From positions 275,428-339,427 of the forward strand of contig NZ_LMUH01000009.1 of NCBI RefSeq assembly GCF_009766105.1: 64,000 nucleotides of DNA, given 5' to 3'. Shown here one piece after another: positions 1 through 64,000 of the stretch. This DNA is from Granulicella sp. S156 (GTDB lineage Bacteria > Acidobacteriota > Terriglobia > Terriglobales > Acidobacteriaceae). Positions within the stretch are counted from its first letter, which is position 1. Each line of letters begins with the position of its first letter. Below the pieces are notes generated by a model. It did not search any database, was not told the origin of the DNA, and worked only from the letters and a program-made list of their open reading frames with translations. The translations under genes were made by a program, and so were the position numbers.

Positions 1-3000
1 TCTATGCTCCCGATGTAGAGCCATCTGTAGAAGCAGGCGTGCCTATTCTGAGCGTAGATGGTATAAGCACTCAGAATCTGCCTCACTCCATGCTGAAGCA
101 CGCCGCGACAAGTGACGCCGTGCACAGCGACACCACTGGATCAGGACAAAGCGGTCAGTTTCTCGGCAGTGACATCCGTGCTGCCTATGCTCCCGGCGTT
201 ACGCTGGATGGCAGCGGCCAATCGCTGGGCCTGATCGAACTGGGACCATACAACCTCAGCGATGTGCAGGCATACTTCAGCACCATCGGGCAACCGCTCA
301 ATGTCCCGATCTACAACGTGCTTCTCGATGTTGATGGTGTCTGTCTGGGCACGCCCGCTGCGAATGGCTGTGATGATGGAGAAGAGGTTGCCGATATGGA
401 GCAGTCCATCTCCATGGCACCCGGCCTCTCCGGCCTCATTATTTATGAGGCGTATGGTTCGGGCAGCGATGCTCTCACTGCATTCACCCAGGCCGCAACC
501 GATAATATCGCCAAGCAGCTGAGCCTTTCTTTTGGTTGGGGAGGAACGCCCAGCACGGAACCGGGTTATGAGCAGATTTTCATGGAGCTCGTTGCCCAGG
601 GGCAGAACGTCTTTGTTGCGTCCGGTGATGCGGGCGCCAATGTCGGAGGTGTTGGTTATCCTGGCAATAGCACCTATATTACTGCTGTTGGCGGAACGGA
701 TCTGACTACATCTGGCGCAGGCGGTCCATGGCTATCGGAGATGGGCTGGATCGGTAGCGGTGGAGGGTGGAATACTCAGGCTCCAATCGCCAACTACCAG
801 GTGCCTGTCATCAATGCTGCGAATCAGGGATCAACAACCTTCCGTAATATTCCGGACGTTGCCGCAGAAGCAAATACAGACAACTACAACTGCTTGAATG
901 CCGCGTGTGGAGGCGGACTTGGAGGAACAAGTCTTGCAGCGCCACGATGGGCAGGGTTTCTTGCCCTCGCCAACGAACAGGCAAATGGCAGCCCCGTCGG
1001 TTTTCTCAATCCAACACTCTACACAATCGGCCAGGGGAGCACTTACACCAGCCTCTTCCATGACATAAGCACAGGCAACGATTTCAACAGCAGCAGCCCA
1101 AATATGTTTTCGGCCGTTGCCGGCTATGATCTGGTTACTGGTTGGGGAACCCCAAATGGACAAAGCCTGATCGACTCTCTTGCACCCTCCAGCGCAAGCA
1201 GCCCAAACTTCTCTGTAACTGCATCGCCCGGCACGATTACTCTGACGCCCGGTGGTAGTTCGTCAGGCACTGTAACTGTCTCAGCGTCGAACGGTTTTAG
1301 CGGCGCTGTTGCTTTGTCCGTAGCGACTATTGGAGCGCCTGCCGGAGTAACTGCTACGTTGAGCCCAACCACAATCACAGGTTCTGGCTCTTCGGCTCTG
1401 AGTGTCTCGACAACTGCAGCGACACCGGGAGGCAATCTCCTCCTGGCCATCAACGCAATCAGCAATGGCCTACAGAAGACTGCTTATGTGCAGCTTGCAT
1501 TGCCGTCGTTCGTAGTCTCTGCCTCTCCGACCACAATCTATATCAACCAAGGTTCGACGGCTACCGGCACGATCGCAGTAACACCGCAGAATGGTTTCGC
1601 AGGTACCGTAACGTTCACTGCTCCGAGCGGCTTGCCGGATGGCGTATCGGCGAAGATTCTACCGAGTGGCACAGCAGGGACAAGCACGCTGTCTCTCAAA
1701 GCCGCCAGCACTGCGGCGACTCTGCCCATTCGAGAGATAGAAGTCACGGGGACATCCGGTGGCACTACACAGGTAGTGCCTGCATTGGCCGTTGCTGTAA
1801 GCGCAGCTCTCGGTGACTGCGGTACCGGCGTGCCAGTGAACCTTGCTTCTGCGTATAACCTCACCGGCGTCTATACCGATGGCACAACCTTCACGACCAA
1901 CGGTCTGGATGGCGATGGTTATGCTTTCTCATCCAACGTTATAACCAGCGCTCGCACCTTGAATGGAGTACGGTTCCTCTTTGGGAAGCCTAACGTCCCG
2001 AATGCAATATATGGCACGGGGCAAACGATCGATCTGCCTCCAGGCCGTTTCACCTCACTCCAGATGCTCGCCACCGGTATCAATGGCAATCAGACAGCAC
2101 AGGTCATCACAGTTACCTATACCGATGGCACAACCTCTCAATTTACGCAGAGCTACAGCGATTGGTTCAGCCCCTCTACTAACCTGAACGAAGCCGAGGC
2201 CATCGCTATGCCTTATCGCAATACGGCACTAGGTACAAAAGATGCACGGCAGTTCAATCTGTATGGCTACACGCTTGTGCTGAACAATCACAAGATAGTC
2301 AAGAGCCTGACGTTGCCTAGCAATCGCAATGTCGTGATCTTGGCGGCCACGTTGACACAGGAGGAGCTTGGCACTCAGGTAGATCTTTCCAGTGCCTTCA
2401 ACGCAACAGGCATCTATCCAGATGGAACCAGTTTCCCAGCGGATGGTGGACTGGACGGTGGTGGAGCAGCTTACTCGGGACAACTGCTGGGTGATCTGAG
2501 TGGCGTGACGAATGTTGTAGCCAACGGCGTTCAATTCACAGTCGAACCCGCCAACCAACCCGATGTCGTCTACGGGGCAGGCAAGAACATCAAAGTGCCT
2601 CTAGGACGCTTCTCAACCTTGAATCTGCTGGCCACTGGAGTTCAGGGTAGCCAGACCGCACAGACGATTACTGTTACCTATCTTGACGGTTCAGTCTCTC
2701 ACTTAACCCAGAGCTTCAGTGACTGGTTTTCTCCGCAAGGCTTCCCGGGTGAGTCTATAGCGACAACTATGCCTTACCGTGACTTGAACGATGGCAGCCA
2801 GGATGCGCAGAATTTCAATCTCTATGAATACACTCTGCATCTGGATAGCAACAAGATCGTGAAGAGCATCCAACTGCCAGATAACCGGTATGTTGTGGTA
2901 CTCGGCATTACCTTAGGTCATGCTGAGGGCTGGTGGCCTTCCGACTTCCCTGGGCCTTTCCGCTGCGACCAGTGGACTGCACCCGTATTCGGCAAACCAT

Positions 3001-3002
3001 AA
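1..3002 (+). CDS. S53 (sedolisin/kumamolisin) secreted peptidase, 5'-truncated by the window
   Basis: Serine-carboxyl peptidase that would degrade protein outside the cell, usually at acid pH. The frame is open from base 3 with no stop, so the signal peptide and most of the pro-domain lie before the window; a GTG at 39 is not the real start. The family's catalytic residues are visible: Glu and Asp in GEEVAD (378-395), the oxyanion Asp in ASGDAG (618-635) and the nucleophile Ser in GGTSLAAP (921-944), followed by the calcium-site pattern ending GYDLVTGWGTPNG. After about base 1190 come two Ig-like beta domains, then two tandem modules of about 180 residues (roughly 1810-2350 and 2368-2920). 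These share the endings NLYGYTL..KIVKSLTLP and NLYEYTL..KIVKSIQLP, and are probably wall- or carbohydrate-binding, which is inference. A perfect hairpin follows the stop. Confidence 0.93.
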   Translation, partial: YAPDVEPSVEAGVPILSVDGISTQNLPHSMLKHAATSDAVHSDTTGSGQSGQFLGSDIRAAYAPGVTLDGSGQSLGLIELGPYNLSDVQAYFSTIGQPLNVPIYNVLLDVDGVCLGTPAANGCDDGEEVADMEQSISMAPGLSGLIIYEAYGSGSDALTAFTQAATDNIAKQLSLSFGWGGTPSTEPGYEQIFMELVAQGQNVFVASGDAGANVGGVGYPGNSTYITAVGGTDLTTSGAGGPWLSEMGWIGSGGGWNTQAPIANYQVPVINAANQGSTTFRNIPDVAAEANTDNYNCLNAACGGGLGGTSLAAPRWAGFLALANEQANGSPVGFLNPTLYTIGQGSTYTSLFHDISTGNDFNSSSPNMFSAVAGYDLVTGWGTPNGQSLIDSLAPSSASSPNFSVTASPGTITLTPGGSSSGTVTVSASNGFSGAVALSVATIGAPAGVTATLSPTTITGSGSSALSVSTTAATPGGNLLLAINAISNGLQKTAYVQLALPSFVVSASPTTIYINQGSTATGTIAVTPQNGFAGTVTFTAPSGLPDGVSAKILPSGTAGTSTLSLKAASTAATLPIREIEVTGTSGGTTQVVPALAVAVSAALGDCGTGVPVNLASAYNLTGVYTDGTTFTTNGLDGDGYAFSSNVITSARTLNGVRFLFGKPNVPNAIYGTGQTIDLPPGRFTSLQMLATGINGNQTAQVITVTYTDGTTSQFTQSYSDWFSPSTNLNEAEAIAMPYRNTALGTKDARQFNLYGYTLVLNNHKIVKSLTLPSNRNVVILAATLTQEELGTQVDLSSAFNATGIYPDGTSFPADGGLDGGGAAYSGQLLGDLSGVTNVVANGVQFTVEPANQPDVVYGAGKNIKVPLGRFSTLNLLATGVQGSQTAQTITVTYLDGSVSHLTQSFSDWFSPQGFPGESIATTMPYRDLNDGSQDAQNFNLYEYTLHLDSNKIVKSIQLPDNRYVVVLGITLGHAEGWWPSDFPGPFRCDQWTAPVFGKP

Positions 3003-3014
3003 ACCCTATAACTG

Positions 3015-3054
3015 TTGGCTGCGGCAGAAAGTACTTGTTTTCTGCCGCAGCCAA
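3015..3054 (+). terminator. Rho-independent-type hairpin after the S53 peptidase
   Basis: A perfect 16-bp inverted repeat (TTGGCTGCGGCAGAAA and its complement) with an 8-nt loop begins 12 bases after the peptidase stop. The flank is A/T rich but lacks a long T run, so termination is likely but not textbook. Confidence 0.75.
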
Positions 3055-3224
3055 TATAAAAAGCACTCTGATTTTGACCCAAGCATCGAACTGGGCTTAT
3101 CGACGCCAGTGCATAATAGTGACTAGTAGCACTCGGCATCCAAAATTTGGTCTCAGCTCCCTCCCAAAAACCAGGCCTTCCATATGGAAGGCCAATCGAC
3201 TTTGAACGATAGTGTGAGGATATT

Positions 3225-3749
3225 TTGGACGAGATCATTCGTTACGCAAAACCCAGCGAAGAGGATGCTGCTCCTCTGGTGGCGATGGCACGAGAGGTTT
3301 TCTCCGACACCTTCGCACATCTCTACGATCCGGCGCCGTTCACTCGTTTCCTCGACGAATCATATGGGCCTGGTGGCAGGATGGAGCGTGACCTCGCCGA
3401 TCCCTCTATCCGTTGGAGGATCGCTGCCATAGGGGATCGGCCAATTGGCTATGCCAAACTCTCGCAGCTTGTCGCTCCTGCGCCAGCTCCGCTGCCGGGA
3501 GCTATGGAGCTGCAACAGATTTATGTTCTACGCACATGGCATGGAAAGGGAATTGCCGACCAATTGATGGAGTGGGCGCTGGATACCGCACGTGCCGATG
3601 GTGCACCCGAGATCTATCTCACCGTGTTCGACCACAACCAGCGGGCTAAGCGCTTCTATACTCGTCACGGCTTTGGCGAAGTCGGACACTGCACCTTCAA
3701 GTTAGGCGACCGTGTCGATGATGACCGGGTCTGGCGCAAGCTGCTATAA
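3225..3749 (+). CDS. GNAT-family N-acetyltransferase
   Basis: A 174-residue GNAT protein that would move an acetyl group from acetyl-CoA to an amine; the substrate cannot be read from sequence. The acetyl-CoA-binding motif A region is clear: LQQIYVLRTWHGKGIADQLM (residues about 95-114), with the GKGIA loop in the place of the usual Q/RxxGxG/A. It is followed by motif B-like YLTVFDHNQRAKRFYTRHGF. The start is TTG, chosen because GAGGA sits five to six bases upstream (about 3215-3219) and the first residues align with the family beginning (EIIRYAKPSEEDAAPL). The gene stands alone between the peptidase terminator and a methyltransferase on the same strand. Confidence 0.87.
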   Translation: MDEIIRYAKPSEEDAAPLVAMAREVFSDTFAHLYDPAPFTRFLDESYGPGGRMERDLADPSIRWRIAAIGDRPIGYAKLSQLVAPAPAPLPGAMELQQIYVLRTWHGKGIADQLMEWALDTARADGAPEIYLTVFDHNQRAKRFYTRHGFGEVGHCTFKLGDRVDDDRVWRKLL

Positions 3750-3839
3750 GCAGCTTGCTGCAACCGTGCCTTGGCGAGGGGTTTGCGGAAGATCGCGGGG
3801 ATGACTTGAGATCGAGCCATCCAAAATGGAGAAAGCATC

Positions 3840-4688
3840 ATGGCGAACAAGAAAAGCGTAAAGCCTGACAGCACCGCAGTTCGGGTCGCACTATGGCGAG
3901 CACAGCACGCCCAGATCGATCCACTACCGCATGTACTGGAAGATGAGATTGGCCTCAAGCTGGTGGCCCCGAGTAATGCATGGCGCAACCGTCCGGACAT
4001 GATGGGAGCTGCCATGGCTCGCTACCGGGCAAGTGTCGTCATACGCGCTCGTTTTGTCGAAGACCTCGTCACGGAGCAGCTTGCCCACGGCGTCGGACAG
4101 TACGTCATCCTCGGCGCTGGTCTCGACACCTTTGCCCAGCGTAGTCCGGAGATCGCCTCCCATCTTCAGATATTCGAGATCGACCGTCCAGGTTCTCAAG
4201 AGTGGAAGCGACAGCGGTTGATCGAGCTCGGCTATGGAATCCCGAAAGGGCTGCACCTCGTGCCGGTTGATTTCGAGGTAGACGATGCCTGGCTGGATCA
4301 TTTGGTGGCGGCTGGTTTCGACTCTTCCCGGCCTGCGGTAGTTGCTTCAACAGGCGTCAGCATGTATCTCACCAAAGAGGCGATTGAGGCCACCTTGCAG
4401 CAGGTCGCAACGTTCGCACCCGGCTCCACGTTTGCCATGACCTTCCTCTTGCCCCCAGAGCCGGTAACAAGCACGAAGCCTGCAGGGCGTCCGGCAGCGA
4501 AGACTCGAAGCAGGAAACCCTTCATCAGCTTTTTTACCCCGCAGGAAATGCTCGCCATGGCGCGCAAAGCGGGTTTTAAAGAGGCGCGGCACCTCTCTGG
4601 AACTACGCTTACTGAGCGCTACTTTCCTGACAGGTCGGATAGTCTCCCATCGTCGAGCGCAGAGGAGATGTTGATAGCGACTACTTAG
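3840..4688 (+). CDS. SAM-dependent methyltransferase, TIGR00027/LCMT-like family
   Basis: A class I methyltransferase of 282 residues resembling the leucine-carboxyl-methyltransferase-like group (TIGR00027). These proteins bind S-adenosylmethionine, and their bacterial substrates are mostly unknown. The SAM loop is QYVILGAGLDTFAQR (about residues 87-101). The acidic residue ending strand 2 is in IFEIDRPGSQEWKRQRL, and a conserved GVSMYLTKEAI segment follows near residue 175. Family length is about 270-300 residues, so it looks complete. The ATG at 3840 is the only well-placed start; upstream ATGGAGAAAGC supplies a ribosome-binding GGAG. A Lys/Arg-rich insert near residue 225 (KPAGRPAAKTRSRK) is unusual. 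Spacing of 90 bp from the acetyltransferase permits co-transcription. Confidence 0.85.
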   Translation: MANKKSVKPDSTAVRVALWRAQHAQIDPLPHVLEDEIGLKLVAPSNAWRNRPDMMGAAMARYRASVVIRARFVEDLVTEQLAHGVGQYVILGAGLDTFAQRSPEIASHLQIFEIDRPGSQEWKRQRLIELGYGIPKGLHLVPVDFEVDDAWLDHLVAAGFDSSRPAVVASTGVSMYLTKEAIEATLQQVATFAPGSTFAMTFLLPPEPVTSTKPAGRPAAKTRSRKPFISFFTPQEMLAMARKAGFKEARHLSGTTLTERYFPDRSDSLPSSSAEEMLIATT

Positions 4689-4851
4689 AGTGTGTACCCC
4701 TCCTCGTAGGTCAAGCCTGAGTCTCAGCCAAATTGTATGTCTCAGAACGTTGCGGGTAGTGATGGCGGCCTTCAGCTCCTGAGGTACGAGAGAGACCAAT
4801 TCGATAAATCGCTGGTATGTAAAATGCACTCTGCAACTAAAGGACGACACC

Positions 4852-5262
4852 ATGCAAGACTTTCTTATAAAGGCTCTTTTCACTGTCCTGACGCTGGCAG
4901 TCTTCATCGGTCTTTTCAGTCTGTATAGCTGGTACGCCAACAAAAACCTAAGACGTGATGACAGGATTCGTGCTGTGGGGCGTAAGGTATGGGCCACACT
5001 CGTCTGCACATATCCGACCGGGCAAAGTGCCGGGCAGAATGTCTACCGCCTGTATGCCGAGCAATATTATGTGCTGCTTGAGCTCGATGTGCCACAACCA
5101 AATGGAACATCCTCCCGCTGCACCACCAAAGGCCTGCCCCCACCCGATTGGCATCTTCTTCAACCAGGCGATCAGGTTCAGGTCTACGAGAATCCAGATG
5201 ATCCTACCCAGGTAGTCCTGGACACAATCATGTCACCACGCTACTCCGAAGCAAACCAATGA
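4852..5262 (+). CDS. Small membrane-anchored protein of unknown function
   Basis: A 136-residue protein that I do not recognise with certainty. Residues about 5-27 form one transmembrane helix (FLIKALFTVLTLAVFIGLFS), followed by a positively charged stretch, so the rest most likely faces the cytoplasm. The C-terminal half ends in a QPGDQVQVYENPDDPTQVVLD segment, weakly like the last strands of DUF3592 proteins (G..V.V.YdP.nP). AAAGGA lies nine bases before the ATG. The gene is single, with a 160-bp gap before it and a convergent gene after it. Confidence 0.7.
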   Translation: MQDFLIKALFTVLTLAVFIGLFSLYSWYANKNLRRDDRIRAVGRKVWATLVCTYPTGQSAGQNVYRLYAEQYYVLLELDVPQPNGTSSRCTTKGLPPPDWHLLQPGDQVQVYENPDDPTQVVLDTIMSPRYSEANQ

Positions 5263-5413
5263 CCAAACCGGTCTCCTCACCTCCGCAATGGCACTGAAAT
5301 GCCTCAACGCAATAGCACGAAGACTAACCCGACTTCTAACTGTCCGCATCCAATGCGGTAACCCGGGTACGCATTACCTGACACGCCACTTGTGCGCTTC
5401 CTGGATGGAGTTT

Positions 5414-6580
5414 TCATCTGCTTTCGCCTGTCAGCTGATCGTCTTGCGCTTGGGCTGGTTGACGATGTGCGCTCCAACTCTGTACAGCACCGCCGATCTC
5501 AGAAACTTCGGTTACAAGTGTGTCGAGTAGTGCATGCACATCTGTACACCTCGATAGGTTCGCGTTCTGTCCCGCCCAGAGAGGAAGGAGCTCGGGTCTC
5601 CCTGCTTTCTCGGCCGGTATCGCCAGATGCCGCACGAGGGCACGTTGAAGTGGATAAGGCAGGATCTCTGTGCCCTTTTGGTTGAGTTCATCGAGCAGGC
5701 GATTCTTGATGCCGCGGCCAAGCCTTCCAGTGAACCCACGAGTAAGAGCGGTCTGCTTCGCCTGGCCACTGAGGAGAGCCTTGCGATGAAGCGCGTTCGC
5801 TCCTGATTCCGCGCACGCGAGAAAGGCGGTTCCCATCTGTACGCCTTCCGCTCCAAGCGCGAAGGCTGCCACGATTCCGCGGGCGTCCCCAATTCCACCT
5901 GCGGCGACGACCGGGAGCCTCACGGCATCGACGACCTGCGGCACCAAGGCCATGGTTCCTGTCAGGGAATCTTCGGACGCTTGCAGAAAGGAGCCGCGAT
6001 GGCCACCTGCTTCAAAGCCGGAGGCTGCAATGACGTCCACCCCCGCTTGCTCCAGAGCAACCGCTTCGTCCACGGTGGTTGCTGTTCCAATCAGAGCGAC
6101 TCCCTGGCGGCGAAACTCGTCCAAAATCTGTTTGGAGGGAATGCCATAAATAAAGCTGAATACGGAGATCCCTTCCTCCAGGAGAACCTGCACTTGATCT
6201 TCGAAACGAATGGGTTCATACGGGAGATAGGAGGGTTTGACTCCTCCGACACTTTCAATATGTTTCGCCAGAGGAGAGAGGCTACGGCGAAATGCCTCTT
6301 CCGTTGAAGTGAGAGCTACTTCATCTTCCATGGAAACCCACAGGTTCATCGCAAAGGGCTTTGCTGTGAGGCTCTTGATCTCGCGAATGACTTTCCGGAT
6401 AGCTTCCGGGTTGAGGCCATGAGCACCGAACGATCCGAGTCCCCCATAGTTCGAAACGGCTACCGTGAGCCGCTGCGAGGACAAGCCTCCGAGCGGACCT
6501 TGAATGATCGGGTATTCCAGTCCCAAACGCGAGGTCAGTCGATTATCCGTCCACGCTTTTGAACCCACTCGATTTGCCAT
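5414..6580 (-). CDS. Nitronate monooxygenase (2-nitropropane dioxygenase family)
   Basis: FMN-dependent TIM-barrel enzyme that oxidises alkyl nitronates to carbonyl compounds and nitrite, so it protects against nitroalkanes. The 388-residue length is slightly above the family average. Visible family features are the N-terminal substrate/FMN strand YPIIQGPLGGLSSQRLTVAVSNYGGLGSFGAHG, a central VIAASGFEAGGHRGS containing the catalytic-type His, and the phosphate-binding VVAAGGIGDARGIVAAFALGAEGVQMGTAFL. The start ATG is preceded by AGGAGGTC at a good distance. A hairpin separates it from the hydrolase operon on the same strand, so it is probably its own unit. Confidence 0.9.
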   Translation of the reverse strand: MANRVGSKAWTDNRLTSRLGLEYPIIQGPLGGLSSQRLTVAVSNYGGLGSFGAHGLNPEAIRKVIREIKSLTAKPFAMNLWVSMEDEVALTSTEEAFRRSLSPLAKHIESVGGVKPSYLPYEPIRFEDQVQVLLEEGISVFSFIYGIPSKQILDEFRRQGVALIGTATTVDEAVALEQAGVDVIAASGFEAGGHRGSFLQASEDSLTGTMALVPQVVDAVRLPVVAAGGIGDARGIVAAFALGAEGVQMGTAFLACAESGANALHRKALLSGQAKQTALTRGFTGRLGRGIKNRLLDELNQKGTEILPYPLQRALVRHLAIPAEKAGRPELLPLWAGQNANLSRCTDVHALLDTLVTEVSEIGGAVQSWSAHRQPAQAQDDQLTGESR

Positions 6581-6677
6581 TATGACCTCCTGTGATCAGA
6601 GAAAAGGAGCTATGTGGCTGCCCCGGAGTATCGCTGGGTAACACGCGGGTCCCAACTACACACTGCCGATGCTTCGG

Positions 6678-6713
6678 CGAGGGCGCGGTCCAGCGAGCTT
6701 GACCGCGCCCTCG
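6678..6713 (-). terminator. Terminator hairpin after the alpha/beta hydrolase
   Basis: A perfect 13-bp stem (CGAGGGCGCGGTC and complement) with a 10-nt loop lies 25 bases past the hydrolase stop. It should end the LysR/SDR/RidA/hydrolase transcript before the nitronate monooxygenase. There is no T run, so it may act as a stem-loop stabiliser instead. Confidence 0.7.
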
Positions 6714-6737
6714 GGTCAGATTGTATGAAGCCCAAGC

Positions 6738-7652
6738 CTACTTGGCGAGGAAATTTGTAACCAGCTTGATGGTGGCCTCTGGATTCTCCTGCATGATCCA
6801 GTGCCCGGAGTCGGGTACGATGCCGCCCGTGACGTTGTTGGCGACGAACTGCATATGATCGGCCATGTTCTTGCCGAAAAACTTCTCGGCACCGATGCCA
6901 AGCACCGGCATGGTGATCTTGCCGCCCTCGGCGAGCAACGCCTTGTTGTCGGCGGCGTCCTGGCGGAGTGCCCCAAATTGCTCGAAGGCATCGTGCATCG
7001 CATGCGGCCGTGCGTACAGGGCAGCAAAGTGCTGCCGGGTATCTTCATCGATCCTCTTGGGGTCTCCGGACAACTCGTCCCAGAAGCGATCGAGGTAGAT
7101 GCGCTCCCGGCCTTGCACCAGACGCTCCTCGTCAGGACCTCGGAAATCGAAGTGCCACAGCAGCGGGCTGCGAACGATGTTGTCCCAATCGCCTATTCCG
7201 GGCAGAGGTGCATCGATCACCACCCAGCGCGTGATCCGGGCTGGATATTGAGCAGCCAACGCATAGCCGACCATATTGCCGATGTCATGTGTGACCAGGT
7301 CTGCCTTCTGGACCTTGAGTGCATCCATCACGCCGGCAATGTCGACCGCCTGGTTCTTCTTGGTGTAGCCGGTATCCGGGTGATCGGACATACCCATGCC
7401 GCGCAGGTCAGGGACGATCACGGTATGGTCCTTGGCCAGAACAATTGCCAGAGGCGCCCACATATCACCCGTAAAGCCGAAGCCATGCAACAGCACCACG
7501 GCCGGACCCTTGCCGCCGACTCGGACGTAGAGATTGGTGCCGTTCGTCGGAACCATTTCTGTGTGAAAGCTGGGCGGAAACGGAGTGACTTCCGCCACGA
7601 GGGGAGCTGATAGCAATATCCCGCCAAGGATGGTGGCGATATACCTGAACAT
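6738..7652 (-). CDS. Exported alpha/beta hydrolase, epoxide hydrolase-like
   Basis: A 304-residue alpha/beta hydrolase with an N-terminal signal peptide (MFRYIATILGGILLSAPLVAE), so it acts in the periplasm or outside. The oxyanion motif HGFGFTGDMW is near residue 55. The nucleophile elbow reads VTHDIGNMVGY near residue 120, placing Asp where lipases have Ser, as in epoxide hydrolases and haloalkane dehalogenases. The catalytic His is in DSGHWIMQENPE near the C-terminus. A cap domain occupies roughly residues 150-230. It is the last gene of a run with RidA and an SDR (gap 17 bp), which points to detoxification of a reactive carbonyl or epoxide; the substrate is unknown. Confidence 0.85.
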   Translation of the reverse strand: MFRYIATILGGILLSAPLVAEVTPFPPSFHTEMVPTNGTNLYVRVGGKGPAVVLLHGFGFTGDMWAPLAIVLAKDHTVIVPDLRGMGMSDHPDTGYTKKNQAVDIAGVMDALKVQKADLVTHDIGNMVGYALAAQYPARITRWVVIDAPLPGIGDWDNIVRSPLLWHFDFRGPDEERLVQGRERIYLDRFWDELSGDPKRIDEDTRQHFAALYARPHAMHDAFEQFGALRQDAADNKALLAEGGKITMPVLGIGAEKFFGKNMADHMQFVANNVTGGIVPDSGHWIMQENPEATIKLVTNFLAK

Positions 7653-7669
7653 AGGAACTCTTCGCTTTC

Positions 7670-8158
7670 TTAGTTGTTGATCTCGAACGTAACCTCGAGC
7701 ATGACCGGCGCACCGAGGGGCAGGGCGGTCACGCCCAGTACGGACCGTACGGACATCTTGCCCTCTCCAAATACATCGCGGAGAAGCTCCGATGCTGCAT
7801 CCGCAACGATCGGCTGGTTGTAAAAGTCTCCGTGAGTTGCCATGTAGACCTTGACGCTGACAACCCTTGTCACGCGGTCCAGCGACCCTACGTGCGCCTT
7901 CGCAGCAGAAAGAGCATTCAGGGTCGCGGTTCGTAATGCATCCCGGCCAGCAGACTCGTCGAGTTCTTTACCTAGCCGCCCAACATATTGAAGCTTGCCG
8001 TCCTTGACCGGCAGCATTCCACTAAGGAACAGCAAGCTGCCAGTCTGGACTGCCTCAACGTAGGCGCCAAGCGGATGAGGAGCATTGGGGAGCACGATTC
8101 CGAGGTCCTGCAGCCGGCGCTCTGCGCTGACCGGCTGCGAACTGCCCGGGTTTACCAT
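7670..8158 (-). CDS. RidA/YjgF-family protein
   Basis: A 162-residue protein of the YjgF/YER057c/UK114 family. Canonical RidA deaminates reactive enamines and imines; many family members have other or unknown roles. Recognisable parts are GIVLPNAPHPLGAYVEAVQTGSLLFLSGMLPV (strand 1 and loop), RTATLNALSAAKAHVGSLDRVTRVVSVKVYM, and the C-terminal SVLGVTALPLGAPVMLEV, where RidA proper has an Arg at the active site (R105 type); here the segment is VRSVLGVTALP, with Arg a few residues ahead. The start ATG overlaps the end of the upstream SDR gene by seven bases, so the two are translationally coupled. Confidence 0.85.
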   Translation of the reverse strand: MVNPGSSQPVSAERRLQDLGIVLPNAPHPLGAYVEAVQTGSLLFLSGMLPVKDGKLQYVGRLGKELDESAGRDALRTATLNALSAAKAHVGSLDRVTRVVSVKVYMATHGDFYNQPIVADAASELLRDVFGEGKMSVRSVLGVTALPLGAPVMLEVTFEINN

Positions 8159-8874
8159 TTCCCGTTGTGCGCACCGCCGTCCACGTGCAGCACCTCCCCG
8201 GTGATCTGGCGCGACTCCGTGAGATAGACTACCGCGTTTGCGATCTCCTCCGAAGTGGAGATTGTGCCCATTGGCGACAAGGTCTTCAGGAAATCCTTCG
8301 GGTTGTCTTTGTGGAGAGGAGTATCAACAGATCCAGGTGCGACAGCATTGAAGCGGATGTGCTCCTTCGCATACTCCGAGGCCAGGCTGCGCGTGATGGC
8401 CTCAAGACCGCCCTTCGTGATCATCGGCAGGGATACCGGCAAGCCACCGATAGGATTATCGACCAGCGATGACGTGATGGCCACGACGCTTCCACCCGAC
8501 TTCTGTGCGAGCATCTGCTTGACCGCGAACTGCGTGATGTAGATGTAGCCTTCGAGATTCGTCGAGACGAGAGCACGGAAATCGTCAGCGCTGTAATCAG
8601 TGAAGGGCTTCGCCGAGAAGATGCCGGCATTGTTGACAACTGCATCAATCGAGCCAAACTTCTGAACCGCGGTGTCGACCACTTTTTGAGCCGTAGCAGC
8701 CTGGCCGATATCTCCGTCTACCAGCGCGAGGTTCGGAGAGGGACTTAGTCCAGCTTGGGTAATCTTTCGCGAAGTTGCGACGACGGAATATCCGCGATCT
8801 AAGAATGCTTGAACCACAGCAGCTCCAATACCTTGTGAGCCACCCGTTACGATAACTGTTCCTTTGCTTGCCAT
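8152..8874 (-). CDS. Short-chain dehydrogenase/reductase
   Basis: Classical SDR of about 240 residues using NAD(P)H. It shows the cofactor motif TGGSQGIG at the N-terminus, NNAG (VVNNAGIFSAKPF) and a C-terminal VLHVDGGAHNGKW typical of FabG-like enzymes. The YxxxK position is atypical: where YxxxK is expected the sequence reads LPMITKGGLEAITRSLASEYA, so the catalytic Tyr seems replaced while Lys remains. I chose the ATG at 8874 because AGGAGC lies just before it; a longer in-frame reading to 8958 adds a tail without family resemblance. It is followed directly by RidA. Confidence 0.85.
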   Translation of the reverse strand: MASKGTVIVTGGSQGIGAAVVQAFLDRGYSVVATSRKITQAGLSPSPNLALVDGDIGQAATAQKVVDTAVQKFGSIDAVVNNAGIFSAKPFTDYSADDFRALVSTNLEGYIYITQFAVKQMLAQKSGGSVVAITSSLVDNPIGGLPVSLPMITKGGLEAITRSLASEYAKEHIRFNAVAPGSVDTPLHKDNPKDFLKTLSPMGTISTSEEIANAVVYLTESRQITGEVLHVDGGAHNGKW

Positions 8875-9036
8875 AATTGCTCCTGTCGAAATCAATGCTC
8901 CTGACGTCGCAGAGGTCAACATGAGAATGTTGGCGATACCGCACTTTGATGCGGCCATCTGCTGCGTTCAAGCTGCAATATAGATGCGAGAGAAGATGGC
9001 GATGAGGCCCGATTTGTTCTGATACCCGCTATCGCT

Positions 9037-9939
9037 CTAGCTGATAGCTTCCAATTGTCGATCGAGGATCGCAATGTCCGAGATCTGACGGCTCATTCTC
9101 AGGAAAGTGTTGAGTGCGCTCGTCGGAGGATGATCATGTCGTCTAACAAATACTGTCTCTACCCGCGCCTGATCTACTGGGAGCTCATGCACAGTGACGG
9201 ACTGATCGATCCAGAGTCTATCCACCAGCGTCTTCGGTAGCAGCGTTACACCTACGCCCGCCGTGATGCAGGTAACGATTGCGTCAAGAGATGCAAATTC
9301 CATCACCACGTAACGAATACCTAGCCCATCGAGGATAGAGGCGAGTCTTTGACGGTAAGAACAACCCTGTCGAAACACGATTGCTTTGAGATTTTCAACG
9401 TTGGCGAGGTCATCGAAGTTCCGTACGGATCGAGGGCTTACGAGAACCAGGTCTTCGAGGAAGAGTGTCTCCTCACTCAGCTCCTGATGGTGAACAGGCC
9501 CCGCCACAAAGGCACCCTCCAACTCGTGTTCCGCCACCTGATGGGTCAGAAATGCTGTAGTACCCGTCACGAGGGCCAACTCGACCTTTGGATACTCCTG
9601 CACGTATTGGGCTATGAGTGCGGGTAGCCGCAGTCCAGCCGTAGTTTCCATCATTCCGATACGCAGTTTGCCCTTTGGAGTTCCATCCTCTTTGACCGCA
9701 GTGATGGCCTGCTCGAACAATGCATGTATCTGCTCTCCGTAAGAAAGGAGGCGTAGGCCAGCTTCACTCGGTTCCACACCACGGCTGTGCCTGACGAACA
9801 GTTGAACGCCGAGCTCTTCCTCCAGGAGGCGGATTCTGGAGGTAACATTTGACTGCACCATGTTCAGTTCAGCCGCGGCCCGATTCATGCTGCCGATTCT
9901 TGCTACGGCCTTCACAATCCTCAAGTCATCTGCGTCCAT
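9037..9939 (-). CDS. LysR-family transcriptional regulator
   Basis: A 300-residue LysR regulator. The winged helix-turn-helix occupies residues about 1-60 (LRIVKAVARIGSMNRAAAELNMVQSNVTSRIRLLEEELGVQLFVRHSRGVEPSEAG) and is followed by a periplasmic-binding-protein-like effector domain. It lies upstream of, and on the same strand as, the SDR-RidA-hydrolase genes with a 160-bp gap, and probably controls them; the effector is unknown. The start ATG has AGGACG seven bases before it. Unlike most LysR genes it is not divergent from its likely target. Confidence 0.9.
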   Translation of the reverse strand: MDADDLRIVKAVARIGSMNRAAAELNMVQSNVTSRIRLLEEELGVQLFVRHSRGVEPSEAGLRLLSYGEQIHALFEQAITAVKEDGTPKGKLRIGMMETTAGLRLPALIAQYVQEYPKVELALVTGTTAFLTHQVAEHELEGAFVAGPVHHQELSEETLFLEDLVLVSPRSVRNFDDLANVENLKAIVFRQGCSYRQRLASILDGLGIRYVVMEFASLDAIVTCITAGVGVTLLPKTLVDRLWIDQSVTVHELPVDQARVETVFVRRHDHPPTSALNTFLRMSRQISDIAILDRQLEAIS

Positions 9940-10004
9940 GTGCGTCCTGCCTCCACAGGTCAGTATAGAGATGAATCTCTTCGGCGATGCCGCATGCCGC
10001 GTCC

Positions 10005-10847
10005 TTAGAAGGGGAAGCGGACGGTAAAGATCCCATTGTGGTTGTTGCGGTAAAACTGAGTCGTTGCGATCTGGAAGCCGCCGCCAATCGACATGCCGAC
10101 TCGTTTCGTTAGTTTGAAACGTCCCGCCACAAGTCCCGGAGTGATGTAGTTGAGTGTCTTACCAGCGTGCTCTCCATCCTGATAGTGCGTGGTGTTGAAC
10201 TCGATCTCCGGCCAGAGCTTCTTCTCCACGCGATATTGCAGGGTGTTATTCCAGACGTAGTTCCGCCCATTGGCAAGTTCGTTATTGGTGGGAATCTGCA
10301 CGCCGAAGGTTCCCTGCGCATCGAAGTTGTGGAAGCCCTTGCCATAGGCGATGGTCGGCGTAATCGTCGCTGAATTGGTCCCGGTCACCTGGCCGTTCGA
10401 ATACGATCCGGTGGGGATGCTCCAACCCAGAAACGCCGACAGAATGTAATTCCCATGCTGTTCGTTTCCAGAGAGAATGCGGTACTTGACCAGGAATGCA
10501 ATATCCCCGGCCCCATTTTTTTCGCTCGGATCGCCGCTGTAGTTGTAATACGGAGGAGCCTGGATGATCAGCTCTGTCTTGTACCAGGGAATCAGTTCGA
10601 CGCCCTTGGCTCCATCGTATTCGTTCCAGGTATATCCGTCGGTATGCTGCAGCCAGTCCTGATCGTAGCGCACCTCTTCTTCGAGTCGCGGTGTAGTGGT
10701 CGCAACCGGTGTCATCCAGTGCGGCTGTTCGCTCTGGGTCTTGTCCACGCGACTAAACCAGTTCGAGAAATATCCATCCTGCCCGAACGCCAGCGTCGAT
10801 GAGAACAAGAGAACCGTCGCCGCAAGAACCAACTTTGCTTGACTCAC
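10005..10847 (-). CDS. Outer-membrane beta-barrel protein, MetA-phenol-degradation/transporter-like
   Basis: A 280-residue exported protein. The signal peptide (SQAKLVLAATVLLFSSTLAFGQ) is followed by alternating beta strands rich in aromatic residues and a C-terminal strand ending in GIFTVRFPF, the terminal aromatic residue typical of outer-membrane barrels. Overall it resembles the PF13557-type putative transporters. The GTG start at 10847 is preferred because GGAGG sits four bases before it; the reading to 10916 would precede the signal peptide with a non-hydrophobic tail. It is 40 bp downstream of the molybdo-oxidoreductase gene, so all three (cytochrome, oxidoreductase, barrel) may be one transcript. 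Confidence 0.75.
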   Translation of the reverse strand: MSQAKLVLAATVLLFSSTLAFGQDGYFSNWFSRVDKTQSEQPHWMTPVATTTPRLEEEVRYDQDWLQHTDGYTWNEYDGAKGVELIPWYKTELIIQAPPYYNYSGDPSEKNGAGDIAFLVKYRILSGNEQHGNYILSAFLGWSIPTGSYSNGQVTGTNSATITPTIAYGKGFHNFDAQGTFGVQIPTNNELANGRNYVWNNTLQYRVEKKLWPEIEFNTTHYQDGEHAGKTLNYITPGLVAGRFKLTKRVGMSIGGGFQIATTQFYRNNHNGIFTVRFPF

Positions 10848-10887
10848 ATTTCCTCCATATAAAAGACGATCTACTTGAGATATTGCA

Positions 10888-11985
10888 CTAAATTCCGTCG
10901 TAGGAGGAATACCCATAGGGAGTCCAGTAATCTCTTGGCTCGTTCACGGAATAGGTAATCCGCGTAATGGCCTTCACATTCTTCAAGCCAAGTTTTACGG
11001 GCACCAGGAGACGGAGTGGTGCTCCATGTTCTACGGTAAGGGGCTGACCATCGTGGTGTGTGGCGAGCAACGTCTGCGGATGGCGTGCCGTTGCCAGGTC
11101 GATCGAGACAAAGTAGGGATCAGGATTGCCCGAGTTGTCGAGGTTGACGGACGACTCCACCCGAGCCCATTTTGCCTGCGATATCGGTGGATAGGCACGA
11201 AGCAGGTCATCGAATCTCAGACCAGCCCACCACGCGATCGCAGTCCAGCCTTCAACGCAAACAAATCGGGTAATTTGCTCATGCATCGGGAAGCGATTCA
11301 TGAGCTTCCGAATATCGAGACAGACGCTCAAGCCAGAATCAAGCCCTTCCAGCGTTAGGTTCCATCCCGATATATAACTGGGGTCGGGAGTGGCTCCGTT
11401 GTAGTTGTTTTTGATAGGGGTAATCTGAGATTTCGTGTACGTAGGTACCATACGATTTGCGGAGTAGAGTGCCTCGGCCACGTCATCGTCGACACGCAAT
11501 GCTTTGTTCAGCAGCCATTCCTTCCCGCGAGGGTTGATCTTTCGTCGCACACCCAAGCGGTCAAGCGTAGCTTGTGGCAGCAGAAGTCCAGCATCTGCTG
11601 CCGCGACCATCGCGCCGATGCCAAACCCCAAAACCTCACGCCGGGTTCGATAACGTAGGACCCGGGGAGCCATCACAATTACAGGAGAAGGCTGCTCTGC
11701 AAAGAAGCTTTGGGGCTTCTGCACGAAGACAGGTTCCGCTGCACGAGATGGAACCTCCTCGTCAGTTACCGACGCAGGTTCTGCCGATGATGAGTGCGAT
11801 TCCTCGGCCTCTACGGATTGCTCGATCGCTTCAACGACTTCGGACTTCTCAGTAGCTATTGGGGATGCGGGGGTTGTATCCTCAGGGCTGACCTCTGGTA
11901 ACCTCGTCGTCTCCAGTTTCGATCCAGTCTCCGTCGGGAGACCATCTTCCGGTTCGATTGAATTGCCGTTCTCTTCATTGATCAC
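10888..11985 (-). CDS. Molybdopterin-dependent oxidoreductase, sulfite-oxidase fold, Tat-type
   Basis: Protein of the sulfite oxidase/MsrP superfamily. The molybdenum-ligating Cys is in RFVCVEGWTAIAWWAG, and the ending GAPLRLLVPVKLGLKNVKAI resembles other YedY-like enzymes. A twin-arginine motif (TRREVLGFGIGA) precedes a hydrophobic helix, suggesting Tat export or anchoring of a folded cofactor protein. Before it lies an unusual stretch of about 110 residues rich in Glu, Ser, Pro and Thr, which would stay in the cytoplasm. I favour the GTG at 11985, nine bases after GGAGG; a TTG at 11991 is too close to it. It overlaps the upstream cytochrome b gene, so the pair likely forms an electron-transfer unit like MsrPQ. 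The substrate is unknown. Confidence 0.85.
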   Translation of the reverse strand: MINEENGNSIEPEDGLPTETGSKLETTRLPEVSPEDTTPASPIATEKSEVVEAIEQSVEAEESHSSSAEPASVTDEEVPSRAAEPVFVQKPQSFFAEQPSPVIVMAPRVLRYRTRREVLGFGIGAMVAAADAGLLLPQATLDRLGVRRKINPRGKEWLLNKALRVDDDVAEALYSANRMVPTYTKSQITPIKNNYNGATPDPSYISGWNLTLEGLDSGLSVCLDIRKLMNRFPMHEQITRFVCVEGWTAIAWWAGLRFDDLLRAYPPISQAKWARVESSVNLDNSGNPDPYFVSIDLATARHPQTLLATHHDGQPLTVEHGAPLRLLVPVKLGLKNVKAITRITYSVNEPRDYWTPYGYSSYDGI

Positions 11986-12811
11986 GTTCAATGACCTCCG
12001 ACCGGTCTACTTTGGTGGACCAACCTACGATCATGGCGCGCAGCGTATCCCACCCATCGGCGAGAACCAGAATCACATGCGGCACAACAAAGAGGATGAA
12101 GACCCACATAAGCCAGAAATGCCATACACGCGCTGTCCCAAAGCCTCCGAATAGCGCAGCCAGCCAATGAAGCTGCATCGGTTTATGAATCGCCCAGCCA
12201 GTAGCAACCGAAAGAAATCCGGCGACCGGAACAGAAAAGTAGGCTGCACGCTGGAGCGCGTTGTACTTGGTGTTGACATGGGGATGCAGCCATTCACGGT
12301 GTGTAAGTTTCGCGAAGGGAACGCCGAGGTAGTATCGAAGCATTCTGAGCGCGTCGGCCAGATCGGTCCGGCGAGGTAACAGAGAACGCCATCCGCCTCC
12401 GATGACGAGCCCTGCAACGTACACCATGCCATTCAACATGAATAGGTAAGCGCAGAACCAATGAATCCGCAGGGCTGGCGCTAACATGCCTGGCCCCAGG
12501 CTCATGTGGTTGTAAAGCCAGTCAGGTGGACTGGCGTAATGGTGCTGACCAGGGACATGCGCGCAGATCCAGATCCCGATATCCGCTGCTACATCGAAGT
12601 TTCCCGTATTCGGATCTGGCGTGTGTTGATAGACCGGCGAAGACCAGTAGATGGAGATGCCGCTCAGGATAAGGCCAAGAAGGAGCGGGATGTTTAGCCA
12701 GTGGCTACAGCGCACCAGAATGTGGTGTCGCTTAACAACGAGCACGCGTGGCTGTGCCAGAGGCGTGCTCGTCGAGGTTGGTTCCTGATGGGCAGGTATT
12801 GAAAGGTTCAC
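11975..12811 (-). CDS. Cytochrome b561/hydrogenase-type b cytochrome, membrane partner of the molybdoenzyme
   Basis: Integral membrane di-heme-type cytochrome with four main hydrophobic helices. Candidate haem ligands are in RHHILVRCSHWLNIPLL near the N-terminus, HWFCAYLFMLNGMVYVAG in the middle and VWHFWLMWVFILFVVPHVILV near the C-terminus. It would pass electrons between the quinone pool and the molybdopterin enzyme encoded by the next, overlapping gene. The GTG at 12811 is chosen for its spacing from GAGG; a TTG at 12826 is possible. The N-terminal 25 residues are polar and variable. Confidence 0.82.
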   Translation of the reverse strand: MNLSIPAHQEPTSTSTPLAQPRVLVVKRHHILVRCSHWLNIPLLLGLILSGISIYWSSPVYQHTPDPNTGNFDVAADIGIWICAHVPGQHHYASPPDWLYNHMSLGPGMLAPALRIHWFCAYLFMLNGMVYVAGLVIGGGWRSLLPRRTDLADALRMLRYYLGVPFAKLTHREWLHPHVNTKYNALQRAAYFSVPVAGFLSVATGWAIHKPMQLHWLAALFGGFGTARVWHFWLMWVFILFVVPHVILVLADGWDTLRAMIVGWSTKVDRSEVIERDQ

Positions 12812-12835
12812 GGTCCTTGACCTCAACTGCCTGGT

Positions 12836-13489
12836 CTAGTGGGCCGCCGGAATGAACTGAAAGATCTTGTCCGTTACGAGCGTTCCGTCCGCGAGCTTCT
12901 TCGTCGTCGCATAGACGACATCGCCGGGGGTAAAAGCAACCTGTTGGGGTGCGACTTGCGTGACCGGGACTCCAGGCGGTACGGAGATCGTTTGCGAGCC
13001 GTCCTGGTAGTTAACCACCAGCGTAGTGCCGTTGCTGGCCTGGACCGTTCCGTTCGTCATGCGCGCGTGTGATCCAGCAGGGCGAGAGACTGTGCCGTTG
13101 GTCATTCTGCTGTGAGAGGTTGCACCCGGAGGGTCTGTCAGGACGCTACCTTCCGCAGCTCCACGCAGCTCCGCGGGAAACAGGAAGATCTGCTTCGCGA
13201 CCTGCTTGCCGTCCTGCTCAGCCGACGCAACGCCGACGTAAGGCGCCGCTGCTACATGACTCAAATCGGAGGGTATCTGTTTATAGGTTGTAAGGTGCCC
13301 TTTGACGACGACGTGGACCACGCCTGCAGCGGTCGCAACATCGAGCGACTTACCATCGAAGGACTGGAGCTTGCCGATGACACCGTCAATCGGAGGGGCA
13401 GCCTTCGATTGGGCTTGGACGGTGAGTGGTGTAGCCAGCGCGGCCAGTAAAGTGGCATAGACGAGACGCCGTAGCGAATAGTGATTCAT
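12836..13489 (-). CDS. Exported protein of unknown function (DUF5666-like)
   Basis: A 217-residue protein with a signal peptide (NHYSLRRLVYATLLAALATPLTVQAQ). The mature part is beta-rich, with two segments of the DUF5666 style (GVIGKLQSFDGKSLDVATAAGVVHVVV and GTVQASNGTTLVVNYQDGSQTISVP). Between them is a short internal repeat, SHSRMTNGTV and SHARMTNGTV. The ATG at 13489 is preferred because GGAGATC precedes it and the signal peptide starts there. It lies directly upstream of the cytochrome b/molybdoenzyme genes on the same strand (25 to 10 bp apart), so it may be a periplasmic accessory of that system. Confidence 0.72.
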   Translation of the reverse strand: MNHYSLRRLVYATLLAALATPLTVQAQSKAAPPIDGVIGKLQSFDGKSLDVATAAGVVHVVVKGHLTTYKQIPSDLSHVAAAPYVGVASAEQDGKQVAKQIFLFPAELRGAAEGSVLTDPPGATSHSRMTNGTVSRPAGSHARMTNGTVQASNGTTLVVNYQDGSQTISVPPGVPVTQVAPQQVAFTPGDVVYATTKKLADGTLVTDKIFQFIPAAH

Positions 13490-13631
13490 TTCAGATCTCC
13501 TTGTTGCTCCGGCAATCAGGCATCGATAGATCCTGGCCGGTGGTTTAACGTTGTTGAGTCTCGCGGCATTCTCCGCGTGATTCCGGGGGAGCGAAATCAC
13601 GCGGAGGCCGAGAACGCTTCGTGCAGGTCTG

Positions 13632-14057
13632 TTAAACCACTTCAAGCTTCACGTCGAGATTGTTCCGGGTAGCGTTGGAATATGGACAAACCTGGTGAGC
13701 TTTCTCGACGAGGGCATGTGCATCGGCGGAGAGCAATCCGGGCAGAGAGATAGTGAGTCCGACTACAAGACCGAACCCACCCTCTGATCTTGGGCCAATG
13801 CCAACAGAAGCCGTCACAGAAGTATCCTGAGAAACCTTTGGTCCTCCTTGCGAGGAGACAGCTTTCATGGCGCCCAGGAAGCACGCAGCGTATCCAGCTG
13901 CGAACAGTTGTTCCGGATTGTTCCCTGGGCCACCGGGACCACCTAACTCTTTGGGAATCGCCAGCTTTACATCAAGGCTTCCGTCCTTGGTCGTAGCGCG
14001 ACCGTCACGACCGCCGACCGCAGTAGCCTGCGTCGTATAAAGAACATTTACTGACAT
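13632..14057 (-). CDS. ohr: Organic hydroperoxide resistance protein Ohr
   Basis: A 141-residue OsmC/Ohr peroxidase, the usual Ohr length. Ohr reduces organic hydroperoxides with two cysteines: the peroxidatic Cys in AAGYAACFLGAMKA and the resolving Cys in KAHQVCPYSNATR are both present. The N-terminal LYTTQATAVGGRDGRATTKDGSLDVKL and the PGGPGNNPEQLFAAG segment are typical of Ohr rather than OsmC. It is cytoplasmic and normally uses lipoamide as reductant. No OhrR gene is adjacent; the MarR gene at 16.4 kb is a possible but unproven regulator. Confidence 0.93.
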   Translation of the reverse strand: MSVNVLYTTQATAVGGRDGRATTKDGSLDVKLAIPKELGGPGGPGNNPEQLFAAGYAACFLGAMKAVSSQGGPKVSQDTSVTASVGIGPRSEGGFGLVVGLTISLPGLLSADAHALVEKAHQVCPYSNATRNNLDVKLEVV

Positions 14058-14127
14058 ATTTCTCTCTTTCTTGAAGTTGATCGGATGAGCACAGCGAATT
14101 GCTCGCGCAGCGCTGCAAGAGTCTGTT

Positions 14128-14427
14128 CTAGGGGAGCTTCACACCCATTACGTCTAGCTGCTGAATCGCCGGAGGCTCTGCAAGTAGGGCAGGGGCGTGC
14201 TCCATGAGCGCCTTGGCAATAGGTCCATTGAGATGAGCTTGCCGTCCTGTTTCATCTGCGAACGCATCGAAGATGGCAAAGCTTCCGCCTCCGAGTCGAA
14301 ACGCAAACCACACGGGAGTCGTCGTCTCCTGTTTCGCAAGCTCGAGTCCCTGCATCAAGAACGCAGCGAGCTCCTCTTCTTTGCCTGGTTTCGCCTGCAG
14401 GCGGACAAAAAGGCCAACTTTAATCAT
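14128..14427 (-). CDS. Antibiotic biosynthesis monooxygenase (ABM) domain protein
   Basis: A 99-residue single ABM-domain protein (PF03992, YgiN-like). Features are the first strand IKVGLFVRLQAKPGKEEELAAFL, a central WFAFRLGGGSFAIFDAFADETGRQAHL, and a C-terminal VMGVKL. Family members are small dimeric ferredoxin-like folds, some of which oxidise quinols or other aromatics without cofactor; the substrate here is unknown. AGGAGC lies nine bases before the ATG. It is divergent from the GlxA-like regulator and 70 bp upstream of ohr on the same strand, so co-transcription with ohr is possible. Confidence 0.85.
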   Translation of the reverse strand: MIKVGLFVRLQAKPGKEEELAAFLMQGLELAKQETTTPVWFAFRLGGGSFAIFDAFADETGRQAHLNGPIAKALMEHAPALLAEPPAIQQLDVMGVKLP

Positions 14428-14526
14428 TTCATCGCTCCTAGAGCCATAAATGGCTCTGTCTCAATCTAGGCGCAGGTGGGCGAAGGTACCATTGGCAAAA
14501 CTGCCAGATTTCGTATCAAATGAGCC

Positions 14527-15507
14527 ATGCGTGTTTCTGTGCTTGCACTCGACGGTGTCTTCGATCTGGGATTGTCGGCCATCCTGGACGCACTACAAAC
14601 CGCGAACGAGTTGATTGAGATGACTGGACTCGCTGTTCCACCGTTCGAAGTCAAGATCGTAGGTATGCGAAAGACGGTCCTGACCGCACACGGCCTGAAG
14701 GTCCCGATTCAGCCAGTGGGAAGCCAAACGCCTGACTGCGTGATCATTCCGGCAATCGCATGCAAGAGAGCCGATACGCTGACAGCAGCTCTAGCCAGGC
14801 CTGACGTCCGCGATGCGGCGAAGGCGTTTCGAGCGTGGGCCAGCGACGGCGTAAGGTTGACTGCTGCCTGTGCTGGAACCTTTGTGCTGGCTGAGTCTGG
14901 TCTGCTCAACCAGCAGCGCGCGACTACCACCTGGTGGCTGGCTCCAATGTTTCGCGAACGATACCCTCAGGTACTGCTGGACGAATCGAACATGGTGGTC
15001 AAGTCCGGAAACGTTGTGACCGCCGGAGCCGCTCTAGGCCATATCGATCTTGCCCTATGGCTGATACGCAGTGTCAGCCCCGAAATCGCCTCGCTCACCG
15101 CAAGATATCTCATTGTTGATTCCAGGCCCTCCCAGACTGCGTATGCTCTTACCGATCACCTGATCCACTCCGACCCGGTTGTACAGCACTTCGAACGCTG
15201 GGCGCGTGCCAGGCTCGCCCGCGGATTTTCCCTCGACAGTGCTGCAAAAGCCACAGGCGCAAGCAAAAGGACGCTTACCCGGCGGCTACATAGCGTACTT
15301 GGAAAGTCTCCACTATCGTATTTCCAAAGTCTGCGCGTTGAACGCGCGGTGCATCTCTTGAAGACCAGCAACGCCAGTGTTGAAGAGGTTGCCGCACAAG
15401 TCGGCTATACGGACGGTGGAACGTTGAGACTCCTTCTGCGACGCCGGCTCAATCTCGGAGTGAAGGAGATAAGAAGAACTTCTGAGCGTAGTGACGTTAC
15501 TGGATGA
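14527..15507 (+). CDS. GlxA-family AraC transcriptional regulator (DJ-1/PfpI domain plus HTH)
   Basis: A 326-residue regulator. Residues about 1-190 form a DJ-1/PfpI-like amidotransferase fold (VSVLALDGVFDLGLSAILDALQTANEL, and the nucleophile-elbow-like VRLTAACAGTFVLAESGLL with Cys). Residues about 220-320 hold the AraC-type double helix-turn-helix (SLDSAAKATGASKRTLTRRLHSVLGKSPLSYFQSLRVERAVHLLKTSNASVEEVAAQVGYTD). It is divergent from the ABM/ohr genes and upstream of the NmrA-like oxidoreductase, either of which it may control. An AT-rich hairpin (ATTCA, six T, TGAAT) soon after the stop may terminate it. Confidence 0.9.
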   Translation: MRVSVLALDGVFDLGLSAILDALQTANELIEMTGLAVPPFEVKIVGMRKTVLTAHGLKVPIQPVGSQTPDCVIIPAIACKRADTLTAALARPDVRDAAKAFRAWASDGVRLTAACAGTFVLAESGLLNQQRATTTWWLAPMFRERYPQVLLDESNMVVKSGNVVTAGAALGHIDLALWLIRSVSPEIASLTARYLIVDSRPSQTAYALTDHLIHSDPVVQHFERWARARLARGFSLDSAAKATGASKRTLTRRLHSVLGKSPLSYFQSLRVERAVHLLKTSNASVEEVAAQVGYTDGGTLRLLLRRRLNLGVKEIRRTSERSDVTG

Positions 15508-15540
15508 AATCCTTACGTGAATTCATTTTTTTGAATCGAG

Positions 15541-15579
15541 ATACGTGTTGCAACACTCATATACGTGTTGTAATGCTCA
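15541..15579 (+). promoter_or_regulatory. Tandem 19-bp repeat, probable operator of the NmrA-like gene
   Basis: Two direct copies of ATACGTGTTGyAAyrCTCA start at 15541 and 15561, that is 20 bp (two helical turns) apart. The first contains the perfect palindrome GTGTTGCAACAC and the second a decayed version. They lie about 40-80 bases before the oxidoreductase start and look like a two-site binding region for a regulator such as the adjacent GlxA-like or MarR protein. Confidence 0.55.
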
Positions 15580-15619
15580 ATGCTTGCCGGGCAGCCGGGA
15601 GCAATAAAAGGAGAATCAC

Positions 15620-16243
15620 ATGAAAGTCGTACTCTATGGAGCTACCGGAAACTCAGGCCAACGTATTTTGCAGGAACTCACCAGTCGCGGACATCAGGTC
15701 ACGGCAGTTGCCCGTGATACCTCGAAGCTGCCCTCGACCGTAACCGCTGTCAAGGACGACTTGAGCAGCGTAGACGCGATTGCCTCCATCATCGCCGGGG
15801 CGGATGTTGTGGTGAGCGCCTACGCTCCTCCTCAAGACAACACCGATGCAATCCTCGGCGTCACCGAGCGGGAGATCGCTGCTGTAAAGAAAGCTGGCAA
15901 GGCGCGCCTGATCGTCGTCGGAGGTGCCGGACTCCTTGAAGTTGCGCCTGGGGTCACTCTCATTGCCTCTGGTTATTTGCCGCAAGCCTATCTTCCGATT
16001 GCCACGTCCCATGAAAAAGCTCTCGGCATCCTCAAAGCGTCTGACATCAACTGGACCTACTTCAGCCCTGCTGGTTACTTCGAGCCAGGCGAGCGGACGG
16101 GCAAGTTTCGCCTCGGGACCACGAACCTCATTGCCAATGAAAAGGGCGAAAGCCGCATCTCCTTCGAGGACTACGCCATCGCTCTGGTAGACGAAATCGA
16201 GACGCCGGCGCATGAGCACGGTCAGTTGTCCATCGGCTACTAA
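15620..16243 (+). CDS. NAD(P)H-binding NmrA/YwnB-like oxidoreductase
   Basis: A 207-residue Rossmann protein of the atypical SDR type. The dinucleotide motif is LYGATGNSGQRILQEL (glycine pattern GATGxxG) at the N-terminus. Other conserved parts are VVSAYAPPQDN, RLIVVGGAGLLEVAPG and DINWTYFSPAGYFEPGERTGKFR. Close relatives (YwnB, anthrone-reductase-like) bind NAD(P)H, and their reactions are mostly unknown. AAAGGAGAA lies seven bases before the ATG. Tandem operator-like repeats precede it, and the MarR gene follows after 127 bp, so redox or electrophile control is plausible. Confidence 0.88.
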   Translation: MKVVLYGATGNSGQRILQELTSRGHQVTAVARDTSKLPSTVTAVKDDLSSVDAIASIIAGADVVVSAYAPPQDNTDAILGVTEREIAAVKKAGKARLIVVGGAGLLEVAPGVTLIASGYLPQAYLPIATSHEKALGILKASDINWTYFSPAGYFEPGERTGKFRLGTTNLIANEKGESRISFEDYAIALVDEIETPAHEHGQLSIGY

Positions 16244-16370
16244 GGACCTCTGCTACGCTCATCTCGAGTGAGACTGTTTCGATTCCGCCTGGTACGCCAA
16301 AGCGGTCGTCAGTCTCACTCGCCTGTGAGCGGGGTTCGCCAACTCGAGAATTGCTTTGAAAGAATAATTT

Positions 16371-16862
16371 ATGGCGACTACTAAGAAATCCCCGTTAGCC
16401 GTAGCCCTGAAACAGAACCGTCCTTTTGTCTCTTTGCAGCAGGAAGCCTTCCTGAGCATCTTGCGTACGGCCTCTGAGCTGTCGCATACTTCGGACAAAT
16501 TTCTGCGCGAGTTCGGCATCTCTCAGCCGCAATACAATGTTCTTCGCATCCTACGGGGAGCGGGAGCGGAGGGTCTTTGCAGGAACGAAATCTCCGCACG
16601 CATGGTCACGGCAACGCCTGATATGTCTCGTCTGTTAGATCGCATGGAGAGATCCGGCTGGATCACCAGGGAGCGGGATGAGAATGATCGGAGACAAGTG
16701 TCTACCTTCATCACGGATTCAGGCAGGAAACTCCTTACTCTGATGGAGAGCCCAATAACCCAGCAGACTCATCGACTTCTGGAAGGTGTAAAGTCCAGCG
16801 ATCTCAAAATGCTGCTCGACGTGCTGGCGCAAATCAGGAACCGTCACGCCGAACTTTCCTGA
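16371..16862 (+). CDS. MarR-family transcriptional regulator
   Basis: A 163-residue MarR regulator, the usual size. The winged helix is FGISQPQYNVLRILRGAGAEGLCRNEISARMVTATPDMSRLLDRMERSGWITRERDENDRRQVSTFIT, with the DxRxxxV/F wing pattern (DENDRRQVSTF). MarR proteins often sense phenolics, oxidants or hypochlorite; no cysteine pair stands out, so the signal is unknown. It is 57 bp upstream of the luciferase-like oxidoreductase and probably co-transcribed with it. Confidence 0.9.
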   Translation: MATTKKSPLAVALKQNRPFVSLQQEAFLSILRTASELSHTSDKFLREFGISQPQYNVLRILRGAGAEGLCRNEISARMVTATPDMSRLLDRMERSGWITRERDENDRRQVSTFITDSGRKLLTLMESPITQQTHRLLEGVKSSDLKMLLDVLAQIRNRHAELS

Positions 16863-16918
16863 GAGAGAAACCCTTACTCGGCAATACAACTTCGAACCGG
16901 AACATTGGACTTATTCCC

Positions 16919-17941
16919 ATGAAAAAAATTGCGTTCCTCTCCTTCGGCCATTGGACACCCTCCCCTCAGTCACAAACGCGGTCAGCGGCTGACACGCTGC
17001 TGCAGTCAATTGATCTCGCCGTAGAGGCTGAGCGTCTGGGAGTCGATGGGGCCTACTTCCGTGTTCATCACTTCGCACAGCAACTGGCATCCCCGTTCCC
17101 TCTACTCGCGGCGATAGGTGCGAAGACACGAAAGATTGAAATTGGCACCGCAGTGATCGACATGCGGTACGAGAACCCTCATTACATGGTGGAGGATGCC
17201 GGCTCCGCAGATCTTATTTCTGGCGGACGACTACAGTTGGGAATCAGCCGCGGATCACCCGAGCAAGTAATCGATGGGTGGCGTTATCTGGGCTACCGTC
17301 CGCATGAAGGCGAGGACGATGCAGAGATGGGCCGGCGGCACGCCAAAGAATTCTTCGAGCTGCTCCGCGGCAAGGGCTTCGCTCAGCCGAACCCACGTCC
17401 CATGTTTCCCAATCCCCCGGGACTGCTGCGTCTTGAACCGCACTCCGAAGGATTGCGTGATCGCATCTGGTGGGGAGCAGCTTCCAATGCGACCGCTGTC
17501 TGGGCCGCCAAGCTTGGAATGAACCTGCAATCTTCAACCCTCAAATTCGACGAGACCGGCGAACCGTTCCACATCCAGCAGGCTGCGCAGATTCGCGCCT
17601 ATCGTGCAGCCTGGAAAGAGGCCGGACACACGCGAACCCCGCGCGTCTCCGTCAGCCGCAGTATCTTCCCGTTGATCAATGATCTTGATCGCGCCTACTT
17701 CGGACGAGGGGGTCAGGAAGAGGACAAGATCGGCTCCATTGACGGAAACAAGCAGGCGATCTTCGGTCGTGGCTATGCGGCTGAACCGGATGTTCTCATC
17801 GAGCAGCTTGGGGAAGATGAGGCGATCGCCGAGGCCGATACGCTATTGCTGACGGTTCCGAATCAACTCGGCGTTGCCTACAACGCGCATGTCCTGGAGG
17901 CCATTCTGACGACTGTCGCTCCCGCCCTCGGTTGGCGCTAG
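16919..17941 (+). CDS. Luciferase-like (LLM class) flavin-dependent oxidoreductase
   Basis: A 340-residue TIM-barrel monooxygenase of the bacterial-luciferase superfamily, using reduced FMN or F420 and oxygen. Visible parts are FLSFGHWTP at strand 1, AVEAERLGVDGAYFRVHHF, IEIGTAVIDMRYENPHYMVEDAGSADLISGGRLQLGISRGSP (the flavin-site loop) and a long insertion around residues 120-200. The substrate is unknown. It follows the MarR gene on the same strand. Downstream, 17942-18146 carries no gene but includes a copy of a repeat also seen at 57.6 kb. Confidence 0.87.
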   Translation: MKKIAFLSFGHWTPSPQSQTRSAADTLLQSIDLAVEAERLGVDGAYFRVHHFAQQLASPFPLLAAIGAKTRKIEIGTAVIDMRYENPHYMVEDAGSADLISGGRLQLGISRGSPEQVIDGWRYLGYRPHEGEDDAEMGRRHAKEFFELLRGKGFAQPNPRPMFPNPPGLLRLEPHSEGLRDRIWWGAASNATAVWAAKLGMNLQSSTLKFDETGEPFHIQQAAQIRAYRAAWKEAGHTRTPRVSVSRSIFPLINDLDRAYFGRGGQEEDKIGSIDGNKQAIFGRGYAAEPDVLIEQLGEDEAIAEADTLLLTVPNQLGVAYNAHVLEAILTTVAPALGWR

Positions 17942-17977
17942 TACTACAGTTGTCCTTAGGAACCCACACCTAAGCCT

Positions 17978-18021
17978 GTCATTTCGACCGACCAACGGGA
18001 GTAGAGAAACCCCTGCATTTC
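17978..18021. repeat. Intergenic repeat copy (GTCATTTCGACC type)
   Basis: The stretch starting GTCATTTCGACCG and ending GAGAAACCCCTGCATTTC resembles 57607-57659 (GTCATCTCGACCGG ... GAGAGACCTGCATG). Both copies sit between genes. The middle differs: the second copy has an extra GGCGGC/GCCGCC hairpin. It is probably a dispersed non-coding repeat family. Confidence 0.5.
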
Positions 18022-18146
18022 ACGGGTGCTTCTACTACCGAAGAAGTTAAAGGGACAAGCTGTACCACCTTGCCAGGAATACCTGTTGTCGGTCGCAAAG
18101 TGTGGTCCTGTTGCAGGCACTGTAGCGCTAGACTAAATCGCCGTAT

Positions 18147-18908
18147 CTACAATCTGCGAGCAGAAATCATGATGGAGTCGATTTCAAACGAGAGATCATC
18201 CTGAAGCTTAAAGTAGCTATGCACTTCCGACGGTGCACCCGACCAGAGGGAACGTATCGCGGCAATACGCTCTGCCGAAGTGCCGATCCGCGCTACCCAG
18301 GAAGAAAACTCAAGAGCCAGCCGCCACTCCGACTCCACCTGTGGTTGGAATGACGCTGCTTGGAAGAGTGAAAGCCACTCCGATTGGGTGTAGTTGCGGA
18401 CATGAGATGGATCCCTCATAAGTTCCACAGACTGAAGATGAGTGTCCAGAATCGGAGAAGGAGCTCCCGCTACGTCGATGAAGCAGACCTTACCGTTTGG
18501 CTTGAGGACACGCCTAACCTCGTTCAAAGCCTGCGGCACATGATTCCAATGATGGGCACTGTAACGGCTTAGTACGAGATCGAACTGTTCATCCTCGAAC
18601 GGCAACTCTTCGACAGATCCTTGCTTTGTGCCAATGTTCAAAAGTTGACGTTCTCTGGCCGTGGCAGCGACGACATCCAGCATCGAAGTGCTGAGGTCGA
18701 AGGCAACGACTTCTTTCGCGAAGGGTGCCACAGCAAAGCTGGCATGTCCCGCTCCGCAGCCCAGGTCGAGGACTATGGGTTGATCCAAAGCAGCGGCCAC
18801 ACGGGCCAGTTGATCAAGATCGGCGCCGGCCGAATGAACCGGGCTGGTGAGGTAGGCTTCGGCGTTCGGGCTAAAGCTCTGCAAGATGGACTGCTTGTGC
18901 TGTCTCAT
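18147..18908 (-). CDS. Class I SAM-dependent methyltransferase (UbiE/MenG-like)
   Basis: A 253-residue methyltransferase. Motif I is VLDLGCGAGHASFAVAPF, the acidic strand-2 residue is in EVVAFDLSTSMLDVVAATA, and motif III-like segments are LPFEDEQFDLVLSRYSAHHWNHVPQALNEVRRVLKPNGKVCFIDV. That pattern fits small-molecule methyltransferases of the Methyltransf_11/25 type, and the substrate is unknown. The ATG at 18908 is supported by GAGGAG seven bases upstream; the reading to 18977 lacks such support. It is divergent from the MmyB-type regulator, which probably controls it. Confidence 0.88.
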   Translation of the reverse strand: MRQHKQSILQSFSPNAEAYLTSPVHSAGADLDQLARVAAALDQPIVLDLGCGAGHASFAVAPFAKEVVAFDLSTSMLDVVAATARERQLLNIGTKQGSVEELPFEDEQFDLVLSRYSAHHWNHVPQALNEVRRVLKPNGKVCFIDVAGAPSPILDTHLQSVELMRDPSHVRNYTQSEWLSLFQAASFQPQVESEWRLALEFSSWVARIGTSAERIAAIRSLWSGAPSEVHSYFKLQDDLSFEIDSIMISARRL

Positions 18909-19020
18909 GCGATTCTCCTCGTGAGATCGACCGATCTCAATAGAAGACACAGTATTCGCATAGATAAGCTGGTACAAGATAAGATTTTATCCTGGTATAA
19001 GTGCTACCCTGATTTCGAAA

Positions 19021-19854
19021 ATGAACTCACGATCGCCTGAACTTAATCCAACTCGTACGCAGACGCTCGGCGCGTTTCTCCGGGCTCATCGTGAGCGTCT
19101 TTCGCCCTTGGCGCTGGGATTTCCTTCCACCGGCCGCCGTAGAACTCCGGGCCTTCGACGAGAAGAGCTTGCCCAACTATGCGGGGTGAGCACTACCTGG
19201 TACACCTGGCTTGAGCAGGGCCGTCCTGTGTCTGCCTCCGCAGCTGCATTGTCACGGATCGCAGCGGCACTTCAGCTCTCCCGTGCTGAAAAGTTGTACT
19301 TGTTCGAGATCGCTCGTTCGGTCGTTACAGACCCGCAGGAGATACATGAATCTGCTGTGCCTGCAGATCTGAAGGACCTGGTAGACCAGATACCTACACC
19401 GGCCTATGTCCTGGATCGCCAATGGAATGCTGTGATATGGAACCGAATGGCGGCAAAACTATTCCGGCCATGGCTGGTTGAATCACAGGATCGCCATCTG
19501 CTCCGTTTCGTATTTTTGAACCCATCAGCGCGCACCCTGATCGTGGATTGGAAAAGTCGTGCGAGACGCCTGGTCGCCGAGTTTCGGTCCGATGCAGGAA
19601 GGTATTTGAGTGAGCCCCCGACACAGAGGCTGATCTCCGAGTTGCAGCTCAACAGCAAGTTGTTCGCAAAGTACTGGAGTGAACAGAACGTGAGCGCGCG
19701 CGAAGGAGGGGTTCGTGCCTTTCGATCGAGCAAGGGAGTCATTAGTGCGTATGGTCAGGTGTCCTTGATTCCAAGTATCAATACGGATCTCAGGCTCATC
19801 GCGCTTGTCCCTCAAGCATCTCGAGTTAAAACTGGCGGCTTGCCCAGGTCATAG
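19021..19854 (+). CDS. XRE/MmyB-type transcriptional regulator
   Basis: A 277-residue regulator. The N-terminal helix-turn-helix (LGAFLRAHRERLSPLALGFPSTGRRRTPGLRREELAQLCGVSTTWYTWLEQGRPVSASAAALSRIAAAL) is the signature of the group whose C-terminal half is the MmyB ligand-binding domain (PF17765), here IPTPAYVLDRQWNAVIWNRMAAKLF onwards. Such proteins frequently regulate a divergent SDR or methyltransferase gene, and a methyltransferase gene is divergent here. Between the two starts, 18909-19020 is AT-rich with two GGTACAAGATAAG / CTGGTATAAGTG-like near-repeats that could be operators. Confidence 0.88.
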   Translation: MNSRSPELNPTRTQTLGAFLRAHRERLSPLALGFPSTGRRRTPGLRREELAQLCGVSTTWYTWLEQGRPVSASAAALSRIAAALQLSRAEKLYLFEIARSVVTDPQEIHESAVPADLKDLVDQIPTPAYVLDRQWNAVIWNRMAAKLFRPWLVESQDRHLLRFVFLNPSARTLIVDWKSRARRLVAEFRSDAGRYLSEPPTQRLISELQLNSKLFAKYWSEQNVSAREGGVRAFRSSKGVISAYGQVSLIPSINTDLRLIALVPQASRVKTGGLPRS

Positions 19855-19905
19855 GGTGCGCCTTCAGAGGGGCGGCACTGACTTTATTGTGGCCCAAAGT
19901 CTAGG

Positions 19906-19940
19906 TTGACCAGCCCTGATTCTAATGATACGTTCATTAG
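19906..19940 (+). promoter_or_regulatory. Candidate promoter with palindromic operator in the 19855-20282 gap
   Basis: The 428-bp gap before the 20.3-24.9 kb gene cluster holds no convincing gene. It does hold TTGACC (19906-19911) followed by the perfect palindrome CTAATGA-TACGT-TCATTAG (19922-19940), a typical TetR/MarR-style site, at the place where a -10 element would lie. If real, the transcript has a leader of about 340 bases before the first gene. Confidence 0.4.
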
Positions 19941-20282
19941 TATCTTTTCGCCCGGGCTTCAATGTCTCGTTTCGGGTGAATGTCGCATGAAGAGTCTTTG
20001 CCGCTAACTCGCTTTCGGGCTGCGCATTTCATCATGTTCCATCGATACACCAAACTCGTTTTTTCAAAACGCGTTTGTGCTTCTCCTGTTAAACCTGAAT
20101 TCTTCAGGCCGTCTTATTTGGCCCTGCAGATCTGATTGCTATTCGTCACAGCCTGACGGACGCATATCTGTCTGTGCGCGTTCGCGTTTTGTGCCAGGCT
20201 CCACTCGCTTCAAAAGCGAACAAGAGGGGCTGTGTCAGCACCGCGAAGATGTACTGAAGTTCAGTCCATACCAATATCAACA

Positions 20283-20750
20283 ATGGGTGCAAGGATGCGA
20301 AAGCTAAAAGTACTTGTTTCGGCGTGGCTGCTGTTGTGGGCCTGTTGTCTCTATGGCGATACAACAAGTGTTCCCTATACCTCTGAAGTCGTAATCCGCG
20401 ACATGCTCATCAAAAAAGTCACTCCTGTTTTCCCCCCAGAGGCTCTGGCCTCCGTTCGACATGCGGCCCTCATCGAGGCTCACATCGTCATGAATGTTAG
20501 CGGGGATGTGGTGGATGCCACGATTCTCGAAAGCCCTGATCCAAGCGTGAACAAAGCAGTTCTCCAGGCGCTGTGGCAATGGAAGTTCAAACCTTTTACC
20601 GGGGTGAGCAAGGATTTCAAGCTTGCAGGAAAACTGACCTTCTACTGCATCGTGGATGGCAAGTCGGGCAGGATCGTGAATCCCGACGAGGTTGGAATCG
20701 TGGAACTCGATGGCCGGGAACCTGCCGTCTCCAAAGAAAAGGCGAGGTAA
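20283..20750 (+). CDS. Exported TonB C-terminal-like protein
   Basis: About 155 residues with a signal peptide (MRKLKVLVSAWLLLWACCLYGD) and one domain like the C-terminal domain of energy transducer TonB: VTPVFPPEALASVRHAALIEAHIVMNVSGDVVDATILESPDPSVNKAVLQALWQWKFKP. The long Pro-rich linker and ExbBD contact helix of true TonB are missing, so it is more likely a periplasmic protein borrowing the fold. Starts at 20283 and 20295 are both in frame and neither has a good ribosome-binding site. It is followed four bases later by the thioredoxin-rhodanese gene, so the two are co-transcribed and form the head of the peptide-like cluster. Confidence 0.72.
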   Translation: MGARMRKLKVLVSAWLLLWACCLYGDTTSVPYTSEVVIRDMLIKKVTPVFPPEALASVRHAALIEAHIVMNVSGDVVDATILESPDPSVNKAVLQALWQWKFKPFTGVSKDFKLAGKLTFYCIVDGKSGRIVNPDEVGIVELDGREPAVSKEKAR

Positions 20751-20753
20751 CTC

Positions 20754-21713
20754 ATGGCGCGTATTCTGAAATATCTTACGGTCACCATCAATGTGATGTG
20801 CGTCGTGGTTCTGGCGTTTGTTCTCTGGTTTGTCTGGCAGCGTTATACAAAACCCGGACAGGAATTTTCTCTCTTTCCCACTCATGAGAAGCTACATGCT
20901 GGCGCAAAGCTCGATACAGGTCTGAGTTTGCTGGCTAGTGATCGGCCCACACTTTTTGTGGCTCTGAATAAGGGGTGCCATTACTGCGCAGCAAGCTCGG
21001 CGTTTTACGAAAAGGTGAGCCAATACAACAAGGTCGCCAAGGTTGTGGCGCTCTTCCCCAATACTGTCCCTGATGCCTCAGGGTACGTGCAGAAACTCAA
21101 TCTCAAAACCGACGCCATGGCGGTCGCGGATTATTCCAAGATGGGTGTGCTTGGCACGCCCACCACGATCCTGGCGGATCCCCGAGGAAAGATTCTAGGA
21201 GTCTGGAATGGCCTGCTCGATCATACGGTCCAGACTGAGGTGCTCAAGCGTCTCGGGGCTTCGGACGAGGAGGCCTATGTTCCAGCGCTTGCCGATACCG
21301 TCGCACTTGCCAGTATTGCCAAACCCGTGACCGAGGACTCCTATACCTACGCACAGGTAAAAGAGATGCAGGCCCTACACAAGGCGTTTACGCTCGTCGA
21401 CGTTCGCGACCGCAGCCAGTATGGCAATGGACATCTTCCCGGTGCGATCAATATTCCGCTCGATGAGTTTGAAGTTCGAGGGCCCCACGAAATCAAAAAG
21501 GACAGTCTGTTGATTGTGGATTGCTCCTACTGCAGCGAGTGCGAAGTTAAGCAGCGAAGCAGTGGGCTACCATCGCTTTGCACGATGTCAGCTCAACTCA
21601 TCGACAAATATGGGTTCAGCAATCTCGCTCTTGTCTACGACGAGAGGACAGGGGCGCGGTCTCTTTCTGCCGAGAATGAGGCCGCACATGGCGGACATAG
21701 TGGAGGGCAGTGA
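20754..21713 (+). CDS. Membrane-anchored thioredoxin-rhodanese fusion with extra cysteines
   Basis: A 319-residue two-domain redox/sulfur protein. Residues 8-29 form an N-terminal membrane helix. Residues about 40-170 are a thioredoxin fold with C75-H-Y-C78 and cis-Pro in GTPTT (P136). Residues about 190-300 are a rhodanese-like domain (FTLVDVRDRSQYGNGHLPGAINIPLDEF). Its active-site loop is atypical: instead of CxxGxR it carries C257, C260, C263 and C276. The cysteines could relay electrons or sulfur, or bind a metal. The topology places both domains outside the cytoplasm, where the six-cysteine protein encoded next would fold. GAGG lies six bases before the ATG. A function in disulfide or sulfur chemistry of that protein is inference. 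Confidence 0.8.
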   Translation: MARILKYLTVTINVMCVVVLAFVLWFVWQRYTKPGQEFSLFPTHEKLHAGAKLDTGLSLLASDRPTLFVALNKGCHYCAASSAFYEKVSQYNKVAKVVALFPNTVPDASGYVQKLNLKTDAMAVADYSKMGVLGTPTTILADPRGKILGVWNGLLDHTVQTEVLKRLGASDEEAYVPALADTVALASIAKPVTEDSYTYAQVKEMQALHKAFTLVDVRDRSQYGNGHLPGAINIPLDEFEVRGPHEIKKDSLLIVDCSYCSECEVKQRSSGLPSLCTMSAQLIDKYGFSNLALVYDERTGARSLSAENEAAHGGHSGGQ

Positions 21714-21865
21714 GCGAGCACCCGGCACGGCATTTTTAGGCAGCTTTCAATCCGATTCGCCGCACAATCTTCGCGCCGAAGGGAAAAGTTTCGCGCTGGG
21801 CAAATCCAGAACTTCAAGGTTTGCCGGGCACGAAAGAACGCAACAATCAACCAAGGAGATAACTG

Positions 21866-22102
21866 ATGAGAATGAACAAGAATGTATTGAGCTTTACGTG
21901 GTCTGTTCTTCGCCTTTCCAGCCTCTGTGGACTGGCTCTCACTCTGACCGGCATGACACACGCGACCAAAGCCAAGGCCTGCTATCAGTGCGTATCAGTC
22001 GGTCAAGGTGGAAGCTACCATATGTGTCAAAGCGAAAGCGTTGGCGGCGCCACCTGCGTCGGTGGCGGGGTAGAGTGCTCGATCAGTGGCAGCTGCAACT
22101 AA
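21866..22102 (+). CDS. Secreted six-cysteine mini-protein, candidate modified-peptide precursor
   Basis: A 78-residue protein that matches no family I know. Residues 1-38 look like a Sec signal: basic start (RMNKN), a long hydrophobic stretch, and AKA (36-38) as a cleavage site just before C39. The mature part would be about 40 residues, rich in Gly and Ser, with six cysteines at 39, 42, 54, 64, 71 and 77 and few charges. AAGGAG lies eight bases before the ATG. It is followed by a signal peptidase gene and the PqqD-like/DxD protein. Disulfide-rich toxin, glycosylated peptide or structural mini-protein are all possible. Confidence 0.7.
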   Translation: MRMNKNVLSFTWSVLRLSSLCGLALTLTGMTHATKAKACYQCVSVGQGGSYHMCQSESVGGATCVGGGVECSISGSCN

Positions 22103-22258
22103 CATCACCTGAACATCCTCTTGGAGAGCATGCCGTGCCTTTGCTTCTTGAGAATCCCGGCATGTTCCCAGAGATGCGGTTGGAACAGCGAGCAGCAATA
22201 ATACGGTCCACCTGTAGATCGTTGCTCGCATTAAGAAGTTACTGGTGCATCGAAGCCA

Positions 22259-22912
22259 ATGATCAGAGCCAAAGAGCGCTCCAATAGTCTGCGAAAATAT
22301 GGGATTTATTTTGTCGCCGCAGTCTGTTTTTGCGCCGTGATTATCCTGACCGGATCTCGGTACGCGCTTGTCAAGGTAGAAGCCGGATCCATGGAGAGCA
22401 CGCTCTTTGACGGAGACTGGATGCTTCAGGACCGTTCCGGTGCAAACCTGGAGAGAGGAGATGTTGTCATCTTCCAGGCACCGTGGGATCACAGCACTCT
22501 CTATGTCAAAAGAGCCATAGCGGTCGGCGGCGATATCGTAGCTGTCTGCGCAGGCCAACTCTATCTGAATGGAATGCCGTTCGCGGAGTCCTATACACAT
22601 CACTTGCCGGGGTACGACCCAAAGAGAGAGTGGTGGCCCACCAGCCGAAAAGAGGAGCCGGACGACTGCCGCACGGATGGAATTCCCGTTCCACCAGACT
22701 CCATCTTCGTAATGGGGGACAACCGCGATGCATCGACGGATTCCCGCATCTTTGGCAGCGTACCTCTGAACCTTGTTGCAGGGCGGGTTTTGTTGGCGGC
22801 CAGCTCCAGGCGAATCGAAGCCCCACTCCCGTCCATCCGAGCTTCCGTCGTGCGGCTGAGCAGAATCCCGCGAACTGCTCCTGTTCCTGAACCCACAAAT
22901 GCATCCCGGTGA
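22259..22912 (+). CDS. Type I signal peptidase (S26), cluster-associated
   Basis: A 217-residue S26 peptidase that removes signal peptides at the outer face of the inner membrane. One N-terminal helix (YGIYFVAAVCFCAVIILTGS) precedes the catalytic Ser in VEAGSMESTL and the Lys in LYVKRAIAVGGD. Box E is VMGDNRDASTDSRIFG. It is shorter than the three lepB-like proteins at 38-41 kb and diverged from them, and it has an extra Cys pair in its loop (VVAVCAGQL, EPDDCRTDG). Sitting between the Cys-rich peptide gene and the PqqD-like gene, it is probably dedicated to that peptide. The 22103-22258 gap upstream has no well-supported gene. Confidence 0.9.
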   Translation: MIRAKERSNSLRKYGIYFVAAVCFCAVIILTGSRYALVKVEAGSMESTLFDGDWMLQDRSGANLERGDVVIFQAPWDHSTLYVKRAIAVGGDIVAVCAGQLYLNGMPFAESYTHHLPGYDPKREWWPTSRKEEPDDCRTDGIPVPPDSIFVMGDNRDASTDSRIFGSVPLNLVAGRVLLAASSRRIEAPLPSIRASVVRLSRIPRTAPVPEPTNASR

Positions 22913-22920
22913 GGAAGACG

Positions 22921-24774
22921 ATGCCCCAGACGCCCATATACCCGGCACCCCGATACCGTTCCGTTGAATTTCGCGAAGTGGCCCACGCAAATGGTCTGTC
23001 GTTTTTAGTCCGGCCGGGAACAGACCAATGGTTCAATCTCTCCGATGAGCAGTTCGAACTGCTGCGCCAGTGTCAGGACTTTCGGACCCTGGAAGAGCAC
23101 GCGCATGCGATGACCGGGGATATACCGCTGGCGCGTTTCCATCGCAAGAGACTGCTTTCCCGACTGCAGGAACTCGCTGGACAACAGGCTCTCGTGGAAG
23201 AGAATGCCTTTCTGCAAAGCGTGCCTTCAGGCGAGGATACCGGCGCGAAGATTCGCTTCTTCGGAATGCTCACGCGTCACCGCACCGAAAAGATGCGGGA
23301 CACTCTGCGCGCCTGCCTGGCGCGAAATGCGAAATCGGGACGGGAGATAAAGTCGGTGGTAATCGATGATTCCACCGACGCCACAACCATCGATAACAAC
23401 CGCGAAACCCTGGCTGCTCTCGCGGAAGAGTGGGACTGCCCCATTCTTTACTGCGGATCAGAGGAGAGAGAACACTTCGCCCGGAAGTTGGCAGACGCCA
23501 CGGGAGTCGATCTGCCCCTGATCCGCTTCGCAATCGCCCCTTATAGCGCCGAGGGGACCGAGAGCATGGGAGCTGCCAGAAATGTATTGCTGTTGCAGTC
23601 TGCAGGCGCTCTCGGCTTTTCCAGCGACGACGATTTAGGCGAAAGACTTGCGCTTCCGCAACACGAAAAGAACCTGCGCATCTCCTCCGAGGGCGTTCTG
23701 GAGATGCGGTTTTTCGAGAACCGCGCTGCAGCGCTCCAACATCTGCAAGGAGCAGAGGAGGATCTGGATCTGTTCGCCTGCCATGAAAAGCTGCTGGGAA
23801 AAAATACAGCTCGTTTGATCACGGAAGAGGGGCCGGAATCAGTTTCTGTAGGGGCTATCCCATGGCCAGGTCTGCGGCGTTGCCTTCAGGGAAAGGTAGG
23901 AATAACGCTGAGCGGTCTATTCGGCGATTCGGCTACACCCGGTCCCATTGGCTATCTGATGCCGGGCGGCAGAACGCGAGCGAGCCTGATCGAAGGAGGC
24001 GAAAAGGCGTACCGGATGAAACTTGAGACGCGCGAAGTGATCCGCAGCGTCGCACAACCGTCGATTACGCCGCAGTTTGATTTCTGGGCCGGTTCGCACG
24101 GGTTCGATCACCGCACTCTGCTGCCGCCGTTCGTTCCCTGGAACCGCGCCGAAGATACCGTCATGGGCAGCATCCTGACCCACTGCTGCGCTCCGCTGGT
24201 CTGCGGCTATGTGCCCGCGCTGGCTCTGCACAATCCGCCGGAGACGCGGGCCTTCCCGTCCAACTGGCGGAGTACGTACGGGGTGATGTCGGTGAACGAG
24301 TGCCTGGTCACCTTCCTCCTGAACTATAAGTCGCCGCCCGGATTATCGGTTGAGGCGAGTCTGCGCCAGTTTGGCCTCTATCTTCAGGAGATTGGCTCCA
24401 TGCCGTTTGCTGATTTTGCCGCGACCCTTGAGTTCTATCACCGCGAGAATTTGTGCGTGCAGATCGCGCTCTTCCACAGTTACCTTGCGGGCAATTTGCC
24501 GGATTACTGGAAAGAAGATATCGCCGCCATCGCGCGCACGATGGAACAGAGACTCCAATCGCCTCATCCGCTGGAGGTACGGCTGAATCCCTATCAGCCC
24601 ATGCCGGAGGGTAAATCTGGTCTGCAGAGAGCGCATGAACTCGCCTTGCGCTTTGGGCAGCTTCTGGAAGCCTGGCCTGCCCTCGTACAAGCAGCAGGAC
24701 AAATGCCAGAGGACGAACGAGCAGGTCGGCCCATTAGAGAACGTTCCGTCGTGTCTAGCGTCGGAGTGTCATGA
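22921..24774 (+). CDS. PqqD-like domain fused to a DxD (GT-A-like) transferase domain
   Basis: A 617-residue protein. Residues about 10-95 resemble PqqD-type peptide-recognition domains (SVEFREVAHANGLSFLVRPGTDQWFNLSDEQFELL, then a helix pair ending QELAGQQALVEEN). Residues about 110-400 resemble a GT-A glycosyltransferase: VVIDDST (147-152), GAARN (217-221) and the metal-type SSDDD (234-238). The same three motifs occur, with identical 17-residue spacing between the last two, in the protein at 57.9 kb. The C-terminal third is helical with no recognised domain. I prefer the ATG at 22921, five bases after GAGGA; a GTG at 22909 overlaps the signal peptidase stop. The fusion suggests it binds a leader peptide and modifies it, which is inference. 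Confidence 0.75.
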   Translation: MPQTPIYPAPRYRSVEFREVAHANGLSFLVRPGTDQWFNLSDEQFELLRQCQDFRTLEEHAHAMTGDIPLARFHRKRLLSRLQELAGQQALVEENAFLQSVPSGEDTGAKIRFFGMLTRHRTEKMRDTLRACLARNAKSGREIKSVVIDDSTDATTIDNNRETLAALAEEWDCPILYCGSEEREHFARKLADATGVDLPLIRFAIAPYSAEGTESMGAARNVLLLQSAGALGFSSDDDLGERLALPQHEKNLRISSEGVLEMRFFENRAAALQHLQGAEEDLDLFACHEKLLGKNTARLITEEGPESVSVGAIPWPGLRRCLQGKVGITLSGLFGDSATPGPIGYLMPGGRTRASLIEGGEKAYRMKLETREVIRSVAQPSITPQFDFWAGSHGFDHRTLLPPFVPWNRAEDTVMGSILTHCCAPLVCGYVPALALHNPPETRAFPSNWRSTYGVMSVNECLVTFLLNYKSPPGLSVEASLRQFGLYLQEIGSMPFADFAATLEFYHRENLCVQIALFHSYLAGNLPDYWKEDIAAIARTMEQRLQSPHPLEVRLNPYQPMPEGKSGLQRAHELALRFGQLLEAWPALVQAAGQMPEDERAGRPIRERSVVSSVGVS

Positions 24775-24935
24775 ATAACATAGACACAGTGCAAGAGACA
24801 TTGCTACCTGCAGACAGCAAGCTGAATGCAATCGAATCCTTTGAAGCCATAGCTTCCGGCGTCGACTTTATCTACGCTCATTCGGCTGCATCCGCACTCT
24901 CACACCCTGGCGCAAGCCTGATCTCTTCTCCTTGA
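24771..24935 (+). CDS. Small ORF (54 codons), translationally coupled to the PqqD-like gene
   Basis: An ORF that begins with ATG overlapping the TGA of the preceding gene (ATGA at 24771-24774). It encodes 54 residues, starting MNNIDTVQETLLPADSKLNA and ending ASLISSP. The first half is acidic and probably helical; the second half is rich in Ser, Ala, His and Gly and has no Cys. It has no signal peptide, unlike the six-Cys protein. The architecture, acidic leader plus small-residue tail directly behind a PqqD-like protein, fits a peptide precursor. It may also be a chance ORF: its stop overlaps the -35 of the next promoter. Confidence 0.45.
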   Translation: MNNIDTVQETLLPADSKLNAIESFEAIASGVDFIYAHSAASALSHPGASLISSP

Positions 24936-24977
24936 CAGCTTAGGAAAGAGCATCCTACACTCCTAATCATCTTAGGA
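24932..24977 (+). promoter_or_regulatory. Promoter and inverted-repeat operator of padR-ADOP
   Basis: TTGACA (24932-24937) and TACACT (24956-24961), 18 bp apart, form a good sigma-70 promoter. Two inverted repeats overlap it: TAGGA-N7-TCCTA (24941-24957, written with the flanking bases) and TCCTAA-N5-TTAGGA (24961-24977); the latter also covers the ribosome-binding AGGAGG. Probable PadR autoregulation. Confidence 0.6.
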
Positions 24978-24983
24978 GGACGC

Positions 24984-25325
24984 ATGTCCAGCCAGGCCCA
25001 GCTTCTCCCCGGCACGCTCGACCTTCTCATCCTGAAAGCCGTCAGCCTCGGCCCGCTCCACGGCTACGGCATTCTTCTGCGCATCGGGCAAATCTCCAAC
25101 CAGGCACTCCTCATTGAGCAGGGTGCGCTGTATCCGGCCTTGTTTCGCCTGGTACGCCAGGGGCTTCTGACGGCGAGTTGGGGTACATCGGAAAACAATC
25201 GTCGCGCCAAGTTCTACGAGCTCACAATCACAGGCCGCAAGCGTTTCCGCGAGGAGACACAGGACTGGAACCGTCTCGCCTCAGCCATAGCCGTTGCCCT
25301 CGCTGCACAACCGGAGGAACTATGA
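24984..25325 (+). CDS. PadR-family transcriptional regulator
   Basis: A 113-residue PadR regulator of the short type: QLLPGTLDLLILKAVSLGPLHGYGILLRIGQIS followed by the wing LLIEQGALYPALFRLVRQGLLTASWGTSENNRRAKFYELTITGRKRF. In Acidobacteria such genes almost always precede an ADOP-type permease, as here, and repress it. Its TGA overlaps the permease ATG (ATGA at 25322). TTAGGAGGA before the ATG is both ribosome-binding site and part of a palindrome. Confidence 0.93.
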   Translation: MSSQAQLLPGTLDLLILKAVSLGPLHGYGILLRIGQISNQALLIEQGALYPALFRLVRQGLLTASWGTSENNRRAKFYELTITGRKRFREETQDWNRLASAIAVALAAQPEEL

Positions 25326-27973
25326 GCCTCTTCATCTCTCTTCGCTCCCTCGTCTCTACTCTTCTTCATCATTCGCCGCCTGATGGCGAGATGGAAGAGG
25401 AGCTTCGCTCGCACATCCAGCACCGCGCCGACGATCTCGAACGCTCCGGCCTGGGTCGCGCAGAGGCCGAGCATCGCGCGCGCGTCGAGTTCGGCGGTTA
25501 CGAGCGATACAGGCAGGAGAGCCACGAAGCTCTCGGTGGCCAGTTCTTCCAAACCCTCTGGCAGGACATATGCTTCGGCCTCCGGGTGTTGTGCAAGAAC
25601 CCCGGCTTCACCGCTGTTGCCGTTTTGACTCTGGCCTTTGGAATCGGCGCGAACGCCGTCGTCTTCAGCGTGCTGAATGCGCTCATCCTCCGCCCGCTCA
25701 ATGTTCCGCAGTCGCAGAGCCTCTTCATGATCGAGCCCGGCGGGGAGAGCACCCCGACGCAGTCTTACCCCGACTACGTCGACCTGCGTGACCGCAACCG
25801 CAGCTTTGAGGGCCTGGCCGCATACGATATGGCTCCCGCAGGCCTCAACGCTGGCGGCAAAGCGTCTCCTGTCTGGCTCTATGAGACGAGCGGGAACTAC
25901 TTCGACGTCCTGAACATTCGGCCGTATCTTGGCCGCTTCTTCCATCGCTCCGATGAACACGGACCGAACGGCAGCCCTTACATCGTGCTCAGCTATGGAT
26001 ACTGGCAGAGTCATTTTCAGGGCGATCCCGGTGTGGTGGGGCGCACGGTTCAGCTCAATCAGCATCCCTTTACGATTCTCGGTGTGGCGCCGCCGGAGTT
26101 TCGCGGTAGCGAACTGCTCTTCGCTCCCGATTTCTGGGTGCCGATCATGAACACGGAACAGGTGCTGGGTGCAAACAGACTGAATGATCGAGCAAGCGAG
26201 GGCATATGGCTGGTGGGACATCTGAAACCCGGTGTCACCCCTGCGCAGGCAACGGACGATCTGGCCTCCGTCGCCGCCTACCTGGGTAAGAACTATCCAA
26301 AGGAAGACGGAAAGATAAGCTTCTCCCTGTCGCGGCCGGGGCTGGTAGGCAATATGCTCGGTCGTCCGGTACGGGCCTTCGTTAGCGGGTTGATGTTGCT
26401 GGCAGGGTTGATTCTGCTTGCGGCCTGCGCCAACCTGGGCAGCCTCTTTGCGGCTCGTGCTGCAGACCGTGCCAGGGAGATCGCGCTGCGGCTCGCTCTG
26501 GGATCGAGTCGCAAACGCATTCTTCGCCAACTGCTCACAGAGGCCGTTCTGGTCTCGTTGATTGGAGGCGTTGCCGGTCTCCTGGGCGGTATCGTACTGT
26601 TGCACTGGCTGAGCGCGTGGCAACCCGTACCCAATATGCCCGTCAATCTGCCCGTGAACCCGGATGCATCCGTCTATGGAGTCGCTTTGCTGCTGGCGTT
26701 GGCCAGCGGACTTCTCTTTGGCATGGTTCCTGTGCGGCAGGTGCTTCGGTCCGATCCCTGGCAGGTCGTCAAATCGGGCTCACTCAGCTCAGTCGGACGG
26801 CGTTTTGCGGCGCGCGACCTGCTGCTCGTCCTCCAGATCGCGATCTGCGCCGTGCTGGTTACCTCCTCGCTGGTCGCAGTGCGCGGGCTGGTTCGCTCGC
26901 TGCATAGCAACTTCGGCTTTCGGCCACAGGGCGTGATGCTGGTAGACACCGATCTCGACATGGGAGGGTACTCCGGCGATCGTGTCGCTCCCATGCAGCG
27001 GCGCATGCTCGATGCGGTAGAGACGATACCGGGGGCGACAGCCGTGGGACTGAGCGACCGGCTGCCATTGTCCCTGGGTTGGAACTCCTCATCTGTCTTT
27101 AGCGACAACACGGCCGACCTGAGCCTATCGAAGGCCGCAGCCGAAGCCCTCACATACAACATATCTCCCGGATACTTTACTGCGGCGGGCACCGCCATGC
27201 TGGCGGGGAGAATCTTCACTTGGCATGATGACGCTCATGCGCCGCGTGTGGCCGTAGTGAACCAGGAATTTGCCCGTCGAGTCCTCGGCTCCGCGACAGA
27301 CGCCGTAGGCCGATACTTCAAGAGAGAAGATGGTACGCGCATCGAAGTGGTAGGTCTGGTGGAGGACGGAAAGTACAAGACCCTCACCGAAGATCCGCAA
27401 CCGGCGATGTTCTTGCCCATCCTGCAGTCGCCGTCGAGCGCGACTTTCCTGCTGATACGTTCGGACCGGGATCCTCGGCAGCTGGCGGAGGCCATCGATG
27501 GCAAGCTGCGTGCTCTGGACCCGGGGCTGCCTCTTAAGATTAAGACGTGGAACACAGAGTTGAACAGCGCACTGTTTGCCTCTCGTGTGGCGACGATCGC
27601 GCTTGGAGTGCTCGGCGCTCTGGGTGCGATGCTCGCAATCACCGGGATCTTTGGCATGGCCGCCTACTCGGTGAGCAAACGTCTGCGCGAGTTGGGAATC
27701 CGCATCGCCCTGGGCGCACAGCGAAGGGAAGTGCTACGCGCGGCGCTGGGGAGAGCCTGGCGTCTGTTGGCCATTGGCTCAGTGGTGGGCCTGCTTCTAG
27801 GGATTGCAGCCTCCAGAATGCTGTCTGCCATCGTCTATCAGGCGACTCCACGCGATCCGCTGGTTCTGGGCGGTGTTGTTCTGGCCATGCTGCTGCTGGG
27901 GCTGCTGGCCACCTGGATCCCCGCGCAACGCGCCTTAGCAGCCGATCCACTGGCGCTGTTGCGAGAGCAGTGA
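25322..27973 (+). CDS. ADOP-family ABC permease (MacB/FtsX type)
   Basis: An 883-residue inner-membrane protein of the Acidobacterial duplicated orphan permease family. Order: a cytoplasmic prefix (EMEEELRSHIQHRADDLERSGLGRAEAEHRARVEFGG), a first membrane helix (GFTAVAVLTLAFGIGANAVVFSVLNALILRPL), a MacB-like periplasmic domain, an FtsX block with three helices (about residues 350-480), a second MacB-like domain and a second FtsX block ending near ADPLALLREQ. No ATP-binding subunit is nearby, as is usual for the family. Function is unknown; relatives export peptides or antibiotics. The neighbouring peptide-like cluster makes export of its product an idea, not evidence. Confidence 0.93.
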   Translation: MSLFISLRSLVSTLLHHSPPDGEMEEELRSHIQHRADDLERSGLGRAEAEHRARVEFGGYERYRQESHEALGGQFFQTLWQDICFGLRVLCKNPGFTAVAVLTLAFGIGANAVVFSVLNALILRPLNVPQSQSLFMIEPGGESTPTQSYPDYVDLRDRNRSFEGLAAYDMAPAGLNAGGKASPVWLYETSGNYFDVLNIRPYLGRFFHRSDEHGPNGSPYIVLSYGYWQSHFQGDPGVVGRTVQLNQHPFTILGVAPPEFRGSELLFAPDFWVPIMNTEQVLGANRLNDRASEGIWLVGHLKPGVTPAQATDDLASVAAYLGKNYPKEDGKISFSLSRPGLVGNMLGRPVRAFVSGLMLLAGLILLAACANLGSLFAARAADRAREIALRLALGSSRKRILRQLLTEAVLVSLIGGVAGLLGGIVLLHWLSAWQPVPNMPVNLPVNPDASVYGVALLLALASGLLFGMVPVRQVLRSDPWQVVKSGSLSSVGRRFAARDLLLVLQIAICAVLVTSSLVAVRGLVRSLHSNFGFRPQGVMLVDTDLDMGGYSGDRVAPMQRRMLDAVETIPGATAVGLSDRLPLSLGWNSSSVFSDNTADLSLSKAAAEALTYNISPGYFTAAGTAMLAGRIFTWHDDAHAPRVAVVNQEFARRVLGSATDAVGRYFKREDGTRIEVVGLVEDGKYKTLTEDPQPAMFLPILQSPSSATFLLIRSDRDPRQLAEAIDGKLRALDPGLPLKIKTWNTELNSALFASRVATIALGVLGALGAMLAITGIFGMAAYSVSKRLRELGIRIALGAQRREVLRAALGRAWRLLAIGSVVGLLLGIAASRMLSAIVYQATPRDPLVLGGVVLAMLLLGLLATWIPAQRALAADPLALLREQ

Positions 27974-28012
27974 AGAACGCCTTCCGGCATGTACTTGATT
28001 TTTAGGGGGGGG

Positions 28013-28052
28013 GCCTGATCGGGATCGAACCGATGACCTCTTCCATGCCATG
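28013..28052. repeat. attL-like copy of the tRNA-Ala 3' half (island left edge)
   Basis: Bases 28014-28052 are identical over 39 bp to 33394-33432, the 3' half of the tRNA-Ala(GGC) gene (anticodon loop through acceptor). The copy has no 5' half, so it is not a functional tRNA. A run of ten G (28004-28013) precedes it. It marks the far end of DNA that integrated into the tRNA gene. Confidence 0.85.
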
Positions 28053-28172
28053 TTGCGTCAGGACCATAAATTATTGACGAAAAGGCACTTATGAACTGGC
28101 AAAGTCGGCCCAATCGGCGGTATTTGCGACAAAAATGCTACAAACTTTTTGCTACTCAAACAGCGGGCCACA

Positions 28173-28196
28173 GGGCTGATCGTGTGGGATCAGCCC
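28173..28196 (-). terminator. Terminator hairpin after the Fic gene
   Basis: A perfect 9-bp inverted repeat (GGGCTGATC and complement) with a 6-nt loop lies about 85 bases past the Fic stop. Nothing else that looks coding is visible in 28053-28279. Confidence 0.55.
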
Positions 28197-28279
28197 GCTT
28201 CATCTAAAGTCACGCACACCCGCCAACACCCGATTGCAAATCTTGCGCCGGTCCATCTTGCGACTCCAATTCCCTTCGA

Positions 28280-29395
28280 TCAGAGCACTCCGTTCGCTAC
28301 GAGTGCCTCGTATTCTGCTGCCAGCCGGTAACGACGCGCTTTCTTTGAAGGATTGCTGACGATCAAAAATCCATCTTCAACCCAACTCTGGCACAGCACG
28401 GCGGCAGCGCGGGACTGTAGTCCGAACAGATCTCCGATCGCCTTCGCCGTCACCTCTTGCGACCGCTCGAAGAGTTCGAGAGCTCTGCGCTGCCTCGAAT
28501 CGAGTCTCCGAAGGACGCGGGTTTGGTCCGAACTACCTCGCCCAGCCTCGGCCCGCGCCTGGGCCTCGACCTTCTGGAAGGAGACGGCCATGCCTTCGAC
28601 GAAGTAGCCAATCCACTTGGTGATGTCCGCTTCTGCTCGGCCAAGGTAGTAGTTATGAGACGGACCAACCGTCAGCGCTTCGTAATAATCCTGGAGCTTC
28701 TGAGCGTAATACTCCTCAAGCGCATAAAGACCCTTCAGGCCATATCCACGCAAGTGCAGAACGAGCGTTGTCAGAAGCCGCGCCGTCCGCCCGTTCCCGT
28801 CGTAGTACGGATGGATGGTCGCGTACTGATAGTGGGCGATCGCGGCCTTGATCGGCACTGGTAGATCGTCTTTGCTGTTGATCCATTGGACGAGCTGCGC
28901 CATGAGCGCCGGCACATCTTTCGCCTCCGGCGGCATATAAACGATCGCTTGTGATCGGCTATCGCGGATGACGTTCTGCCCGTCGCGGTACGGAGTAGGC
29001 TTGATGCGCTTCTTCCCCGCGCTCATCACTAACGCATGAAGGCGCTGCACTCCCGATTCGGTGACGGAGCTGTTCGCCTTGGCGAGACGCTCTACCTCGT
29101 CGAGGGCCGCATAATAGCCGCGGACCTCATCCTGGTCCCGCTCTCGTCCCGGGAAATGCTGGTTCTCGGCAATCACCTGCGCGACCTGCTGTTGCGTGAG
29201 GCGATTGCCCTCGATCATCGTCGAATAGTGGGTAGAGAACAGCCGCGCGGTTTCGCGGAGCGTCGCAAGAACTCTCGGCGTAATCGGCAGTGTCTGGATC
29301 GACTGCCTGACCGCCTCGATACGCATCAGGTCATTGGCAATGGCGGCCGTGATCGTGAACTTCGTGGACAGTACGGTTGGTTTCCGGGACCTCAT
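28280..29395 (-). CDS. Fic-domain AMPylator-type protein with inhibitory helix and C-terminal winged helix
   Basis: A 371-residue Fic protein that would transfer AMP (or another nucleotide part) to a target hydroxyl. The active-site loop H195-PYYDGNGRTAR is intact. The N-terminal inhibitory motif [S/T]xxxE[G/N] is seen in STMIEGN (58-64), the class II auto-inhibited type. A C-terminal winged-helix-like region (about 300-370: RRALELFERSQEVTAKAIGDLFGLQSRAAAVLCQSWVEDGFLIV) may bind DNA or partners. ATG at 29395 is chosen because GGAG lies five bases upstream; GTG at 29401 is the longer option. It lies in the tRNA-linked island. The 29402-29742 gap upstream holds its promoter but no supported gene. 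Confidence 0.92.
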   Translation of the reverse strand: MRSRKPTVLSTKFTITAAIANDLMRIEAVRQSIQTLPITPRVLATLRETARLFSTHYSTMIEGNRLTQQQVAQVIAENQHFPGRERDQDEVRGYYAALDEVERLAKANSSVTESGVQRLHALVMSAGKKRIKPTPYRDGQNVIRDSRSQAIVYMPPEAKDVPALMAQLVQWINSKDDLPVPIKAAIAHYQYATIHPYYDGNGRTARLLTTLVLHLRGYGLKGLYALEEYYAQKLQDYYEALTVGPSHNYYLGRAEADITKWIGYFVEGMAVSFQKVEAQARAEAGRGSSDQTRVLRRLDSRQRRALELFERSQEVTAKAIGDLFGLQSRAAAVLCQSWVEDGFLIVSNPSKKARRYRLAAEYEALVANGVL

Positions 29396-29430
29396 CAGCA
29401 CTCCACAGCAAGTTAGGCGCTTACCGTTAT

Positions 29431-29463
29431 ATTGCGATTATAATGCGAACATTATGCGAATAA
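29431..29463 (-). promoter_or_regulatory. Fic promoter with three 11-bp-phased repeats
   Basis: TGCGA occurs at 29433, 29444 and 29455, exactly 11 bp apart, inside near-repeats ATTGCGATTAT, AATGCGAACAT and TATGCGAATAA. On the minus strand a perfect -10, TATAAT, covers 29442-29437. A regulator binding one face of the helix, perhaps the Fic protein's own winged helix, could act here. Confidence 0.5.
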
Positions 29464-29742
29464 ACGGCGTTTATTTCATGCCTACCCCTCCCTTAGCCTT
29501 CAAGGCAGGGGGCGGGGTAATGCATCCCCGAACGGAAACAATTCTGCTTAATGGTCACTAGAACTGAGTAAACTTGCCGTCCGGTAATTTTAGGCGGGAT
29601 TACTGCAATACACCCCACAACAGACCGTATCGCTGCTCAAGCAGAAGCACAAAAGTTTTGCGTCACTCAGAAAGAACTTTGAGAAGCTTTTGGGCAAAGC
29701 CACCGAATCGTTTCTCCTCGCTTTCAATAATCGATCCACCCA

Positions 29743-29950
29743 TCAGTACCGAATCCGATTAGGCAATTCGCTACTCATGTGACCGGCCAGACCAACAGAA
29801 CTCCATGCCGTCCAAGAACCCACGACGTAAAGGTTCTGTCTGGCTCGAGAGACAGCGACGTTTAAAATATTAGGTGTTCCCGCAGCCCACTCTCGAGCAC
29901 CATTCTGAGATTTATCAGGCGCTCCTAACAGCAACACGACGGTGTCAGGC
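29743..29950 (-). pseudogene. C-terminal fragment of a superfamily 1 helicase
   Basis: About 65 residues ending at the stop near 29743: DTVVLLLGAP followed by NILNVAVSRARQNLYVVGSW. NVAVSRAR is the conserved motif VI region of AAA_12/UvrD-like helicases, whose Arg contacts ATP. All upstream helicase domains are missing, and the similarity ends at about 29950 where dehydrogenase sequence begins on the opposite strand. It cannot be functional. Confidence 0.7.
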
Positions 29951-29992
29951 GGGCATGTCCACGCGCCCGCACCTGTTTCCAGAATCGCAAAC

Positions 29993-30176
29993 TCTTGTCG
30001 ACCCGCGCCGCATCGTCATCTTGACCGACAACCTGGATGATGTAGCTGCTGCCGCCCTTGCTAACCCCGGCATGTCCTGCTTCGCCGCGCTGGTCGAGCG
30101 CGCCCGCTTCCAGGCTGGCGAGACTGTACTCATCAACGGTGCAACCGGCGCTGCAGGGCTCGTCGCCGTTCAGGTC
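29993..30176 (+). pseudogene. Internal fragment of a zinc-free medium-chain alcohol dehydrogenase/quinone reductase
   Basis: About 60 residues matching the middle of MDR enzymes: LVDPRRIVILTDNLDDVAAAALANPGMSCFAALVERARFQAGETVLINGATGAAGLVAVQ, with the nucleotide-binding GATGAAG. The N-terminal catalytic domain and the rest of the Rossmann domain are absent. It is joined at about 30176 to a CoA-transferase fragment on the other strand. Confidence 0.7.
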
Positions 30177-30557
30177 CCTCCCCATACCCGATCCAGCGAT
30201 CACGTGGCCTAGCCCAAGCGCACGGATTCCGTCGAGCGGCGTCACGCCTCCTTCCCGGAATGGACTTGGATCTGTCTCTCCGATCTTTTCAAGCCGGATC
30301 AGCGGATCCTGTGAGAGAACCTCCGTGTACTGCAGTTCTTTGAGGAACTCCTCCGTGGTGCGAAGCATGGGCATGACAAGCCCCGCCTCAGCTCCAGCGC
30401 TTTCCAATTCATCGGCGCGCCACTGCAAGATGGCGTTTCGAACAGCCCTTGTATTTTCGCCGCAGCGCAGAAAGCTGATCGCACGAGAGCGCAATCGTGG
30501 AAAGATATTGAGGGGCATGACGAAGCGACCATCGCGTGTCTCGTGGAAAAAAGGCAT
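30177..30557 (-). pseudogene. Internal fragment of a CaiB/BaiF family III CoA-transferase
   Basis: About 125 residues starting MPFFHETRDGRFVMPLN, with the segments WRADELESAGAEAGLVMPMLRTTEEFL and PLDGIRALGLGHVIAGSGMG, which in this family precede the nucleotide/CoA domain (usually followed by ALHGADVL). The reading then runs into unrelated sequence near 30177. Both the N-terminus and the CoA-binding remainder are missing. Confidence 0.6.
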
Positions 30558-30605
30558 TACGATGAATGGGTTTCAGGATCGGAACCGAAAGAAGGCGGGT
30601 GCCCG

Positions 30606-31427
30606 CTAGCTCAGTAGCCTCATGATCAAGCGGTCGAATGTGCGGTCAGGCAGAAGCCATCGGAGAAACAGGATGGGGCTAGCTCCCATGGCACCGTGAT
30701 AGCGAGTTCGTGGCCGCGTGGCCCTGAGTGCTTTGACAATGAGATCGGAAATGACCCGAGGAGGCGTCATTTTACGCTGTCCGACGAGTGACTTACGCGT
30801 GGCGATCAAGAGATTTGCGTAGGCACCCTCAGCGGAAAATCGATCCACCTCTCCCGCAGCCACAGACGCCCATTCACTCTCCGTCCCGCCGGGCTCGATC
30901 ACGACTACATCAATACCAAACGGACGAACTTCCATCCTCAACGAATCCGAGTAGCCTTCCAGCGCAAACTTGGAGGCGTGATACCAACCAGCCAGGGGGA
31001 AGGCGCATTTACCCCCGATAGACGAGATATTAAATATCTTCCCGAACTTTCGAGCACGCATATGAGGCAGGCAAAGTTGCGTGAGCCGGGCAACTCCGAT
31101 GAGGTTGACCTCCATCTGGCGGCGGCCTACCTCCATCGGTACGTCCTCCAAAGCGCCCATCTGCCCGTATCCGGCATTGTTGATAAGCACATCAATCCGG
31201 CCTTGTTCGCGGACAATGCGTTCGACCGCAGCCACGATCGTTGCGTCCTCGGTGACGTCCAGCCCAATCGCTACACCGCCGGCGGCCTCGATATCGCGCA
31301 TACGCTCAACCCGGCGCGCCGCGCCATATACGGCGTAGCCCTCCGAAAGCAGTCGCAGGGCGAAGTCTTTACCAATTCCAGAGGATGCTCCAGTAATCAA
31401 GGCCACGGGTTTCGTTCCTATTGCCAT
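30606..31427 (-). CDS. Short-chain dehydrogenase/reductase (classical)
   Basis: A 273-residue SDR with every motif in place: TGASSGIG near residue 13, LINNAGYG near 88, catalytic Ser in FNISSIGG and YHASK for Tyr/Lys, and the PGG segment (VIEPGGTESEW). The first acidic residue after strand 2 is replaced by Arg (YGAARRVERM), which favours NADP. It resembles the 'oxidoreductase, SDR family' proteins often regulated by a divergent MerR gene, as here. GGAAG precedes the ATG. Among island genes it is one of the few intact ones. Confidence 0.9.
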   Translation of the reverse strand: MAIGTKPVALITGASSGIGKDFALRLLSEGYAVYGAARRVERMRDIEAAGGVAIGLDVTEDATIVAAVERIVREQGRIDVLINNAGYGQMGALEDVPMEVGRRQMEVNLIGVARLTQLCLPHMRARKFGKIFNISSIGGKCAFPLAGWYHASKFALEGYSDSLRMEVRPFGIDVVVIEPGGTESEWASVAAGEVDRFSAEGAYANLLIATRKSLVGQRKMTPPRVISDLIVKALRATRPRTRYHGAMGASPILFLRWLLPDRTFDRLIMRLLS

Positions 31428-31447
31428 CTTCCACTCACCTCAAAGCC

Positions 31448-31482
31448 TTGTTAGGCTCGATTCCTCACGCTACACTGTGGGG
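31448..31482 (+). promoter_or_regulatory. Divergent SDR/merR control region
   Basis: TTGTTA (31448-31453) and TACACT (31471-31476), 17 bp apart, form a plausible promoter for the MerR gene. The imperfect palindrome CCTCAC-N8-GTGGGG (31463-31482) surrounds the -10 and would suit a MerR dimer acting on both genes. Confidence 0.45.
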
Positions 31483-31506
31483 AAACCCGACAGTCAAGAG
31501 GTAACC

Positions 31507-32004
31507 ATGATGATCGGCGAAGTGGCAAAAATTGCGGGCTTATCGAAGGATGGCATTCGCCACTACGAGAAGCTGGGCTTGATAACGTCAACCGCTCGCC
31601 AGGCTGGGAGCAAGGTCTACCGCGACTACGATGCTTCCGTACTGCACACGATTGAGCAAATCCGAGGGGCGCAACACTTCTTGCGCCTCTCACTAAACGA
31701 GATCGGTCCTCTCTTCAAGGCGCTCGAAGATACACCTCCCACAGATGCGCAGAGGCTCGAATATCTCAAGGAACGCCTTGTGGTCGTCCGCAAACAGATA
31801 CTGAGCCTTCGAGAGGTAGAAGATCACCTTAGCGGAAAAATCAGCAGGTTGCGGAAGGAGCTTGCACGCGCTCGAAAGCTAGTCGCTTCCCCTGTAGCGG
31901 GTTCGGAGTGCCGTGACCCCGGCAACACGCGACCTCCCAAATCGCCGCCACGCAGGACAGCCGGGCTCGGTGCATACAGAAGCCAACAAGTTCAAATTGA
32001 TTGA
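31507..32004 (+). CDS. MerR-family transcriptional regulator
   Basis: About 165 residues: an N-terminal MerR winged helix (IGEVAKIAGLSKDGIRHYEKLGLITSTARQAGSKVYRDYDASVLHTIEQIRGAQHFLRLSLNEI), then a long coiled coil (LEYLKERLVVVRKQILSLREVEDHLSGKISRLRKELARARKL). It lacks the metal-binding cysteines of MerR/ZntR, so it belongs to the SoxR/small-molecule-type branch. The C-terminal tail after residue 135 is Pro/Arg-rich and may be read-through of decayed sequence. Starts at 31507 and 31510 both follow AAGAGG. Divergent from the SDR. Confidence 0.85.
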   Translation: MMIGEVAKIAGLSKDGIRHYEKLGLITSTARQAGSKVYRDYDASVLHTIEQIRGAQHFLRLSLNEIGPLFKALEDTPPTDAQRLEYLKERLVVVRKQILSLREVEDHLSGKISRLRKELARARKLVASPVAGSECRDPGNTRPPKSPPRRTAGLGAYRSQQVQID

Positions 32005-32431
32005 GAACGCTGGCGCGATTTTAACGAACGCCGCATCGATCAATTGCCTACGATCTGCGTTGCGGGGAGATGTGGCGGTCCGCAATGCAATCACAGCAGG
32101 CTCGTGAAGAGAGTTCACAAGGCCTCAGAGAGCGGCCGCTAAACTCCTTACAGTCTGCCCCACTACAACCATTCAACACTTAACTACTCCTGATACCAGT
32201 GGAGTAGAGCCATCTTCGAAGTCTCATCACTGTTAGATCACAGGTGCTAACGTAGTGCGCCCCAAGGGCCGTGACAGACTCTCTCATGACGGCATAGTTG
32301 TCGGTTCAAACGCATTAGCCCGATCTATTGGCGCGGCTATGGCAATTGCGTCGTCGAGAACCCGTCTTTCTCTACGCCCTTTTCTATCGGGGAGAGACAA
32401 TGGCGATTCATGACAAGCGATGAGGTGTTTG
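32005..32431. other. Non-coding stretch inside the island
   Basis: No frame here shows a recognisable protein, RNA gene or strong hairpin. It separates the MerR gene from the acyl-CoA ligase remnant and is probably degraded sequence. Confidence 0.5.
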
Positions 32432-32965
32432 ATGATTTACGTCCATTCGATGAGCCGTGCGGTCCAGTACTATCCGGAGCACGCAGCTTTCGTCAAAAGC
32501 GGGAATTCGATTACCTTCAGCGCATTGGACCGGCGAGTGCGAGCAATCGCAGGGGAATTGAGAGATCTCGGGTTTCTGAGAGGCGAACGGCTGGCATTCC
32601 TGTTGCCCAATGGCACCGAATACATTGAGCTGATCTACGCATGCAGTCTTTTGGGGGTCATCGCCGTCCCGATTAACACCCGATATGCCGGACCAGAGAT
32701 CGACCATGTGCTCGAGGACGCGAGCCCAAAGGGATTGATCCGACATTCAAGTCTGCCAAAACCCACCACAGCGGTGGAATGGGAGCGTGTTCTTGACGAG
32801 CATCCGTTCGAGGGAACCCACACCCAGTACGCCTTCGACTTCTATGAGCCCGATGCCACTCTGGTCTTGATCTATACCAGCGGTACAACGGGGCGCCCAA
32901 AGGGTGCGGCCCTGACTCATTCGAATATTTTTGCGAACATACACGATCTGCACTACTGGCTTGGC
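32432..32965 (+). pseudogene. N-terminal fragment of an AMP-forming acyl-CoA ligase
   Basis: About 178 residues of the acyl-CoA synthetase family: MSRAVQYYPEHAAFV at the start, LAFLLPNGTEYIELIYACSLLGVIAVPINTRY, and the P-loop-like LIYTSGTTGRPKGAALTHSNI, which binds ATP. A complete enzyme needs about 500 residues. Family similarity runs to HYWLG and a stop follows at 32966-32968, exactly where recombinase sequence begins in another frame. It is therefore cut by rearrangement, not by the window. Confidence 0.85.
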
Positions 32966-33356
32966 TAACTTCCGCAAGCGAGTGCTTCATAAACTCGCTC
33001 GCGATCTGGACCTGCCGAAGCTGACGTTTCAGGTGATCCGCAGAACGATTGCGACACTGGCCCAGAAGAAGGGCACAGTGAAGGTCGTTCAGGGATTGAT
33101 GCGGCATTCCCGAACCGCCACGACCACGGATGTCTATATGCAGGAGATTCCCGAGAGCGTGCAGTCCACTATGAACTCCATCAATCTGGAGTTGCGGCAA
33201 ATGCCCTCAAAAGCACATCGCAAGGCGGTGAAAGTGCTGACAGGTGCGTCGGCTTCAACTCGGCTCAAATCCAAGCGTGGAGCGGTATCTGTAAAGGTGT
33301 TTGAAAATTTGACACCAAATGACACCAAACGCTCCGGCAGGGAGGCAGCTCGGTAG
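32966..33356 (+). pseudogene. C-terminal part of a tyrosine recombinase (island integrase)
   Basis: The frame reads NFRKRVLHKLARDLDLPKLTFQVIRRTIATLAQ, then VQGLMRHSRTATTTDVYMQ, which are the Arg, His and Tyr boxes of phage-type integrases. The core-binding domain and the first catalytic Arg box are missing, so the enzyme is inactive. The tail (about 33180-33356) is basic. It ends 30 bases from the tRNA-Ala 3' end and points to it, the usual place for an integrase beside its attachment site. Confidence 0.85.
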
Positions 33357-33386
33357 TGCTAATCTATTCATTTGTAAGGGGTTGTT

Positions 33387-33462
33387 TGGTGGACCTGATC
33401 GGGATCGAACCGATGACCTCTTCCATGCCATGGAAGCGCGCTCCCAGCTGCGCCACAGGCCC
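33387..33462 (-). tRNA. tRNA-Ala(GGC)
   Basis: A 76-nt cloverleaf with encoded CCA (33387-33389, complement). The acceptor stem pairs GGGCCTG with CAGGTCC and contains the G3-U70 pair that marks alanine tRNAs. The anticodon stem CTTCC/GGAAG encloses ATGGCAT, anticodon GGC. The T arm contains TTCGATC. It is the integration site of the adjacent island, whose repeat restores its 3' half. Confidence 0.95.
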
Positions 33463-33484
33463 ACTCTTAGGGAAGGACTTTTCT

Positions 33485-33513
33485 ATTCTCGCGGATGCGC
33501 GATAGCAAGTCAA
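33485..33513 (-). promoter_or_regulatory. Probable tRNA-Ala promoter
   Basis: On the minus strand TTGACT (33513-33508) and GAGAAT (33490-33485) are 17 bp apart, and the tRNA starts 23 bases later. The remaining stretch to 33909 has no supported gene; it forms the upstream region of the sigma factor gene. Confidence 0.5.
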
Positions 33514-33909
33514 ACGGCAATAGCCCAGTAACCAGGCAAGGCTACGAGTAGATCGCCCAGGTGTTCGATATTCGCACAATCTCAAGAGGCGGTCAACTGT
33601 AAATCCCACCCCATACCCCGGAATGGAGGGGTTTACGGCAAACCCCAACAACAAAGAAACTTCAAGGGCTCTATCCGGAACAAAGCAGGGAAGCGTGGTG
33701 TCTAAATATGGCAGAGTGAGCGAGCACTCGGCCGCCGGCGGCGCAGTTTCCAGCTCCTGCTCCGGGCCGTTATCTGGACTCTTAGACGAGCTGTATTGAG
33801 GCGTTTCAGTTTGGTTGGATCTTGTACCTCTGGACAGATGTACTGCTGCGGGCCTACTTTGGTGAATACGCAGTGGCTGCGGGCCTTTTGGCCCCGGTTG
33901 AGGACAGCG

Positions 33910-34617
33910 ATGAGCGATCTGGCAAGCGCGATCGGAATCCGGGCAGACGAGCAGAGCCTCGTCGCGGAGCTGAAGTCTGGCTCCGAGCAGGCCTTTGCGC
34001 TGCTCATCGCACAGTACAGCCATCCCATCTACTCGCTGATCGCGCGCAGCCTGCGCGATCCGGCGGATGCCGCCGATGTAACGCAGGAGGTCTTCGTCAA
34101 GGTCTTCCGCAGCATCTCCGGCTTCCACGGCGAAGCCAGCCTGCGTACCTGGATCTACCGCATCGCCCTGCATGAGGCCAGCAATCAGCGTCGCTGGTGG
34201 GGCCGTCACAAGCGGCAGGAGTTGACCATCGACGCGCCGCTGGAGAACGACGAAGGTGAGAGCTTCTGCCTGGCCGATTCGCTGGCTGCCGGAGACGCTT
34301 CACCGTACGATTGCGCCGTCCGTTCTGAGATGCACACGCACGTCGAGGCTGCGCTGCAAACCATCCCGGAAGCCTTTCGCGAGGTCGTCGTTCTGCGTGA
34401 GATTGAGGGCTTCGGCTACGAAGAGATTGCCGAGATCCTGGACGTAAATCTCGGCACCGTGAAGAGCCGGCTGACGAGAGGCCGCGCTGCGTTGCGCGAG
34501 GCGCTGGGCAAAACACTGGGTAAGGATGCGGCGTCCCGGTCGCGCGATCAACAGGCCCCCATTGGCGATAATAGTGCTGTGGCGAAGAGTGGATATGCAG
34601 AAGTGGTGACGCGATGA
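33910..34617 (+). CDS. ECF sigma factor (sigma-70 family, RpoE-like)
   Basis: A 235-residue sigma factor. Region 2 is AFALLIAQYSHPIYSLIARSLRDPADAADVTQEVFVKVFRSISGFHGEASLRTWIYRIALHEASNQRRWW. Region 4 is ALQTIPEAFREVVVLREIEGFGYEEIAEILDVNLGTVKSRLTRGRAALREAL. No extra N-terminal region is present, as expected for group 4. The ATG at 33910 follows GAGGAC; in-frame readings further up lack family similarity. Its TGA overlaps the anti-sigma ATG (ATGA), so the two proteins are made together. It directs RNA polymerase to a stress regulon that cannot be deduced here. Confidence 0.92.
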   Translation: MSDLASAIGIRADEQSLVAELKSGSEQAFALLIAQYSHPIYSLIARSLRDPADAADVTQEVFVKVFRSISGFHGEASLRTWIYRIALHEASNQRRWWGRHKRQELTIDAPLENDEGESFCLADSLAAGDASPYDCAVRSEMHTHVEAALQTIPEAFREVVVLREIEGFGYEEIAEILDVNLGTVKSRLTRGRAALREALGKTLGKDAASRSRDQQAPIGDNSAVAKSGYAEVVTR

Positions 34618-35318
34618 ATTTCGAGCAGTTCAATTCGGAGCAGAGCAACGGTTCCTGCAAGACTGTACGGGCGGATTTCTCCTCCTATCTCGATGGCGCC
34701 ATGACCGGAGCCGGTATGGCGACGATGGCGCAGCACCTGGACGGCTGTGGCGAGTGTGCCACCGAGTTCGCTGCGTGGCGCGAGATCCAGCGCTCGCTGG
34801 CTGAACTGGGGCCCGCACGGCCTCCTATGAACCTGCAGAAGCGTCTGCGGGAGGCTATTGCGGCGGAGCGCGAACGCGGAACCCATCTCTCGCTGACACG
34901 CCGATTCCTGGTGGCCTGGGATCTCACGATTGGGGCACTTGCACTGCGCGCCGTCGGTGGCTTTGCGGCGGCAATCGTACTGCTTGGAAGTCTGGGATGG
35001 ATGCTCGGTGCGCCCATTGCGGTGCAGGCCAACGACGACGAGATGGCCCATCTGGTCGCGCCGCATTATCTGTACTCGCAGGTGCCTCCGCAGCCGATCG
35101 AAACGGGCCACGAGATTCCGATCCTGGTCGAGGCGTTGGTCGATACAAGCGGACGTGTGTACGATTACAAGATTATTGAGGGGCCTAAAGACTCGTCGGT
35201 GCAGCTAAGGGTGGCGGAGAATATGCTCTCCAGTGTCTTCACTCCGGCAACAGTCTTCGGCGTTCCCGTGCGCGGACACGTCGTGATGACCTACACCGGT
35301 GTCCTGGTGCGAGGGTAA
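34614..35318 (+). CDS. Zinc-finger anti-sigma factor
   Basis: A 234-residue partner of the sigma factor. The N-terminal anti-sigma zinc-binding motif is C15-x..., then AQHLDGCGECATEF (HxxxCxxC, residues about 41-48), which holds the sigma factor in the cytoplasm. One membrane helix (GGFAAAIVLLGSLGWMLGAPIAV, about 118-140) leads to an external domain with a TonB-C-like repeat (VEALVDTSGRVYDYKIIEGPKDSSVQLRVAENMLSSVFTPA). The external domain probably senses envelope stress. The start overlaps the sigma factor stop. A 125-bp gap follows it. Confidence 0.88.
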   Translation: MNFEQFNSEQSNGSCKTVRADFSSYLDGAMTGAGMATMAQHLDGCGECATEFAAWREIQRSLAELGPARPPMNLQKRLREAIAAERERGTHLSLTRRFLVAWDLTIGALALRAVGGFAAAIVLLGSLGWMLGAPIAVQANDDEMAHLVAPHYLYSQVPPQPIETGHEIPILVEALVDTSGRVYDYKIIEGPKDSSVQLRVAENMLSSVFTPATVFGVPVRGHVVMTYTGVLVRG

Positions 35319-35443
35319 GGGCCAGAACCAGAGGAACTAGCTAAAGCTATACGGAGAGAGACAAAGATTGCTCCGCCGCGCTTTTGCTCTCTAATCCCTG
35401 CCTCCGATCCCTATTTTCTAGCAGCTTCCCATAGACTTGTGGG

Positions 35444-37294
35444 GTGCGTCGAACAAGTATCGTGATCCCAGTCTTCCGACCTTCGTCCCGGCTAGTGCTT
35501 CTCAGCGCGGCGTTTCTCCTCTCGAGTTCTGCTGTGGCTCTTGCGCAGAGTTCCTCGTCCTCCTCTTCCTCGTCCTCTTCTTCCTCCGCTCTGTCAGCAA
35601 GCCCGAGCGCAAAGCCTGCCGATCAGGCCGTCGATCAGTCGAACCCTGCGGCGCGGCCACGTGTGGCTCGGATTGAAGAAGGTGGCTCCGCGGTGACTCT
35701 CGAGGTCAGCGAGCCTCTGTTTGAAGTGGCCGCGGCGCTCAACGCCTGCGGGTACGACGCCGATCTCGATAAGTCCGCTCCTGTGCGTGCGGAGGTCCGA
35801 GCGGAGATGAACGAAGCGCTTGCGGCATCGGAGACGGCCCGCGCCAGCCGTGATGCCTTGTGCGCGTACGTTGCGCAGCATCATCTCGCCGATGCCGGCC
35901 TTGATGTTGGGCAGTATGTCTCGCTCTCTCTCTATCTTTCCCCGCCCCCGGAGCTCACGCCGAACGTCGATCAGGCCGAGCTGCCGCCACAAGCCACGCA
36001 GGTGGTTAACGTGCTGCCGTTGCTGCGCACCTTTGCCGATGAGATCCAGTTGCACATCATCTGGGTGCGCCATCGTGCCGAGTATGAGGCCCTGGTCGCG
36101 GGCGTGCACGAACCCATGGTGAAGACCATTCTCGGCACCAACCTCTACCTGCATCAGCCGGTCAGCATCTATGACGGCCGCCGCTTCCTCGTGCTGTTGG
36201 AGCCGATGCTCTCGCCGAATCTCACCAACGCGCGAATTTACGGCACGGATTACATTATCGTGACGTCGCCCGACCATAGCACCGGCGATTCCGTCCATCT
36301 GGACCAGATCCGCCACATCTATCTGCACTACGTGGTTGAGCCGCTGGTCTATAGCCGCGGTACGGCAATGGAGCGTATCCAGCCCATGCTGCGCGGCGTT
36401 CAGGACGCTCCGCTGGAGTTCTTCTACAAGAGCGACGTCGTTGCCCTGATGACCGAGTGTCTGATCAAGGCGATTGAAGCGCATATGTATGTGATCGCCG
36501 CTCCCAAGCCGGCGAAGCCCTCGGGGAAGGATCGATCTGAGGTGGATCTCTACGCCGCGGCCATGGATCTTTACGATCGTCAGACAGCCCTCGAACGGCT
36601 GAAGCAGGTCGATCTCGATGAGCAGCAGGGATGGGTGCTTACAGGCTACTTCTATCAAACTCTGCAGCAGATGGGAAAGAACGGCGACGGCCTGCGCGAG
36701 GAGATTGCTCCCATGATCTACGGCATGGACGTTGATCGCGAGCGCAGGCATGCCGGGGAGATCGTGTTCGCCAAGGAAGGCGCGGCCGATCCTCTGCATC
36801 CTCATACCGCCCCGCGCACCATTGCGGGCATGGATCTGGCCGAACTCGATCTGATGAAGGGCAATACGGCCGATGCGACCGAAATCTCGGAAAAAGCCAT
36901 GGCTGACCCGAAGGGTGACCACGGCCGCGCGCAGTACGTGCTGGCGCGCATCGCGTTGATGCAGAAGGAGCCTGAAGAGGCGATGAAAGGTTTTGCGGAT
37001 ACACTCGCTCTGAGCAAGGACCCGCGCACGCTAGCCTGGAGCCATATCTATCGCGGACGTCTCTATGACTCGATGGATCCCCCGGACCGTGAGCACGCCG
37101 TCGTCGAGTACAAGGCGGCATTGGCCGCTCGCGATAGTCGCCCGGATACGAAAGCAGCTGCCGAGAGTGGTATCGCGAAACCATTCGCCCTTCCGCAACG
37201 TGCGAACCAACCGCCCGCCGATAACGACAAGGACTTCGACCCGACAGGGAAGGCCGAAAAGGATTCGTATAAGCCGCCCCCTCCGCCGAAGTAG
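35444..37294 (+). CDS. Exported protein with TPR-like C-terminus and polyserine linker
   Basis: A 616-residue exported protein without a known function. The signal peptide (RLVLLSAAFLLSSSAVALAQ) is followed by 13 consecutive Ser. The central part (about 90-400) is a conserved-looking helical domain (PLFEVAAALNACGYDADLDKSAPVRAEV; DQIRHIYLHYVVEPLVYSR), unrecognised. Residues about 460-590 contain tetratricopeptide-like helices (AELDLMKGNTADATEISEKAM; ARIALMQKEPEEAMKGFADTLALS). The tail is Pro/Lys-rich. The start is GTG. It lies between the sigma/anti-sigma pair and rnc on the same strand, so it may belong to the envelope-stress group. Confidence 0.75.
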   Translation: MRRTSIVIPVFRPSSRLVLLSAAFLLSSSAVALAQSSSSSSSSSSSSSALSASPSAKPADQAVDQSNPAARPRVARIEEGGSAVTLEVSEPLFEVAAALNACGYDADLDKSAPVRAEVRAEMNEALAASETARASRDALCAYVAQHHLADAGLDVGQYVSLSLYLSPPPELTPNVDQAELPPQATQVVNVLPLLRTFADEIQLHIIWVRHRAEYEALVAGVHEPMVKTILGTNLYLHQPVSIYDGRRFLVLLEPMLSPNLTNARIYGTDYIIVTSPDHSTGDSVHLDQIRHIYLHYVVEPLVYSRGTAMERIQPMLRGVQDAPLEFFYKSDVVALMTECLIKAIEAHMYVIAAPKPAKPSGKDRSEVDLYAAAMDLYDRQTALERLKQVDLDEQQGWVLTGYFYQTLQQMGKNGDGLREEIAPMIYGMDVDRERRHAGEIVFAKEGAADPLHPHTAPRTIAGMDLAELDLMKGNTADATEISEKAMADPKGDHGRAQYVLARIALMQKEPEEAMKGFADTLALSKDPRTLAWSHIYRGRLYDSMDPPDREHAVVEYKAALAARDSRPDTKAAAESGIAKPFALPQRANQPPADNDKDFDPTGKAEKDSYKPPPPPK

Positions 37295-37523
37295 GTTTTT
37301 TCGCAGTTCGCTTGTGCAGCCTCAACCATGAGGGGATGGGCCTATCGGAAAGATTGAAACCGTGCCCCCTCCGGTTTTCGTCAACTCAGACGAGCTGCAA
37401 GTCTCTGTTGCGGTGGCAATGAAGCGCCGCCAGCAGCCGGGATGACAACTTTTGGAGTAGTACGTGCAAAAGCCACAAACGGATCATCCCATTGCGGCGC
37501 GTAAAGGAAATAACGGAGAGGCG

Positions 37524-38393
37524 ATGACCACGCGGCGCAGCCGGAAGACTTCACCCAGTACGGAACCTGCCGACGAACTGCAGCGTCTGCTCGGATATCG
37601 TTTTACCCAGCCCGAGCTGCTCGCGCTTGCGCTGACGCACCGCTCGCACACGTATGAGGCTCGCCACGGTGCTCCTGCCGTCATTCTTCCCGCGCACCCC
37701 GATCAGCGCGATCAGCGCAATCCCCCTGGTACCGACAATGAGCAGTTAGAGTTCCTTGGTGACTCCATTCTCGGTCTGGTGGTGACTGAGGCGCTGTATC
37801 GCGAGTTTCCGAATAGTTCGGAGGGTGAGCTGACCCGGCTGCGTTCCATTCTGGTGAGCCGTGCCCGCATGGCCGAGGTTGGAGCGGAACTGGGGCTGGG
37901 CGAGCAACTGCTCCTCGGCAAGAGCGCGGACCAGAACGGTGGCCGCAAGAAGCCGGCTCTGCTGGCCAACGCTGCAGAAGCCGTGATCGCGGCGGTCTAT
38001 CTTGACGCTGGTGCGAAAGGACTCAAGGCCGTGCGCGGCATTGTCGATCGCCATCTGCTCGCGAAGGATCTCGATGTTATGCGTGCGGCACTGGCGGGGG
38101 ACGACGGTCACGGCGCACTCCGCGATCACAAGACGGTGTTGCAGGAACGCGTACAGGCCTCCGGCCTGGGCAGGCTGCGCTACATCGACACGGCGCAGAC
38201 CGGGCCGGCACACCAGCGAAGGTTCTCTGTCGAGGCCCAGCTTGAAGGAGAGGCTGGAACACGCGTATTAGCAGCGGCCGAGGGTTCCAACAAGAAGGAA
38301 GCACAACAGCGCGCCGCCGAACTCGCGCTGGCGCAGTGGGAGGCGAACGGCCTGCCGGCAAGGCCTCCCAAAACGCCTAAGGGTGACGCTTGA
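37524..38393 (+). CDS. rnc: Ribonuclease III
   Basis: A 289-residue double-strand-specific endoribonuclease that processes rRNA and other structured RNAs. The catalytic signature is NEQLEFLGDSILGLVVTEALY, and the second acidic site is in LANAAEAVIAAVYLDAG. A double-stranded RNA-binding domain follows (DHKTVLQERVQASGLG ... GSNKKEAQQRAAELAL). It is longer than E. coli Rnc because of insertions after the N-terminal helix (ARHGAPAVILPAHPDQRDQRN). The ATG at 37524 is preferred for the upstream GGAGAGG; a GTG at 37464 is possible. Its TGA overlaps the TTG of the next gene, so the signal peptidase is coupled to it. Confidence 0.95.
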   Translation: MTTRRSRKTSPSTEPADELQRLLGYRFTQPELLALALTHRSHTYEARHGAPAVILPAHPDQRDQRNPPGTDNEQLEFLGDSILGLVVTEALYREFPNSSEGELTRLRSILVSRARMAEVGAELGLGEQLLLGKSADQNGGRKKPALLANAAEAVIAAVYLDAGAKGLKAVRGIVDRHLLAKDLDVMRAALAGDDGHGALRDHKTVLQERVQASGLGRLRYIDTAQTGPAHQRRFSVEAQLEGEAGTRVLAAAEGSNKKEAQQRAAELALAQWEANGLPARPPKTPKGDA

Positions 38394-39142
38394 ACGAGGG
38401 GCTGCGGCCGGAGGCCGGAGACGCCATGCCGGTGCATCCTGCACACGCGGCAGAGAAGGTGCATGACGGTGTGCTGTCGCATCTGCAGGCTCTGCTTGAG
38501 ATCGTGGTCCTCGCAATATTTTTCGCTACATTCATCGCTCAGCCGGATCGAGTACCGTCCGAATCGATGGATCCGACGCTGCGGGTGGGCGATTTTTACC
38601 TCGTGAACAAGCAGGCCTGCGCGCCCACCGGCGTCCTCGACCGGGTACTGCCAGCCGCGACCGTTCACCGCGGAGATCTGGTCGTCTTCCACTATCCGGC
38701 CGATCCCGGCAAGAATCTGGTCAAACGGGTCGTTGGCCTTCCAGGAGACCGTCTGCGCTTGCGCGACGGACGCGTCTTCCTCGATGGTTCGCCTCTGGCA
38801 GAGCCCTATGCGGTCTATACCGAGGCGCAGCCTGACGGCTTTCGCGACGACTTTCCCTCCATGCGCAGCGCAGATCCGACCGTCGATCCGCGCTGGTGGG
38901 CCGAGTTGCGGCGCATCGTGACGAATGGCGAGATCGTCGTGCCGCCGGACCGCTACTTCGTCATGGGTGACAACCGCAATGACAGCGAAGATAGCCGTTA
39001 CTGGGGTTTCGTCCCGCGCCAGGCCTTGATTGGGCGTCCGCTGCTTGTGTACTTCTCGCTGGCTGCGCCGCTGGTCACCAACCAGCCTGGGCTGAAGACA
39101 TCTTTGCGCAATCGCTGGCATGACATCCGCGTGCTGCGGTAG
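38390..39142 (+). CDS. lepB: Type I signal peptidase, copy 1 of 3
   Basis: A 250-residue inner-membrane peptidase that cleaves signal peptides from exported proteins. The N-terminal helix is LQALLEIVVLAIFFATFIAQ; catalytic Ser is in VPSESMDPTL and Lys in LVKRVVGLPGD; box E is FVMGDNRNDSEDSRYWG. The loop between differs from the two following copies and carries RWWAELRRIVTNGE. The TTG start overlaps the rnc stop (TTGA), an rnc-lepB pairing common in this phylum. Confidence 0.93.
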   Translation: MNEGLRPEAGDAMPVHPAHAAEKVHDGVLSHLQALLEIVVLAIFFATFIAQPDRVPSESMDPTLRVGDFYLVNKQACAPTGVLDRVLPAATVHRGDLVVFHYPADPGKNLVKRVVGLPGDRLRLRDGRVFLDGSPLAEPYAVYTEAQPDGFRDDFPSMRSADPTVDPRWWAELRRIVTNGEIVVPPDRYFVMGDNRNDSEDSRYWGFVPRQALIGRPLLVYFSLAAPLVTNQPGLKTSLRNRWHDIRVLR

Positions 39143-39149
39143 GAGTCTT

Positions 39150-40191
39150 GCAGGTTACACTGGCCAAGCCATTTGCTGTAAGGAGATCCACCGAGTTGGA
39201 CAAGAGAGCAGAGAAACCGGCCGTTGTAGAACTCAATGACGCTGCCGCAGGGCACTCAAAGGACGCGGAGCGAGCTGAGACGCCGTTGGAAGCGCTGTCT
39301 TCCCTCAGTACTGTCGTTGTCGTCTGGCTCTTCCTCATGGGATTCGTCTTTCAGAACATGGAGATTCCTTCTGCCTCCATGGAAAATACGCTGCTGATCG
39401 GTGATCACGTGGTCGTCGACCGCAGCACTCTGGCGCCACCGACAAAATGGGCTCCTTTTGTGCGCTACCGCCCGGTCCAACGTGGGGATGTCGTCGTCTT
39501 TTATAAGCCGCATTCAGAGGCCCCCGACCTGATCCTGGTGAAGCGGGCGATAGCGGTGCCGGGCGATAGGGTTCACCTGCGCAAGGGTGTGGTGTACATC
39601 AACGGCATCGCGCAGAGTGAACCCTTTGCCATCCAGCCCCGCGACGACAATTACCTTTCGTATCGCGATGACTTTCCGTCGGATCTTGCAGGTCTCCGCA
39701 GACAGGCGATCAATAGGCTGGAGGTGCTTGCAGACTGCCAGGACCCAACATGTCTCACGCAAAAGGCGTGGGCCAACAGAACGATCGCATGGACTGACGA
39801 ACTGCCCGGTTTTATCCAGGGAGAGGATCTCGTCGTTCCACCAGGCAACGTCTTTGTGATGGGTGACAACCGCACAGACAGCCTCGATGGCCGCTTCTGG
39901 GGATTTGTGCCGCAGGAGAACATTATGGGGCGGCCGTTGTTTGTCTACTGGTCGTTCAAGACGCCCGAAGATCAGGAAGACAAGACCGGCATGGGCGATC
40001 GCATCGGCTTTATCTTCCATGTGATCCTGCACATCTTTGATGGAACTCGCTGGAGTCGCGAGCTGCATGTCATTCGCTAGACGTTAAAACCTGTGAAAAC
40101 GTGGTGCGTGGTCATGGGACCGCCTTGTTTGCCTCTGCCGGAAACACGCCCCGTTGCCGCCCCGCAGGTTACACTGACCAGAGCTATTTGC
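39150..40191 (+). repeat. Duplicated upstream segment of signal peptidase copies 2 and 3
   Basis: GCAGGTTACACTG followed by a CCA and ATTTGC pattern occurs at 39150-39176 and again at 40164-40191, in each case shortly before an AGGAGA site and a TTG start. Thus the duplication covered the gene together with its leader. TACACT could be a -10 element. Confidence 0.55.
39196..40080 (+). CDS. Type I signal peptidase, copy 2 of 3
   Basis: A 294-residue S26 signal peptidase. Helix STVVVVWLFLMGFVFQ, Ser in IPSASMENTL, Lys in LVKRAIAVPGD, box E VMGDNRTDSLDGRFWG. It has a loop of about 20 residues with two Cys (LADCQDPTCLTQKAW) that copy 3 lacks. The C-terminal half, after ENIMGRPLFVYWSFKTP, is nearly identical to copy 3, so the two arose by recent tandem duplication. 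The TTG start at 39196 is set by AGGAGA upstream and by the matching TTG in copy 3; a TTG at 39148 is unlikely. Confidence 0.92.
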   Translation: MDKRAEKPAVVELNDAAAGHSKDAERAETPLEALSSLSTVVVVWLFLMGFVFQNMEIPSASMENTLLIGDHVVVDRSTLAPPTKWAPFVRYRPVQRGDVVVFYKPHSEAPDLILVKRAIAVPGDRVHLRKGVVYINGIAQSEPFAIQPRDDNYLSYRDDFPSDLAGLRRQAINRLEVLADCQDPTCLTQKAWANRTIAWTDELPGFIQGEDLVVPPGNVFVMGDNRTDSLDGRFWGFVPQENIMGRPLFVYWSFKTPEDQEDKTGMGDRIGFIFHVILHIFDGTRWSRELHVIR

Positions 40192-40210
40192 CACGAGGAG
40201 ACTCACTGAG

Positions 40211-41068
40211 TTGAACAAGAGCGTAGAGGAACCGGTCGTCTTGGAGCGCAACGCAGCTCGCAGCGTAGATCGCGACGCCGCCCCAGCGCCGAAGGATGTC
40301 GAACGCACCGAGACACCGCTGGAAGCGTTGGCTTCCATCAGTACCGTACTCGTCGTTGGGCTCTTCGTCATGGCCTTTATCTTCCAGAATTTTGAAATCC
40401 CCTCAGCCTCGATGGAGAAGACGCTGCTCATCGGCGACCATGTTGTTGTGGATCGCACGGCCTTCGCACCGCTTACCAAGTGGGCTCCGTTTGTGCACTA
40501 CCGTCCTGTGCAGCGTGGCGATGTCATCGTCTTTCTCAAGCCGAACCCCGAGACCCCGGACCTTATCCTGGTCAAGCGCGCGATTGGACTACCTGGGGAT
40601 CGCATCCATCTGCGTAAAGGCATCGTCTACCTCAATGGCGTCGCGCAGAATGAGCCGTATGCAGCTATGCCCAGCAACGATGGCAACTATGAACACGCCT
40701 ATGTCCCTTATCGTGACGACTTTCCCTCCGACGTTGCGGGCATCAGCGAGCAGGCAATCGCCAACCATGCATCCTTGTGGGCCGTCGAGCTGCCCAGCCA
40801 TATTCAGGGCGACGACCTTGTAGTTCCGCCGGGCACTGTCTTTGCCATGGGGGACAACCGCACCGAGAGCCTCGATGGCCGTTACTGGGGCTTTGTGCCG
40901 CAGGAAAACATCATGGGGCGTCCCTTGTTTGTCTACTGGTCGTTCAAGACGCCTGCCGATCAGGAAGACAAGACCGGTATGGGTGATCGCATCAGCTTCG
41001 TCTTCCATGTGATACTGCACATCTTCGACGGAACCCGCTGGAGCCGCACGCTGCATGTCATTCGTTAG
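40211..41068 (+). CDS. Type I signal peptidase, copy 3 of 3
   Basis: A 285-residue S26 signal peptidase. Ser in IPSASMEKTL, Lys in LVKRAIGLPGD and box E AMGDNRTESLDGRYWG are intact, so all three copies should be active. The helix is STVLVVGLFVMAFIFQ. Compared with copy 2 it has the insertion SNDGNYEHAYVPYRDD but no Cys-containing loop, suggesting different substrates. The TTG start follows GAGGAG. The 130-bp gap from copy 2 carries the duplicated leader, and the AsmA-like gene follows closely. Confidence 0.92.
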   Translation: MNKSVEEPVVLERNAARSVDRDAAPAPKDVERTETPLEALASISTVLVVGLFVMAFIFQNFEIPSASMEKTLLIGDHVVVDRTAFAPLTKWAPFVHYRPVQRGDVIVFLKPNPETPDLILVKRAIGLPGDRIHLRKGIVYLNGVAQNEPYAAMPSNDGNYEHAYVPYRDDFPSDVAGISEQAIANHASLWAVELPSHIQGDDLVVPPGTVFAMGDNRTESLDGRYWGFVPQENIMGRPLFVYWSFKTPADQEDKTGMGDRISFVFHVILHIFDGTRWSRTLHVIR

Positions 41069-41100
41069 CGGTGTCCCCCAAAGGCTATAGCCCCGACCCA

Positions 41101-42783
41101 ATGGCCGAGATTCAAAGCACCCCCGATATGGAATACGACGAGCCGCCGCGCTCCAGGACACGGCGGCGGCTCGTGTTTTTTGCCGCCGCCGTGCTTGTCC
41201 TGCTGGCGCTTGTGTTTACGCCGCCGCTCCTCAACGTCAATCGCCTGCGCCGCCGCTTTGCGACGAGTATGAGCCAGAGCCTCGGCCGGCCTGTGCATCT
41301 CGATAAAGTAACGTTGCACCTGCTGCCGATACCGGGATTTACGCTGGAAAACCTCGTCGTCAGTGAAGACCCGGCATTTGGCTATGAGCCGGTGATCCGC
41401 GCTCAACAAGTAGAAGCCACCCTGCGTGTCAGTTCGTTGTGGCGACGCCAGGTAGAGTTTTCGACTATCCGCTTCATGGAGGTCGACGGGAACCACCCCA
41501 GCCTGAACATTGTGCGTAACGCCCAGGGACGCTGGAACTTGCAGGAGATTCTGGTGCAGGCCGCGCATGTGAACACCGCCCCAACGGGGCAGCGCAGAGC
41601 CGGTGCGGATCCGCGTTTCCCCTACATCGAGGCCACTGGCGCGCGTATAAACCTGAAGCTTGGCGAAGAGAAGATGCCGTTCTCGTTGACCGACGCCGAC
41701 TTCGCTCTATGGCTGCCTTCGCCGCAGCAATGGCATGTGCGTTTGCAGGGCATACCGGCGCGTACAGACACCAATGCCTCTGATACGGGCGTGATCCGTC
41801 TGGAGGGAACGCTCGATCGTGCTGCGAAGTTCGTGGATGTTCCTCTGAACCTGACCGCGAGCTGGGCTCATGCTCAAATGGGCGAGGCTAGCATTCTGGT
41901 CACCGGCGAAGACGCCGGGTGGCGCGGTACGGTGGATATGGGGGCGACCCTGACAGGGCGGCTGGGCTCGGCAAGCCTGACTACGGATATCCATCTCACC
42001 GATCTGCGCCGTGCGGACTTTGTGCCCGTAAAGCTGCTGGATGTCTCTGCGCATTGCACGGCAACGGCCGATGCGATGATCGTCACACTGGTCCAGGCTG
42101 CCTGCACCATGCCGACATCCGGGTCGCAGCCAATTGTGGTGTCTTCGTCATCGCTCGATCTACAGCGGCCTGACCAGTCGGCTGCAGGTATCGAAATCAA
42201 CGCCGTGCCACTGGCCTGGGCGCTTGATTGGACGAGGCTGTTTTCTCAGCGAGTTCCAGCAGATCTGCAACCCGAAGGTAAGATCGACGGTCATATTCAA
42301 CGCGCCGCAGGGCGAGCTGCGTCTCCCTGGACGGGGGATCTCCGCGCTACCCTGCTTCCATCGGTTTCGACGGAGAGCAGCGCACACCCTGCTGCTTCGT
42401 CTGTGCCAACGATCTTCAACGGTCGCATGACGACGGCCACTGTCTATCCACGTGGTACCGCGGCTCTAAGCCTCCAGTTACAGCCAACGGTGCTGCGCCT
42501 CGGTACTGGATCGCAGGTCACTCTGGCTGGAGAAGCCGATACCTCTGGCTACATGCTGCACCTCTATGGCAATGCAAGTGCGATGCAGGTGAAGGCTCTT
42601 GCCAAAATCTTGCCGCCGCTCGGCGATGGCCTGGACACGATTCTTCCTCCTGGAAAAGCCGTGGCTGATGTGATGCATGATGTATCGCTATCCTGCTCGC
42701 GTCCCTGGGGCGGTACGCCGAGGTGCGGATCATCCGCAGCGGATGTGCCATCGAAAAAACTGCGCGCTCGCAAGAGACGTTAG
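41101..42783 (+). CDS. AsmA-family envelope protein
   Basis: About 560 residues. One N-terminal membrane helix (RRLVFFAAAVLVLLALVFTPPLL) precedes a large periplasmic domain that starts like AsmA proteins (LNVNRLRRRFATSMSQSLGRPVHLDKVTLHLLPIPGFTLENLVVSEDPAFGYEPVIRAQQVEATL). AsmA-like proteins are thought to help move lipid between the inner and outer membranes. The remainder is beta-rich. It is shorter than E. coli AsmA, and the last 40 residues (SADVPSKKLRARKRR) are basic and may be a truncated or altered end. Start uncertain: ATG 41101 or GTG 41071. Confidence 0.75.
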   Translation: MAEIQSTPDMEYDEPPRSRTRRRLVFFAAAVLVLLALVFTPPLLNVNRLRRRFATSMSQSLGRPVHLDKVTLHLLPIPGFTLENLVVSEDPAFGYEPVIRAQQVEATLRVSSLWRRQVEFSTIRFMEVDGNHPSLNIVRNAQGRWNLQEILVQAAHVNTAPTGQRRAGADPRFPYIEATGARINLKLGEEKMPFSLTDADFALWLPSPQQWHVRLQGIPARTDTNASDTGVIRLEGTLDRAAKFVDVPLNLTASWAHAQMGEASILVTGEDAGWRGTVDMGATLTGRLGSASLTTDIHLTDLRRADFVPVKLLDVSAHCTATADAMIVTLVQAACTMPTSGSQPIVVSSSSLDLQRPDQSAAGIEINAVPLAWALDWTRLFSQRVPADLQPEGKIDGHIQRAAGRAASPWTGDLRATLLPSVSTESSAHPAASSVPTIFNGRMTTATVYPRGTAALSLQLQPTVLRLGTGSQVTLAGEADTSGYMLHLYGNASAMQVKALAKILPPLGDGLDTILPPGKAVADVMHDVSLSCSRPWGGTPRCGSSAADVPSKKLRARKRR

Positions 42784-42794
42784 GTTTGTGGGTG

Positions 42795-42811
42795 GTATGA
42801 AATAATCATAC
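42795..42811 (+). promoter_or_regulatory. Palindromic operator of the toxin-antitoxin pair
   Basis: GTATGA-AATAA-TCATAC is a perfect 6-bp inverted repeat with a 5-bp centre, 29 bases before the antitoxin ATG. Ribbon-helix-helix antitoxins usually bind such sites and repress their own operon. Confidence 0.6.
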
Positions 42812-42839
42812 TGTTGGTTGTGATGATGAAAGGATCCCC

Positions 42840-43121
42840 ATGCCTGCCACGGAAAAACGCACGGTAAGCTTGCCTGTCCAACAAGGCCAATACATCGACA
42901 GACTCGTCGATTCTGGCGCCTATGCTTCGGTTAGTGAGGTAGTTCGTGCCGGTCTGCGTGCACTCGAGGAGCGTGATTCCATCGTCGAGAGTTGGCTGCG
43001 TACAGATGTTCTTGACTCGTACAGAGATTTGCAGACCGATCCATCTCGCGCTATTCCAGCTGAAACGGTCTTCGCTGGTATTCGCGATCGGCTTGCGCAA
43101 CGCAGAAAGAAGACGGCGTGA
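42840..43121 (+). CDS. parD: ParD/CopG-type antitoxin
   Basis: A 93-residue ribbon-helix-helix antitoxin. The N-terminal strand and helices are KRTVSLPVQQGQYIDRLVDSGAYASVSEVVRAGLRALEERD, the ParD signature; the C-terminal half (about 50-93) would wrap the toxin. It neutralises the toxin encoded next and probably represses the operon. AAAGGA precedes the ATG. The TGA overlaps the toxin GTG (GTGA). Confidence 0.88.
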   Translation: MPATEKRTVSLPVQQGQYIDRLVDSGAYASVSEVVRAGLRALEERDSIVESWLRTDVLDSYRDLQTDPSRAIPAETVFAGIRDRLAQRRKKTA

Positions 43122-43426
43122 AGGTGTATCGCGTCGTCTTTTCACCGGATGCACAGAACGATCTGCTCGATCTCGCAATCTATATTGCAGATCACTCCAG
43201 CTATGAGCGAGCAATGAACTACATCGCCCGAATCGAAGCCTGGTGTCATGAACTCAGCATTTCTCCGATGTGTGGCGCGGATCGCAAGGATATTCAACCA
43301 GGGATCAGAGTCGCGGGGTTTGAACGTCGCGCTACCATCGCTTTCCATGTTGGGGATGACGCCGTAATAATTCTTCGAGTCTTGTACGGTGGACGCAATC
43401 TGGACACCGCCTTCGAAGAGATGTAA
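43118..43426 (+). CDS. parE: ParE/RelE-superfamily toxin
   Basis: A 102-residue toxin of the ParE branch, which poisons DNA gyrase in studied members. Visible parts are YRVVFSPDAQNDLLDLAIYIADHSSYERAMNYIARIEAWCHELSISPMCGADRKDI and the C-terminal IAFHVGDDAVIILRVLYGGRNLDTAF; the RVLYGGR ending is typical of ParE. The start is GTG overlapping the antitoxin stop. A hairpin follows it. Confidence 0.88.
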   Translation: MKVYRVVFSPDAQNDLLDLAIYIADHSSYERAMNYIARIEAWCHELSISPMCGADRKDIQPGIRVAGFERRATIAFHVGDDAVIILRVLYGGRNLDTAFEEM

Positions 43427-43460
43427 AGCTGCAATCAGAAAATTCGGACAATAACAGAGC

Positions 43461-43500
43461 ACCCCACCCTCCGACGATGGAACTGTCGTAAAGGTGGGGT
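43461..43500. terminator. Bidirectional hairpin between parE and the efflux operon
   Basis: ACCCCACC (43461-43468) and GGTGGGGT (43493-43500) pair, with inner pairing of CGAC and GTCG. It lies between convergent genes. Its pattern resembles the hairpin at 53408-53449, so it may be both terminator and dispersed repeat. Confidence 0.65.
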
Positions 43501-43523
43501 ATGTCGCTTCGAAGGTAACGGCT

Positions 43524-44966
43524 CTAGTCCTTCGGGAGTTGCGTCGCGTTCCAGCCGCCGCCCAGTGCAATCTGAAGCTGAGCGCTGGCTACGATACGTT
43601 CCGTTACCAGCGAAGCCGCTGTCCGTTCGTTGGCCAGCTCGATGGTCTGGTTGGTCAGTACCTCAAGATACGTAGCCAGGCCCCGCTTGTAGCGAAGCGT
43701 AGAAAGCTCCGTGCTGCGCTTCGCCGAATCGACGGCACGTCCTGTTACAGCTGCCTCGTCTTGCAGCACGCGCAGGGCGGCGAGCTGGTCTTCGACATCC
43801 CGAAACGCGGAGAGCACCTGCTCGCGGTAGAGCGCCGTGGTCTGCGCACGCTGGGCCAGCGCGAAGTCCACTTGAGCCTTTCTGCGGCCAGCGTCAAACA
43901 GGGTTTCGCTGGCGGTCGGTCCGGCGTTCCACATGCCGCTGCTGGCGTTGAATATCTGGCTGATCATATCGCTCTCCACGCCGCCACCGACCCCCAGCGT
44001 GATGTTGGGATAGTAGGCGGCCTTGGCAACACCGATCAGGGCGTTTGCCGATGCGACATGGCGTTCCGCGCTGGCGATGTCAGGTCGCCGCTGGAGCAGT
44101 TCAGAAGGAATACCTGTGGGTACATTGGGCGGATCGCCTGCGAGCGGCTTTTCCGCGATATGAAAGTTTGTTGCAGGCTCGCCGACGAGTACCGCAATCG
44201 CATGTTCGTACTGCGCGCGCTGTACGCCGAGATCGATGAGCTGTGCCTGTGTCTGTTCGAGCTGCGTCTGCGCCTGGGCCACATCGCTATCTGAGGCCAG
44301 GCCACCCTTCAGCCTGTCCTGTGTGAGTTGCAGTGTCTGTTGATACGAGTCCAGGGTTGACCGAAGCAGCTGTGCCTGTAGGTCCAGGCCGCGCATTTGA
44401 AGGAAGGTGACAGCCAGCGTCCCTTGCAGGCTCAGGCGCGTGTTGGCTAGGTCCGCAGCTGACCCTTGAGCGCTGGCAGCGCTGGACTCGATCTGTCTGC
44501 GAATGCCACCCCAGAAGTCGGGCTCCCAGGAGATGTTTACCGGAATCAGGAAGTCCCAGTAGCTCCTCGATGAGGCGGGTGTGAGCCCAGGCTTGGTTGA
44601 GGAGAGGTGGCTATTGACCGCCGATCCGCCGAGAGACACAGTCGGATACAGCGACGCCTTGTTCTCTCGAACCAGATCGTGCGCCTGCTCATAGGCGTGC
44701 AGGGCTGCCTCGATGCTCTGGTTCGCCGCCGCACAGCGCTGCTCCAGGTCGTTCAACTCGGCATCCTGGTAGATCTGCCACCAATCTTCACGAATGGCGC
44801 CGTCTGCCGGACTGGCCGCAGACCAGTTTCCGTTATGGCCGTTGTCGCTGTACGCAGGTGGAGCAGGCATAGCCGGCGCCTTATAGTTGGGGCCGACCTC
44901 CTTGCATCCGCTCAGCGCCAGCGCTGCCAGCAGCGTGGCTGTTGTGGGAAGCCTGTACGTTTTCAT
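43524..44966 (-). CDS. RND efflux outer-membrane lipoprotein (NodT/OprM family)
   Basis: A 480-residue TolC-type channel. The lipobox LALSGC (residues about 16-21) makes it a lipoprotein. Two OEP repeats are visible, for example LEQRCAAANQSIEAALHAYEQAHDLVRENKASLYPTVSLG, and SAERHVASANALIGVAKAAYYPNITLGVGGG with the closing IVASAQLQIALGGGW. It forms the exit duct of the pump encoded upstream. Its ATG overlaps the adaptor stop, so it is coupled to it. Confidence 0.93.
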   Translation of the reverse strand: MKTYRLPTTATLLAALALSGCKEVGPNYKAPAMPAPPAYSDNGHNGNWSAASPADGAIREDWWQIYQDAELNDLEQRCAAANQSIEAALHAYEQAHDLVRENKASLYPTVSLGGSAVNSHLSSTKPGLTPASSRSYWDFLIPVNISWEPDFWGGIRRQIESSAASAQGSAADLANTRLSLQGTLAVTFLQMRGLDLQAQLLRSTLDSYQQTLQLTQDRLKGGLASDSDVAQAQTQLEQTQAQLIDLGVQRAQYEHAIAVLVGEPATNFHIAEKPLAGDPPNVPTGIPSELLQRRPDIASAERHVASANALIGVAKAAYYPNITLGVGGGVESDMISQIFNASSGMWNAGPTASETLFDAGRRKAQVDFALAQRAQTTALYREQVLSAFRDVEDQLAALRVLQDEAAVTGRAVDSAKRSTELSTLRYKRGLATYLEVLTNQTIELANERTAASLVTERIVASAQLQIALGGGWNATQLPKD

Positions 44967-46231
44967 TACTTCGTCTCCGCCGCCGCCTGTTTCGAGGTCA
45001 CAATGCGGACCTTTTCGCCGTCAGTCAACGAGTCCGGAGGATTCGCGATGACGCCCTGTCCCTGCTGCAGACCACTCAGGATCTCCACCGAGGTGCCGAA
45101 GTCGCGGCCCGCCGTTACATGGGCCAGGTGCGCGACACTGTTTGAATCGACAGTCGCAACCCGCAGTCCATCTGGCTCCAGAATCAGAGCGCTTACCGGT
45201 ACGATCAGCGCCGGCGCTGGGTTCGAGGTGTGCAGATGGACCTCCGTATAGCTGCCGGGCAGCAGTTCACCCGACGGATTGTCCACGTCCACTTCGGCGA
45301 GCAGCGTACGTGTCGTGGGGTCGACTGCGTTCGACGACCGTACCAGCTTGCCATCGAACTTGCGGCCCGGATACTGGGGCAGCGTCAGGGAAGCGATGAC
45401 ACCGTTCTTCGCATCGGGAGCATAGATCTGCGGCACATTGACGAAGACGCGCAGGGTACGTACCGCAGAGATGTCAAAGACCTCTTTGCTTCCGACAACG
45501 GTGCCTGCTCCCGCGGTTGTCGTGCTGCCTGTCGCCGAGATCAGTTGACCGATATCGATGTTGCGCGCGGTAATCACACCATCGAATGGAGCTACGATGC
45601 GCTCGAAGGACTGTAGCTCTTCCAGCCGGCGCATATTGGCCGTCGCCGAGTTCACGGCAGTGGTGGTTGTCTGTAACTGGGTGGCGGCATTATCCGTATC
45701 CTGTTGCGAGACCGCGTTCTTGCCGATCAGATCCTGATAGCGATCTGCGGTCGTCTTAGCCAGCTTGGCATTGCCTTGCGCGGTGGCCAGGTCTGCTTTC
45801 GCCTGGGCGAGCTGCTGATCCAGTTCCGGTGTCTCAATGACCGCGAGCAACTCGCCCTTGCTCACATGCGAACCGATGTCGTGGTACCAACCTTTTACGT
45901 AGCCGGTTGTGCGCGCGTAGATTGGCGCCAGGGTGAATGCCTGCATGTTGCCGGGCAACACGATCTCCTGCGCGCTCTGCTGCAGCATTGGCTGTTGTAC
46001 GGAGACTGGCGGCGCCGCTACTGTAGCGGTGTACTTCGCCAGTACAGTACTTGCATGTTGACGCCGGACGATGCCGACGATCGCGAGGATAACCGTTACG
46101 ACGAAGACGATGAGCACCGGCGTCAGCACGGATGCGCGCGAAACCTTTGGCGGCGGCTCGTGCTTGATCAGCTCCGGTTTGTGGGCGCCATCGTGAACTG
46201 CGGATTGTTGCGATTGCTCTTCGGCACTCAT
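44966..46231 (-). CDS. RND efflux periplasmic adaptor (HlyD/MFP family)
   Basis: A 421-residue membrane-fusion protein. A single N-terminal helix (ASVLTPVLIVFVVTVILAIVGIV) anchors it. The lipoyl-type halves are QEIVLPGNMQAFTLAPIYARTTGYVKGWYHDIGSHVSKGELLAVIETPELDQQL and the closing ERIVAPFDGVITARNIDIGQLIS, with a coiled coil between. It links the inner-membrane pump to the outer-membrane channel. GGGAGA precedes the ATG. It lies 85 bp after the pump gene. Confidence 0.93.
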   Translation of the reverse strand: MSAEEQSQQSAVHDGAHKPELIKHEPPPKVSRASVLTPVLIVFVVTVILAIVGIVRRQHASTVLAKYTATVAAPPVSVQQPMLQQSAQEIVLPGNMQAFTLAPIYARTTGYVKGWYHDIGSHVSKGELLAVIETPELDQQLAQAKADLATAQGNAKLAKTTADRYQDLIGKNAVSQQDTDNAATQLQTTTTAVNSATANMRRLEELQSFERIVAPFDGVITARNIDIGQLISATGSTTTAGAGTVVGSKEVFDISAVRTLRVFVNVPQIYAPDAKNGVIASLTLPQYPGRKFDGKLVRSSNAVDPTTRTLLAEVDVDNPSGELLPGSYTEVHLHTSNPAPALIVPVSALILEPDGLRVATVDSNSVAHLAHVTAGRDFGTSVEILSGLQQGQGVIANPPDSLTDGEKVRIVTSKQAAAETK

Positions 46232-46316
46232 TACCTTGTCTCCCTATGCGCCGTTGGCGCTGTATTGAATGGATCTTTGTCGGCGCTGTGTTCTACGGAT
46301 TTTTTTAGCATCTCGT

Positions 46317-49300
46317 TCATGCGTGCGCCTCGTTCCCTTGGCCAGCCGGCGGATTGGTATGCGGCTTATCGTTACGGTGCATGAAGGCGAAGAAGACCGG
46401 AACGAAAGTCAAGGTTCCGAACGTCGCCAGCAACAACCCTCCGATAACGGCCCGGCCCAGGGGAGCATTCTGCTCGCCGCCATCACCCAGGCCCAGCGCC
46501 ATCGGCACCATGCCGATCATCATTGCCAGCGCCGTCATGATGACCGGACGGAAGCGTGTGAAGCCAGCGGAGAGCGCGGCTTCTGACGCATTCAGCCCCG
46601 CCTCCATCTGCTCCTTCGCGAAGCTGACCACAAGGATTGAGTTCGCTGTTGCCACGCCCACGCACATAATCGCGCCGGTCAAAGCGGGAACGCTGATGTG
46701 CGTTCCGGTAATAAACAGCAGCCAGACGATTCCCGCCAGTGCGCCCGGCAGTGCCGCGATGATGATGAAGGGGTCAAGCCAGCTCTGGAAGTTCACCACA
46801 ATCAAGGCGTAGACCAGGATGATCGAGAACAACAGACCGGACACCAGCCCGACAAACGAGGTGCGCATCGTCAGAATCTGGCCGCGTACAAAGATCTCGG
46901 TGCCGCGCGGCAGTTTTCCTTTATTGTTTTTGACAATCTGATCGATCTTGACAGCAACGTTTGCCAGGTCAGTGCCCTCGACCGATCCATAGATGTCGAT
47001 GACCGGTCGCGCGTTATAGTGGCTCACGGTACCCTGCTCGGTGCCGCGATCGATAGACGCGATATTGCCAAGAATCTGTGGTGCGTTGCTGGAACCGTTT
47101 GTGGCGATGGGGAAGTTCTGAAGCTGCTGCAGATTCTGAACATCATACTGCGGCGTCTGCACCGCAATGTTGTAGCTCACATGGTTCTGTGGGTTGAGAA
47201 AGAACGTGGGGTTGGTCTGGAAGCTGCCACTCAGACTGGTCAGCACATCGCTTGCGACGCTGGCCTGGCTGTACCCTACCTGCTGGGCCCGCGTGCGGTC
47301 GACATTGATCGTCCAGCTTGGCAGGTTGAAGGGCTGCTGGATTCGCAGGTCCGTCGTGCCGGGAATCTGGCTGATCTGCTGCATCATCTGTTCGGCCAGT
47401 TTATGGTCCTGGTCGATTGCCTGTCCGACTACCTGTACGTCGATCTGCGCAGGCAGGCCAAAGTTCAGGATCTGGCTCACCATGTCCGTAGGCAGGTAAT
47501 AGAACTCTGTGCCCGGGAACTCTCTCGTCAGTCTGTCGCGCAGAGCATGGGTATATTCGTCGGTGGGACGGTGCTTCTCAGCCAGCGTTACCAGAATGTC
47601 CGCGTCGGCAGTGCCCACCGTGGCGGAGTTCGAGTAGGAAAGGTTCAGGCCGGAGTAGGGAATGCCAATGTTATCGATGACCGTTCCCATCTCTGCCGGC
47701 GGGATCTCCTCGCGGATCGTGTCCTCGATCTGATCGCAAAGGCGAGCTGTGTCCTCAATGCGTGTTCCGGTATGTGCGCGAACATGCAGCTTGAACTGGC
47801 CGCCGTCTACGGAGGGGAAGAAGTCTTGCCCCAGTTGGGGATACAGAAGAACGATAGACCCTACCCAGAAGGCGACGATCAATAGCAGGAAGACCACGCG
47901 CAACTCCATGCAGAAGCCCAGCACACCGTAGTACCACTGGCGCAGCTTCTCAAAGTAGTGCTCGAAGGTGATCTGGAAACGAACGAAGGGGTTGCGGCTC
48001 GACTTCGCCTGATCCACGCGGTCGTGCTCATGGCCCTTCAGCAGATACTTCGCCATGGTGGGCACAATCGTTCGCGAGAGGAAATAGGACGCAAGCATCG
48101 CGAAGACTACCGCTTCTGCGAGAGGAACGAACAAGTACTTTGCGACACCGCCGAGGAAGAACATCGGGACGAACACAATGCAGATAGAGATCGTCGAAAC
48201 GAAGGCTGGCACCGCGATCTGTGCGGCACCGGTCAGAATGGCGTCTTCGACCTCTTTGCCCTCTTCCAGGTTGCGGTTGATGTTCTCGATCTCAACGGTT
48301 GCGTCGTCGACCAGAATGCCGACCGCCAGCGCAAGACCTCCGAGGGTCATAATGTTGATCGTCTCTCCGAGCGCCGCCAGCATCAGTAGCGAGCAGATAA
48401 CAGAGAGCGGAATCGACACGGCGATGATGACGGTCGAGCGCCAGCTTCCGAGAAAGATCAGGATCATCGCCGCAGTCAGGCAGGCGGCGATGAGCGCCTC
48501 GCGCACCACGCCGCTGATGGCGGCGCGCACGAAGATCGACTGGTCCGCAATCGGTGTGAGCCGCAAAGCGGGCGGTAACTGGGCCAGGATCGACGGCAAT
48601 TGCGCACGCACATTCGCAATGATGTCCAGCGTGGAGGAGTTGCCCGTCTTCTGGATGCTCAGCAGCGAAGACCGCTGTCCATCGACGCGCACAATGTTTG
48701 TCTGCGGTGGGAATCCATCGCGTACGTTACCGACATCGTGAATGTAGATGGTGGCGCCATTCACGGTCTTGATCGGGAGATTGTTCAACTCCGCAATCGT
48801 GGTTGGCGCGCTGTTGGTCTCTACCGGATAGTCGATGTGGCCCATCTTCACATCGCCGCCGGGCAGAATGATGTTCTGCGCGCTCACGGCATTAACCACA
48901 TCTGAGGCGGAGAGCCCATACGCCTGCAGCTTCTGCGTATTGATGTCCACCTGCACCTGGCGCTGCTTGCCGCCATAGGGGAACGCCAGAGCCGCGCCCT
49001 GTACTGTCGCAAGCTGTGTGCGCACAAAGTTCTGCCCGAAGTCGTTCAGCTGCTGCTCAGTCAGCCCGTTTCCGGAAAGTCCCAACTGCAGCACCGGTAC
49101 GCTCGATGCGCTGTACTGAATCACCAGCGGAGGCGTTGTGCCTTGCGGATACTGGCGAAGCGCCGTCTGCGAGATCGCGGTGACCTGCGCCACGGCCTGC
49201 GAGATGTTGACGGTCGGCCGGAAGAAGATCTTGGTCACGGAGACGCCGTTCAGCGTCTGCGATTCGGAATGCTCGATGTCATTGACGGTGGTCGTAAGGC

Positions 49301-49508
49301 TGCGTTCGAAGGGCAGCACGATACGGTCACTCAACTCCTGCGGCGACATGCCTGCATAGTTCCAGATGACCGAGACGACCGGGATATCGATGTTCGGAAA
49401 GATATCGACAGGTGTTCGCAGCATGACCACAGGGCCAATGATGAAGAGCAGCAGCGACAACACGACGAATGTGTAAGGTCTCTTAAGTGCGAGACGGACG
49501 ATCCACAT
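46317..49508 (-). CDS. RND efflux pump, inner-membrane transporter (HAE-1/AcrB-like)
   Basis: A 1063-residue proton-driven exporter. The first helix and porter domain begin RPYTFVVLSLLLFIIGPVVMLRTPVDIFPNIDIPVVSVIWNYAGMSPQELSDRIVLPFERSL. The central helix block includes LGGLALAVGILVDDATVEIENINRNLEEG, with the paired Asp used for proton transfer. The second half ends PVIMTALAMMIGMVPMALGLGDGGEQNAPLGRAVIGGLLLAT. The porter loops resemble multidrug or aromatic exporters rather than metal pumps, but substrates are unknown. AAGGAG precedes the ATG. The operon order is pump, adaptor, channel, read on the minus strand and controlled by the TetR protein upstream. Confidence 0.95.
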   Translation of the reverse strand: MWIVRLALKRPYTFVVLSLLLFIIGPVVMLRTPVDIFPNIDIPVVSVIWNYAGMSPQELSDRIVLPFERSLTTTVNDIEHSESQTLNGVSVTKIFFRPTVNISQAVAQVTAISQTALRQYPQGTTPPLVIQYSASSVPVLQLGLSGNGLTEQQLNDFGQNFVRTQLATVQGAALAFPYGGKQRQVQVDINTQKLQAYGLSASDVVNAVSAQNIILPGGDVKMGHIDYPVETNSAPTTIAELNNLPIKTVNGATIYIHDVGNVRDGFPPQTNIVRVDGQRSSLLSIQKTGNSSTLDIIANVRAQLPSILAQLPPALRLTPIADQSIFVRAAISGVVREALIAACLTAAMILIFLGSWRSTVIIAVSIPLSVICSLLMLAALGETINIMTLGGLALAVGILVDDATVEIENINRNLEEGKEVEDAILTGAAQIAVPAFVSTISICIVFVPMFFLGGVAKYLFVPLAEAVVFAMLASYFLSRTIVPTMAKYLLKGHEHDRVDQAKSSRNPFVRFQITFEHYFEKLRQWYYGVLGFCMELRVVFLLLIVAFWVGSIVLLYPQLGQDFFPSVDGGQFKLHVRAHTGTRIEDTARLCDQIEDTIREEIPPAEMGTVIDNIGIPYSGLNLSYSNSATVGTADADILVTLAEKHRPTDEYTHALRDRLTREFPGTEFYYLPTDMVSQILNFGLPAQIDVQVVGQAIDQDHKLAEQMMQQISQIPGTTDLRIQQPFNLPSWTINVDRTRAQQVGYSQASVASDVLTSLSGSFQTNPTFFLNPQNHVSYNIAVQTPQYDVQNLQQLQNFPIATNGSSNAPQILGNIASIDRGTEQGTVSHYNARPVIDIYGSVEGTDLANVAVKIDQIVKNNKGKLPRGTEIFVRGQILTMRTSFVGLVSGLLFSIILVYALIVVNFQSWLDPFIIIAALPGALAGIVWLLFITGTHISVPALTGAIMCVGVATANSILVVSFAKEQMEAGLNASEAALSAGFTRFRPVIMTALAMMIGMVPMALGLGDGGEQNAPLGRAVIGGLLLATFGTLTFVPVFFAFMHRNDKPHTNPPAGQGNEAHA

Positions 49509-49664
49509 CGGGACTCCTTAATAGCTTCTTTGACGGTAATGGTTCGGTACGTTTTACCGATACCTGCCGGGTACCCCTCTTCACGCTCCGTCGGTGAGTC
49601 TGCTCCGGCTGTCTAGCGCGTCGAGTCGAAAATCATGGGGTTTGTGTGCGTTGCGTGAATTTGG

Positions 49665-49687
49665 ATACTAAACCTATCGTTCAGTAT
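49665..49687. promoter_or_regulatory. TetR operator upstream of the efflux operon
   Basis: ATACTAAAC-CTATC-GTTCAGTAT: 9-bp half-sites with a 5-bp centre. The same two half-sites recur at 50475-50497 ahead of the tetR gene. It lies about 160 bases before the pump ATG and overlaps a candidate -10 (TAGTAT on the minus strand). Confidence 0.75.
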
Positions 49688-49723
49688 TAGTAGTATTTAG
49701 ACGATGCCCCTTCTTCGAAGGAC

Positions 49724-50413
49724 TCAAGTATGTTGTGGGCCTTGTTCGGTTTTCGTAATGCCTCCATAGCCGGAACGCCGCACGCCGCCGAAGACAAGTT
49801 CGACCATCTTCTCGGATTCACAATCGTTGAGGGAGCCGTGCCCGGCGAGCAGGCGAAAGATCATTGGCCCGTAAATCAGGTCGAGGACGATCTCCGAATC
49901 GATGTCTTCGCGAATCTCGCCGCGGTCTACGCCGCGCCGCCACATGACGCGCGCCGCATCCCGCCGGGCGTACAGAAAGCGTTCCCGGAACAGTGCCAGA
50001 AAGCCGGGGTCGCTCTGGCCCTCCGCGATAAACTGGCCGAATAGCCTGCCCAGGGGAGCTTTGTAGAAAGCCATCAAAGATTTGAGCTGCTCCGTAAAAT
50101 CTTTCTCTGCCGACCCTGTATCCGGCATGATGACCCGCTCCGTCATGCCGGCCAGATACGCATCGAGCGCGACCAGACTTTTATTAGGCCACCATTTGTA
50201 GATGGTCGCCTTGCTGACCCCTGCCCGCCGGGCGATAGCGTCAGCCGTCACCTTGCGCAGCGGCTTACGCTCCAGCAGGTAGAGCGTCGCCTTCAGGATC
50301 GCGACCTCAGCCTCGATGCTCCGTTGCCGTCCGCGGGTCTTCGGCTCTTCTTTGGAGGGTGTCTCTTGAAACAGCTTTACGCGGCCACTCCTGCTCACGA
50401 TAGTTCCAAGCAC
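49724..50413 (-). CDS. TetR-family regulator of the efflux operon
   Basis: About 229 residues. The helix-turn-helix is AEVAILKATLYLLERKPLRKVTADAIARRAGVSKATIYKWWPNKSLVALDAYLAG, followed by an all-helical ligand domain of the TetR_C type (PLGRLFGQFIAEGQSDPGFLALFRERFLYARRDAARVMWRRGVDRGEI). I chose GTG at 50413 because AGGAG lies eight bases upstream; the reading up to 50719 has no regulator similarity. It is on the same strand as the pump operon, with identical palindromes before itself and before the pump, so it should repress both until a ligand binds. Confidence 0.88.
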   Translation of the reverse strand: MLGTIVSRSGRVKLFQETPSKEEPKTRGRQRSIEAEVAILKATLYLLERKPLRKVTADAIARRAGVSKATIYKWWPNKSLVALDAYLAGMTERVIMPDTGSAEKDFTEQLKSLMAFYKAPLGRLFGQFIAEGQSDPGFLALFRERFLYARRDAARVMWRRGVDRGEIREDIDSEIVLDLIYGPMIFRLLAGHGSLNDCESEKMVELVFGGVRRSGYGGITKTEQGPQHT

Positions 50414-50474
50414 GAATCGTACTCCTGGCAAAACCTGATGATAGAGAGTCGCACCGCCTTGGGAGGGGCGATCA

Positions 50475-50497
50475 ATACTAAACTCAGAGTTCAGTAT
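50475..50497. promoter_or_regulatory. TetR operator upstream of tetR
   Basis: ATACTAAAC-TCAGA-GTTCAGTAT has half-sites identical to the site at 49665-49687, while the five central bases differ. It lies about 60 bases before the tetR GTG and supports autoregulation. Confidence 0.75.
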
Positions 50498-50597
50498 ATC
50501 CCCGAAAGGGAAGAGGGGTCGCGCTCTTGATACTTCCAGCCATAAAAGCGGACATATCCACAAGGAATGGGATTGCGGCGGGCTATACCTCAAGATA

Positions 50598-50775
50598 TAG
50601 TGGCTATTCCGAGGTTTCTCCGCAAGGAGAATCAAAAGGGAATCTGGTGAGAATCCAGAGCTGCCCCGCAGCGGTATGCAGGTACGAAAGCCCAAGATGA
50701 CACTGGAGCCGTAAGGCACTGGGAAGTCAGGCGATTAGGTCCAAACCTGCAAGTCCGAAGACCTGCCACGGAAAT
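50598..50775 (+). ncRNA. Cobalamin (adenosylcobalamin) riboswitch
   Basis: The conserved blocks of the class I cobalamin aptamer occur in order: AAAAGGGAATCTGGTG, GAATCCAGAGCTGCCCCGC (the usual GGTG..AATCC..GCTGCCCCGC core), CACTGGGAAGTCAGG, and AAGTCCGAAGACCTGCC at the 3' side. A transcription terminator follows before the ribonucleotide reductase gene. When cofactor B12 is plentiful the RNA should fold to stop transcription of the B12-independent enzyme. Confidence 0.92.
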
Positions 50776-50792
50776 AATTCGCTCGCGCTTCC

Positions 50793-50834
50793 GAGGGGAG
50801 GCGAGGTAGCAACGGCCTGTTCCTCCTCTTTTTT
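50793..50834 (+). terminator. Riboswitch expression-platform terminator
   Basis: GGGGAGG (50795-50801) pairs with CCTCCTC (50822-50828) at six of seven positions and is followed by six T (50829-50834). Lying between the aptamer and nrdA, it is probably the switchable terminator. Confidence 0.6.
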
Positions 50835-50901
50835 GATCTTTTGATCTTTGAGGACAGCCGCTGTTTCTTCGCACCCTTCTGAGGCCAAGGAGATCTATCC
50901 G

Positions 50902-53373
50902 ATGGCCACGACCACAAATATCAACGCTCCAACCAGCGTCCAGACCAGCCTCTCCGACATCAATCCTGGCTTTCCCGTACGGGAAGAGACTCCGGTGATG
51001 CACGTCCGAAAACGAAACGGTGCGTTGGAGCCCGTGGACGTGAACAAGATCGTGCGCGCGGTACAGCGCTCCTCGGACGGCCTGTCGCATGTCGACGCCA
51101 TCCGTGTGGCGTCGAAGACCATCGGCGGCCTCTACGATGGCGCCACGACCCGCGAGTTGGACACCATCTCCATCGATACGGCAGCGTCTCTGATCTCCGA
51201 AGAGCCGCAGTACTCGCGGCTTGCTGCGCGCCTATTGCTGGCGACCATTGTGAAGGAGGTCTCCGCGCTTAACCTTCACTCGTTCTCTCAGGCCATCGCC
51301 TACGGACATCAGGAGGGCGTCGTCTCGAAGGCTACCGCGGAGTTCGTGCAGACCCACGCGCGCAAGCTGAACCATGCCATCGACGACAACTTCTCCGACC
51401 GCTTCGAGTACTTCGGCCTGCGCACCGTGTATGACCGCTATCTGCTGCGCGATCCGATCTCCCGTAGCATCATCGAGACCCCGCAGCACTTCTTCCTGCG
51501 CGTCGCCTGCGGGCTCGCGGGCACGCCGCATGAGGCCATCGAGTTCTACCGGCTGATCGCTTCGCTGGACTACATGCCGTCGTCGCCGACGCTCTTCAAC
51601 TCCGGCACCAAGCACGCGCAGATGTCATCGTGCTACCTGCACGACTCTCCGCTCGATTCGCTGGAGAGCATCTACGACACCTATAAAAATGTGGCCATGC
51701 TCTCCAAGTTCTCAGGCGGCATCGGGCTGGCGTTCCATCGCGTGCGCTCGGAGGGTTCGCTCATCCGCGCGACCAATGGGCTCAGCAACGGCATCGTTCC
51801 GTGGCTCCGTACGCTCGATAGCTCCGTCGCCGCCGTCAATCAGGGCGGCAAGCGCAAGGGAGCCTGCTGCGTCTATCTCGAACCCTGGCACGCTGATATC
51901 GAGTCGTTCCTCGAACTCCGTGAAAACACGGGTGATGGCGCTCGCCGTACCTATAATCTCAATCTCGCGAACTGGATTCCCGACCTCTTTATGCAGCGCG
52001 CTGAGGCCGATGGCCTATGGTCGCTCTTTGATCCAAAGGACGTCCCTCAATTTCCCGACCTGTATGGCGATGCCTTCACCGAAGCCTACGAGAAGGCCGA
52101 AGCTGACAAGATCTACCATCGCCAGATCAAGGCCCGTGATCTGTACGCACGCATGATGCGTTCACTCGCCGAGACCGGGAATGGCTGGATGACGTTCAAG
52201 GACGCCACCAACCTGAAGTGCAACCAGACCGGAAAGCCGGGCAACGTGGTTCATCTTTCGAACCTCTGCACGGAGATCACCGAAGTCACCTCCAAGGACC
52301 AGACCGCGGTCTGCAATCTCGGCTCCATCAATCTCGCGCGGCACGTCATCGCCGATGCCAACGGAGATGCCAGCTTCGACTTCGAGAAGCTCGGCGCAAC
52401 CGTTCGCACGGCAATTCCGATGCTTGATCGCGTTATAGACATCAACTACTACCCCGTCGCTCAAGCGGCCAGCTCCAACGCGCAGTGGAGGCCGGTCGGC
52501 CTCGGGCTGATGGGTCTGCAGGACGTCTTCTTCCAGTTGCATCTGCCGTTTGATTCGGTGGAGGCGCAGGCGCTCTCCACGAAGATTCAGGAAGAAATCT
52601 ACTTCCACGCGCTTACGGCTTCGTGCCTGCTCGCGGAAAAGGAAGGACCACACCCAACCTTCAACGACACTCGCCTCGCGCAGGGCCACCTTCAGTTCGA
52701 CCTTTGGAATGTAACGCCCGCTGATACTGCCCGTTGGGACGCCTTGCGCGCGCGCATCGTACAGTTCGGCGTGCGCAACTCGCTGGTCATCGCCATCGCG
52801 CCGACCGCAACGATCGCCTCCATCGTTGGCTGCTATGAGTGCATCGAGCCTCAGATCTCCAACCTCTTCAAGCGCGAGACGCTCTCGGGCGAGTTCCTCC
52901 AGGTCAACCGCTACCTGATCGATGAGCTGAAGCTGCGCGGCCTGTGGACCGAGGAGATGCGCATGCGCCTCAAGCTCTCCGAGGGCTCCGTGCAGGACAT
53001 CGCCGAGCTGCCCGACGATCTCAAGCAGCTCTACCGCACGGTGTGGGAGGTCCCCATGCGTTCGCTGATCGACATGGCCGCCGCCCGCAACGCGTACATC
53101 GACCAGTCGCAGTCGCTGAACCTCTTCGCCGAGTCGCCCAACATCGGCAAGCTCTCTTCGATGTATATGTACGCCTGGAAGAAGGGCCTGAAGACGACAT
53201 ACTATCTGCGCTCGCGTCCTGCTACGAAGATCGCCAAGGCCACGGTGACGAACACCAGCACCCGTGCTGGAGCGGCCACCTCGAACGCTCTTCCTGCCGT
53301 AGCCGCCGTCTCCACCGAAGCAGCCATAGCCTGCTCCCTCGAAAACCCCGAGTCCTGCGAAGCCTGCCAATAG
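50902..53373 (+). CDS. nrdA: Ribonucleoside-diphosphate reductase, class Ia large subunit
   Basis: The 823-residue large subunit reduces ribonucleotides to deoxyribonucleotides for DNA synthesis. An N-terminal ATP-cone (VRKRNGALEPVDVNKIVRAVQRS ... DTISIDTAASLI) gives allosteric control. The active-site cysteines are in KHAQMSSCYLHD, HLSNLCTEITEV (N, C and E of the radical site) and QTAVCNLGSINLARH. A Tyr pair near MYMYAWKKGLKTTYYLRS carries the radical, and CSLENPESCEACQ at the end is the re-reducing Cys pair. The ATG at 50902 follows AAGGAGA. It is controlled by the cobalamin riboswitch upstream and is read with nrdB. Confidence 0.95.
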   Translation: MATTTNINAPTSVQTSLSDINPGFPVREETPVMHVRKRNGALEPVDVNKIVRAVQRSSDGLSHVDAIRVASKTIGGLYDGATTRELDTISIDTAASLISEEPQYSRLAARLLLATIVKEVSALNLHSFSQAIAYGHQEGVVSKATAEFVQTHARKLNHAIDDNFSDRFEYFGLRTVYDRYLLRDPISRSIIETPQHFFLRVACGLAGTPHEAIEFYRLIASLDYMPSSPTLFNSGTKHAQMSSCYLHDSPLDSLESIYDTYKNVAMLSKFSGGIGLAFHRVRSEGSLIRATNGLSNGIVPWLRTLDSSVAAVNQGGKRKGACCVYLEPWHADIESFLELRENTGDGARRTYNLNLANWIPDLFMQRAEADGLWSLFDPKDVPQFPDLYGDAFTEAYEKAEADKIYHRQIKARDLYARMMRSLAETGNGWMTFKDATNLKCNQTGKPGNVVHLSNLCTEITEVTSKDQTAVCNLGSINLARHVIADANGDASFDFEKLGATVRTAIPMLDRVIDINYYPVAQAASSNAQWRPVGLGLMGLQDVFFQLHLPFDSVEAQALSTKIQEEIYFHALTASCLLAEKEGPHPTFNDTRLAQGHLQFDLWNVTPADTARWDALRARIVQFGVRNSLVIAIAPTATIASIVGCYECIEPQISNLFKRETLSGEFLQVNRYLIDELKLRGLWTEEMRMRLKLSEGSVQDIAELPDDLKQLYRTVWEVPMRSLIDMAAARNAYIDQSQSLNLFAESPNIGKLSSMYMYAWKKGLKTTYYLRSRPATKIAKATVTNTSTRAGAATSNALPAVAAVSTEAAIACSLENPESCEACQ

Positions 53374-53407
53374 CAGCCAAATAACTCAGTAGAGCCACAA
53401 ATCCGGG

Positions 53408-53449
53408 TGCCCCATCTTCGCGACGGTTTCATCGTCGCTAAGGTGGGCA
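53408..53449. repeat. Intergenic hairpin repeat in the nrdA-nrdB gap
   Basis: TGCCCCATCTTCGCGACG pairs with CGTCGCTAAGGTGGGCA over an imperfect stem of about 17 bp with a 7-nt loop. It resembles the hairpin at 43461-43500 in order of blocks (CCCCA.C, CGAC, GTCG, AAGGTGGG). Confidence 0.6.
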
Positions 53450-53451
53450 TA

Positions 53452-53494
53452 GACGCAGAGCGCGATTCAAATGTTTGTGCCTCGCTTTGCGTCA
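53452..53494. repeat. REP-like hairpin element, copy 1
   Basis: GACGCAGAGCGCGATTCAAATG followed by TTTGTG and CGCTTTGCGTCA: the ends form an imperfect 11-13 bp inverted repeat. The same element recurs at 57659-57701 with only a few substitutions, showing a dispersed family. Confidence 0.7.
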
Positions 53495-53562
53495 TGGGTA
53501 TCGGGCGAACGCCCGACCGCACTCCCTAACTCACCACCGCTCCCCACCGAAAGCGAGCCCCA

Positions 53563-54603
53563 ATGTCCGAGCACACCACGCACTCCTCCGTCGCCGCACC
53601 CACACACATCCTTGATCCAGGCCTCTGCCTCACCCTGCGCCCTATGCGCTTCCCGGTCTTCTACGACATGTTCCGCGACGGCATCAAGAACACCTGGACC
53701 GTTGAAGAAGTCGACTTCCAGACGGATCTCGTCGACCTGAAGCAGCGCATTACGCCCGCAGAAGTTCACGTCATCCAGCGTCTGGTTGCCTTCTTCGCCA
53801 CCGGCGACAGCATCGTCTCCAACAACCTCGTGCTCAACCTCTATAAGCACATCAACTCGCCGGAGGCTCGGCTGTATCTTTCGCGCCAGTTGTTCGAGGA
53901 GGCCGTGCATGTGCAGTTCTACCTCACGCTGCTCGATAACTACGTCCCCGACCCCGATGAACGCGCAGCCGCCTTTGCCGCCGTGGAGAACATCCCATCG
54001 ATCAGCAAGAAGGCTGACTTTTGCATGAAGTGGATGGACTCCATCCAGCAGTTGGATCATCTGGAAACGCGCGAGCACCGCCGCCAGTTCCTGCTCAACC
54101 TCATCTGCTTTGCTGCCTGCATTGAAGGCCTCTTCTTCTTTGCGGCCTTCGCCTATGTTTACTTCTTCCGCTCCAAGGGCCTGTTGCACGGCCTGGCTGC
54201 AGGCACCAACTGGGTCTTCCGCGATGAGAGCTGTCACCTTGAGTTTGCGTTCGAGGTAGTCAACGTCGTCCGCGCCCAGGAGCCTGACCTCTGGGACGCC
54301 GAACTTGAAAAAGATATCGTCACCATGCTACACGAGGCTGTCGATGCCGAAGCGCAGTTCGCGGAAGATCTGCTCAGTGGCGGCGTAGCTGGCCTGTCTC
54401 TGCGCGACATGCGCCAGTACCTCGGCTATGTCGCCGATTCACGTCTGCAGCGCCTCGGTATCGCACCAGCCTTCAACGCAAAGAACCCCTTTAGCTTCAT
54501 GGACCTTCAGGACGTGCAGGAGCTTACCAACTTCTTCGAGCGCCGGGTTTCGGCCTACCAGAGCGCTGTGGTCGGCGAAGTCGGCTTCGGCGAAGACTTC
54601 TAA
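53563..54603 (+). CDS. nrdB: Ribonucleoside-diphosphate reductase, class I small subunit
   Basis: The 346-residue small subunit holds the di-iron centre and the stable tyrosyl radical that NrdA needs. The metal ligands and radical Tyr are in RQLFEEAVHVQFY (ExxHxxxY, with Tyr present, so the Tyr-radical type and not the Phe or chlamydial type) and the second ligand helix FRDESCHLEFAFEVV (ExxH). The N-terminal WTVEEVDFQTDLVDL supplies the first Asp ligand. The C-terminal tail (SAVVGEVGFGEDF) would dock on NrdA. It lies 190 bp after nrdA, and the gap contains two hairpin repeats. Confidence 0.95.
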   Translation: MSEHTTHSSVAAPTHILDPGLCLTLRPMRFPVFYDMFRDGIKNTWTVEEVDFQTDLVDLKQRITPAEVHVIQRLVAFFATGDSIVSNNLVLNLYKHINSPEARLYLSRQLFEEAVHVQFYLTLLDNYVPDPDERAAAFAAVENIPSISKKADFCMKWMDSIQQLDHLETREHRRQFLLNLICFAACIEGLFFFAAFAYVYFFRSKGLLHGLAAGTNWVFRDESCHLEFAFEVVNVVRAQEPDLWDAELEKDIVTMLHEAVDAEAQFAEDLLSGGVAGLSLRDMRQYLGYVADSRLQRLGIAPAFNAKNPFSFMDLQDVQELTNFFERRVSAYQSAVVGEVGFGEDF

Positions 54604-54841
54604 TAGTTTGTTGAGAGCTTGCTCTTGTTCTTGCTTTTGTTTTTCTGGTTGTCATTCCCGCAGGGAATCTGTTGTTGCTTTTGTCGTTGTTCTTGTTGTT
54701 GCTTTTCCGGAGTAGCAGCGGCCTTTAGGCCGCGGAACAAGGCAAATATTTCATGGGCTTTAGCCCTGGGCTCTTTGCTGGAATAAGCAAGAGGCACAGG
54801 GGCCAAAGCCCTTTTGGTTGGATCTTGTATCCGCAGTGCTG
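54604..54841. other. Low-complexity and hairpin spacer between convergent genes
   Basis: 54605-54710 is rich in TTGTT/CTTGC/CTTTTG words on the plus strand. 54718-54733 is a GCGGCC-TTTA-GGCCGC hairpin, and 54755-54766 is GGGCT-TT-AGCCC with a related GGGGCCAAAGCCC near 54797. It is probably a terminator plus repeat debris between nrdB and the histidine kinase. I see no gene. Confidence 0.55.
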
Positions 54842-56293
54842 CTACGCCAGCGGCAAAGTAAACGTAAACACAGAACCCTGCCCTGGCTGGCTGGTAACCG
54901 AAATCGTCCCATTGTGCGCCTCGATGATGGCCCGGCAGATCGCCAATCCCATCCCGGTTCCAGGGATATGGGCCGTCCGGTTACGAGCGCGATAGAGCTT
55001 GTCGAAGACAAGAGGCTGCTCGGCCGGATCGATACCGATACCGCGGTCGGCGATGCTGCAGAAGGCGCATTGTCCGTGCACTTCGGCGCTGATGTAGATC
55101 GGCTGTCCGGCGGAGGAGTACTTAGCCGCGTTTTCAAGCAAATTGGAGAGTACCTTCTCAATGCGGAGTGGGTCGGCGGAGACCCTTGGCATCTTGGCGG
55201 GGATTCTTTGGACGATCTCATGGTTCACGAGCTTGCTCGCAGTAGCCTCAATCGCTGCGTCGAGCATCTCGCCGAGCTGCTGTGGGCTTACGTCCATGCT
55301 GACCTGCTGGCTATCGAGCTGCGCCATCTCGACAGCCTCGGTGACTAGCTGATCGAGCCGTTCGCTGTGCTCGGCAATCTCCATCAGGCATCCACGCTGC
55401 GCCGCAAGACCCTGCGAATCGACCTCCAACAGTCTGTTGATGCAGGCTTTGATTGACGCCACGGGTATGCGCAGCTCATGCGTGATCGAGTCCAGGATCA
55501 TCGATCGTAACCGTTCGCTCTCCTGCGCAGCTTCAAAATGGGCGACCTCTTCCACCGCTCGTACGCGATCCAGGGCCACGGAGACCAGGCCTCCCAGCGC
55601 TTCGAGGGTCTGGGTGGAGAGCTTGACGCCACGCAGAATAAGAAGGCCCCGAGGCTTCACGCCTGTCCGCAAAGGCACGATCGCCTCGCCACCGGAGGTG
55701 ATGGTGACGCCAGGCGCATGGGCCAGCTCCTGCAACTCTGAGGTGTCGATGACCGTAGGCCAATCGATGCTGGAATTCGCTCCCGAGCGGTAGGTCCGGT
55801 TGCCCTCCAGCAGATAGAAGAGGACCGAGTTCGAGCCGGTGGCGAGCGTCACTGAAGCCGGAATAGAGTTCGTCAGCTGGGCGAGTTCTTCACTTTGCAG
55901 AAGTCCCCGGCTAAGGCTGTAGAGCATCTCCAACTCGGACTGCCGGGCGCGGGCATCGCGGGACTCCGTGCGGATGCGATGAGACAAGCGGCTCGCAAAG
56001 ACGGCGGTAATGAGAAACACGGCGAGAGCCACAAGGTTCTGAGGGTCCGATACCGTGAACTTGTAAATAGGCGGAAGAAAGAAGAAGTTGTAACAGATGG
56101 TGGCAGCGATCGACGCGCTGATCGAGAAGCGCAGGCCCCACTTTGCTGCAATGAACAGGATGAATAGCAGCAACGTGAGCGCGACGGTCGTCTGATTGGC
56201 ATGCACTACGACCCTGTAGAACGTTACAATTCCGGCGAGGCAGACTGCGGCGCCAATGTAACGCACGATAGTGATAAGCCGTTTCGAGTTCAC
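54842..56293 (-). CDS. kdpD: KdpD C-terminal half: DUF4118 membrane domain plus histidine kinase
   Basis: A 483-residue sensor kinase. Residues about 10-105 hold the four-helix DUF4118 membrane domain of KdpD (FYRVVVHANQTTVALTLLLFILFIAAKWGLRF; YNFFFLPPIYKFTV). A GAF-like region follows, then HisKA with the phosphorylated His272 (DSITHELRIPVASIKA) and HATPase with N, G1 and G2 boxes (NLLENAAKYSS; DRGIGID; GTGMGLAICRAIIEAH). The N-terminal KdpD domain and the USP domain of the classical 890-residue protein are missing here and are encoded by the divergent gene next door. It probably phosphorylates KdpE, which is not in the window, and so controls kdp. Confidence 0.92.
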   Translation of the reverse strand: MNSKRLITIVRYIGAAVCLAGIVTFYRVVVHANQTTVALTLLLFILFIAAKWGLRFSISASIAATICYNFFFLPPIYKFTVSDPQNLVALAVFLITAVFASRLSHRIRTESRDARARQSELEMLYSLSRGLLQSEELAQLTNSIPASVTLATGSNSVLFYLLEGNRTYRSGANSSIDWPTVIDTSELQELAHAPGVTITSGGEAIVPLRTGVKPRGLLILRGVKLSTQTLEALGGLVSVALDRVRAVEEVAHFEAAQESERLRSMILDSITHELRIPVASIKACINRLLEVDSQGLAAQRGCLMEIAEHSERLDQLVTEAVEMAQLDSQQVSMDVSPQQLGEMLDAAIEATASKLVNHEIVQRIPAKMPRVSADPLRIEKVLSNLLENAAKYSSAGQPIYISAEVHGQCAFCSIADRGIGIDPAEQPLVFDKLYRARNRTAHIPGTGMGLAICRAIIEAHNGTISVTSQPGQGSVFTFTLPLA

Positions 56294-56420
56294 TGTGAGA
56301 TTCTACGACCAGGAGTTCTCCTGTAGGTATATCCCGAAGGGAATGGTCCATACGCCGTTTTTCCAAGGAGAGCGGCACTCGCTAAACTTATCCCGTGCGT
56401 AGAAACAGGAGAACGGCTCA

Positions 56421-57572
56421 ATGAACCCATGTGATGCGCCAAGAAAACGGCCTGAAGACTGGCTTGAATCCGCGGATCGCTCCGAGAACGCGGAGAAGAA
56501 GCGTGGGCTCTTCAAGATCTTTCTTGGCTATGCGCCGGGGGTGGGGAAGACCTTCAGCATGTTGAGTGAGGGTATCCGCCGCCAGAGCCGTGGCGAGGAT
56601 GTTGTCATTGGGATCGTCGAAACGCATGGCCGCGTTGGGACCTCTGAGGTAGCGGCGCAGATCAAGACCATCCCGCGCCGCGAGATTGACTACAAAGGAA
56701 CGCTCTTCTCGGAGATGGATGTCGACGCGATTCTGGCACGGCATCCTCAAGTGGCGTTGATTGACGAGCTCGCACACACGAATGTGGAGGGCAGCCGCTT
56801 TCAGAAGCGCTATGAGGATGTCTTCGCCGTGCTCGATGCCGGTATCGATGTGGTGACCACGGTAAACATTCAGCACGTCGAAAGTATTACGCCACGCGTG
56901 CAGTCGCTTACCGGCATCACAGTACGCGAGACCGTCCCGGATTGGGTGCTCGATCGGGCTGATGAAATCGTCATCAGCGATCTCACGCCCGAGGCGCTGG
57001 CGACACGTATGCGTCGCGGCGACATCTATCCGATGGAGCGCGTAGAGCGCGCTCTCTCCAACTTCTTTCGCCGCGGCAATCTGATTGCCCTGCGCGAGAT
57101 GGCCTTGCAGCGCGTGACGCGCGCCGTCGACCGCACGCTGGACGACTACGTAAAGCGCAAGCAGCTAGGCGGACATTGGACCGTTGCTGAGAAGGTCGCC
57201 GTCTGCATAAGTGCCAGTCCGGCCGCACGCGACCTGATTGCACGCGGCGCGCGACTTTCGCAGGGTATGGACGCGGAGTTCTACGTGTTGCACCTCGATA
57301 CGGAACGCGACCGCGAGCCGGAGGCCGCACGCACGCTCGACGACAACCTGCACTTCGCCCGGAACCTGGGTGCAAACATTGTGCACCTGAAGGGCTCGAG
57401 TGTTGCCAATGCAACAGCAGAGTTCGCCCGAGAAAATCGCATCACCCAGGTAATGTTCGGTCGCTCAGCGTTGACGGGACTTAAGAAGTATCTCTACTTT
57501 CTGGCGATCCAACAGTTCGCTGCCGCTGCCCCGCACGCCGATCTACACATCATTACTCAGAAGAGCCACTAA
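56421..57572 (+). CDS. KdpD N-terminal half: KdpD/USP cytoplasmic sensor protein
   Basis: A 383-residue protein equal to the cytoplasmic N-terminus of KdpD. The Walker A motif is FLGYAPGVGKTFSML (about 34-48), the Walker B-like segment is VALIDELAHTN, and QHVESITPRVQSLTGITVRETVP is typical of the KdpD domain (PF02702). A universal-stress-like domain ends it (EKVAVCISASPAARDLIARG ... ENRITQVMFGRSALTGL). The membrane and kinase domains are absent, so it must act in trans with the divergent kinase, probably as the ATP/c-di-AMP/K+ sensing part. AGGAG precedes the ATG by nine bases. The 127-bp gap between the two starts is the shared control region. Confidence 0.9.
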   Translation: MNPCDAPRKRPEDWLESADRSENAEKKRGLFKIFLGYAPGVGKTFSMLSEGIRRQSRGEDVVIGIVETHGRVGTSEVAAQIKTIPRREIDYKGTLFSEMDVDAILARHPQVALIDELAHTNVEGSRFQKRYEDVFAVLDAGIDVVTTVNIQHVESITPRVQSLTGITVRETVPDWVLDRADEIVISDLTPEALATRMRRGDIYPMERVERALSNFFRRGNLIALREMALQRVTRAVDRTLDDYVKRKQLGGHWTVAEKVAVCISASPAARDLIARGARLSQGMDAEFYVLHLDTERDREPEAARTLDDNLHFARNLGANIVHLKGSSVANATAEFARENRITQVMFGRSALTGLKKYLYFLAIQQFAAAAPHADLHIITQKSH

Positions 57573-57606
57573 GTAGCAAGAGCCCTTTTCGACCTTCCCA
57601 AACTCT

Positions 57607-57757
57607 GTCATCTCGACCGGAGGCGGCGCTTTTGCCGCCGTAGCGGAGAGACCTGCATGACGCAGAGCGCGATGCAAATGTTTGTGGCGCGCTTTGCGTC
57701 AAGACCTGCAGTTTGCTTGTGCATGCACTGTTGCAAGCGCAGGCAAACTGCAGGTCT
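57607..57757. repeat. Repeat cluster: GTCATCTCGACC block, REP-like copy 2 and long hairpin
   Basis: The 57573-57943 gap has no gene. 57607-57659 resembles the repeat at 17978-18021 and includes GGCGGC-N6-GCCGCC. 57659-57701 is the second copy of the GACGCAGAGCG element seen at 53452. 57702-57757 is a perfect 15-bp inverted repeat (AGACCTGCAGTTTGC and complement) with a 26-base centre that folds again (CTTG...CAAG). Confidence 0.7.
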
Positions 57758-57943
57758 CCTCGTTGAACATGACGAGAAAACCATCATGCAACCCCTTATG
57801 AAACCCTTATGCGCGTCGCTCTACGATAAAAGCGTGATGTTTCGTCGTGCCCAACTTATGCCATTAAGCTGCCGATATCTCTCGTACGGTTGCAGATCGG
57901 CGTTGCCGGCGGACGACATCCCTCCGGACAATCCCCCAATACT

Positions 57944-59362
57944 ATGAACGCCCCAGAGACTTGCTTTGTAGTTCCGACGCATCGATTGCGCGATGTAAGC
58001 GAAACAATTCACGAATACGACAAACATTTTTGGAAGAACGGTCATTCTCCACAAATGATCGTCTTCGACGACTCTACCCCTACCAATGTAGAGAAGTACT
58101 TCGGCAACCTGGAAAAGCTGAAGACCAACTCCGATCTGTTCTATGTAGGCCCCCGCGAAAAAGAAGAATTCCTTACGTACATCAACTCTCGCCTGCGTAA
58201 TAAGCGTTTGGAGCCACTGGTGAAGAACCTCTTTCGTCCCAGTTATGGTGGCAATCGAAACTACACCCTGATGTACTCTCTCGGGGGACTGATGGTTAGT
58301 TCGGACGACGACATGCGGCCGTATTCCTTGATGGAAGATAGCCCGGAATCGCTGGAGAACGATGAGATCAGTCGAGGCCGATTGCATAAGGTCGGCAAAA
58401 ATGGATACGCGCGAAAATCATTCGACATTATGTCCGCCTTCTCCGATGTCCTGGGAAAACCCGTCTCCGAGATTCCCGAAAACTATGAGCACGGAGATTT
58501 CCTGGTCGATACCGCAATGGACCTGGAGACCAACACCACCAATGGGCTTGTCGAAGACAATGCAACTGTTTTGCAACGAGGAAGAGTGTCCGACGATGCG
58601 GTCGTCAAGATGGCCCAGACCTTTCGGTCGGGCACGAATGACATCGATGCCATCGATTTCGTCGATATGTTTCTGAATGACGAAGAGCAAGTCAGCCTGG
58701 ATAGCTTGAACGATCTCTATGTCCTTGTGAACTTTCGTCCTGCGGTTACGAATAAAAACTGGCGTATGGACTGCGGTGTGGCAGGGTACGACAACACCTT
58801 TGGACTGCCTCCATTCTTTCCGACAAGACTGCGTTTTGAGGACTATATCTATCGTCTTTGGATTCAGCAGGAAGGTATCGTTGCAGCGCACGTAGATGCA
58901 GCGCAGCACCATACCAAGAGCAACTACATGCGCAATCCGCCGGCCTCTGAAGTGCTCAATGAAGAGATTGCCAACTTACTTAAAAGAAAGATCAAGTCTT
59001 CACTCTCCAGCGTGGATGAGCTAGGTATCACCTTCGGCTACACAGGAGAGGTCACCGCGCAGGATGCAGAGGAGATTCTGGAAAAGATCACCAGCCTCCA
59101 TCGCCGCGCGATCCATGCTGCCGAAACGGCGAAAAGCCAGGAGCGCATCGACGCGCTTCGTCTCTTTGCGGCCAATCTCGAAAAAGCATTCTATGGTTTC
59201 GAGCCGGATTTCTTCCAGCACAATCTACTGCGCATCGTCGATGATGCGATCGCTGTGATCAAGGCTTCTATTGAGCTTTGGCCCACGCTGGTAGAGATCT
59301 GCTACTTTCAGAAACTTCGCAACGGCCTTCCCATGTTGCACCTGGGTCGGGCGACACGGTAA
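57944..59362 (+). CDS. DxD-motif (GT-A-like) transferase, relative of the cluster protein at 22.9 kb
   Basis: About 472 residues. Motifs are VPTHRL near the start, VFDDST (40-45), GGNRN (102-106) and SSDDD (119-123), the last resembling a metal/nucleotide-sugar site. These match the protein at 22921-24774 in order, with the same 17-residue gap between the last two. It lacks the PqqD-like N-terminus. The C-terminal half (about 240-470) is mostly helical. The ATG at 57944 is chosen because the family start (TCFVVPTHR) follows; no clear ribosome-binding site is seen. The GT4 gene begins 12 bases after its stop, so the two probably make one glycoconjugate. Confidence 0.72.
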   Translation: MNAPETCFVVPTHRLRDVSETIHEYDKHFWKNGHSPQMIVFDDSTPTNVEKYFGNLEKLKTNSDLFYVGPREKEEFLTYINSRLRNKRLEPLVKNLFRPSYGGNRNYTLMYSLGGLMVSSDDDMRPYSLMEDSPESLENDEISRGRLHKVGKNGYARKSFDIMSAFSDVLGKPVSEIPENYEHGDFLVDTAMDLETNTTNGLVEDNATVLQRGRVSDDAVVKMAQTFRSGTNDIDAIDFVDMFLNDEEQVSLDSLNDLYVLVNFRPAVTNKNWRMDCGVAGYDNTFGLPPFFPTRLRFEDYIYRLWIQQEGIVAAHVDAAQHHTKSNYMRNPPASEVLNEEIANLLKRKIKSSLSSVDELGITFGYTGEVTAQDAEEILEKITSLHRRAIHAAETAKSQERIDALRLFAANLEKAFYGFEPDFFQHNLLRIVDDAIAVIKASIELWPTLVEICYFQKLRNGLPMLHLGRATR

Positions 59363-59374
59363 TCGAGGCAACAC

Positions 59375-60463
59375 ATGCGAATTGCACAGGTATCTCCACT
59401 CTTCGAGAGCGTTCCTCCAGCACTCTACGGTGGTTCAGAGCGAGTAGTTTCATGGCTCACAGAAGAGCTCGTCGAGCTGGGCCACGAGGTCACATTGTTT
59501 GCCAGCGGCGACTCGCAGACTAAGGCGCACCTTGTGCCGGTATGCGAGAAAGCCCTGTGGCGCGACAAGGATTGTCGTGAGACGTTGCCGCATCATGTGC
59601 GCATGATGGAACTGGTCTTTCAAGATATATCCCGCTTCGACATCATCCACTTTCACAGCGACTATATTCATTTCCCCTTGGTTCGCCGCTATGGCTGCGC
59701 ATCGGTCACTACGCTGCACGGTTTTGTTCACGATCATGATCTATGCGAATTGCTGGAGGAATATCGCGACGTTCCGCTGGTCGCGATCTCGCATAGTCAG
59801 CAGGAACCTGTTCCAGATGCTGGCTGGCAGGGGACGGTGTACCACGGTCTTCCGGAGACGCTTCATACCCTTCATGCGCAACCAGGAGAGTACTTCGCAT
59901 TTCTAGGCCGCACCTCTCCCGACAAAGGACTCGAACGCGCGATCGAGATAGCCAGGCGCACCGGAGTTCCGTTGAAGATCGCGGCGAAGATCTACGATGA
60001 AGACCGCAACTACTTTGAACAGGTCATTCAGCCTTTGCTGCAGAAGAGTGCATCCTTCGTGGAGTTTGTAGGCGAAATCGGCGGCGCAGCCAAGGAAGAA
60101 TTTCTCGGTCGCGCCAAGGCGCTGCTCTTTCCCGTGAGCTGGCCTGAACCCTTCGGTCTGGTCATGATTGAAGCCCTGGCGTGTGGAACTCCTGTCATCG
60201 CCTGGAGACGGGGCTCTGTGCCCGAGGTCATACAGGATGGGGTTACCGGCTTTGTTGTCGACAGCGTTGAAGAAGCTGTCGGGTGCCTGCCTCGGCTAGC
60301 GAACATTCGCCGCGAAAGCTGCAGGAAGATGTTTGAAGCCCGCTTTCGCGCAAAGAGAATGGCAACCGACTACCTCCGCATCTATGAGAAGGTCATTCAC
60401 GACAGAGACCAGGAACGTCTAGCAGCTGAGCAACAGGTCAACGCTTTCGCATGTAGCGCATAA
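59375..60463 (+). CDS. GT4-family glycosyltransferase
   Basis: A 362-residue GT-B glycosyltransferase that moves sugar from a nucleotide-sugar donor. The N-terminal acceptor half starts IAQVSPLFESVPPALYGGSERVVSWLTEELVELGHEVTLFASGDS. The C-terminal donor half has FLGRTSPDKGLERAIEIARRTGVPLKIAAKI and the EX7E segment in PEPFGLVMIEALACGTPVIAWRRGSVPEVIQDGVTGF. The acceptor is unknown; lipid-linked or surface glycans are likely. It follows the DxD transferase by 12 bp and its stop overlaps an upstream reading of the porin gene. Confidence 0.92.
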   Translation: MRIAQVSPLFESVPPALYGGSERVVSWLTEELVELGHEVTLFASGDSQTKAHLVPVCEKALWRDKDCRETLPHHVRMMELVFQDISRFDIIHFHSDYIHFPLVRRYGCASVTTLHGFVHDHDLCELLEEYRDVPLVAISHSQQEPVPDAGWQGTVYHGLPETLHTLHAQPGEYFAFLGRTSPDKGLERAIEIARRTGVPLKIAAKIYDEDRNYFEQVIQPLLQKSASFVEFVGEIGGAAKEEFLGRAKALLFPVSWPEPFGLVMIEALACGTPVIAWRRGSVPEVIQDGVTGFVVDSVEEAVGCLPRLANIRRESCRKMFEARFRAKRMATDYLRIYEKVIHDRDQERLAAEQQVNAFACSA

Positions 60464-60495
60464 TGGCATCTCAGAGGATGTGCCCCGGCTCCTAT

Positions 60496-61905
60496 ATGAA
60501 GCTTCTCTTGTCGCTCGTCGTCTGCTTCATCGCTTGCGGAGTCCACTCTTTTGCCCAGGAGCAACCGGCAGTGCCTTTGCCGGAGAACCCCTCTCCTAAA
60601 CAGGCAACGCAGTCTTTCTGGGGTAAGCTCGATGAGTTCTATCGGGAAGACTGGCACGGTACAGCGCCCGACAGTCCTGCGCCGCCGCGGCGCGGCCTCC
60701 CTCAGCCGCTTGCTTCGCCACCCTTTCCCAACTCCGATTGGTCCTATGGTGGTTCCCCGGTAATCGGCGAAGCGGATACAAACAGCTACCCGCTGATGAC
60801 GGCCATCAACGGCGCTCAAAGCCGGACCAAGGTGTACGGCTGGATCTCGCCCACCCTCAACTTCAGCACCTCGGCGCATAGCAACTCGCCAGCGGTCGAT
60901 GATGTGTATTCCAATCGCTTCGAGTTGAATCAGGCCGTCCTCTACGTCGAACGTCTCCCCAACTCCGTGCAGCGCGAGCATGTGGACGTGGGTTATCACC
61001 TGACGGCCCTCTATGGAACGGACTACAGGTTCACCACCAACAAGGGCTATCTGGGCAGCCAGTGGATCGATCACAACCACGAATACGGCTTCGATCCGGT
61101 TCTTGAGTATATCGACGTGTATATCCCGCAGGTAGCAAAGGGCATGAACATCCGCGCGGGACGCTACATCTCGATTCCCGGCATCGAGGCGCAGCTTACG
61201 CCGAATAACTACATCTTCAGCCACTCGCTGTTGTATTCGGTTGATCCTTTTACAGATACCGGAGTTCTCGCCACGGTGCAGTTGACCGACCGGTGGCTCC
61301 TGCAGGCGGGTATCACCGGCGGCCACGACGTCGCTCTATGGACCAGGGATGCGAAGCCCTCAGGGACGGCCTGCGTCAGCTACACCACGGCTTCGGTCAA
61401 CGACAATCTGTATCTCTGCGCCAACGGTCTCAATAGTGGCAAGTACGCCTATAACAACCTGCAGCAGTACGACGGCACCTGGTACCACCGGTTCTCAAAG
61501 ACCTGGCACATCGCAACAGAGGCCTGGTATATGTACCAGCGTGACGTCCCGAGTACCGGTGGTCCGATCACCCCGGAAGCCAATACTAATGCGGCGACCT
61601 GCCATCCAGGTTTGCGGACCTGCCTTGCCCCGGAGTACGCCATCGTCAACTACGTGAACAAGCAGCTATCGGCGCACGATTTTCTGTCATTCCGAAGCGA
61701 TTTTCTCAACGATAAGAAGGGCCAGCGAACCGGTGTGAACACGAAATACACTGAAAACACAATGATGCTGAGCCACTGGATCGGATCGACGGTACAGATC
61801 CGTCCTGAGGTACGATTTGAGCATGCATGGGACCGCAATGCCTATGATCGCGCAACCCGGCAAAGCCAATTCACGGTCGCCAGCGACCTCATCCTCCACT
61901 TCTGA
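60496..61905 (+). CDS. Outer-membrane beta-barrel porin, bbp2/OmpL-like family
   Basis: About 469 residues. Signal peptide KLLLSLVVCFIACGVHSFAQ, then a Pro-rich linker and a beta-barrel with typical strands (KVYGWISPTLNFSTSAHSNSPAVDDVYSNRFELNQAVLYVERLPN; GMNIRAGRYISIPGIEAQLTPNNYIFSHSLLYSVDPFTDTGVLATVQLTDRWLLQAGITGGHD). It belongs to PF07642 (bbp2) and ends in an aromatic-rich strand (SDLILHF). In this phylum such porins are often next to kdpFABC, and a role in K+ passage through the outer membrane is plausible but unproven. The ATG at 60496 starts the signal peptide; an ATG at 60463 is less likely. Confidence 0.85.
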   Translation: MKLLLSLVVCFIACGVHSFAQEQPAVPLPENPSPKQATQSFWGKLDEFYREDWHGTAPDSPAPPRRGLPQPLASPPFPNSDWSYGGSPVIGEADTNSYPLMTAINGAQSRTKVYGWISPTLNFSTSAHSNSPAVDDVYSNRFELNQAVLYVERLPNSVQREHVDVGYHLTALYGTDYRFTTNKGYLGSQWIDHNHEYGFDPVLEYIDVYIPQVAKGMNIRAGRYISIPGIEAQLTPNNYIFSHSLLYSVDPFTDTGVLATVQLTDRWLLQAGITGGHDVALWTRDAKPSGTACVSYTTASVNDNLYLCANGLNSGKYAYNNLQQYDGTWYHRFSKTWHIATEAWYMYQRDVPSTGGPITPEANTNAATCHPGLRTCLAPEYAIVNYVNKQLSAHDFLSFRSDFLNDKKGQRTGVNTKYTENTMMLSHWIGSTVQIRPEVRFEHAWDRNAYDRATRQSQFTVASDLILHF

Positions 61906-61921
61906 CCTTCCATACGATATC

Positions 61922-61944
61922 TTTATGCTTTTCTGATGACCCCG
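61922..61944 (+). promoter_or_regulatory. KdpE-box-like sequence upstream of kdp
   Basis: TTTATGCTTTTCTGATGACC followed by CCG resembles, as I recall it, the T-rich KdpE site of E. coli (TTTATACTTTTTTTACACC then CCG): TTTAT and CTTTT match, with CCCCG close behind. It lies about 100 bases before the first small gene of the kdp operon. A possible -10 (TATGAT) is near 61982. Confidence 0.4.
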
Positions 61945-62025
61945 AGTAGAAACTTACAGATGGTCATAGGGCCCAGGTTTCTATGATGGTTCGTGCGCCT
62001 GTCGCCGGACTTAGGAGCAGACATT

Positions 62026-62127
62026 ATGTGGGACATCGGATGTGTTGTAGCCAGCATCGCATTTTTCATCATCGCCATCGCCTATACCGCCGGCTGTGAA
62101 CGCCTTGCGTCGAAAGCAGGCAAGTAA
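62026..62127 (+). CDS. 33-residue single-helix membrane peptide ahead of kdpF
   Basis: A small ORF with a good ribosome-binding site (TTAGGAGC, eleven bases upstream). It reads MWDIGCVVASIAFF then a hydrophobic helix and a short basic tail (CERLASKAGK). Its stop TAA is directly followed by the kdpF ATG. It is probably a kdp operon subunit or regulator peptide, not a chance ORF: hydrophobic helix, polar tail and tight coupling fit a membrane micro-protein. Confidence 0.72.
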   Translation: MWDIGCVVASIAFFIIAIAYTAGCERLASKAGK

Positions 62128-62214
62128 ATGATCGAAACAATTTTGCTTGGCATTGTGGTTCTCGGCCTTCTCCTTTACCTTGTTTACGCGCTTCTACAGC
62201 CAGAAAAGTTTTAA
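62128..62214 (+). CDS. kdpF: KdpF, small stabilising subunit of the K+ ATPase
   Basis: A 28-residue peptide with one membrane helix (LLGIVVLGLLLYLVYALL) ending QPEKF; the LVYAL..PEKF ending is the KdpF signature. KdpF stabilises the KdpABC complex in the inner membrane. It begins immediately after the preceding small gene and ends 18 bases before kdpA. Confidence 0.92.
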   Translation: MIETILLGIVVLGLLLYLVYALLQPEKF

Positions 62215-62232
62215 CAGGACACCCTTAAGATC

Positions 62233-64000
62233 ATGACCGCCAACGGCTGGTTTCAAATACTCCTCTTCTTTGCCCTCGTGCTCGTCTGTGCGAAACCCAT
62301 AGGCATCTACATGGCACGGGTCTTCGGACGCGAAAAGACGTTCGCTGACGTCATCTTTCGTCCACTCGAACGCGTCATCTACAAGCTGACCGGCATCGAC
62401 GAAACCCATGAGATGCGCTGGACCGAGTATGCGATTGCAATGCTCGTCTTCAGTCTCGCCACGTTGCTCGTCACGTATGCGATTGAGCGCTTGCAGTACT
62501 TTCTGCCGCTCAATCCACAGCATCTCGCGGGAGTTCCGGCCGATCTGGCGTGGAATACCGCGGTCTCCTTTACGACCAACACCAACTGGCAGTCCTATGT
62601 GCCCGAGACGACGATGAGCTATCTCACGCAGATGCTCACGCTCGCGTATCACAACTTCTTCTCGGCTGCTGTGGGCATGGCCTTGGCTGTGGCGCTCATT
62701 CGCGGCATCGCGCGCCGCGAGTCGAAGACCCTCGGCAACTTCTGGGTCGATACAACGCGCGCGTCGCTCTGGGTTCTGCTTCCTACATGCTTCATCTATG
62801 CGCTCTTACTCGTCTCGCAGGGCGTAGTGCAGAACTTCCGCCCCTACGATCAAGCCAAGCTCGTTCAGCCTTTGACGGTGACGACGACAGGCGCTGACGG
62901 CAAAGCCACGACGCAGACTGTTACCACGCAGAGCATCGCTCAGGGACCAGTCGCTTCGCAGGAAGCGATCAAGATGCTGGGCACCAACGGCGGCGGCTTC
63001 TTCAACACCAACAGCGCACATCCCTTTGAAAATCCAACGCCATTTTCCAACTTTCTGGAGATGTTCTCCATCTTCCTGATTCCTGCGGGACTCACCGTAA
63101 CGCTGGGCCGGATGACCAAAGCTCCCGCGCATGGATGGGCTGTCTTCGCCGCGATGGCCGCGCTCTTCTTTGTCGGCGTCTTTGTCGCGTACTACGCAGA
63201 GGCCAAACCGAACCCGCTGCTGCACTCCACTGCGATACACGTCGACCAGCACACCACGGCGGCCCAGCCCGGCGGCAACATGGAGGGCAAAGAGGTTCGC
63301 TTCGGCATCGCCAATTCCGCGCTCTTCGCCACGGTTACGACTGATGCAAGCTGCGGCGCTGTGAACGCCATGCATGACTCCTTTATGCCGCTTGGGGGCC
63401 TCGTTCCTCTGGTCAACATCATGTTGGGTGAGGTCATCTTCGGAGGCGTCGGCGCCGGACTCTACGGCATGCTGATCTTCGTTGTGCTTGCTGTGTTTAT
63501 CGCCGGCCTTATGGTCGGGCGCACGCCAGAGTATCTCGGCAAAAAGATCGAGTCCTACGACGTGAAGATGGCGATGCTCTACACGCTCATCTTTCCGCTT
63601 TCGATCCTTGGCTTCTCCGCCGTCACGCTGATGATGCCAAACCTTGGCCTGAGTTCGCTGGCCAACGGTGGCCCACACGGCCTCTCGGAGATCCTGTACG
63701 CCTTTACCTCGGCAACCGGCAACAATGGCTCCGCCTTCGGAGGCTTGAACGCCAACACCCACTGGTACAACCTCTCGCTCGGCGTCGCCATGTTGATTGG
63801 CCGTTTTCTGATGGTCATCCCGGTGTTGGCTATCGCCGGCAATCTGGCGAAAAAGAAGCTCGTTCCGCCTTCCCCTGGAACCTTCCCGGTGCATACGCCG
63901 CTCTTCACGGTGCTGCTCATCGGCACGATCCTCATTGTCGGCGCGTTGACCTTCTTCCCGGCGCTTTCGCTTGGTCCGGTTCTCGAGCACCTGCTCCTCC
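62233..64000 (+). CDS. kdpA: KdpA, potassium-transporting ATPase subunit A, cut by the window end
   Basis: The K+-binding channel-like subunit of the high-affinity Kdp ATPase, with about 589 codons visible and no stop; the end lies beyond base 64000. Four selectivity-filter-type segments can be found: SFTTNTNWQSY, LGTNGGGFFNTNSAHPFENP, PLGGLVPLVNIMLGEV and TSATGNNGSAFGGL. The ATG at 62233 begins TANGWFQILLFFALVLVCAKPIGIYMARVF, the usual KdpA start, with AGGA upstream. kdpB and kdpC presumably follow outside the window. Regulation through the split KdpD and the upstream KdpE-like box is inferred. Confidence 0.95.
   Translation, partial: MTANGWFQILLFFALVLVCAKPIGIYMARVFGREKTFADVIFRPLERVIYKLTGIDETHEMRWTEYAIAMLVFSLATLLVTYAIERLQYFLPLNPQHLAGVPADLAWNTAVSFTTNTNWQSYVPETTMSYLTQMLTLAYHNFFSAAVGMALAVALIRGIARRESKTLGNFWVDTTRASLWVLLPTCFIYALLLVSQGVVQNFRPYDQAKLVQPLTVTTTGADGKATTQTVTTQSIAQGPVASQEAIKMLGTNGGGFFNTNSAHPFENPTPFSNFLEMFSIFLIPAGLTVTLGRMTKAPAHGWAVFAAMAALFFVGVFVAYYAEAKPNPLLHSTAIHVDQHTTAAQPGGNMEGKEVRFGIANSALFATVTTDASCGAVNAMHDSFMPLGGLVPLVNIMLGEVIFGGVGAGLYGMLIFVVLAVFIAGLMVGRTPEYLGKKIESYDVKMAMLYTLIFPLSILGFSAVTLMMPNLGLSSLANGGPHGLSEILYAFTSATGNNGSAFGGLNANTHWYNLSLGVAMLIGRFLMVIPVLAIAGNLAKKKLVPPSPGTFPVHTPLFTVLLIGTILIVGALTFFPALSLGPVLEHLLL

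Follow-up and report, generated by a model that had tools for sequence, protein, structure and literature searches.

Gene content of the locus

The window analysed in this study is a 64,000-nt stretch of DNA from the soil bacterium Granulicella sp. S156 (GCF_009766105.1, NZ_LMUH01000009.1, positions 275,428 to 339,427 of the forward strand), and all coordinates are given relative to it. The initial annotation had proposed an undescribed peptide-maturation locus of six open reading frames (ORFs) in one direction, and all six were located on the + strand of the ORF list. The first ORF (20298..20750, alternative start 20283) encodes an apparently exported protein. Its described likeness to TonB-C was found to be sub-threshold (TonB_C, 20.4 bits, cut-off 24.6). 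With zero relatives in 29 other related loci at E up to 0.05, it was rejected as a conserved part of a wider system. The second ORF (20754..21713) encodes a membrane-anchored protein described as thioredoxin-rhodanese. The rhodanese part was confirmed by PF00581 (29.6 bits, cut-off 22.2), whereas the thioredoxin-like part, which carries CHYC, stayed below the cut-off of PF13098 (21.9 bits against 27).

The third ORF (21866..22105) encodes a 78-residue candidate precursor peptide, and the fourth (22259..22912) a bacterial-type signal peptidase I. The latter matched TIGR02227 with 123.6 bits against a cut-off of 47, and the archaeal model TIGR02228 remained under its own cut-off. Its Ser and Lys align with those of a further four S26 peptidases detected in this genome, to which it is 30–35% identical. 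The claim of a private signal peptidase was borne out with regard to the identity of the enzyme, but BLAST gave zero relatives in the 29 other loci (E up to 0.05), and a role as a conserved part of a wider system was rejected for this protein as well. The fifth and largest ORF (22921..24774) encodes a 617-residue protein, here called the RRE-transferase. The start of the sixth ORF, of 54 codons (24771..24935), overlaps the transferase stop (ATGA), in agreement with the coupling noted earlier. Its codon score exceeds that of 92.5% of the 160 window ORFs of 50–70 aa, which suggests that it is possibly translated.

The transferase gene abuts or overlaps the genes on either side, and gaps of approx. 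150 bp precede both the peptide gene and the peptidase gene. A Shine-Dalgarno pattern with one fixed spacing gave 0 matches. Promoter-like (5 vs 2.2 in shuffles) and terminator-like (7 vs 4.8) signals were scanned for and not used further. As previously stated, radical-SAM, LanM and YcaO enzymes had zero matches among the 8 proteins scanned in 19021–25322.

The candidate precursor peptide

The 78-residue peptide had been described as carrying a signal peptide and six Cys. Six Cys are indeed present in the core (residues 39–78), and a seventh, Cys21, sits in the leader (residues 1–38), which terminates in A-K-A. The leader looks Sec-type as read from the sequence, but it was not picked up as a signal peptide by a crude filter for hydrophobicity. 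Lipoprotein processing at Cys21 was considered and rejected, since the preceding residues L-S-S-L do not form a lipobox.

The peptide family comprises 13 database entries, the peptide itself included. These were gathered by common 5-residue words, so that entries with the same leader may be over-represented. Among the 11 full-length entries, with P0026 (ends at residue 45) and P0023 (divergent tail) omitted, leader identity was 80% and core identity 43%, and the leader was more conserved than the core in 54 of the 55 pairs. The alignment with P0026 included contains 24 invariant columns, which cannot lie in most of the core because this entry stops at residue 45. The cores are 37–45 residues long, and the loop between Cys3 and Cys4 is rich in Ser/Thr across the family. 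A conserved leader followed by a variable, Cys-rich core is the pattern of RiPP precursors, and we concluded, in line with the earlier proposal, that the peptide is a probable RiPP-like precursor. When the peptide profile was run on 397 genomes of the order, with the best few candidates scored per genome, the own genome was the sole accepted match. One additional, marginal match (E 5.8e-4) was discounted as it runs across a stop.

Predicted fold and family of the RRE-transferase

The 617-residue protein alone gave zero Pfam or NCBIfam matches at E up to 1. A PqqD-like and a transferase-like domain had been guessed by eye, and both are backed by AF2 structure models searched with Foldseek and VIA. 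Residues 1–103 are predicted to adopt an RRE fold, with a three-stranded sheet (E18-23, E26-31, E36-41) followed by three helices (H42-50, H57-65, H71-87). The best 13 Foldseek and the best 18 VIA matches of this domain were all RiPP enzymes or RREs. The lack of such a fold at the N-terminus, which would have spoken against the proposal, was therefore not found in the model. PF05402 (PqqD) was matched neither by this protein (P0001) nor by 35 family members at E up to 1; according to passages of PMC7470986, PF05402 covers the RREs of other classes incompletely. Residues 107–596 are predicted to form a GT-A fold near GT75, with the motifs DDD 236–238, R409xxD412 and H437 in the family alignment. 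The RRE and GT-A readings come from domain-wise structure searches, the whole model having given 6 Foldseek matches at E up to 1e-3 with low TM-scores by query of 0.12–0.28.

The nearest solved structures of the catalytic domain are the GT75 proteins UAM2 and MtdL. The nearest folds, GT75, act as NDP-sugar mutases rather than as peptide transferases. The domain could on this ground act as a pyranose/furanose mutase of NDP-sugars or as a transferase for cell-surface sugars, with a vestigial RRE and a Cys-rich peptide that is disulfide-bonded only, for which signal peptide, signal peptidase and thioredoxin would suffice. We regard this as unlikely. PF03214 was unmatched in this genome and in the 35 family members scanned (E up to 1), and one relative sits within a LanM cluster. 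In the sequence alignment of the 35 family members no Arg is invariant between DDD and G335, the interval that would correspond to the site of the glycosylated Arg159 (Arg158/159) of GT75. A comparison by hhalign with two bacterial RGP-like proteins gave a probability of 16%, too weak for residue mapping, and the profile of the family gave 0 matches among PDB sequences at E up to 1. At E up to 1, PF00535 matched 12 members of the 35, the best of them at 1e-5. The 35-row alignment omits near-duplicates (P0004, P0005, L028), broken or partial genes (L027, L029, L052, L053), the fused L015, the short L019 and the later-found L058/L059.

The family was collected with two short exact patterns and comprises at least 23 loci, probably more; a profile search of the protein database returned 10 rows, three of these new. 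In the genome searches the best few candidates were scored per genome (e.g. 3 of 24), and the tallies are lower bounds. The transferase is rare near its home genome: it was found in at least 4 of 398 family genomes, the own genome included, and in a search of 100 relatives it was matched in none except the own genome. Short generic GT-A matches (11 of 16 genomes, 46–122 profile positions) were excluded as family members.

The genes of the related loci were called by a crude script. Homologues of the large protein often have no obvious small Cys-rich precursor gene beside them (20 of the 30 loci); one genus, Nannocystis, accounts for five of these, and the L019 and L053 sequences are either very short or in fragments. 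In a mechanical test, Cys-rich ORFs were not significantly enriched near the transferase (22 nearby against 19 farther away, p=0.18), and those passing a crude signal-peptide filter numbered 7 near vs 2 far (p=0.05). This test is weak: the filter missed the peptide in the window and the one in L027, the Cys threshold dropped those of L008 and L052 and the second L014 protein, the L021 peptide lies just past the 3-kb limit and the L059 precursor was scored as far. Recurrence of thioredoxin-like partners near the transferase was supported. Relatives of the thioredoxin protein were detected in a five-sequence comparison (L050, 5e-24; L027, 8e-12; L029, 6e-6; L021, 6e-5) and against all ORFs of the 29 loci (L050, 2e-21; L029, 0.003; L021, 0.03).

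Another explanation is that the 617-residue protein acts on a different peptide or by different chemistry, for instance with the 54-residue product as precursor or scaffold, the Cys-rich peptide being an unmodified neighbour. Some RRE proteins act on scaffold peptides, and both the coding-like codon use of the 54-codon ORF and its overlap with the transferase stop fit such a role. This explanation is also favoured by the Nannocystis relative L022, which lies in a small-molecule-like cluster with an amino-acid dehydrogenase, an aminotransferase, a haem-oxygenase-like enzyme and methyltransferases. We consider it improbable, as a search of the 29 other loci (E up to 0.05) gave zero relatives of the 54-residue ORF (short ORFs are easily overlooked), and relatives of the 78-residue peptide occur on contigs equal in size to those with transferase relatives. 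That RRE-transferase, Cys-rich peptide and signal peptidase are adjacent by accident, without a single pathway, would fit the gaps upstream of two of the genes, the non-significant enrichment and the many distant family members lacking small Cys-rich genes, but is very unlikely given the shared direction of all six genes, the tight packing around the transferase, the equal-sized contigs and the recurrence, in 5 of 11 acidobacterial loci with the window counted, of Trx-like proteins and apparently exported Cys-rich ones close to the transferase.

Known systems and a proposed pathway

With regard to the literature, "undescribed" held true only in part, as RRE-glycosyltransferase fusions and an RRE-dependent signal peptidase are already in print (parts of PMC7470986, PMC12710340 and PMC13381572). 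The fusions were reported from RRE mining with RRE-Finder (PMC7470986, 2020; PMC12710340, 2025). The RRE-joined glycosyltransferase domain is PF00535 in PMC12710340, the domain also matched by the 12 family members here. The accessible sections of both papers present them as observed domain fusions and name no precursor; the present locus adds a family of precursors that have a Sec-type leader, together with a linked signal peptidase and a thioredoxin as partner. Our literature search found no experimental study of such a fusion, no work on DUF6271 and, among the matches listed, nothing relevant linking rhodanese or GT75 to RiPPs.

For linear polyphosphorylated peptides (LPPs), signal peptidase I is reported in excerpts of PMC13381572 (2026) as the enzyme of RRE-dependent leader cleavage, and both systems have precursors with a conserved N-terminal part and an RRE with a linked gene for signal peptidase I. 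LPPs use an archaeal-type signal peptidase, an HprK-like kinase and a discrete RRE, whereas here the peptidase is of bacterial type and transferase and RRE form one protein; the kinase and other LPP partners were unmatched in the 8 proteins scanned.

Glycocins (sublancin, glycocin F, thermoglycocin) are small, Cys-rich disulfide peptides with a sugar on Ser/Thr/Cys, from clusters with glycosyltransferase and thioredoxin-like genes (PMC12457901, in part), and a Cys-rich precursor and a thioredoxin-like gene are likewise found here. The glycocin clusters use a C39-peptidase ABC transporter, whereas here the leader looks Sec-type, ends in A-K-A and is accompanied by a signal peptidase, and no C39-peptidase exporter was found among the 8 proteins in 19021–25322. 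The transferase here further differs in bearing an RRE and being nearest GT75. On the question of a SunS-type transferase, the sequence search of the PDB (E up to 1) gave zero matches. From the GT75 mutases and reversibly glycosylated proteins (UAM2, MtdL; PMC9937993, in part) it differs in the RRE fused in front, the unmatched PF03214, the very weak sequence likeness and the nucleophilic Arg, which is not evident. Sec-dependent precursors paired with an RRE protein are also described for DUF2063/DUF2282 (sections of PMC12710340); those systems use other enzymes, and their domains were unmatched in the 8 proteins scanned here.

We hold with moderate confidence that the product of the locus is a ribosomal peptide which undergoes RRE-guided sugar transfer, export by Sec, cleavage by signal peptidase and closure by disulfides. 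This reading builds on the genes, the predicted folds, the leader/core pattern and the recurring thioredoxin-like neighbour, and is helped by the LPP precedent for a signal peptidase in an RRE pathway (PMC13381572, in part); from these we infer the export route, leader binding, glycosylation, the sites, the order of steps and the role of the product. The precursor leader would serve both as Sec signal peptide and as recognition sequence. Its binding by the RRE domain would take place in the cytoplasm, where the fused GT75-like GT-A domain, with a metal held by DDD/His, would use an NDP-sugar to glycosylate the core, with Ser/Thr within the Cys3-Cys4 loop as the most likely sites. After export by Sec, the linked signal peptidase may cleave past A-K-A, ahead of Cys39, and the membrane-anchored thioredoxin protein may aid the formation of three disulfides. 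The product would probably be antimicrobial or signalling. Such a pathway would resemble that of glycocins, with Sec and signal peptidase in place of the C39 exporter.

More tentatively, the locus may represent a new RiPP class of Sec-exported, disulfide-rich glycopeptides, glycosylated by a leader-guided enzyme descended from or resembling GT75 mutases. The linked signal peptidase of bacterial type would then remove the leader, and a thioredoxin would assist folding. C39 exporters occur in the relatives L008 and L059, and related RRE-transferases serving lanthipeptide and C39-exported peptides elsewhere would then form a general peptide-glycosylation module. In the literature found, as far as its accessible parts extend, the mined RRE-glycosyltransferase fusions have so far had no defined precursor or product. 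The present locus can be put to the test, since it offers precursors whose leader is sharply bounded, a confident model of the enzyme, and likely positions for both the cut and the modified loop. If the reading is true, it would mean RRE-guided glycosylation of a peptide, a Sec signal peptide that also serves as leader, and peptides as substrates of a GT75-like fold.

Genes of the locus and its candidate precursor peptide family

ORF calls recovered the six ORFs of the initial annotation, all on the same strand (window 20298-24935). The proposed signal peptidase was identified as signal peptidase I in the domain scan (TIGR02227, 123.6 bits). For the supposed thioredoxin-rhodanese protein (20754-21713) the rhodanese part was confirmed (PF00581, 29.6 bits), but the thioredoxin match remained under the curated cut-off, as did the TonB-C match of the ORF described as TonB-C-like (20298-20750), itself present. 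The 617-aa protein (22921-24774), modelled as an RRE joined to a GT75-like GT-A fold, was without a family match of its own in the domain scans; a close relative is annotated Terracidiphilus sp. A PadR of the acidobacterial type TIGR03433 was also matched; both observations point to an acidobacterial genome. Four of the five signal peptidase I genes found in the genome were located inside the window, at 22259-22912 and as a tandem trio (38390-41068), two of which were 68% identical. A cobalamin riboswitch was detected at 50595-50784 (114.5 bits).

In the database search the family of the 78-aa candidate precursor (21866-22105) comprised 13 entries, the window's own included. Among the 11 full-length entries, all with a core of 37-45 aa and 6-7 Cys, mean identity was 80% in the leader versus 43% in the core (33% without the shared Cys), and 54 of the 55 pairs differed less in the leader than in the core. 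A signal peptide normally diverges more quickly than the mature part that it precedes; a leader conserved to this degree, as far as the A-K-A before Cys39, thus suggests that a specific partner recognises it. Ser and Thr accounted for 49 of 99 residues in the Cys3-Cys4 loop versus 59 of 285 in the rest, counted over mutually related family members, for which a shuffle count gives no probability, and for 3 of 9 loop residues in the window's own peptide.

Distribution and neighbourhoods of the transferase relatives

The transferase family was rare near home: one of 101 relatives matched, the own genome. At E up to 1e-3 at least 4 of 398 family genomes matched (the own, G588 with 29%, G552 with locus L059, and one short match). 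Across the phylum, matches were obtained in at least 16 of 396 genomes, but in 11 of the 16 they were short and generic. Peptide relative P0018 and transferase relative P0003 were both listed with a longest contig of 31214, and peptides P0021, P0022 and P0025 and transferase P0004 with one of 61767; from these equal sizes we infer that they share contigs of 31214 and 61767 bases.

We inspected 30 loci: the window, 23 from a search by two short sequence patterns, L050-L053, L058 and L059. In 5 of 11 acidobacterial loci (window, L021, L027, L029, L050) the transferase lay near a thioredoxin-like protein and an apparently exported Cys-rich protein of 74-170 aa. The thioredoxin-like neighbours of the latter four were related to that of the window, those of L021 and L029 weakly in a larger comparison. 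L029 contained three mutually related Cys-rich peptides, one with a frameshift. A TIGR03435/DUF3738-type protein was also found in L021 (164.8 bits), L027 and L029 (both by similarity); in these and L025 this uncharacterised family adjoined the transferase or its thioredoxin/peptide neighbours. Plausible precursors were seen in L014, L052 and L051, in the last about 3 kb off, behind an ABC transporter.

In 20 of the 30 loci no precursor was recognised; candidates were present in the rest. These 20 include five Nannocystis loci, with another biosynthetic cluster, and the short or fragmentary L019 and L053. A mechanical count did not detect enrichment of Cys-rich ORFs (22 in 56961 unassigned bases near the transferase and 19 in 68613 at a distance from it, p=0.18). 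After a crude filter for signal peptides, which missed the window and L027 peptides, the counts were 7 near versus 2 far (p=0.05).

Transferase relatives in other biosynthetic settings

L059:1374-9885, in a genome of the same family, is a class II lanthipeptide cluster encoding a C39 exporter, a mersacidin-type precursor (TIGR03898), LanM (862.6 bits), a luciferase-like enzyme (monooxygenase) and then a transferase relative aligned across profile columns 37-600. Its product is possibly a glycosylated lanthipeptide. On a Planctomycetota contig, L008:385-8068 encodes two RRE-transferases in tandem together with a C39 exporter and HlyD. The opposite strand encodes two double-Gly peptides, related to each other, in which segments containing Cys flank a stretch rich in Ser; this locus is possibly a new glycocin-like cluster.

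The Nannocystis cluster was kept in five genomes (L022 and the matching region of L020, L024, L026 and L028). In L022, the locus scanned, it contained an amino-acid dehydrogenase, an aminotransferase, a haem-oxygenase-like enzyme, two methyltransferase-like proteins and the RRE-transferase relative. L015:7619-11485 encodes a 1288-aa NRPS/PKS-like fusion of a carrier-protein (PP-binding) domain and the transferase. In L007, on a contig labelled Melainabacteria, the family occurs three times within 10 kb.

Proposed pathway and relation to known systems

The reading that we moderately favour as the best is that the leader would be bound by the RRE of the 617-aa protein and the core glycosylated in the cytoplasm by its GT-A domain. 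The peptide would then be exported via Sec and cut before Cys39 by the linked signal peptidase, with disulfide formation assisted by the thioredoxin protein. In function this would resemble a glycocin pathway, and the thermoglycocin cluster also contains thioredoxin-like genes, two of them (PMC12457901). Since neither a C39 exporter (among the 8 proteins scanned in 19021-25322) nor a double-Gly leader was found at this locus, and the transferase was not assigned to the SunS kind, we did not class it as a glycocin.

RRE-glycosyltransferase fusions, absent from known classes, were mentioned by RRE-Finder (PMC7470986), and RREs fused to PF00535 glycosyltransferases appear in its 2025 update (PMC12710340). 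In linear polyphosphorylated peptides the leader is reported to be cleaved RRE-dependently by an archaeal-type signal peptidase, and such peptidases are described there as previously unreported in RiPP pathways (PMC13381572, 2026). No characterised RRE-glycosyltransferase was found in the literature on RREs and glycosyltransferases, judged mostly from titles and abstract openings. Both the fusion and the idea of a signal peptidase have thus been published, separately; the present analysis adds a locus in which the two come together with a family of Cys-rich precursors, a partner of the thioredoxin kind and a catalytic fold like that of GT75.
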